Below are positions 1 to 25,565 of a DNA stretch of 25,565 nt, piece after piece. The notes below the pieces were generated by a model. That model worked only from the letters and a program-made list of their open reading frames with translations, was not told the DNA's origin and made no database searches. Position 1 is the stretch's first letter, and each line of letters begins with the position of its first letter. The stretch is taken from positions 1 through 25,565 of the IMG/VR virus record IMGVR_UViG_3300028559_000176. One strand, written 5' to 3'. Both the position numbers and the translations under genes were made by a program. The DNA is from a virus.

Positions 1-3000
1 GAGATGAGAAAGATTCTAAAATTGATAAAAAAGAAAAAATAAAGGATATTTCACAAGAACCAACAACTGTTAAAGTTGGAAAAAAAAAGAAAGATGAAAA
101 AGAGGGTAGAAAAGAAGATAAAATTAATAAAATATCTACCGGAAAATCTAGTACTGAGGAAATATCTAAAGATAAAAAAGTAAAAGAATATAAAAGTCCG
201 TCATTTTTTGGGGATATGGACTCAAAAAAAATAAAAGACGGTATTTCAACAGTTTTATCAATAGCTGTTGGTATAATTGCCATAGGATTAGCTTTAAAAG
301 TTGTTGGTAAAATTGATTTTGCATCTGTTATAGCACTTGCAATATCATTACCTCTTATTGCCATTGCTTTTGCAAAAATTGCTTCAATTTTTGCGGGTAA
401 TATTAGTGAAGATGAGAATGGGAAAAAAGTTAAGATTGATAAATTTAATATTAAAGACTTACCCGGAATACTATTAACAATGGTTGGATTTTCTACGGCC
501 ATAACAGCATCATCTTATATTTTAAGTAAAGTTAAACCTATTGGATTATTCCAGGCCACTACTGCCATATTAATTGCTGGAACATTTGCAGTAATTGCAC
601 CGAATCTTGGTAGAATAATGAGCGGATTTAATGGAATTAGTATTATGTCAATGGTAAAATCTATTGCATTTTTACCTCTAGTTTTATTAGGAATCTCAAC
701 TGCAATAATGTTGTCATCATATGTTTTAAGTAAAGTTAAACCAATTGGATTATTTCAGGCCACTACTGCCATATTAATTGCTGGATCGTTTGCGGTTATA
801 TCATATGGATTAAATAAATTAATTGGTGCTTTTAAAAACATAAACATGGTTGATGCTTTACTTGCCTCGGTTCTTATGCCAATAATTTTAGTATCTATTT
901 CCATTGCGATAGTTAAATCATCCGAATATTTAAGTAAAATTAAACCAATTGGATTATTTCAAGCAATGAGTGCTATATTTATTGCGGCAACATTCACAGT
1001 TATATCTTATGGAATTGGTAAAATAATATCAGCATTTAAAGGAATTAACCCTCTAACAGCTATTGCATCTGCTGTTATAATGCCCATTTTATTTGTCGCA
1101 TTATCATTTTCAATAATGACTTCTTCGGTATTTTTATCAAAAATTAAACCAATTGGATTATTTCAAGCATTAACATCAATATTTATTGCTGCGACATTTG
1201 TTGTTCTATCATATGCAGTTGCTAAAATATTACCAGCCTTTAGAAGAGTTAGTTATGAAGATGCCTTTAAAGCATCAATTATGATGCCTTTACTTTTTAC
1301 TAGTATGTCCTTATCAATACTACTATCATCATATTCTTTATCAAAAGTTAAACCAATAGGACTTTTTCAGTTTTTAAGTTCAATTGGAGTTGTTCTATTA
1401 TTCGTTGCTTTCTCATATGCAATGAAAGTAATAGTTGATGCTACTAAAAATATTAGTATAAGAGAAGTTATTTCATCTTTTGCCAAATTAACTATAATGT
1501 CTATGACAATATATTTAACTGGATATTTAATTAATAAAATGCCTAATATAAATTTAGGTAAAGTTATAAGTATGATAGCAATTACGGGTGGATTAGTTGC
1601 AATTTCCTATCTATTTAAAAGTATTATAAAATCTACTGAAAATATTTCAATTGGAGATGTTATAAAGTCATCTATTAAATTATCATTAGTAATTGGAACG
1701 ATAGTTGCTGCAGGGTATTTAATTAATAAAATGCCTAATGTGAGTTTAGATAAAATTAGTCAATTTACTATTCTATCAATAGGTCTAGCGTTCGTTTCTG
1801 TTTTATTAATAGGAATTATAAAGGTATTAGACAGAATTGGATTATCTAGTATAGTAAAAGGAGGAATAGCTATTGTGGCACTAGCTGGTGTTATAATGAT
1901 ATCTTCTATATTATTATCAAAAGGTAGATATGATAAATATCCAAGTTTTAAATGGTCACTTTCAACTACATTATCATTAGGTATATTTGGATTGGCGGCC
2001 TTTTTACTAGGAACCCAAGCAATGAATCCTATGTTTTATGCTGGAATGGGTATAATTATTGCTCTATCAGCTGTTATAGTAGCAACATCATTCATTCTAG
2101 GTAAAGGTAAATATAATAAATATCCAACTCCTAGTTGGTCACTTGGTGTTGGTATGAGCTTAGCGGCTTTTGGATTAGGAGCGGTATTATTAGGAACACA
2201 AGTATTTAATCCATTTTTCTATGCAGGACTTGGTATGATACTAGTTGTTGCCACATCTGTTGTATCGACTTCATATATTTTAAATGCTGGTAAATATGAT
2301 AAATATCCAAGTCTAACTTGGGTAGGTAATACAGTATTAGTTTTAGGATCATTTGGATTAGTTGCTGTTGGATTAGGTATAATATCACCTCTGTTATTAG
2401 TTGGATTACCAGCAATGATAGGGATTGCAGGAACTATCTATTTAATAGACAAAATGTTAAGTAGTGGTAACTATAAAAAATACCCAACTAAAGACTGGAC
2501 AAATCCAACTATATCTTTAATTGGTAAATTTTCTGAAATTTCAATTTTATACGCATTAGGATTACCATTATTAATATTAGGTTCATTGGGAATATTAGCA
2601 ATAACTGGAACTATATACTTAGTAGATAAAATATTAAAAAATGGAGACTTTAAAAAATTTCCATCAAATAAATGGATATCTGGTGTGACAAATACTATAC
2701 AATCTGTCTCTAAATTATTACAAGATATTAGAAAAAATTTAGGTTTTGGTGATTTAATTTTAGGTGCTATAAAACTGTTAGGAACTGTTAGTATAATAAA
2801 GAAAATAGATGAGACTTTTAACAGAGGACAATTCAATAAATTTCCATCAAAAAAATGGAACGATGGTGTAAAATATACTATTCAAACCTTTATGCAATTA
2901 ATTAAAGATAAAGGATTTTTAAGTGTAATTAAAGAAAAAATAGGAAGTGCACTTGGTGGAGGATTAGATGATATAGCTAAAATAATAGTTAAGGTTGACA

Positions 3001-5459
3001 ATATCTTATCAAAAGGACAATTTAATAAGTTCCCATCAAGTGATTGGTCAAAAAATATAATATCATCATTAAGACTATTTAAATCATTGATGGGTGAATC
3101 TACTGTATCTGATAGTATTGGAAAAGGAATTAAAAATATATTTAGTGATGAAAAATCGACTAATAGTATATCTGGAATAGCTCAACAAATTACATCAGTA
3201 TCGGTAATTTTATCTAAAGGTATTTATACTAAATACCCAAGTAGTATGTGGGGTAGTTCTATACAGTCAATATTTATTAAATTTATATCTCTAATATCAA
3301 TGGCTTCAAAATCATCAGGATCAACTGCTTTAGTAATGGTTTCAAAATATATAGTTGCTATTGATAAAATATTAAGTAGTGGTGTTTATACTAAGTATCC
3401 TAGTGATAAATGGATTAATTCAGTATTCGGTGTTTTAGGAAAATTTTCTAAAATTTTAGAATCTACTAAATCGATTAATGGTTCTAATATTATTAATCTT
3501 TCTAAAACAATTCTAACAATAGATCAAACATTAAGTAAAGGTAAATATATTAAATATCCTAGTGATAAATGGATAAAAGGAGTATCAATAACTTTAGGTG
3601 AATTTAGAAAAATATTAAATGATTACGGTAAAGAATTTTTATCATTAAGTATAGGTAATAAAATGATCTCTAATATATCAGAATCGATAGTTAAGTTAGA
3701 TGATGTTTTCAGCAAAGGTAAATATACTAAATATCCTAGTGATAAATGGACTAAAGGTACTATTTCATCACTTAATGAATTTAAAAAATTAATAACGGGA
3801 ACATCATCTTCTATCTTATCATTAATAATTGGTAATAAATCTATAAATTCGATTATTACCAGTATATTATTAATTGATAAGAAATTGGCTAGTGGTGAAT
3901 TTAAAAAGTATCCAGACAAAAAATGGTTAAATGGATCATTTACCGCTATTAAAGATTATTCAAAATTAATTTCCAATTTAAAATTAGATATTTTATCAAA
4001 TTTTAAAGTAAATTCAATAATAAATTCAATATTATCAATTGATAAGAAATTATCTGTCGGAGGATTTAAAAGATATCCGGATAAAAAATGGTTAAATGGA
4101 TCGTTTACTGCTATTAAGGATTATTCAAAATTAATAAATTTTATATCCAGTAATAAAATATCAGATATTATTTTATCTAATTTAAAAATAAATGAAATAG
4201 TAAATTCAATATTATCAATTGATAAGAAATTATCACTTGGTGAATTTAAAAAATATCCAAACCAATCTTGGATTAATAAAATATCCAGTTCAATTTTACA
4301 ATTTGGCAAATTATCAATTAATATTGATAAAAATTTTGGATCAATTTCTTTAATGTTCGGATTATCTAAAATTAAGAAAATTGTTGATACTATAAAAGAG
4401 ATATCTCTTTCAATATCTAATGGAAATTATACTAAGTTCCCAAGTTCTCAATGGTCACTTGGTGTTCCTGCTGCTATTAAAGGATTTATGAGCTTTAATT
4501 TTGGACTATTATCTGGAATATCATTATTTAAATCTGATAAAGATGATAAAAACGAATTATGTAAAATAGTTGATTTAATGTTATTTGTTGATAAAAAATT
4601 TCAATCTGGAAATTGGCAAAAATTCCCATCTGTTCAATGGGTAAATGGTACAATATTATCTTTACAAAAATTTAGAAGTATAATATCATTATTATCATTT
4701 AGTTCTTTAGGTGATAAAGTATTATCATCATTTGGTATTAAAAATCCATTAATCACAGCAGTTTCAAACATTGAAATGTTGGCTATATCTTTTGATAAGT
4801 TAGCTAGATCAGTAAAATCATTTACTGATTCTATTAAAAATATAGATGGTGATAAATTATCTGCTATAAGAAGCTTATCTACTAACGTTATAATGATGTC
4901 ACTTATGGATCCTGCTCAATTTGATGCAATGATGGATAAATTAGAACAAAGATCTGGTATATTTGCTGATTTAGTTAAAGATTTTGAATCGAAAAAATCC
5001 GAAGTAAATAAAAATAATGGAAATATCGGAGTTTCTTATAAAACATCATCTAAAACAAATACACCTGGAGTTAAAACAGAATCTCAAATTTTATCTGAAA
5101 AATTAGATATTATGAACTCGTTTCTAGCCGATATAACATCGGTAGTTGGATCAAGAGGAACACTTAAAAATTATCTTAATAGAATTAAAGATGATGTTTC
5201 TATTGGTGGTCAAAATACACTTAGTCAAAGATCTGATAAAAGAGTAAAAAATATAATTAAAAAAATTGGTATATCTGATAATGGAATAAATATTTATTTA
5301 TTTACATATCATTTTGATCCATCAACGATATATCAAGGTATTATAGCTCAAGAACTAATTGGTTCTAACTATGAAAAAGCTTTACATGTTGATAAATCTG
5401 GACTTTATTCAGTTGATTATTCTATGATAGATGTTGATTTCAAAAAAACAAATTTATAA
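1..5459 (+). CDS. Giant repeat-rich membrane-segment protein, tape-measure-like, with C-terminal S74 chaperone-like domain (5' partial)
   Basis: Probably a virion or tail protein. The reading frame is open without a stop from position 3, so the ATG at 216 is only the first internal Met; the gene enters from the left edge with a Lys/Glu-rich charged segment. About 1,818 residues are visible. Part one (522-1400) has five copies of a hydrophobic unit with core SK(V/I)KPIGLFQ, exactly 204 nt apart. Part two (1915-4640) has 16 copies of G-(Y/F/W)-x-K-(Y/F)-P-x-x-x-W, about 60 residues apart. Many segments before about 2640 are hydrophobic enough to span membranes. The last about 80 residues (from SDKR at 5232, with GIIAQEL and VDYSMI) resemble the peptidase S74 intramolecular chaperone. 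Regularly spaced aromatic residues, membrane segments and great length suit a tape measure protein; a large fibre or inner-virion protein is the alternative. Function is inferred; the repeats and S74 signature are seen. Confidence 0.8.
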   Translation, partial: DEKDSKIDKKEKIKDISQEPTTVKVGKKKKDEKEGRKEDKINKISTGKSSTEEISKDKKVKEYKSPSFFGDMDSKKIKDGISTVLSIAVGIIAIGLALKVVGKIDFASVIALAISLPLIAIAFAKIASIFAGNISEDENGKKVKIDKFNIKDLPGILLTMVGFSTAITASSYILSKVKPIGLFQATTAILIAGTFAVIAPNLGRIMSGFNGISIMSMVKSIAFLPLVLLGISTAIMLSSYVLSKVKPIGLFQATTAILIAGSFAVISYGLNKLIGAFKNINMVDALLASVLMPIILVSISIAIVKSSEYLSKIKPIGLFQAMSAIFIAATFTVISYGIGKIISAFKGINPLTAIASAVIMPILFVALSFSIMTSSVFLSKIKPIGLFQALTSIFIAATFVVLSYAVAKILPAFRRVSYEDAFKASIMMPLLFTSMSLSILLSSYSLSKVKPIGLFQFLSSIGVVLLFVAFSYAMKVIVDATKNISIREVISSFAKLTIMSMTIYLTGYLINKMPNINLGKVISMIAITGGLVAISYLFKSIIKSTENISIGDVIKSSIKLSLVIGTIVAAGYLINKMPNVSLDKISQFTILSIGLAFVSVLLIGIIKVLDRIGLSSIVKGGIAIVALAGVIMISSILLSKGRYDKYPSFKWSLSTTLSLGIFGLAAFLLGTQAMNPMFYAGMGIIIALSAVIVATSFILGKGKYNKYPTPSWSLGVGMSLAAFGLGAVLLGTQVFNPFFYAGLGMILVVATSVVSTSYILNAGKYDKYPSLTWVGNTVLVLGSFGLVAVGLGIISPLLLVGLPAMIGIAGTIYLIDKMLSSGNYKKYPTKDWTNPTISLIGKFSEISILYALGLPLLILGSLGILAITGTIYLVDKILKNGDFKKFPSNKWISGVTNTIQSVSKLLQDIRKNLGFGDLILGAIKLLGTVSIIKKIDETFNRGQFNKFPSKKWNDGVKYTIQTFMQLIKDKGFLSVIKEKIGSALGGGLDDIAKIIVKVDNILSKGQFNKFPSSDWSKNIISSLRLFKSLMGESTVSDSIGKGIKNIFSDEKSTNSISGIAQQITSVSVILSKGIYTKYPSSMWGSSIQSIFIKFISLISMASKSSGSTALVMVSKYIVAIDKILSSGVYTKYPSDKWINSVFGVLGKFSKILESTKSINGSNIINLSKTILTIDQTLSKGKYIKYPSDKWIKGVSITLGEFRKILNDYGKEFLSLSIGNKMISNISESIVKLDDVFSKGKYTKYPSDKWTKGTISSLNEFKKLITGTSSSILSLIIGNKSINSIITSILLIDKKLASGEFKKYPDKKWLNGSFTAIKDYSKLISNLKLDILSNFKVNSIINSILSIDKKLSVGGFKRYPDKKWLNGSFTAIKDYSKLINFISSNKISDIILSNLKINEIVNSILSIDKKLSLGEFKKYPNQSWINKISSSILQFGKLSINIDKNFGSISLMFGLSKIKKIVDTIKEISLSISNGNYTKFPSSQWSLGVPAAIKGFMSFNFGLLSGISLFKSDKDDKNELCKIVDLMLFVDKKFQSGNWQKFPSVQWVNGTILSLQKFRSIISLLSFSSLGDKVLSSFGIKNPLITAVSNIEMLAISFDKLARSVKSFTDSIKNIDGDKLSAIRSLSTNVIMMSLMDPAQFDAMMDKLEQRSGIFADLVKDFESKKSEVNKNNGNIGVSYKTSSKTNTPGVKTESQILSEKLDIMNSFLADITSVVGSRGTLKNYLNRIKDDVSIGGQNTLSQRSDKRVKNIIKKIGISDNGINIYLFTYHFDPSTIYQGIIAQELIGSNYEKALHVDKSGLYSVDYSMIDVDFKKTNL
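522..1400 (+). repeat. Five coding repeats of 204 nt (68 residues), core SK(V/I)KPIGLFQ
   Basis: The codon before KPIGLF begins at 531, 735, 939, 1143 and 1347, so the period is exactly 204 nt with no insertions or deletions. Copies 1 and 2 are nearly identical over the core and the following ATTAILIAG stretch, which suggests recent tandem duplication inside the giant protein gene. Two weaker copies with core YLINKMPN follow at about 1525 and 1720. Confidence 0.9.
1915..4640 (+). repeat. Sixteen coding repeats of about 60 residues, core G-aromatic-x-K-(Y/F)-P-x-x-x-W
   Basis: Cores such as GRYDKYPSFKW (1921), GKYIKYPSDKW (about 3540) and GNWQKFPSVQW (about 4611) recur 16 times, mostly 157-204 nt apart. 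Early units keep long hydrophobic stretches between cores; later units are more polar and helical, rich in Ser, Lys and Ile. The fixed spacing of a Trp and aromatic pair is the kind of pattern seen in tape measure proteins. Confidence 0.88.
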
Positions 5460-5476
5460 TTTTTAATATAAATGAT

Positions 5477-5908
5477 ATGGAATTTTTAAAAAAAATTAGA
5501 CTATTTTCGGATTATAAAAATATTTTAAAAAAGAATAGAGTATCACTTGAATCACAATTCAATATAAGAATAGATAGAGCTTCTCGTATTTATACAGTAT
5601 TAAATGTACCAGATAATTTATACGGTGAACCATATAATATTCGTAAAAGTGATATTGATACGATTTCTGAAACTTATATAAAGGAATATATTCAAAAATT
5701 ATCAGAATATTTAAATTCAATAGGATTAAATGAATTATATGATTTTTATGAACCTATTAAAAAAGTTGATAAATATTCATATTTAATAATATTAGGATTT
5801 AAGCCATTAGATTCTGTTAGATATAATAACTTAATCTGGTTAAAATTGGTTCCAATTATTTCTATAATATCACTATTATCATTATTATTTTATATTATTT
5901 TTATTTAA
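5477..5908 (+). CDS. Small protein with C-terminal membrane anchor, unknown function
   Basis: 143 residues, not recognised. The first about 120 residues look like a soluble mixed alpha/beta domain rich in Tyr, Lys and Asn. The last about 22 residues (LVPIISIISLLSLLFYIIFI) form one hydrophobic helix at the very C terminus, so the protein would be tail-anchored or membrane-associated. It starts 17 nt after the giant repeat protein and runs in the same direction, so the two are probably co-transcribed and it may help assemble the same structure. The ATG at 5477 is preceded by the AT-rich box TTTTTAATATAAATGAT. Function unknown. Confidence 0.75.
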   Translation: MEFLKKIRLFSDYKNILKKNRVSLESQFNIRIDRASRIYTVLNVPDNLYGEPYNIRKSDIDTISETYIKEYIQKLSEYLNSIGLNELYDFYEPIKKVDKYSYLIILGFKPLDSVRYNNLIWLKLVPIISIISLLSLLFYIIFI

Positions 5909-5928
5909 ACAAAAAGGAAAAATCTTTT

Positions 5929-5949
5929 TATAAATAAAAACTATAAATA
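5929..5949 (+). promoter_or_regulatory. Two TATAAATA boxes (T4-type late promoter core)
   Basis: TATAAATA occurs at 5929-5936 and again at 5942-5949, upstream of the ATG at 5952. This octamer is the T4 late-promoter consensus. The first copy is at a sensible distance for a -10 element with a short leader; the second ends 2 nt before the ATG and may be coincidental in such AT-rich DNA. Confidence 0.4.
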
Positions 5950-5951
5950 GT

Positions 5952-6380
5952 ATGAGTAAATTTTATGAACTGTCACAAGATTCAGTTGACACTTTTTTCA
6001 AAGTTTTTAATAAAAAAACTTTCCCATTGTCTATTAAATTCCAATTTGTTGGATGTGAGAAACAAAAAAATCTAATAAAAATTTCTAAATTACCTGATCA
6101 ATATTCATTTCTTTTAGATAAGGAATTATTAATTCAGATTAATGATGATTTAATGTCTGTATTCGATGAAGAATCAATAACAATATTAATTGAACAAGAG
6201 ATTGATAAAGTAGTTATTGATAGTCAATCAGGTAAAATTAAAATGATTAAACCAGATTTATCAACTTTCTCAGCACTTATAAATAAATATGGAGTTGATA
6301 AAGTAGCTAGAGCTAATCAAGTCGAAGACTTGTATCAACAACAAACTAGCGATAGTGATAAAAACGAATTTATCGCATAA
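5952..6380 (+). CDS. Conserved-looking phage protein, possible degenerate zincin-like fold
   Basis: 142 residues, not firmly recognised. The middle (about residues 68-95) reads LLIQINDDLMSVFDEESITILIEQEID. The order of a strand, an 'F(D)E' turn and a helix with E-Q-E-I-D resembles the active-site helix of phage metallopeptidase-like proteins, but the HExxH histidines are absent, so it would be catalytically dead if related. A following segment (SGKIKMIKPDLSTFSALINKYG) is compact and charged; the tail is Gln/Asp-rich. Two TATAAATA boxes lie just upstream, so it may have its own late promoter. It lies between the giant structural protein and another unknown gene on the same strand and may be a structural or assembly factor. 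Confidence 0.7.
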   Translation: MSKFYELSQDSVDTFFKVFNKKTFPLSIKFQFVGCEKQKNLIKISKLPDQYSFLLDKELLIQINDDLMSVFDEESITILIEQEIDKVVIDSQSGKIKMIKPDLSTFSALINKYGVDKVARANQVEDLYQQQTSDSDKNEFIA

Positions 6381-6397
6381 AATAAAAAATAATTATT

Positions 6398-7051
6398 ATG
6401 ACACAGAAATTAGAAGTTAATACGGTAAAACCTGAGGTATCATTCTCTCACTCTGATGAGAACTATAGAATTATAGAACTTGAAGATGAAATAAAATTAG
6501 ATAATAGCATTAATAGTCTAAGAAATTATATGTCTACTACAAATGGTTTTGGAAAAACAGATGAACAAAGAGATGCAGATTATGCACATGCACAATCTAT
6601 TTGGAAAAATTTTCAAACAGATTTAAGAGAAACTAAATTAAATTTCTATCTTGATAGAAATCAATATAAATTACTAACTGATATTTTATTAAAAAAATTA
6701 GAATATGATGTAAATACTGTTTTTATAGCTATTGAACTTACTGATTTATTAGGAAGTATGAATGGTACAAAATTTAATGATAAGGAAATTAAATTTTTCA
6801 AATCAAATCCTACTGAAATAACATATATTTATCATTTAATACAAAATTTTAAAGTTAAAGGGTTAACTAACGAAGCATACACTTTTTCAAAAATATTAAG
6901 AAGAATTGGAGATATCTCTAAAATAATTAGTTATTATGATGCTAATGCTAAAAATCTAACTAATGAAATTGCAAATTGGGCTTTATCACTTGATGCTATC
7001 GAACCTTTAATCTCTGAATTACCTAAAATTGAAAATACGGAAGAAGTATAA
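6398..7051 (+). CDS. Unknown protein, last gene of the structural block
   Basis: 217 residues, no recognised domain. It starts with a polar, acidic tail of about 35 residues (VNTVKPEVSFSHSDENYRIIELEDE) followed by a largely alpha-helical body rich in Leu, Lys and Asn, with no membrane segment or signal peptide. It lies 17 nt after the preceding gene and is followed directly by a strong hairpin terminator, so it closes the plus-strand transcription unit. The position downstream of the giant repeat protein suggests a structural or chaperone role, but the sequence itself does not show one. Confidence 0.75.
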   Translation: MTQKLEVNTVKPEVSFSHSDENYRIIELEDEIKLDNSINSLRNYMSTTNGFGKTDEQRDADYAHAQSIWKNFQTDLRETKLNFYLDRNQYKLLTDILLKKLEYDVNTVFIAIELTDLLGSMNGTKFNDKEIKFFKSNPTEITYIYHLIQNFKVKGLTNEAYTFSKILRRIGDISKIISYYDANAKNLTNEIANWALSLDAIEPLISELPKIENTEEV

Positions 7052-7054
7052 TTT

Positions 7055-7079
7055 AAAACCCACTTAGAGTGGGTTTTTT
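7055..7079. terminator. Bidirectional intrinsic terminator
   Basis: Stem AAAACCCACT (7055-7064), loop TAG, stem AGTGGGTTTT (7068-7077), flanked by A and T runs on both sides. It sits between convergent genes ending at 7051 (+) and 7078 (-), so it can serve both. Confidence 0.85.
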
Positions 7080-7785
7080 ATTTATCCAAATATTGATATA
7101 CATATTTTCTAAATCTATTTTGAACCTCAGGTTCCATCTTACTATAAACATCTTGAATCCAGGAAGATTTACTACCAGTTTTTAATAAATATAATATTCT
7201 ATCATCACTAAATCCTCTTTTACGACATTGAGTAATAAAAGAATCAGCATAAGCCATAATTTCATCTGTAGAACTAAAATATTTTTTCATCTTCATTGGC
7301 GAATTTTCTAAATTACGAATTTGAATATTAGGTCTTTTTTCAGATTGTTGTTTGTGTATAGATTCGTGTCTTAATATTTCTTCTAATAAGTCTAATAAAC
7401 CATTTTTAATAGGACCCAAATCAGAATTTAATGTTTCTATAAATTTATCTTCAACAACACAAACATACATTTTATTAGTATGAATATTATGAGCTGCAAA
7501 TCTTAATCCTGGCATAATATGTGGCATATTTACTGGTACTAATTCAATTTCTTTATCTGTTTGTAATTTAGATTTGAAGTAGTCAATATCTATAAATTCA
7601 ACATCTAAATCACTAAACATATCTTTTAACTCATCCATTGTAATACTACTCATACTTTTGATATTACTGATTATTTCACTAAAGTCGTATGGTTCTATTA
7701 CTGACTCATTAAATGATTTAAAGTTTAAAATATGGTTAAAATTAGATAATTCTTTTACAGATATATTTTTATTTTTTGCTGGCAT
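7078..7785 (-). CDS. Zincin metallopeptidase (HExxH) with capsid-targeting-like leader
   Basis: 235 residues. The motif RHESIHKQQ puts HESIH at residues 140-144, the zinc and catalytic site of the zincin fold. TDEIMAYA about 32 residues later supplies Glu176 as a plausible third ligand (gluzincin-like arrangement). No signal peptide is visible. Residues 18-30 (HILNFKSFNESVI) match the leader shared by six other proteins here; the residues before it may be an extension, since no Met lies closer. The gene is divergent from the amidoligase gene, with only 31 nt and a palindromic AT box between them. If the leader is processed like T4 internal proteins, this peptidase would travel inside the capsid and act in the new host; an assembly protease is the alternative. 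The zinc motif is seen; the role is inferred. Confidence 0.78.
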   Translation of the reverse strand: MPAKNKNISVKELSNFNHILNFKSFNESVIEPYDFSEIISNIKSMSSITMDELKDMFSDLDVEFIDIDYFKSKLQTDKEIELVPVNMPHIMPGLRFAAHNIHTNKMYVCVVEDKFIETLNSDLGPIKNGLLDLLEEILRHESIHKQQSEKRPNIQIRNLENSPMKMKKYFSSTDEIMAYADSFITQCRKRGFSDDRILYLLKTGSKSSWIQDVYSKMEPEVQNRFRKYVYQYLDK

Positions 7786-7799
7786 TTTAGGAATTATTT

Positions 7800-7815
7800 T
7801 TTAATATATATTAAA
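7800..7815. promoter_or_regulatory. Perfect 16-bp palindromic AT box, probable divergent promoter
   Basis: TTTAATATATATTAAA is a perfect palindrome centred between divergent start codons at 7785 (-) and 7817 (+). It matches the recurrent TTTAATATATA box found before many genes here, so it could fire in both directions; for the plus gene it ends 1 nt before the ATG, implying a very short leader or another element. Confidence 0.5.
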
Positions 7816-7816
7816 T

Positions 7817-8920
7817 ATGAAGTATATTTTTAATTTCATTTCATTTAATGAAGAGGTAAATCCTAAAGACATTTTTTTTATTCAATCTAATTTTGATGAA
7901 TATTTTACAATATCATTTGAATTTGAATTAGAAACAGATGACTCCGATAATTATCAATATGATTTTGAAGAAATTGATGATGATTTATTAGATGATGTTT
8001 TTAAAGATGTCAAGAAAGAATTAAAATTATCAAAAAGAAAAGATACTATCTTTTTAAAAAATTTATTAAATTCTATTTTAGATCTAGTTGATACAGATGA
8101 ATTAGATTATAAATTATTCAATTATACATTTGATTCATTGATTACATCTGATGAGAATCAAAATAAAATAGTAGAACATACTAAATTAATATTACTAAGT
8201 CAAATAATATCTAATGATTTTGAATATTTAACTAGTATGTCTAAAGTTCATTTAAAATCATTTTTAGATAAATGGGGTGATGATATTGATTTTATAAGTG
8301 ATGCCAGCTTAGATAGAGGTATAGAAATAAAACCAAAAACTTACATAATAGGTATTTCAAAAGGAATAGAAATGATAGAAGATTTTTATTCTACTATTTC
8401 TAATCAATCGTATTGGAAGTTTGCTCCCACTACAGGTTTACATATAAATATAGGAACAACAAATAATAACATAGAGTGGAATCCATTAAAAGGCTTACTT
8501 ATTATGGATGATTTTAGTTTTGATAAAAGTAGAGTTCCTTTAGTTTTTAAAGATATGACATGGAGACAAAATAACAAATTTTGTGGATCACTTTTAGAAT
8601 CTATTTATAAAATGAGCTCTAAAGAAAAATTAATATTAAAAAGTAAATTTAATATTAATGATATTAAAAAGACAGAAAATGATATTAATTCATTTCTAAC
8701 AAATAAAGTTAAAATTGATGGATTAAAAAACTTTGGTTTTAATATAATTAGAATTGAACAAAATTATGTTGAATTTAGATATGTAGGTGGTGATATTTTA
8801 AAAGAAACCTTAATTGATAAATTAAAATATTTTAGCTTTCTAGTATTTTGTATGACCAATAAAGAATATAAACGTAAAGAATATTTAAAAAAACTATATA
8901 AATTTATAAATTCTCTGTAA
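7817..8920 (+). CDS. Amidoligase-family enzyme with capsid-targeting-like leader
   Basis: 367 residues. The signature of the putative amidoligase family (COOH-NH2 ligase, distant relatives of glutamine synthetase and ATP-grasp enzymes) is present in order: SFEFELE near residue 33; then D-A-S-L-D-R-G-I-E-I in mid-protein; TTGLHINIG after that; and VEFRYVGGD near the C terminus. Such enzymes are predicted to form amide bonds between a carboxylate and an amine, for example modifying proteins or peptidoglycan peptides. An acidic, Asp/Glu-rich stretch (about 40-65) is inserted early. The first residues MKYIFNFISFNEEV fit the shared leader. It is divergent from a metallopeptidase and ends 2 nt from the convergent isochorismatase-fold gene. 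Substrate unknown. Confidence 0.7.
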   Translation: MKYIFNFISFNEEVNPKDIFFIQSNFDEYFTISFEFELETDDSDNYQYDFEEIDDDLLDDVFKDVKKELKLSKRKDTIFLKNLLNSILDLVDTDELDYKLFNYTFDSLITSDENQNKIVEHTKLILLSQIISNDFEYLTSMSKVHLKSFLDKWGDDIDFISDASLDRGIEIKPKTYIIGISKGIEMIEDFYSTISNQSYWKFAPTTGLHINIGTTNNNIEWNPLKGLLIMDDFSFDKSRVPLVFKDMTWRQNNKFCGSLLESIYKMSSKEKLILKSKFNINDIKKTENDINSFLTNKVKIDGLKNFGFNIIRIEQNYVEFRYVGGDILKETLIDKLKYFSFLVFCMTNKEYKRKEYLKKLYKFINSL

Positions 8921-8922
8921 AT

Positions 8923-9537
8923 TTATTTTATAGGACAGCTTGTTGCGGTATATATAAACCTCCAATCTCTATTAATATTGACACCAATTGATATAGCACT
9001 AGTGTATATATCTTCTAAACACTCACTATCAGCACCACCTACTATAGTTACATTTTTACCCTTTAACTCTAAAAGTAAATCATATAATTTTTTACTAATG
9101 TGAAACCAAACATGATTATTCCCAACATATATTATAACTGTACCTTCTTTTGTTGGAAACATATTACCTTTTTTAAGTTTTTCATTTTTCTCAAGGCTTT
9201 TTATTTCAGTATAAGTTTCTTTCGATAAAATTTTCTTATAAAAATCAGCATTAACATTATAATTATATCTTTTTTCTATAACATCTTTTTGGTTTGGAAA
9301 TTTATAGAAATTATCATGAATCGGGACTTCTGGATCTTCATCATAAAGAAAATCTTTATCAACATTTCCTAAAAAATGATTATCCCAAACTTGGTAAACA
9401 TCAGTAAAACTATTACAATATTTTGTTAATTTATTTATATACATTTCCGTAAAAAATGATCGAAATGACTTTTGAACATCTACAATTATTAAAATTTTTT
9501 GATTATTATACTGTTCAAATGTATTAACTATTCTCAT
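8923..9537 (-). CDS. Isochorismatase-like cysteine hydrolase with capsid-targeting-like leader
   Basis: 204 residues. KILIIVDVQKSF (Asp20) is the first catalytic motif of the isochorismatase/nicotinamidase fold. DVIEKRYNYNV places Lys89 at the second catalytic position, and VTIVGGADSECLEDIYTSAI puts Cys173 at the nucleophile position, so the Asp-Lys-Cys triad looks intact. Family members hydrolyse amides such as nicotinamide or vinyl ethers such as isochorismate; the substrate cannot be told here. The N terminus MRIVNTFEQYNNQ fits a looser form of the shared leader. An NAD-related role after infection is possible but inferred. Confidence 0.68.
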   Translation of the reverse strand: MRIVNTFEQYNNQKILIIVDVQKSFRSFFTEMYINKLTKYCNSFTDVYQVWDNHFLGNVDKDFLYDEDPEVPIHDNFYKFPNQKDVIEKRYNYNVNADFYKKILSKETYTEIKSLEKNEKLKKGNMFPTKEGTVIIYVGNNHVWFHISKKLYDLLLELKGKNVTIVGGADSECLEDIYTSAISIGVNINRDWRFIYTATSCPIK

Positions 9538-9550
9538 AAATATGATACTT

Positions 9551-9564
9551 TTACATATATATAA
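9551..9564 (-). promoter_or_regulatory. AT box upstream of the isochorismatase-like gene
   Basis: On the minus strand TTATATATATGTAAAA lies about 14-28 nt before the ATG at 9537. It is a looser match to the TTTAATATATA box and partly abuts the preceding terminator. Confidence 0.35.
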
Positions 9565-9597
9565 AAAAACTCATCAAGTTTTTTGATGAGTTTTTTA
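9565..9597 (-). terminator. Intrinsic terminator after the Gln/Ala-rich gene
   Basis: Stem ACTCATCAA (9569-9577), loop GTTTT, stem TTGATGAGT (9583-9591), with A and T runs on either side. It lies just downstream of the minus-strand gene ending at 9614 and upstream of the next minus-strand gene. Confidence 0.8.
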
Positions 9598-9613
9598 TTT
9601 TATAAATTATTAT

Positions 9614-10216
9614 TTAGAGTGGTAACTCTTCCGATCCCTCATCATCATTCTCATCATCCTCTTCATCACCAACTTCCTCAAAGTCACCTTGAGCTTGACC
9701 CTGAGCTTGTGGTTGAGCTTGTGGTTGAGCTTGTGGTTGAGCTTGTACTGGTTGAGCTTGTGATTGTACATCAGTTTGAACCTGAACTTGTGGTTGAGCT
9801 TGTGTTTGAGCTTGTGGTTGTCCCTGCGGCATTGTTTGGGCTTGTCCCTGACCTTGAGGGATTTGGGCTTGTCCTTGAGTTCCTCCTTGACCTTGTGGTA
9901 TCGTTTGACCTTGCCCTTCTCCTTGAGCTTGTGCGTCACCCATAAGAGCACCACCCGGAATTTGATCAACGTTTAGGAAGTTGGTATTAATATATTTAAC
10001 AATTTCTTCAGCGATATCCACATCTCCATAAAATTGACGTAAATTTTTACCTGTTGTATCTTTTACTTTTTTAACATAAGCATTAATTAGAGATTGTGGT
10101 ATATCTAAAAATGCTCTTACTTTATAAATATCATTAACTTGAAGAACAGATTCTTTAATAATTTCTTCTCTTTTTCTGTTAATTGTATATTTTTCAAATT
10201 TTCTAAGATGCTTCAT
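9614..10216 (-). CDS. Gln/Ala/Gly-rich low-complexity protein with capsid-targeting-like leader and acidic tail
   Basis: 200 residues in three parts. Residues 1-90 form a small folded-looking domain starting MKHLRKFEKYTINR, which fits the shared leader. Residues about 94-178 are a low-complexity tract of QAQ, QGQ and PQGQ units with almost no hydrophobic residues. The last about 22 residues are strongly acidic (EEVGDEEDDENDDEGSEE). The GC-richer repeat DNA, with perfect 12-bp units, stands out from its AT-rich surroundings. The antisense strand is also open but encodes a Leu/Val/His artefact. A flexible spacer or internal head protein is possible. Preceded by a TTAATATATATAC box and an AACAGG sequence near the ATG; followed by a terminator. 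Function unknown. Confidence 0.8.
   Translation of the reverse strand: MKHLRKFEKYTINRKREEIIKESVLQVNDIYKVRAFLDIPQSLINAYVKKVKDTTGKNLRQFYGDVDIAEEIVKYINTNFLNVDQIPGGALMGDAQAQGEGQGQTIPQGQGGTQGQAQIPQGQGQAQTMPQGQPQAQTQAQPQVQVQTDVQSQAQPVQAQPQAQPQAQPQAQGQAQGDFEEVGDEEDDENDDEGSEELPL
9680..9935 (-). repeat. Low-complexity GAGCTTGTGGTT-type coding repeat
   Basis: Imperfect 6- and 12-nt units encoding Gln-Ala/Pro-Gln/Gly-Gln. The clearest run is TTGTGGTTGAGC repeated around 9707-9746 (plus strand). It can vary in length by slippage. Confidence 0.85.
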
Positions 10217-10239
10217 CCTGTTTTTATTAATTTTTTATA

Positions 10240-10252
10240 GTATATATATTAA
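10240..10252 (-). promoter_or_regulatory. TTAATATATATAC promoter-like box
   Basis: Minus-strand TTAATATATATAC followed by TATAAAAAA, starting about 24 nt before the ATG at 10216. Spacing fits a -10 type element giving a leader of about 15-20 nt. Confidence 0.45.
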
Positions 10253-10261
10253 TGTTTAAAA

Positions 10262-10756
10262 TCAACTTTTTATAATTAATATAGTAGTTACTATTCCTAG
10301 TATTATATTACCACCAATACTAATAAATTTTCTAAATTTTTGTCTAGAAATTTCTTTTTTAAGTGTTTTAACTTGTTGATCTTTAATAGATATTTGCTTA
10401 TCACATAATTTTTTATCTAATTCATAATTTTTTATTTGAGTATTTAGATTTTTTACTAAATTATCTTTCTCTATTCCTTGATCAATTAAATCTCTACTTT
10501 TTATTTCTAATAAAGCCATTTTTTGATCTAATCCATTTATTACTTGTAAATAATATGCATCTAATTTATCACAATCTATTCTTAATTTTTTAAATAACAA
10601 GAGTAATTCTGAATCATTATCTAATGATTGAGCTTGTTCAATAGATATTATAACTCCTATTGTATCTCCATTTTCTATTAAATATCTTGGAAAAGATTGT
10701 GAACTAGCTAAAAAGCTAATTGCTATTAAAATTAAAGATAGTATTATTTTTTTCAT
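10262..10756 (-). CDS. Exported coiled-coil protein with C-terminal membrane helix, spanin-like
   Basis: 164 residues. MKKIILSLILIAISFLASSQS is a signal peptide with a likely signal peptidase I site; there is no lipobox Cys. A conserved-looking segment follows (PRYLIENGDTIGVIISIEQAQ), then a long coiled coil (about residues 50-135) containing two Cys, then a C-terminal hydrophobic helix (ISIGGNIILGIVTTILIIKS). This outside-then-anchored topology, with a periplasmic coiled coil, resembles spanin-type lysis proteins. It begins 1 nt after the stop of the upstream gene, which encodes another membrane-anchored coiled coil; the pair looks translationally coupled. Function as a lysis or envelope-disrupting pair is inferred from topology and context only. 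Confidence 0.7.
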   Translation of the reverse strand: MKKIILSLILIAISFLASSQSFPRYLIENGDTIGVIISIEQAQSLDNDSELLLLFKKLRIDCDKLDAYYLQVINGLDQKMALLEIKSRDLIDQGIEKDNLVKNLNTQIKNYELDKKLCDKQISIKDQQVKTLKKEISRQKFRKFISIGGNIILGIVTTILIIKS

Positions 10757-10757
10757 A

Positions 10758-11186
10758 TTATTTTGTTTTTTCTTTTATAGAATCTATAAGTTCTTGACCT
10801 GTTCTTTTAACTGGATTTTTAATAAGATTATCTATTTTGTTTTTAGTTTTATCAATTTCTTTTTTTTGATTATTAATATTTAACATTAAAGTCTTTATTT
10901 CACCATCTTTTTTAGATATTAGAATAGATATAGAATCTATTCTTGATTGATATTTTAAAATATTATCGATATATTTAACAGATTCTTGCCTAAGTTTTTC
11001 ATTTTCTTTATATAGACTATCTCTAATTTTTTGTATATCTTTGCTTTCAGTTTCTAGTTTTTTTATTTCTTTTTTATAACCAGATGAGCTTATTAAATAG
11101 TTTATGAAAAAAAATATTGCAATGCCAGATATAATGATAAGTGCCCAGTCTTTTAACTTTAATTTTGATAAAAATAATTTTTTCAT
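10758..11186 (-). CDS. N-terminally anchored coiled-coil protein, i-spanin-like
   Basis: 142 residues from the ATG at 11186. An upstream ATG at 11303 would add 39 residues but would overlap the divergent HAD gene and its promoter, so the shorter start (MKKLFLSKLKLKDW...) is preferred. It has a basic N terminus, one hydrophobic helix (about 14-32, ALIIISGIAIFFFINYLI), then a Lys/Glu-rich coiled coil to about residue 120. This N-in, C-out layout is that of inner-membrane spanins (lambda Rz type). It is followed after 1 nt by a second exported coiled-coil protein. No sequence motif proves the lysis role. Confidence 0.72.
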   Translation of the reverse strand: MKKLFLSKLKLKDWALIIISGIAIFFFINYLISSSGYKKEIKKLETESKDIQKIRDSLYKENEKLRQESVKYIDNILKYQSRIDSISILISKKDGEIKTLMLNINNQKKEIDKTKNKIDNLIKNPVKRTGQELIDSIKEKTK

Positions 11187-11207
11187 ATGATATTTTAATT
11201 TTTTTTG

Positions 11208-11215
11208 TATATTTG
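11208..11215 (+). promoter_or_regulatory. TAnnTTTG box (Bacteroidota host-type -7 element)
   Basis: TATATTTG followed by TACC at 11208-11215, 35 nt before the GTG start of the HAD-ClpS pair. TAnnTTTG is the known -7 consensus of Bacteroidota vegetative promoters. A clear TTG at -33 is not evident, so this is a partial match. It would put this pair under host RNA polymerase control early in infection. Confidence 0.4.
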
Positions 11216-11250
11216 TACCTAATATATATTCAATAAAAATATCTTCATTT

Positions 11251-11787
11251 GTGAAAAAACTAGTATCTTTTGATTTTGATGGAACTTTATTCCACACACC
11301 CACTAAAGAATTGGGTGAAGTTATATTTAAAAATGTAACTGGCCTTGATTGGCCTTATGGTGGTTGGTGGGGTCGAAAAGAGTCCTTAGATTTAAGGATA
11401 TTTTCTATTCCTATAAATAAATATGTTTATAACAGTTTTCTTAAACATAGAAATGATCCTGATACATATGTTTTTTTAGCAACAGGTAGATTATCTAGCA
11501 AAAAAGTTGATTTAAGTAAAAATGTAATGAGTGTTCTAGCTCAATATGATTTAACGACTGATAATAAAAATGGTTTTGATGAAATTCATTTGAATCCAGG
11601 AATGGACACATACATATTTAAAGTAAGATTATTTGAAGATTTAATAAGAAAACATAAACCGGATGAATTCATCATGTATGATGATCGACATGAGCATTTA
11701 ATAAAATTTGCAGATTGGGCTAAAACTCAGAGATGTAAAATAACTATAATTGATGTTATAAACAAAAAAGAAAAAACACATAACTAA
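11251..11787 (+). CDS. HAD phosphatase of the Swiss-Army-Knife RNA-repair type
   Basis: 178 residues, starting at GTG (no ATG is available in frame upstream). FDFDGTLFHTP (Asp8 and Asp10) is HAD motif I. The following GGWWGRKESLD and the TYVFLATGR motif (about 72-80, HAD motif II) match the HAD domain found in Swiss-Army-Knife RNA repair proteins, where it is predicted to remove phosphates from RNA or nucleotide ends. A late MYDDR motif (about 143-147) supplies the acidic motif IV. Acting alone here, it could process broken tRNA or RNA ends produced by host defence nucleases. The stop codon is 3 nt from the ClpS start, so the two form an operon. Recognition is by motif; the substrate is inferred. 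Confidence 0.7.
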   Translation: MKKLVSFDFDGTLFHTPTKELGEVIFKNVTGLDWPYGGWWGRKESLDLRIFSIPINKYVYNSFLKHRNDPDTYVFLATGRLSSKKVDLSKNVMSVLAQYDLTTDNKNGFDEIHLNPGMDTYIFKVRLFEDLIRKHKPDEFIMYDDRHEHLIKFADWAKTQRCKITIIDVINKKEKTHN

Positions 11788-11790
11788 TAT

Positions 11791-12072
11791 ATGGCAACTA
11801 TAACAAAGGAAAAAACTTCTTCTAAAGTAGAAGAAATATTATCAAATCCCTTTAAACTGATACTTCACAATGATGATTACAATACCTTTGACTGGGTTAT
11901 AACTTGTCTTATGAAAATTTGTGATCATGAATTCGAACAGGCAAGTCAGTGTGCTCATGTAATACATTTCAAAGGAAAGTGTGATGTTAAATATGGGGAT
12001 CTTAAAACAATTTCATCAATGAAAGACAAATTATTAAGTGCTGGTCTTTCAGTAACTATTGAATCAAATTAA
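11791..12072 (+). CDS. clpS: ClpS-like adaptor of the Clp protease (N-degron recognition)
   Basis: 93 residues, the size of a bacterial ClpS. The core LILHNDDYNTFDWVI (from residue 23) contains the Asn-Asp pair (N27, D28) that binds the N-terminal residue of N-degron substrates. HVIHFKGK supplies His59, equivalent to the third pocket residue (His66 in E. coli). The C-terminal LLSAGLSVTIE matches ClpS of Bacteroidota, which suggests capture from a host. ClpS docks on the N domain of ClpA or ClpC and delivers substrates or blocks SsrA-tagged ones. A phage copy would retarget host proteolysis, for example to host regulators or to proteins freshly cut by phage proteases. It is co-directional with the HAD gene (3 nt gap); its stop overlaps that of the convergent zinc-ribbon ORF. 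Identification is firm; the phage role is inferred. Confidence 0.88.
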   Translation: MATITKEKTSSKVEEILSNPFKLILHNDDYNTFDWVITCLMKICDHEFEQASQCAHVIHFKGKCDVKYGDLKTISSMKDKLLSAGLSVTIESN

Positions 12073-12281
12073 AACTTAACATATCTACTGAAATTTCTTG
12101 GAGTATCATTATATTCCTTTGAATTATAAATAAATTTCAATTTCTTTCCAGTACCATATGTAATTTTATTTGGATCTATTTCATTATATGGTGAAATATA
12201 TTTAAGTAAATGTGGATGCGTACTGGAAAGACAATTTGTTGAATTAACCTTCTGTGAAGCACAAAATGGGCAAGATAACAA
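12069..12281 (-). CDS. Small zinc-ribbon-like protein (no ATG start)
   Basis: 70 residues if read from TTG at 12281; there is no ATG, and an in-frame stop lies 6 nt further up. It begins LLSCPFCASQKVNSTNCLSS, with a CPFC knuckle. The pattern 'sLssthPhLlkyi.pyNeidPnkityGtgkklkF' resembles the treble-clef/zinc-ribbon repeats often attached to Vsr-type endonucleases, but the second CxxC pair is not evident. It lies 10 nt after the minus-strand repeat-protein gene and may be translated by coupling, or be a remnant of an endonuclease-associated domain. Convergent overlap with clpS is 4 nt. Confidence 0.45.
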   Translation of the reverse strand: MLSCPFCASQKVNSTNCLSSTHPHLLKYISPYNEIDPNKITYGTGKKLKFIYNSKEYNDTPRNFSRYVKF

Positions 12282-12291
12282 TCGAATCTAA

Positions 12292-13074
12292 TTAAATTTT
12301 CTTATTTAGTCCTATTATTTCTTTGATTTGAAGTAAATCTTCAATAGATAAATTATCAATTGAATGTTTTACTTCAAATCTTTTATCATTTAAATCATTT
12401 ATTATTTCACGTATATCTTTTATAGATATCTCTTCGTTTAGAAGAATTGGTGGAATAATTTTGAAGTTATTAGAATCTTCTTTAAATTTAATCCACTCTT
12501 GCTCATAATTTGGAATCTCTTCAATAAATTCCTCTTTTTCTTCATCATTGAAATCATTTATAATAGAAACTAATCTCCAATCTAGTTTACTTTTATTTTT
12601 TCTAATGAAATCTATTGGTAGTTGATTAGCACTTATTAATTTCCATAGGTTAAATTTCTCAATAACCCATTCATATTTAGAAATATCATTTATTTTTTCT
12701 GAGGAACAAAGATATAAAATCATTCTTTCCCAATTTATATAATTCTCATAAAGTTTAGTAAATTTATCCGATAGACCAGCATAAGTATTCATATTTAAGT
12801 TATAAACATCTTCTAGCAAAAAATATTCAATTAGAATTGCTTCTTTTATAAATTCTTCTGAAAGTGTCATTGATTGAATTATAATATTTTTATTTAATCC
12901 ATCAAATTCTTCTGTTTTTGGTCCCCATTTTAATAAAAAACTCTCAGGTACTTCATAACCTTGTAGAACTTTTAAAAGACCATATTCTGAAATCATATTT
13001 AATAAATCATTCTCAGTTATTTTTAAAATATCTTCTTCTACTACTTTCTCTTCTACTAATTGTATTTTTTTCAT
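12292..13074 (-). CDS. Helical repeat protein of unknown function
   Basis: 260 residues from the ATG at 13074; an ATG 51 nt upstream would overlap the end of the terminase gene and give an odd hydrophobic tail, so the start MKKIQLVEEK is chosen. After an acidic N terminus there are degenerate repeats of the type 'L-s-x-e/d-F-I-(x)n-W-x-x-(I/L)-S' (for example LSEEFIKE, LSDKFTKL with INWERMIL, LPIDFIRK with LDWRLVSI), like the short helical repeats found in many large-phage and giant-virus proteins. No enzyme motif. It begins 1 nt after the terminase stop codon, so it is probably translated from the same message. Confidence 0.7.
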   Translation of the reverse strand: MKKIQLVEEKVVEEDILKITENDLLNMISEYGLLKVLQGYEVPESFLLKWGPKTEEFDGLNKNIIIQSMTLSEEFIKEAILIEYFLLEDVYNLNMNTYAGLSDKFTKLYENYINWERMILYLCSSEKINDISKYEWVIEKFNLWKLISANQLPIDFIRKNKSKLDWRLVSIINDFNDEEKEEFIEEIPNYEQEWIKFKEDSNNFKIIPPILLNEEISIKDIREIINDLNDKRFEVKHSIDNLSIEDLLQIKEIIGLNKKI

Positions 13075-13075
13075 A

Positions 13076-15298
13076 TTAATTATTATTTTTAAAAGGATTA
13101 TTCCAATTATTGGATAAAACATCATTTTTATATCTATTTAAAAGTTTCTTTCTCCTTATATCTAAAACTTGTTTATAATCTATACCCTCTACATATTCTA
13201 TTCCATTCAATATATCTCTTATATATAAGGTAATTTCAGAATCTGTTAAGGATTCAAAATATTCCTCAACCATTTGTCTAAAATCATTTTTTTGAAATAT
13301 TGCACACATATCTACTATACTCATTACCGTATCATCATGTGATGAACCATCAGCAGCATATCTAACATTACCAGCAGCTGTTGTATGTTTTATAAAAGTT
13401 GTTATCTCCGAAATATTTATATCATTTGTTATAACAATTGATCTGTCCTCCATTTTGTCTTGATATTCTTTAACTAATAAATTTTTATTTTCACCAACTT
13501 TAAGTCCAATTTTTTCATCAATTGCATCAGATCGGTGTTTAAATCTAAAAAATACAGAAGATCCATAGTCATTTCTACCGTCAAACACATGAGGCATATG
13601 AGCTAATAATTCATTACCATATGTATTTATTTCTAAAACAATTTTAACATTATCTGGATTGAAATATTCAAATGTTATTAAATATAAAATCTCGGCTAAT
13701 TGTTGAACAGATACTAGATTACTTCTAAACATACCAACTTGTTCTAATTTGAAGAAATCAACTATTGATTTATATTTATGTTTTTGACGTTCAATTATTT
13801 CTTTTGTTTTAACATCTAATTTAAAGATATTAATTATAGAATAATCTTGACCTAATCCTTCTGAAACATCAACAGATATTATTATCTTATAATCTTTTCT
13901 TTTAAGTGGTAAAAAAATATCATCATCTTGTATCCATTTCATTTCTTGATATGAAAATTTTAACTTTTCAAACTCATCAAGCTTTTCACATTCATATAAT
14001 TTTTTATTTTTAGTTAAATCATCTATTAATGTTTCAGTTAATAAGCTTCTTGATGAATTTATAAATCTTAAATCATATTCTTGATTGAATGCTTCTTCAC
14101 CGCCAATATCTTTAATAGTTTCTTTTTTCCAAGTTGTTATTTCTGAAAATTCTAAAAATCTTATTCCATTAAATGATTCAGATAAAATATCCTCTTCAGA
14201 GCAATTTATTGTGTTTAATGTTGTAATTATCCATTTTTTCAATTCGTCATTATATAATAGAGAATGTTCATTTTTTGGATACTTTTCAATTAAATATTGA
14301 AGTAGTTCATCCTTATTTATTTTATATTCTTCTACTTTTTTAGGATTTAATCTAATATAAGTAGAAAATCTCTTGGGAACTTGCCACCAATATACTCTTT
14401 TTGCAATATAAGATGATTTTTCACCCTCTGGTTTTTCAGCATCTGTTAATAACTTATGAAAAAGATTAAATCCATCTGGTGTTGATGTTATAATTATTTT
14501 TGAATTCTCAATATTAGATACTGTTGGAAATACAGATTTATAAAATTTATCAGCTATATTTCCTGGTAGATATGCAAACTCATCTAAGTATAAAAAATCA
14601 GCAGCCTGCCCAATAGATGCAGTTTTAGTTGTTGCAAATCCTTTTATTCTACTTTTATTTTCAAAAACCATAAATTTTTGATTCCAGTTTATAATTCCTT
14701 GTTGTAAAAAGAAAGGTAGTTTTTGATATATCTCTCTTATTTTATCTAATACTTCAATTGCTGTATCTAATTTATTTGCTGTTACTAATACATTTTTATT
14801 ATTATTGAATAGTACATAATGTAACATCATTATTGATGAGCAGATTGTATTGTGTGATAATATACCATTTGTATATAATCTATGGTTTGGATGATATACT
14901 GTTGCATCAAACATACATGATTTAAAATTATTATCTAATTTCAAAGTCCTAACTTCTTCTAAACCAGATTCTGTCCATATTAAATCTCCAATTTTTAAAT
15001 TCTTAACAAAAACTTCATTGTAGCCTTTATCAAAAATTATATGATTATCTGCGCAAGATAAAATATAATTATCCGTTTTTAGAATATAATGTTTATAGGG
15101 TTGTGTTAAATGTATATCTGTTATTTTTTCATAACCAGTATCAGTTTTAACTTTAAACCCAGAAATATTAATAGAATTTAATATCTTTTTATTGATATCA
15201 TCTTCATCTAATGATATATTTCTATACTCAATTACTTCTATTAATTGTATTAAACCCTTGATAATTACTATTAAGAAATTTGTAAAAAATTTAAACAT
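13076..15298 (-). CDS. Terminase large subunit, C-terminal part, led by a C-intein
   Basis: 740 residues. Residues 1-150 are a C-intein (ending ILSHN). Residues 151-740 are the terminase after its Walker A lysine. FLYLDE (about 235-240) is Walker B with the catalytic Glu, IIITSTPDG (about 268-276) the coupling motif. The RNase H-like nuclease follows, with ISVDVSEG (about 474-481), VLEINTYG and SSHDDTVMS carrying the metal-binding acidic residues. This matches T4 gp17. After trans-splicing with the N-part, the joined protein would be about 702 residues and would drive DNA into the prohead and cut it. The ATG overlaps the stop of the endonuclease gene by 8 nt. It cannot function alone because the P-loop is on the other polypeptide. 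Confidence 0.92.
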   Translation of the reverse strand: MFKFFTNFLIVIIKGLIQLIEVIEYRNISLDEDDINKKILNSINISGFKVKTDTGYEKITDIHLTQPYKHYILKTDNYILSCADNHIIFDKGYNEVFVKNLKIGDLIWTESGLEEVRTLKLDNNFKSCMFDATVYHPNHRLYTNGILSHNTICSSIMMLHYVLFNNNKNVLVTANKLDTAIEVLDKIREIYQKLPFFLQQGIINWNQKFMVFENKSRIKGFATTKTASIGQAADFLYLDEFAYLPGNIADKFYKSVFPTVSNIENSKIIITSTPDGFNLFHKLLTDAEKPEGEKSSYIAKRVYWWQVPKRFSTYIRLNPKKVEEYKINKDELLQYLIEKYPKNEHSLLYNDELKKWIITTLNTINCSEEDILSESFNGIRFLEFSEITTWKKETIKDIGGEEAFNQEYDLRFINSSRSLLTETLIDDLTKNKKLYECEKLDEFEKLKFSYQEMKWIQDDDIFLPLKRKDYKIIISVDVSEGLGQDYSIINIFKLDVKTKEIIERQKHKYKSIVDFFKLEQVGMFRSNLVSVQQLAEILYLITFEYFNPDNVKIVLEINTYGNELLAHMPHVFDGRNDYGSSVFFRFKHRSDAIDEKIGLKVGENKNLLVKEYQDKMEDRSIVITNDINISEITTFIKHTTAAGNVRYAADGSSHDDTVMSIVDMCAIFQKNDFRQMVEEYFESLTDSEITLYIRDILNGIEYVEGIDYKQVLDIRRKKLLNRYKNDVLSNNWNNPFKNNN
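14849..15298 (-). other. C-intein (150 residues) of a split TerL intein
   Basis: Codes for residues 1-150 of the C-part. After a hydrophobic and basic leader helix (MFKFFTNFLIVIIKGLIQLIE) come the strands GFKVKTDTGYEKI, the block B-like YILSCADNHIIF and LKIGDLIW. The C-terminal blocks F and G follow, VYHPNHRLYTNGILSHN, with the penultimate His and terminal Asn needed for cyclisation. The first C-extein residue is Thr. Block B lies in the C-part, so this is an early, atypical split. Confidence 0.88.
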
Positions 15299-16262
15299 TT
15301 TTCAATTGTTTTGTTTTCAATATAAAGTTTACCATTTTTAAAACAATCAACTCTTTATTATTTATATATTCTTTTTCACTTATATGTATTACTTTATAAC
15401 CAGAACATAATATATTTTGGTCTCTTTTTCTCTCTCTTTCCCTATTCTCTGGATTGTCTCTATGATAATATGTCCCATCAAATTCTAAAATTAATTTCAA
15501 ATCAGGTATAAAAAAATCAGGAAGTATATACGAATTATTTAACTTTAGCCTAAACTCATAATTTCTATTTGTATCATGTATTTGGTTATTATCATCTAAC
15601 CTAGCAAAATAAACTTTATTATCAAAACCTAATTTAACCAACTCGTTATATGTTGATATAAACATCTCCTGACTTATAACACTATAATTAACTTTTTTAT
15701 AATTACTAAGCCATTTCTCTTGTCTATCTAACCATCTACTATAACCAATTTCTTTACCAAGTTTCTCAATACACTTATCTAACGTGAATGTTCTTTGTCT
15801 CTCTTTCAATAGACTTTTAGATTCTTCAATTGAATATCCTTTATTGATATAATATTCCAACGTAGTAGGATGAACTCTCTCTTTAATAGCTTCTTTAGCG
15901 AATTCACTTATATACTCCTCAACATTATCTACATCCTTATACTTTATAAATTCTTTTGAAAATGGACTTCTTGATTTCCTCTCTAATTCAGTTGTTTTAG
16001 ATTTATGGTTAGGATTTTTCTCACCCTTTACTTTCTCAGAAAACATTTTTTTATATTTTTCTTGCTTCATATGTTTTCCAGAGTTTTTAGTAGTATTTTT
16101 AATATCAGATAGAGCCATTATAGGTGCACCAGGAAATAATTTCTTATAATCATCAGTGGTCATATTGTTATGTTTATATTTTAAGTGTTTACCATATATT
16201 CTCTTACATTGTTCACCACATATTCTACATGTAACCGTTTCTATATTATCATCTATTTTCAT
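15291..16262 (-). CDS. Free-standing homing endonuclease, EDxHD/Vsr-like, between the terminase halves
   Basis: 323 residues. The N terminus has a C2H2-type finger (CRICG...HLKYKH) followed by FPGAP, as in MucR-like fingers. GEKNPNHKSK is a NUMOD3-like DNA-binding motif. The C-terminal nuclease core is YILPDFFIPDLKLILEFDGTYYH, then RKRDQN and GYKVIHI, giving Glu260, Asp262, His267 and Asp281 of the EDxHD family related to Vsr and I-Bth0305I. Endonucleases of this type sit between split-intein halves in 'fractured gene' loci described from metagenomes. It should cut intein-less terminase genes and copy the whole locus. It has its own AT box 16-28 nt upstream and overlaps the C-part start by 8 nt, allowing translational coupling. 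Confidence 0.85.
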   Translation of the reverse strand: MKIDDNIETVTCRICGEQCKRIYGKHLKYKHNNMTTDDYKKLFPGAPIMALSDIKNTTKNSGKHMKQEKYKKMFSEKVKGEKNPNHKSKTTELERKSRSPFSKEFIKYKDVDNVEEYISEFAKEAIKERVHPTTLEYYINKGYSIEESKSLLKERQRTFTLDKCIEKLGKEIGYSRWLDRQEKWLSNYKKVNYSVISQEMFISTYNELVKLGFDNKVYFARLDDNNQIHDTNRNYEFRLKLNNSYILPDFFIPDLKLILEFDGTYYHRDNPENRERERKRDQNILCSGYKVIHISEKEYINNKELIVLKMVNFILKTKQLKNV

Positions 16263-16277
16263 AAAAAATATTTTTTA

Positions 16278-16290
16278 TTTATATATTAAA
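16278..16290 (-). promoter_or_regulatory. TTTAATATATAAA promoter-like box before the endonuclease
   Basis: Minus-strand TTTAATATATAAATAAAAAA, about 16-28 nt upstream of the ATG at 16262, in the 31-nt gap after the N-part. It would let the endonuclease and the C-part be made independently of the N-part. Confidence 0.5.
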
Positions 16291-16293
16291 AAA

Positions 16294-16818
16294 TCACGGC
16301 TTCTTATCAAATTGGTAAGCGGTTTCTAACTTATATAAATAATCATATAATTTAATCTTTAACTTTTCTAAAAAGGTTAACTTTCTTTCTTTAGAAATCA
16401 TTAAATAATAAAGCTTTCCAAATCTAATATCATATTGTATTCCATCTCGCTCTATTGAAATTATGGTATTAAAAGAAAAACATTTTCCGACCTGCCTACT
16501 CGCCATTAATATATTAAATCTATTATTAAAAAAATTATCTAGTATTTCGTTTTGATAGTCCCTAAGTGGAATTATAATTGGTTGTCCTTCTTCTCCTTTG
16601 ATATAACAATATGTTCTTGCGAAATAGTGAATATCTAAAGCACATTTTATATATTCTTCCTGTTCATCATTTGACATTTTAAATGTTAATCCTGATGTTT
16701 TTAACCCTACTACTTTTTCAAAAAATGGATTTTCTAGTCTAGTTAAAACAAAACCATTATTTATTTTTTCGGTAGCTTCTTCTACCATTTTTGTTGTCCA
16801 AATTATCTGCCTTGACAT
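16294..16818 (-). CDS. Terminase large subunit, N-terminal part, followed by an N-intein
   Basis: 174 residues. Residues 1-112 are the N-terminal terminase segment: IPLRDYQNEILDNFFNNRFNILMASRQVGK is the adenine-binding and Walker A region of T4 gp17-type ATPases, ending exactly at the P-loop lysine. Residues 113-174 begin with Cys (CFSFNTIISIERDG), the N-intein block A. The missing P-loop Thr is the first C-extein residue of the gene about 1.2 kb downstream. The 62-residue N-intein ends in a Lys/Leu-rich helix (SKERKLTFLEKLKIKLYDY), probably used to find the C-part. Not a frameshift: the halves are separated by a whole gene. Divergent from the possible small terminase. Confidence 0.92.
   Translation of the reverse strand: MSRQIIWTTKMVEEATEKINNGFVLTRLENPFFEKVVGLKTSGLTFKMSNDEQEEYIKCALDIHYFARTYCYIKGEEGQPIIIPLRDYQNEILDNFFNNRFNILMASRQVGKCFSFNTIISIERDGIQYDIRFGKLYYLMISKERKLTFLEKLKIKLYDYLYKLETAYQFDKKP
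16297..16482 (-). other. N-intein (62 residues) of a split TerL intein
   Basis: Codes for residues 113-174 of the N-part. It opens with the nucleophile Cys and CFSFNTIISIERDGIQYDI (block A) and stops before block B. The rest is a basic amphipathic helix. The nearest known case I recall is the atypically split AceL-TerL intein, which also has a short N-intein in a terminase. Confidence 0.86.
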
Positions 16819-16856
16819 ATTTTAAAAATTTTTAAAATTTACTCACAAAGAGTTAT

Positions 16857-16873
16857 TTTTAGTATATATAGTA
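16857..16873 (-). promoter_or_regulatory. TACTATATATACTAAAA box in the divergent terminase gap
   Basis: Near-palindromic AT box between start codons at 16818 (-) and 16879 (+). The same core with trailing A run (ATATATACTAAAAA) occurs near 23094-23109 and, more loosely, near 10240. Could serve either direction. Confidence 0.4.
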
Positions 16874-16878
16874 ATACT

Positions 16879-17487
16879 ATGGGTACAATGTCAAAAATTG
16901 AAAAAGAACATAATAGAATCAATGATGAATTCGATATGATTCAAGAAGAAAATAGAGACTTTGATATAGCTAGTCATCTGGCTACTATTGATGATCTTCC
17001 AGATTTAGGTCAAATTGAACTTTATGATTATGACTCAGATTTAACTGTTGTTGCACAAAAAGGAATGGATGTAATTGAATCTCTAGTTGATTTATATTTA
17101 AGTGAATTTGGTGACTTAAAAAGTCATCCTTATATTAAAAATAAAGTTCGTGAAGATGCAATGGTTTATGCTGAAACTTTATTTTTATCTAAAATGACTA
17201 GGAAAAACTTCTTAACTCAAATGAGACAAGTTGATAATGGTGATAATTCAGCTAGAATGCATGAAGTAATTAATCAAACAATAAGAGAGGTGAGAGAAAA
17301 TTCTAAATTCTCTTCTTCACAAAGAACAGAATTAGAAGAGTATTATAAAAAATTTAGAGAAGATCTAAGTGAAGTATCAGCCGCAATGAAAATATCTATT
17401 AAAGAAGATGATGAAAATGGTAAAATCATTGATAATAAGAAATTAAATGATATGATAAGTGAGGCGATGAAAAAAAAGAAATCCTAA
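16879..17487 (+). CDS. Possible terminase small subunit
   Basis: 202 residues; an alternative ATG is at 16888. The N terminus is acidic (DDLPDLGQIELYDYDSD). The middle is helical, with SKMTRKNFLTQMRQVDNGDNSARMHEVINQTIREV around residues 110-145, then a charged coiled coil and a Lys-rich tail. Layout and the 'ARMHEV...N..I' region recall T4 gp16-type small terminases (acidic N terminus, central oligomerising helices, variable C terminus), and it stands next to the terminase locus. Sequence evidence is weak, and in T4 the two subunits are co-directional, not divergent as here. It would recognise DNA and stimulate the large subunit's ATPase if the call is right. Confidence 0.5.
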   Translation: MGTMSKIEKEHNRINDEFDMIQEENRDFDIASHLATIDDLPDLGQIELYDYDSDLTVVAQKGMDVIESLVDLYLSEFGDLKSHPYIKNKVREDAMVYAETLFLSKMTRKNFLTQMRQVDNGDNSARMHEVINQTIREVRENSKFSSSQRTELEEYYKKFREDLSEVSAAMKISIKEDDENGKIIDNKKLNDMISEAMKKKKS

Positions 17488-17488
17488 C

Positions 17489-17746
17489 TTATTTATACTT
17501 AATAGTACCGCCTATATTATTGAGACTAGGTGTTGATAACTGATTAGGTTTACCAATTGTTTGTATACTAGTACTTGATATCTGTTCAGGATACTTTGTA
17601 AAATAATCTATTAATGTTTGTTTTTCTTCCTCTTCATTTTCATAATCCGTAAAACGAATTAATCTAAAAAGATTATCATTAACATATTCTTCAGCTTTCA
17701 ATTTATTTTTCTGATTATATAATGACCAATCATCAATATTATCCAT
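17489..17746 (-). CDS. Small acidic protein, unknown
   Basis: 85 residues, not recognised. It has a charged helical middle (YENEEEEKQTLIDYFTKYPEQ) and a Ser/Asn/Gly-rich, probably flexible tail ending GGTIKYK. No membrane helix. Its ATG overlaps the stop of the upstream small gene by one base (TAATG), so translation is coupled to that gene. It ends 2 nt from the convergent possible small-terminase gene. Confidence 0.62.
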   Translation of the reverse strand: MDNIDDWSLYNQKNKLKAEEYVNDNLFRLIRFTDYENEEEEKQTLIDYFTKYPEQISSTSIQTIGKPNQLSTPSLNNIGGTIKYK

Positions 17747-18045
17747 TATGATTTTTTATTTTCATTACTAATATGTCCGACCTCTTCATCTTTTTCTTCT
17801 AATGAATTAACGATTTTATCTGGAAAATATCTATTTAAATTTTGTGTAGTTTTATCATTATTATAATAATATAATTGATTACCCATTAATGTTATTTCCT
17901 GATTTGAAATCATATTAGATAATAAAGGTTCCGAACCAATTAAGTTTATTTCATCGGTAGTCAATGATATTGAAGTTGTATTTTCAGTTCCTTCACCTGG
18001 TGGATTTTGAGATTCATTTATAAATTCCAAATAAGATTTTATCAT
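17746..18045 (-). CDS. Small protein with capsid-targeting-like leader
   Basis: 99 residues. It begins MIKSYLEFINESQN, the best match in the window to the T4 internal-protein leader MKTYQEFIAEA. The rest is polar and probably disordered or loosely folded (Thr/Ser/Asn-rich, with a charged tail). Small size, leader and lack of any enzyme motif fit an internal head protein of the IPII/IPIII kind: made late, packed in the prohead, trimmed after the Glu, and injected. That function is inferred from the leader. It is coupled to the downstream 85-residue gene. Confidence 0.68.
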   Translation of the reverse strand: MIKSYLEFINESQNPPGEGTENTTSISLTTDEINLIGSEPLLSNMISNQEITLMGNQLYYYNNDKTTQNLNRYFPDKIVNSLEEKDEEVGHISNENKKS

Positions 18046-18064
18046 TTTTATTAGTAAGATTTTT

Positions 18065-18075
18065 TTATATATTAA
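18065..18075 (-). promoter_or_regulatory. TTAATATATAA promoter-like box
   Basis: Minus-strand AATTAATATATAAAAAAA, about 20-30 nt before the ATG at 18045; same box as at other gene starts. The divergent plus-strand gene (18111) has no equally good copy. Confidence 0.45.
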
Positions 18076-18110
18076 TTTTTATTAGTCATAATATTTCGTA
18101 TATTTATCTT

Positions 18111-18716
18111 ATGAAATTTGAACATCAAAACATATTCTTTACAAGTGATTTTCACATAGGACATCAAAACATAATTAAATTCGATGTAAGACCTTTTGAT
18201 AATATTAAAGAAATGCATGAAACACTTATTAAAAACTGGAATTCAGTAGTTAAAGATGATGATATAGTATTTTACTTAGGAGATTTTTCATATAGAGATA
18301 AAGGAATAGCTAAATGGTTTAAAAGTCAATTGAAAGGTAAAATTTATTTCATCATGGGAAACCATGATAGAATAAGAGATATATCTAAAATAGGATTTGA
18401 AAAAATTTTTGGAGATGATACAACACTTGGTGGAGCAACTATATCGATAAAAGATGATGATGCTAATAGAGGTTATCAAGATATAGTATTATGTCACTAT
18501 CCAATACTTTCTTGGAACAAATCACATCACGGTTCTTGGCATATACATGGTCATTGCCATCAATCAATTATGAAAAATCCAGAAATGGCTTGGTATTATA
18601 AAAGAAAAGTTATTGATGCTGGTGCAAATGGTTGGGGATATACTCCAATTTCATATTTAGAATTAAAAAAAGTTATGAATGAAAAAATTATATCAGCAGT
18701 TGATCATCACGAATAA
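18111..18716 (+). CDS. Calcineurin-like metallophosphoesterase
   Basis: 201 residues with all family motifs in order: SDFHIGH (Asp13, His15), LGDFS (Asp58), GNHDR (83-87), CHYP (His129) and HGHCH (147-150). These bind two metal ions and hydrolyse phosphomonoesters or diesters; members act on nucleotides, cyclic nucleotides, RNA or proteins, and the substrate cannot be told here. The size is that of compact phage and bacterial MPEs. It leads a three-gene plus-strand operon: its stop overlaps the next ATG by one base (TAATG). In a phage it could remove regulatory or defence nucleotides such as cyclic oligonucleotides, but that is speculation. Confidence 0.88.
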   Translation: MKFEHQNIFFTSDFHIGHQNIIKFDVRPFDNIKEMHETLIKNWNSVVKDDDIVFYLGDFSYRDKGIAKWFKSQLKGKIYFIMGNHDRIRDISKIGFEKIFGDDTTLGGATISIKDDDANRGYQDIVLCHYPILSWNKSHHGSWHIHGHCHQSIMKNPEMAWYYKRKVIDAGANGWGYTPISYLELKKVMNEKIISAVDHHE

Positions 18717-18943
18717 TGAAAGTATATTGTATTGACGATGAAGGTGTTCATTTATCAGTTAAATATGGTAAATGGTATGAAGTAGTTAAAGTACTAAAGA
18801 GTGCTAGTGACTACGATATAGAACATATAAATCTTGTATATTGGATAGTTAATGATTATGGTCAAAAAAGAGGAATTGAAAAATCAAAATTTTTAACAGT
18901 CGAAGAATTTAGAGAAAAAAAATTAAAAATATTAGGCATATGA
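18716..18943 (+). CDS. Small protein, SH3-like strand pattern, unknown
   Basis: 75 residues, not assigned. MKVYCIDDEGVHLSVKYGKWYEVVKV...VYWIVNDYGQKRGIEKSKFLTVEEFREKK has the alternating strands of small SH3-like beta barrels often met in phage genomes, with a short C-terminal helix. It overlaps the metallophosphoesterase stop by 1 nt and the next gene start by 4 nt (ATGA), so all three are translationally coupled. It may modify or bind the phosphoesterase. Confidence 0.72.
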   Translation: MKVYCIDDEGVHLSVKYGKWYEVVKVLKSASDYDIEHINLVYWIVNDYGQKRGIEKSKFLTVEEFREKKLKILGI

Positions 18944-19353
18944 ACTCATTAAATAAATCATCCGAAATTTTACTAGCTGAAATGGTATCAGAAGATATTA
19001 TAAGAAAAGAATTAAATGATGTAACCATTTATTTTGATTATCAGGAAACAGATTCTGAAACTGAATTATCAGTTATTACAATTTCTAAAAATCATGGAGA
19101 AAGGTTTCTTTTTCATAAAATAAAAGCAAATAGTAAAATATCTTGTCTAAGTAAAATGATTGATTATATAAAATCTGATTATAAGCTTAATTTTCAAAAC
19201 TATGAAATAGTTTGGAAAAAAAGAGGAGAAGTAAAAGATATTGTATCTTGGTTTAATGGTAAATCTTTTCTAGATATAATTGATAAGTTTTATTTCATGA
19301 AAGATCCATCAGATATTATAATATATGAGGTTAGATTAAAGCCATTAGCGTGA
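18940..19353 (+). CDS. Unknown protein, third gene of the phosphoesterase operon
   Basis: 137 residues, no recognised domain. After a helical start (NKSSEILLAEMVSEDIIRKEL) it has an alternating beta pattern (VTIYFDYQET, ELSVITISK, IIIYEVRLKPLA) with a helix between, suggesting a small alpha/beta fold. It starts inside the stop of the previous gene (ATGA overlap), so it depends on that gene's translation. The following 34 nt before the convergent gene hold no clear terminator. Confidence 0.68.
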   Translation: MNSLNKSSEILLAEMVSEDIIRKELNDVTIYFDYQETDSETELSVITISKNHGERFLFHKIKANSKISCLSKMIDYIKSDYKLNFQNYEIVWKKRGEVKDIVSWFNGKSFLDIIDKFYFMKDPSDIIIYEVRLKPLA

Positions 19354-19387
19354 AATAATAATTAGTTATATCATGATGTTACATGAA

Positions 19388-20101
19388 TTATTGTAAAACT
19401 GAGATAAAATTATCCCCTTCATCCAGATTATTATCTCTTTTTTTACAATCTAATATAGACGAAATAATTTTTTTAACATTTTCAGTATTTAATATTTCAT
19501 CTATTTTATTTTTGAATTTATCTTCATCCATAAAATCTTTAATATTAACCTTTAAATCTAAGTCAGACTTTCCTAAATCTAACTTTACAGTTTTATTAAA
19601 TGTCTGATTTAAAACATAGTCTTTAATATTCTCTTTAATAGTATTAATTTCAGATTTGTTATAAATAACAACTTCTAAATCATTAAATTTAAAAATATGT
19701 TTTTCAGCAGATATAATGTCTATTTGACTTAAAGAAGCATCCCAATAATCAGCTAATATCTTTTCATGTTCAACAGTAGCTTTATCAATTCCTTTATAGA
19801 GACATTGTTTAATATCAAGTATTTTAAATTCATCTGATTCAAAAAATTTGAAATTTTCAAAAGTCATTACACCATCGGTATGCATGGCAACTCTATCTTC
19901 AACAACATCTAATACAACTCTATTAATATTACTTATATCTTTAAGACCTTTTCTTTCTAAAAAATTAACAAGTCTTGATTTATTTCCTAGTAGATAATTT
20001 TTAAGATTGGTTGGTTTTATTTTCCATTTATCAACATATTCATCAATATATTGATTTACGAGTTGATAATATTTATTTGCATCTTCTGTATTCTTAATCA
20101 T
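19388..20101 (-). CDS. Unknown protein
   Basis: 237 residues, not recognised. Soluble, rich in Lys, Asp, Asn and Ile, with helices at the N terminus (KYYQLVNQYIDEYVDKWKI) and an alternating strand region in the middle (HIFKFNDLEVVIYNKSE). It ends in a charged helical segment and a polar tail. No Cys/His clusters, no membrane helix, no leader motif. The plus-strand frame inside it is also open but has no support. A TTTAATATATAG box ends only 3 nt before the ATG, as at several other genes. Function unknown. Confidence 0.7.
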   Translation of the reverse strand: MIKNTEDANKYYQLVNQYIDEYVDKWKIKPTNLKNYLLGNKSRLVNFLERKGLKDISNINRVVLDVVEDRVAMHTDGVMTFENFKFFESDEFKILDIKQCLYKGIDKATVEHEKILADYWDASLSQIDIISAEKHIFKFNDLEVVIYNKSEINTIKENIKDYVLNQTFNKTVKLDLGKSDLDLKVNIKDFMDEDKFKNKIDEILNTENVKKIISSILDCKKRDNNLDEGDNFISVLQ

Positions 20102-20104
20102 ATA

Positions 20105-20116
20105 CTATATATTAAA
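20105..20116 (-). promoter_or_regulatory. TTTAATATATAG box
   Basis: Minus-strand box immediately before the ATG at 20101. Such close spacing (also seen at 7817 and 21350) means either near-leaderless transcripts or that the box acts in translation initiation as well. Confidence 0.4.
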
Positions 20117-20183
20117 TATTTTTTCATTAATTTTAACTAAACAAAATCTTATTATTTGATATATAATAAAAATTATTGTTAAT

Positions 20184-20345
20184 ATGAAAAAAGCTATTCT
20201 AGCATTTGCAATTTTTTCAATTTTTATGTCTTCTTGTGGAGGTTCAGATTCTGAACAACTATCTACAACAGATTCAACAAGTGTTACTGTGGATTCAACA
20301 TGTTCTGATTCAACAAAATGTGATACAACTTGTATTGTGAAGTAA
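20184..20345 (+). CDS. 53-residue lipoprotein, Cys-rich tail
   Basis: Too short for many gene callers. MKKAILAFAIFSIFMSSC-GGSD is a lipoprotein signal with the lipid-accepting Cys at residue 18. SSCGG followed by Ser-Asp is typical of lipoproteins of Bacteroidota. The mature part is only 36 residues, Ser/Thr/Asp-rich with three more Cys (CSDSTKCDTTC). It has its own AT-rich upstream region and a strong terminator right after, so it is a stand-alone unit. Candidates: an outer-membrane spanin partner, a superinfection-exclusion lipoprotein, or a toxin-like envelope peptide. The signal is clear; the function is not. Confidence 0.82.
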   Translation: MKKAILAFAIFSIFMSSCGGSDSEQLSTTDSTSVTVDSTCSDSTKCDTTCIVK

Positions 20346-20362
20346 TTAAAATTTGAAAAAAT

Positions 20363-20391
20363 AAAAAACCCAGATTGAATCTGGGTTTTTT
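20363..20391 (+). terminator. Intrinsic terminator after the lipoprotein gene
   Basis: Stem AACCCAGA (20367-20374), loop TTGAA, stem TCTGGGTT (20380-20387), then a T run; an A run precedes it. Lies 18 nt after the lipoprotein stop. Confidence 0.87.
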
Positions 20392-20404
20392 ATGCACTTA
20401 AAAA

Positions 20405-20417
20405 TTTTAATATATAA
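20405..20417 (+). promoter_or_regulatory. TTTTAATATATAA promoter-like box
   Basis: Plus-strand TTTTAATATATAAG, 17 nt before the ATG at 20434 and just after a terminator, so it should start the WYL-like/PPK2 unit. Confidence 0.5.
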
Positions 20418-20433
20418 GAAAAGTATTAATTAA

Positions 20434-21339
20434 ATGAATCTATCTCAAGCTAAATCTTTTTATAATAAAAAACCTGTAGAATTTGTTATTAAAGAATCTT
20501 ATAATGACTTAAAAGAAGATAAAGAATTCATTCCTAGATTTTCTTTGAAAAATATTAAAGATTTTCAAAATATTCCAATTAATGAACCTATAAAATATAC
20601 TGATGAGATAGCTATTAAATGTATTAAATACGGTATGATATTTTTAATAAATTATAAGGGGGAGGAAGATAAACATTTTGCAGGACATGAGAGAGTTGTT
20701 CAAATTATGGTGCTTGGTAGATCATCTAAAGGAAAGACATTAATAAGAGGATGGCATTTAAATGGTTGGTCAGTTTCTAAAAATAGACATATTAATAAAA
20801 TATGGAGACTATTTAGAACAGATAGAATACTTTCTATGACTTTTACTGGATCTTTTTATAGATTAGCACCAGTTGGTTATAATATGAATGATAAAGGAAT
20901 GAGAGGTGGGATAATAGCTAAAGCAGATTTTAACGCAATTAGAAGAAACCAACAAAACTTAGTTCAACAAAATGTAATTCAAAATAGAGATGAAGTTACT
21001 TTAAGTCAAGATGAGAGAAAATTTGTTACTATCAGAGTTAAAATAACAGATTCTAAATTAGATTTAACTAAACCATTAGAAAATTCATATATTAATAATC
21101 TAAAAAATGTTGAAAATGTTAGAATATCTTTTTTGAAAAGTATTTATGGAAATATATATTTAGCTATATTAGGAGCTATGGGTGAACCAGGAAATACAGT
21201 TAAAGTTATTGATGATAAAGGTAAAAATTTAGGAGTTTATAAAGTATTAGATTCAACAACCGGTCAAGTATTAAAAAGTATTACTAAAGTAAAAGGTAAT
21301 TCTCTTTATGATTTATACATTTTTGATAAGAAAATTTAA
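20434..21339 (+). CDS. WYL-like domain protein
   Basis: 301 residues. Residues about 55-150 resemble a WYL domain: 'I.cIkyG.iflInYkg', then 'RvVqImvLGrsskGktLIRGWhLnGwS' and 'WRLFRTDRIlsM'. The beta-barrel turn residues and the WR-F-(x)-DRI end are as in WYL proteins, Sm-like barrels that often bind nucleic acid or nucleotide ligands. No helix-turn-helix is visible before it. A Gln/Asn-rich linker (RRNQQNLVQQNVIQNRDE) leads to a second C-terminal beta-rich domain of about 100 residues. It lies 10 nt upstream of PPK2 and is probably co-transcribed. It could sense or regulate, but a virion role cannot be excluded. Assignment is by pattern only. Confidence 0.55.
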   Translation: MNLSQAKSFYNKKPVEFVIKESYNDLKEDKEFIPRFSLKNIKDFQNIPINEPIKYTDEIAIKCIKYGMIFLINYKGEEDKHFAGHERVVQIMVLGRSSKGKTLIRGWHLNGWSVSKNRHINKIWRLFRTDRILSMTFTGSFYRLAPVGYNMNDKGMRGGIIAKADFNAIRRNQQNLVQQNVIQNRDEVTLSQDERKFVTIRVKITDSKLDLTKPLENSYINNLKNVENVRISFLKSIYGNIYLAILGAMGEPGNTVKVIDDKGKNLGVYKVLDSTTGQVLKSITKVKGNSLYDLYIFDKKI

Positions 21340-21346
21340 TATATAA
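21335..21346 (+). promoter_or_regulatory. TTTAATATATAA box before PPK2
   Basis: Perfect copy of the recurrent box, overlapping the stop codon of the WYL-like gene and ending 3 nt before the PPK2 ATG. Confidence 0.42.
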
Positions 21347-21349
21347 TTT

Positions 21350-22501
21350 ATGTTACAGTATATAAAACATATAAATGAGGAATTAAATCTTACTAAGATG
21401 TCAGATGAAGATTTTGATAAATTATTAATTAAAATAAATAATAATTTAGATCAGTATAAATATTCAATATTGGATAATATTCACTATAATCTTAAAACTA
21501 ATAAAGTAGAATATAAAAATTTTAATAATATTAATATAGATCAAATAATTTCACAATTAAATTCAGACTTAGGAAGAGATATTGTAGAACAATTTAATAT
21601 TGAATCTTTTTTAAGAAAAATTAACCAAATTTTAGATTTAAAAAAAAGAAATACTAGGAAAAAAATTAAAGAAGAATTTATAAATTATTACTCATCTTTA
21701 AAAAACAGATTTGAAGATGAATTACAAGATACTAAAGTAGAAGATTATTTTGATAAAATAGAAGGAGAACATTCTATAATAACTCGTAGAAAATATGAAG
21801 ATGAAAAGTATGATATTCAAGTTGAGCTTATGAAACTACAAGAATGGGTTATACAAACAAATCAAAGAATTGCCATTGTATTTGAAGGAAGAGATTCAGC
21901 AGGTAAAGGTTCGACTATTAAAAGATTTATTGAATATTTAAACCCTAAACACTTTAGGGTGGTTGCTCTTGGTTTACCAACACAAGAAGAAAGTAATAAT
22001 TGGTTTGATAGATATGAAAAACATTTACCAAATCCTGGAGAAATTGTTTTCTTTGATAGATCTTGGTATAATAGAGGAGTTGTTGAACCAGCAATGGGTT
22101 ATTGTACTGAAGATCAATATGTCGATTTTATTGAAAAAACTGGAAATTGGGAAGAGTCATTAATAAGAAAAGGATTAATTTTAATTAAATTTTGGTTTTC
22201 TATAACAAAGGAGAAACAACAATTAAGATTCGAATTAAGAAAACAATCACCTCTTAAATATTGGAAATTTTCACCAAATGATGCTAAAGTTGTTGACAAA
22301 TGGGATATAATTACTAAATATAAAAATCAGATGTTTAATAAAACATCTACAAGATTATCACCTTGGGTTATAATAAATTCTAATGATAAAAAAATAGGAA
22401 GATTAAATGCAATGAGATATGTTTTAGATAAAATAAACTATGATAACAAAGATGAAACAAAATGTCATTGGTATCCAGAAGTAGTAAATATTTTAAAATA
22501 A
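21350..22501 (+). CDS. ppk2: Polyphosphate kinase 2 with a novel N-terminal extension and capsid-targeting-like leader
   Basis: 383 residues. Residues about 150-383 are a complete PPK2: IAIVFEGRDSAGKGSTIKRF (Walker A, 180-187), VVALGLPTQEE, EIVFFDRSWYNR (Walker B, 231-242) and the lid region RKQSPLKYWKFSPND (297-311), closing with SPWVIINSNDKK. PPK2 transfers phosphate between polyphosphate and nucleotides; the motifs look like class I (polyP plus NDP to NTP), though class cannot be fixed by eye. About 150 extra residues precede the kinase: MLQYIKHINEEL fits the shared leader and the rest is helical. The gene follows the WYL-like gene and is closed by a terminator. Likely role: feeding or rebalancing NTPs from host polyphosphate, or depleting stress polyphosphate. 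Enzyme identity is firm; role inferred. Confidence 0.92.
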   Translation: MLQYIKHINEELNLTKMSDEDFDKLLIKINNNLDQYKYSILDNIHYNLKTNKVEYKNFNNINIDQIISQLNSDLGRDIVEQFNIESFLRKINQILDLKKRNTRKKIKEEFINYYSSLKNRFEDELQDTKVEDYFDKIEGEHSIITRRKYEDEKYDIQVELMKLQEWVIQTNQRIAIVFEGRDSAGKGSTIKRFIEYLNPKHFRVVALGLPTQEESNNWFDRYEKHLPNPGEIVFFDRSWYNRGVVEPAMGYCTEDQYVDFIEKTGNWEESLIRKGLILIKFWFSITKEKQQLRFELRKQSPLKYWKFSPNDAKVVDKWDIITKYKNQMFNKTSTRLSPWVIINSNDKKIGRLNAMRYVLDKINYDNKDETKCHWYPEVVNILK

Positions 22502-22533
22502 AAAACCCCACTCATTTGAGTGGGGTTTTTTTT
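22501..22533. terminator. Bidirectional intrinsic terminator
   Basis: Stem CCCCACTCA (22506-22514), tiny loop, stem TGAGTGGGG (22517-22525), with A run before and T run after. Sits between convergent PPK2 (ends 22501) and endolysin (ends 22545). Confidence 0.87.
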
Positions 22534-22544
22534 ATTTAACAACA

Positions 22545-23081
22545 TTAAAGTTGAATATATGTAGTTCCAGGTATAAACTGTTTAGCAGTATGTTTAGGTA
22601 ATAATGTTCTCCAAGTATTTCCGAATGTTTTTTCAAAATGTGGAGCATCTTTAAAAGATTTCCAATCACCTCCCCATTCCCATCCATGTTTCTTCAAAAT
22701 ATTTACAACTTCCATCCAATCAGCTTTACCATCTTTATCAAAATCTACATTAGTTTCCCAAGAAGCAGATTCAAAAGTACCATCTCCATTAGTATCTTTT
22801 AAAAGAACGATATCAAGTGCTAATCCATAATTATGGATAGATTGACCACCTTTTGCTTTTGTAACAACACCCAATCTTTTACCATTGGAATCAAATAATT
22901 TAGTTCTACCTTGTGCATAAAGAGCATCTTGCTCAGCAAATGTTCTTAATGTATATGCAAATCTACATATAGCTCTACCAGCTAAAGCTGGCACAATTTC
23001 ATTTAAATAAATGTCTTTAACTTCTTTTCTTACAGCTGGATGTAATAATTCAATTCTATCCATTGTTGGTTTATCACTCAT
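22545..23081 (-). CDS. M15-family peptidoglycan endopeptidase (endolysin) with EF-hand-like calcium loops
   Basis: 178 residues. The LAS/M15 zinc site is complete: SIHNYGLALD gives His83 and Asp90, and APHFE gives His148; YAQGRT and GWEWGGDWKSFKDAPHFE are hallmarks of L-alanyl-D-glutamate endopeptidases like the T5 endolysin. Between the zinc ligands lie DTNGDGTFE and DFDKDGKAD, two DxDxDG-type loops as in EF hands; calcium activation is known for T5 endolysin. There is no signal peptide, so it needs a holin or envelope collapse for release. The ATG at 23081 follows an ATATATACTAAAAA box. It cuts host cell wall at the end of infection; packaging in the virion is less likely. Convergent with PPK2. 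Confidence 0.92.
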   Translation of the reverse strand: MSDKPTMDRIELLHPAVRKEVKDIYLNEIVPALAGRAICRFAYTLRTFAEQDALYAQGRTKLFDSNGKRLGVVTKAKGGQSIHNYGLALDIVLLKDTNGDGTFESASWETNVDFDKDGKADWMEVVNILKKHGWEWGGDWKSFKDAPHFEKTFGNTWRTLLPKHTAKQFIPGTTYIQL

Positions 23082-23093
23082 AATATTAATATT

Positions 23094-23109
23094 TTTTTAG
23101 TATATATCT
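23094..23109 (-). promoter_or_regulatory. GTTAGATATATACTAA box before the endolysin
   Basis: Minus-strand TTAGATATATACTAAAAAAA, about 13-28 nt before the ATG at 23081. Shares the ATATATACTAAAAA core with the terminase gap. Confidence 0.45.
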
Positions 23110-23140
23110 AACTTTTTTTCTTACATATTATATAATAATT

Positions 23141-23632
23141 ATGAACGTATATAATCCAGAAGAAATAGAGAGAATTAATAAATTAAAAGATACTAATGAT
23201 AAGTTAGAAAGTTTTTTTACTGAAAAAAGGGAAAATTGGAAAAAACAAATAGAGCCACTTTTCGAAACAATTAAAATTGAAATAAATATTCAAAATTTTA
23301 AAAAAATTATAGAAACACAATCATTATGTTTAAGTTATCGTCAAATAATAACAGAAGAAATATCTGCATTTTTAGATAGAAGATCTAAACAAGATGTTAA
23401 ATTGAAAAGAATTAAACAAGATAAATTTATTTGGTATGCAACTTCTTTTGGAGTTAAAACAAATATGGGAGAAAAGACACTATTAATAGAAGCACACGTT
23501 GCAGAAGAGCAACGAAATGTAGAGCTAATTGAAAATTATATTGAATATTTAAGACAGACTAATAAAAATTTAGAAAGTTTACAATTTACTATTAAAAATA
23601 TAATTGATTTATTTAATTATTTGGGAAGATAA
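23141..23632 (+). CDS. UvsY-like recombination mediator (tentative)
   Basis: 163 residues, nearly all helical and highly charged. The middle has EISAFLDRRSKQDVKLKRIKQDKFIWYATSFGVKTN, followed by long helices ending KNIIDLFNYLGR. The arrangement (N-terminal helix, a Lys/Arg-rich DNA-binding stretch with 'kr..k..y.tsfg.kt...ek', C-terminal oligomerising helices) is what I associate with UvsY proteins of large T4-like phages, which load the UvsX recombinase onto ssDNA. Size is close to T4 UvsY (137 residues). Identity to T4 itself would be low, so the call is tentative; no UvsX lies in the window. Its 3' end overlaps the convergent DnaJ-zinc gene by 24 nt. Confidence 0.5.
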   Translation: MNVYNPEEIERINKLKDTNDKLESFFTEKRENWKKQIEPLFETIKIEINIQNFKKIIETQSLCLSYRQIITEEISAFLDRRSKQDVKLKRIKQDKFIWYATSFGVKTNMGEKTLLIEAHVAEEQRNVELIENYIEYLRQTNKNLESLQFTIKNIIDLFNYLGR

Positions 23633-24934
23633 TTTTTCTAATTCTTTAGTAGCTAATTCTACTAATGTTTTATTTCTTTCGTTATCCCTTATATCTTCTA
23701 AATTAGACTTATATGAACCGACACATCCTTCACACTCCTGATTACCAGTACCTTCACATGTTTCACATTCTATATATCCTATACCAGAACATTTTTTACA
23801 ATCCTTTCGAACTGATTTCTTGTTTAGTTTAGAACTTTTACCAGAACCTTCACATTTATCACATATATATTTTTTTCCAGTTCCATCACAATCATCACAA
23901 TCTTCTGATCCATCAAATCCACTTCCACCACAGTCAAAACACTTAGAAAAAGATCCATCATCATTAGTTAATTCTTTGAATTCTAAAGGACTTCGATTTC
24001 TAATATTACTAATTAGACCATCTTCTCTTAAGTTTGATAAAGTATCTACAAATGGATACATAGTAAATTTATATGAATCTAGTTTAACTGCTACCTCTCC
24101 TAAAAATAAATTACCTTTAAATTCGAAAAAATAACTTTCACTAATATCACAACTTTGTTTATATTTTACCATCCATCCTTTTTCTTCAGCATATTTTTTA
24201 AATTTTAAAACATCACTATCTGCGGATGTATAGATTCTATCCATAAAATATGTTGCATCACAAGGTGATTTTTCAACTTTCCAAATAAGCGCCCTTCCTA
24301 AAACATCACCACTATTATTTAGATAAACTAATAAATTACAAACATTTGGATTTTTAACATAGATACCAAAATAATCTTTACATGTATCATACCTCATACA
24401 TGAATTACCTAATTGTCCTTTTAAATATGCATATCTTCCCTCATTATAATATTTAATAATATCTTTTCCTTTTACTAACTCAAATTTGTTTTCATTTTTT
24501 TCGTTAGATGATTTATAAAGATTTACAAATTCTTCATATTCTTTATCAGTAAATTTAACATCTATTTCTAAATCTTTTATCACTTGTTTATCAGTTAAAA
24601 ATGATCTTACAAATCTACCGATTTTTATTTCACCTCTTTTTTTATCTTCATAAGGTGATTCTTCACCTAATAATGTGAACCTTGAATCTGATAAAAATGT
24701 TATTGTATCGTCTTTATCAGTTATATCAATGAAATTTTGAGGAAGATCTTTTTCAACCTCCCAAACATAATCCCCACTATCATAAAATCTAGTATATAAT
24801 AATTCTGCTATTTTGCTTTTTTTAGATATCAATTTTAATCTATCTAAAAATGCCGGAGATGCATCTAATTCTCCTTCAAGTATTAGATTAATAACAATAT
24901 TTTCTAATATAAAATAATTATATTTTGAAATCAT
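23609..24934 (-). CDS. Phage protein with a DnaJ-type zinc-finger tail, no J domain
   Basis: 441 residues. MISKYNYFILENIV at the start fits the shared leader. The middle domain (about 170-270) contains LGNSCMRYDTCKDYFGIYVKNPNVCNLLVYLN, GRALIWKV and FMDRIYTSADSD, a set I have seen in large-phage proteins but cannot name functionally. The last about 110 residues carry CxxCxGxG-type knuckles: CFDCGGSG, CDDCDGTG, CDKCEGSG, CKKCSGIG, CETCEGTG and a final CEGC. These are as in the zinc-binding, substrate-holding part of DnaJ/Hsp40. The HPD-containing J domain that activates DnaK is missing, so it may hold or steal unfolded proteins without DnaK coupling. Preceded by a GTTTAATATATAG box about 30 nt upstream. 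Confidence 0.78.
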   Translation of the reverse strand: MISKYNYFILENIVINLILEGELDASPAFLDRLKLISKKSKIAELLYTRFYDSGDYVWEVEKDLPQNFIDITDKDDTITFLSDSRFTLLGEESPYEDKKRGEIKIGRFVRSFLTDKQVIKDLEIDVKFTDKEYEEFVNLYKSSNEKNENKFELVKGKDIIKYYNEGRYAYLKGQLGNSCMRYDTCKDYFGIYVKNPNVCNLLVYLNNSGDVLGRALIWKVEKSPCDATYFMDRIYTSADSDVLKFKKYAEEKGWMVKYKQSCDISESYFFEFKGNLFLGEVAVKLDSYKFTMYPFVDTLSNLREDGLISNIRNRSPLEFKELTNDDGSFSKCFDCGGSGFDGSEDCDDCDGTGKKYICDKCEGSGKSSKLNKKSVRKDCKKCSGIGYIECETCEGTGNQECEGCVGSYKSNLEDIRDNERNKTLVELATKELEKLSSQIIK

Positions 24935-24961
24935 AAACTTTTTTTATTTTAATTATATTAT

Positions 24962-24974
24962 CTATATATTAAAC
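24962..24974 (-). promoter_or_regulatory. GTTTAATATATAG box in a divergent gap
   Basis: Minus-strand copy about 28-40 nt before the ATG at 24934; it ends 3 nt before the divergent ATG at 24978, where the plus strand reads CTATATATTAAAC. Confidence 0.45.
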
Positions 24975-24977
24975 TAT

Positions 24978-25340
24978 ATGTCTAAATTTATTTTAAAAAA
25001 AGATTGGATTCTAAAATACACAATTTTAGATAAAGAAGTTCAAGAAGTATTATACAATAAAGGTCAAATATTTGAACCTAACGAAGAAGGTTATTATGTA
25101 ATATCAAGCACACAGGGTCAGACTATATTTAAATATGATCGGATGAAATCCGCTCTTGATGGTGAAGAACTTCTATTTGAAGAAATGGTGGAAATACCAG
25201 AAATAAAGATTACACTTATAAATGAAGAAGATGAAGATATAATAAAAAATTATAGACTTCAGTTGGATGTTAAAACAAGTCCAAGAAAAGCGAAAGAAAT
25301 AGAAAATTATTTAAGAAAAACTTTACAAGATATGTTGTAA
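24978..25340 (+). CDS. Unknown small protein
   Basis: 120 residues. The first about 60 residues (FILKKDWILKYTILDKEVQEVLYNKGQIFEPNEEGYYVI) look like a small beta-barrel of the kind seen in many short phage proteins; the second half has a strand (EIKITLINEEDEDIIKNYRLQLDV) and a C-terminal helix. No enzyme motif, membrane helix or leader. Divergent from the DnaJ-zinc gene. Function unknown. Confidence 0.7.
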   Translation: MSKFILKKDWILKYTILDKEVQEVLYNKGQIFEPNEEGYYVISSTQGQTIFKYDRMKSALDGEELLFEEMVEIPEIKITLINEEDEDIIKNYRLQLDVKTSPRKAKEIENYLRKTLQDML

Positions 25341-25347
25341 AATTTCT

Positions 25348-25355
25348 TATATTTG
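25348..25355 (+). promoter_or_regulatory. TAnnTTTG box upstream of the GIY-YIG gene
   Basis: TATATTTG, the host-type -7 consensus of Bacteroidota, 70 nt before the ATG. No convincing -33 TTG at the right distance, so a weak call; transcription from here would include the inverted repeat in the leader. Confidence 0.3.
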
Positions 25356-25383
25356 TATATAGATAAAAATGGTGCTATTGTAG

Positions 25384-25421
25384 GTTAGAATATTTTATAT
25401 ATAAATTAAAAATATTCTAAC
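25384..25421. repeat. 13-bp perfect inverted repeat directly before the GIY-YIG gene
   Basis: GTTAGAATATTTT (25384-25396) pairs with AAAATATTCTAAC (25409-25421), loop 12 nt, ending 4 nt before the ATG at 25426. In RNA it would fold over the translation start region; in DNA it could be an operator. Phage homing endonuclease genes such as those of T4 are known to be held down by leader hairpins. Confidence 0.7.
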
Positions 25422-25425
25422 AACT

Positions 25426-25565
25426 ATGAAAATAATATGTATTTATTCTATAAAAAATATGGAAAATGAAAAGATATATATCGGTAGTTCAGTTGATTTC
25501 AATAGAAGGAAAAGAGTGCATTTAAATTTACTTTTTAAAAATAAACATCACTCAATAAAGCTTCA
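25426..25565 (+). CDS. GIY-YIG homing endonuclease (3' partial)
   Basis: 46 codons are visible before the right edge. CIYSIKN (Tyr7, variant of GIY) and KIYIGSSVDFNRRKRVH (Tyr18-Ile-Gly, Arg27, His32) give the GIY-YIG catalytic core, as in I-TevI-like and Seg-type phage endonucleases. The DNA-binding part lies beyond the window. A free-standing homing gene is most likely. A TATATTTG box (25348-25355) and a 13-bp inverted repeat precede it. Confidence 0.85.
   Translation, partial: MKIICIYSIKNMENEKIYIGSSVDFNRRKRVHLNLLFKNKHHSIKL

Follow-up and report, generated by a model that had tools for sequence, protein, structure and literature searches.

A terminase large subunit gene in two parts, with candidate split-intein halves and a homing endonuclease gene between them, in a phage genome fragment

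We analyzed the IMG/VR record IMGVR_UViG_3300028559_000176, a genome fragment of 25,565 nt (25.6 kb) that is referred to below as the window. Three open reading frames, all on the minus strand, make up the locus: the N-part and the C-part of a terminase large subunit (TerL) and, between them, a homing endonuclease gene (Table 1). Cutting the two TerL parts at RQVGK/C and at HN/T gave 112 + 62 and 150 + 590 residues. The initial annotation had described an N-part of 112 residues with a 62-residue N-intein beginning with Cys, a C-part with a 150-residue C-intein ending in His-Asn and 590 further residues beginning with Thr, and a complete endonuclease gene on the same strand between the halves. 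Its boundaries were exact to the residue, and the intervening gene was confirmed. The endonuclease gene and the C-part overlap by a few bases, and translational coupling of the two is possible. The layout is not a chance arrangement, because dozens of independent contigs repeat this order of N-intein, endonuclease and C-intein, and the insertion codon is the same in every one of them.

Table 1. Coordinates of the features at the TerL locus of the window
Feature	Position	Strand	Basis
N-part ORF	16294..16818	-	
TerL N-extein (112 aa), with Walker A ...MASRQVGK at its end	16483..16818	-	PHROG 5989; aligns to uninterrupted TerL of L003, L004, L007 and others
N-intein and stop codon; 62 aa, Cys1 encoded at 16480-16482	16294..16482	-	same-codon homologues in split relatives
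N-intein residues 35-53, one half of the long helix spanning the break	16324..16380	-	L111 model helix H37-68 and alignments
Homing endonuclease gene, 323 aa	15291..16262	-	DUF559, PHROG and I-Bth0305I (3r3p) matches
8-base overlap between the endonuclease and C-part ORFs	15291..15298	-	ORF coordinates
C-part ORF	13076..15298	-	
C-intein, 150 aa, ends in ...YTNGILSHN	14849..15298	-	PDB sequence matches and HINT fold of unsplit homologue
C-intein residues 4-26, second half of the long helix	15221..15289	-	alignment and L111 model
Block B (CADNH), inside C-part	15041..15055	-	invariant A-D-x-H in alignment
His-Asn, C-terminal splice residues	14849..14854	-	alignment
TerL C-extein and stop codon; 590 aa, first residue Thr+1; remainder of the ATPase, and nuclease domain	13076..14848	-	Terminase_6N, PHROG 2

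Both flanks of the insert matched the terminase large subunit (PHROG 5989, 6.5e-16 and 8.9e-17; PHROG 2, 3.5e-25; Pfam Terminase_6N, 9.7e-11), and the break lies between the Lys and the Thr of the Walker A motif (RQVGK/T). A TerL without the intein, which the initial annotation had suggested seeking in related genomes, was found: in the nearest empty-site phages the same codons are uninterrupted, and 74-78 of the 90 flanking bases are identical to the window. Both exteins are under strong constraint, with dN/dS values of 0.025-0.1 between the window and empty relatives.

The insert carries all the residues of a class 1 intein, namely Cys/Ser1, the block B His, the terminal His-Asn and a +1 nucleophile. 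Alignments of the relatives showed conservation of Cys1, of A-D-x-H in block B (ADNH in the window), of the terminal His-Asn (SHN) and of Thr+1. Judged by these residues the intein is class-1-like, and it is split in the atypical manner since block B sits in the C-part. The C-intein matched PDB sequences of VidaL (6vgv, 1.5e-6), of the consensus atypical intein Cat (6dsl, 2.7e-5) and of gp41-1 (0.008), and the N-intein is under purifying selection (dN/dS 0.25).

A HINT fold, whose presence the initial annotation had proposed to check by structure prediction, was obtained on an unsplit homologue, L111, which is 52% identical to the window over the C-intein and stands in for the window's two halves (mean pLDDT 92.6). 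The L111 model had 62 PDB matches at E ≤ 0.001, and those listed were inteins and related HINT (BIL) domains, with VidaL (E 1.3e-8) and gp41-1 (3e-7) as the best. The model contains a single long helix, residues 37-68, behind a shorter first helix. Alignment puts the break of the split forms within this long helix, and each half of their inteins retains a helix-like stretch there. A hairpin of two helical stretches was dropped as a candidate, given the one continuous helix in L111. The extra helix probably aids the association of the intein halves.

The protein encoded between the halves matched DUF559 (4e-6) and a PHROG homing endonuclease family (3e-9). Its best PDB match by both profile and fold was I-Bth0305I (3r3p; profile E 0.016; fold probability 1.00, E 0.015, TMt 0.67-0.69), a match that ranks first yet is weak in its E-value. 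By profile and predicted fold, the C-terminal domain belongs with the EDxHD/Vsr-like enzymes, the family to which the initial annotation had assigned it. Residues D249, E260, G263 and H267 are invariant among 23 homologues, and a zinc-finger-like CxxC...H...H motif can be read directly from the N-terminal sequence. The gene is under purifying selection (dN/dS 0.11, window versus L134), and dozens of phage contigs carry it beside this split intein. A search of 84,980 bacterial and archaeal genomes for relatives of the endonuclease gave 47 pattern matches, none of which was confirmed, so phage contigs are the only place in which the family was observed.

Fractured genes with split inteins and free-standing homing endonucleases were reportedly described by Dassa and colleagues in 2009. 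The precedent named in the initial annotation is documented (PMC7891396, PMC6892783), and the window shares its main features: an essential gene present as two ORFs that each bear an intein half, and a separate endonuclease gene between them. The window differs from those systems in its TerL Walker A site, atypical split and added helix, and in that empty, cis, scarred, dispersed and mosaic forms are found as a series. Atypically split TerL inteins of the AceL-TerL type also exist, as had been claimed; AceL-TerL and GOS-TerL have IntN/IntC lengths of 25/104 and 37/115 aa and Cys+1 (PMC11766414). The window resembles them in being split before block B in a phage TerL, with a short N-part and a long C-part. 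In contrast to their mini-intein of ~130-150 aa with Cys+1, the window has an intein of 62/150 aa (212 aa in total) that is followed by Thr+1 and whose break is flanked by an additional helix (H37-68 in the homologue). VidaL and Cat gave the best sequence match and were among the best fold matches, but they are about 145 aa or less, which leaves no room for the long helix, and are about 18-30% identical in the fold alignment.

The unsplit TerL inteins of Ackermannviridae (Vi01, CBA120, VAP7, SKML-39) are likewise HINT inserts in TerL, located at the Walker A GK/T where this was read (VAP7, SKML-39, P01), and their C-halves are 33-44% identical to that of the window. They differ in that the gene is a single ORF, the insert has no endonuclease, and the match is limited to window C-intein residues 48-150, without the long helix. 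I-Bth0305I shares the EDxHD/Vsr-like catalytic domain but is a mobile-intron protein, whereas the protein of the window is encoded between the halves of an intein and has an N-terminal region like a zinc finger. The fractured-gene arrangement, the HINT fold, the class 1 residues and the atypical split are already known. What is new, as far as the open literature and databases show, is a TerL lineage that is broken at Walker A and has a helix at that break, together with its ladder of states and their deletion scars, the large distances between halves, and the natural mosaics of halves.

We surveyed 198 loci of relatives, comprising 92 unique C-inteins. These relatives form a series: empty site, unsplit intein, split intein with endonuclease, endonuclease scar, other genes between the halves, and scattered halves. 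The empty state was found in 20 distinct TerLs (those used in the TerL tree), and an unsplit (cis) intein in five unique relatives (L111, L118, L125, L240, L260). The exteins of L260 are 97% identical in DNA to those of L257, which is split and has the endonuclease, indicating that a switch between the split and unsplit forms was recent. Because the C-intein tree has few columns and is poorly resolved, we claim from it no order for the cis and split states. Seven of the endonuclease-less loci that we read hold apparent 3' remnants of the gene: a long, clear one in L012 and a short KCxxFL-like tail in L002, L119, L100, L220, L208 and L113. L060, also read, had no clear remnant. For L012 at least, the remnant indicates an endonuclease that was once present and then deleted, and the same probably holds for the other six.

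Other loci have different genes between the halves. A different endonuclease-like gene of 574-576 aa lies there on the opposite strand in L057, L059 and L075, and several opposite-strand genes separate the halves in L034. The halves are about 12.4 kb apart in LR756501, 67 kb apart in the record of L105, and 22-24 kb apart on opposite strands in that of L114. At such distances and orientations read-through or a shared transcript is implausible, and where the strands differ both are excluded; protein trans-splicing is the ordinary route left.

On the TerL tree, the distribution of empty and occupied sites requires 11 changes (gains or losses), and the rows nearest to the window (L004, L007, L045, L013, L003) are all empty. 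DNA identity between the window and L134 is 95.2% in the N-intein and 95.7% in the endonuclease, versus 68.8% in the C-intein and 66-69% in the exteins; the high-identity tract starts at GK/C and stops at the start of the C-intein. Judged by these identities, the tract is a recent, sharply bounded transfer that left out the C-intein. L010 and L059 are 99.4% identical in the N-intein, 72.9% in the C-intein and 84-86% in the exteins. L014 and L015 have exteins that are 97.6-99.6% identical, with N-inteins at 53% and C-inteins at 66%, and the pairs L012/L063 and L096/L135 behave in the same way, with close exteins and different inteins. All of these mosaic pairs indicate that inteins are replaced in place and that halves reassort. 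The N-parts of GOS-TerL and AceL-TerL are reported to be interchangeable (PMC11766414), which makes it plausible that the natural mosaics are working pairs.

The initial annotation had called the insert an active homing unit. Recent mobility is borne out by the ~95% tract shared with a distant TerL and by sporadic presence among close TerLs; cutting by the endonuclease, and its target, we infer. The halves might splice while the endonuclease, a decayed or inherited passenger, no longer homes, the transfers being ordinary phage recombination. Several relatives have lost the gene or retain it only as 3' scars, and phage genes recombine anyway. We nevertheless consider a passenger unlikely, as the window copy is full-length and constrained (dN/dS 0.11), the ~95% tract starts at the intein border, and the sporadic presence demands the 11 changes noted above.

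The best explanation of the architecture, the conserved splice residues, the HINT fold of the unsplit homologue, the constraint on intein and endonuclease, the lateral movement and the series of states is, very probably, a split-intein TerL with a homing endonuclease gene between the halves. Under this explanation, a huge phage would encode its large terminase as two pieces, and each piece would bear half of a class-1-like intein with an atypical split. The intein halves would associate, probably aided by the extra helix flanking the break, and build a HINT domain that would cut itself out and join K112 to Thr+1. The packaging ATPase would thereby regain the GKT of its Walker A motif, and a TerL half by itself would not be expected to package DNA. 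The endonuclease likely cuts alleles at the TerL site, whose repair would copy in the endonuclease and some or all of the intein. Deletion of the endonuclease would leave the gene fractured but functional, after which other genes may part the halves or the halves may drift. Sequence, the fold of the unsplit homologue and comparative genomics give good support to the split intein, the trans-spliced TerL and the EDxHD-type homing endonuclease proposed in the initial annotation; the splicing event itself we infer.

We hold more tentatively, as a possibility somewhat short of even, that each intein half is a module able to reassort freely. The N-intein and the endonuclease would together form a mobile cassette that lands beside existing C-inteins (as in window/L134 and, for the N-intein, L059/L010), and loss of the endonuclease would keep the packaging gene fractured while its parts scatter. 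If so, the packaging motor would depend on trans-splicing between distant, separately expressed genes.

A second intact terminase gene had been named in the initial annotation as evidence that would speak against trans-splicing. Six long related contigs (the records of L002, L134, L034, L057, L105 and L114) yielded the two halves and no other TerL; in L034 a second intein divides the match to the C-half into two pieces. Further TerL-like sequence occurs elsewhere: a 394-aa ORF in LR756501, matches beside the C-part of LR756500, both distant uncultured huge phages, and a 256-aa ORF in the record of L099. Given the TerL-like sequences of LR756501 and LR756500 and the incompleteness of the window's genome, a pseudogenized terminase with the real TerL elsewhere deserves mention, but it is highly improbable in view of the constraint on both exteins (dN/dS 0.025-0.1 versus empty relatives) and of the six contigs with the two halves only. 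We give equally little credence to the two TerL parts acting as a non-covalent two-subunit enzyme without splicing. The halves do persist after endonuclease loss and when scattered, but the K/T break in the P-loop means that an unspliced N-part would end in a 62-aa tail right behind the ATP-binding lysine; moreover, the catalytic intein residues are all conserved and relatives have unsplit inteins. Removal at the RNA level, by a group I or II intron carrying the homing gene, was rejected as barely conceivable: a spliced TerL transcript is known in phage ICP1 (PMC10448857), but an Rfam scan of the window at gathering thresholds returned no group I/II intron and no other RNA family, the conserved HINT residues are encoded in frame with both exteins, and a related record has the halves on opposite strands.

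The split-intein TerL and its relatives offer a natural series of stages, from the invasion of an essential gene to its fracture and its apparent maintenance in working order through protein trans-splicing, and some of these events are recent enough to be read in the DNA. The relatives also point to many split-intein halves, some matched and some mismatched in nature, that have an additional helix at the break and would be of use in protein ligation. Huge phages often encode TerL, a standard marker in phage taxonomy, as two or even three pieces, so that it is easily missed. In the cultured Salicola phage SCTP-2, TerL may be put together from gp534, gp267 and gp224. A host among the Bacteroidota, as put forward in the initial annotation, was not supported, the nearest relatives being genomes of uncultured huge phages that have no known host. 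Among TerLs with a host annotation, the closest come from Tenacibaculum phages (about 33-37% identity) as well as from cyanophages and others.

Between the two halves of TerL (terminase large subunit), the endonuclease genes of related phage loci L014 and L015 were 89-97% identical in their 5' half and 57-71% identical in their 3' (catalytic) half. From the sequences, the pair looks like the result of a nuclease domain swap. The endonuclease alignment (A3) showed one N-terminal type, followed by either of two catalytic-domain types. Three loci (L057, L059, L075) encoded an opposite-strand protein of 574-576 aa between the TerL halves, containing KWGVD repeats and a FEFNGLYWH-like motif. By its sequence this protein represents a second endonuclease-like family in the same location.

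In L015, L034 and L040, the TerL C-part contained a second intein, which was full-length (~350 aa), of LAGLIDADG type, and positioned at the nuclease DD|C site near C-part residue 650; thus, L015 and L034 have two inteins per TerL protein. An ORF similar to the window's ClpS adaptor followed TerL in L015. The L129 genome may be recoded, because its N-part had in-frame TGA stop codons where relatives have Trp.

Unsplit TerL mini-inteins were found in L261, L262, L263 and about 300 phage records. The carriers were cultured Ackermannviridae, Campylobacter and Delftia phages, and most annotations said just "terminase". Wherever the insertion point was read, it was the Walker A site also used in the window. 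The TerL of Salicola phage SCTP-2 (MF360958; loci L264, L271, L272), a cultured phage of 440 kb, appears to be made up of three pieces, gp534, gp267 and gp224, apparently linked by two split inteins. An additional, unsplit intein-like insert was present within gp224.

Coordinates of other phage-borne genes in the window and of the apparent TerL pieces in SCTP-2
Feature	Sequence	Position	Strand	Match
Polyphosphate kinase 2 (PPK2), phage-borne	Window	21350-22501		PPK2, 6e-78
ClpS adaptor, phage-borne	Window	11791-12072		4e-17
gp534, TerL piece	MF360958	429356-429748	-	
gp267, TerL piece	MF360958	256428-257321	+	
gp224, TerL piece	MF360958	215993-218077	-
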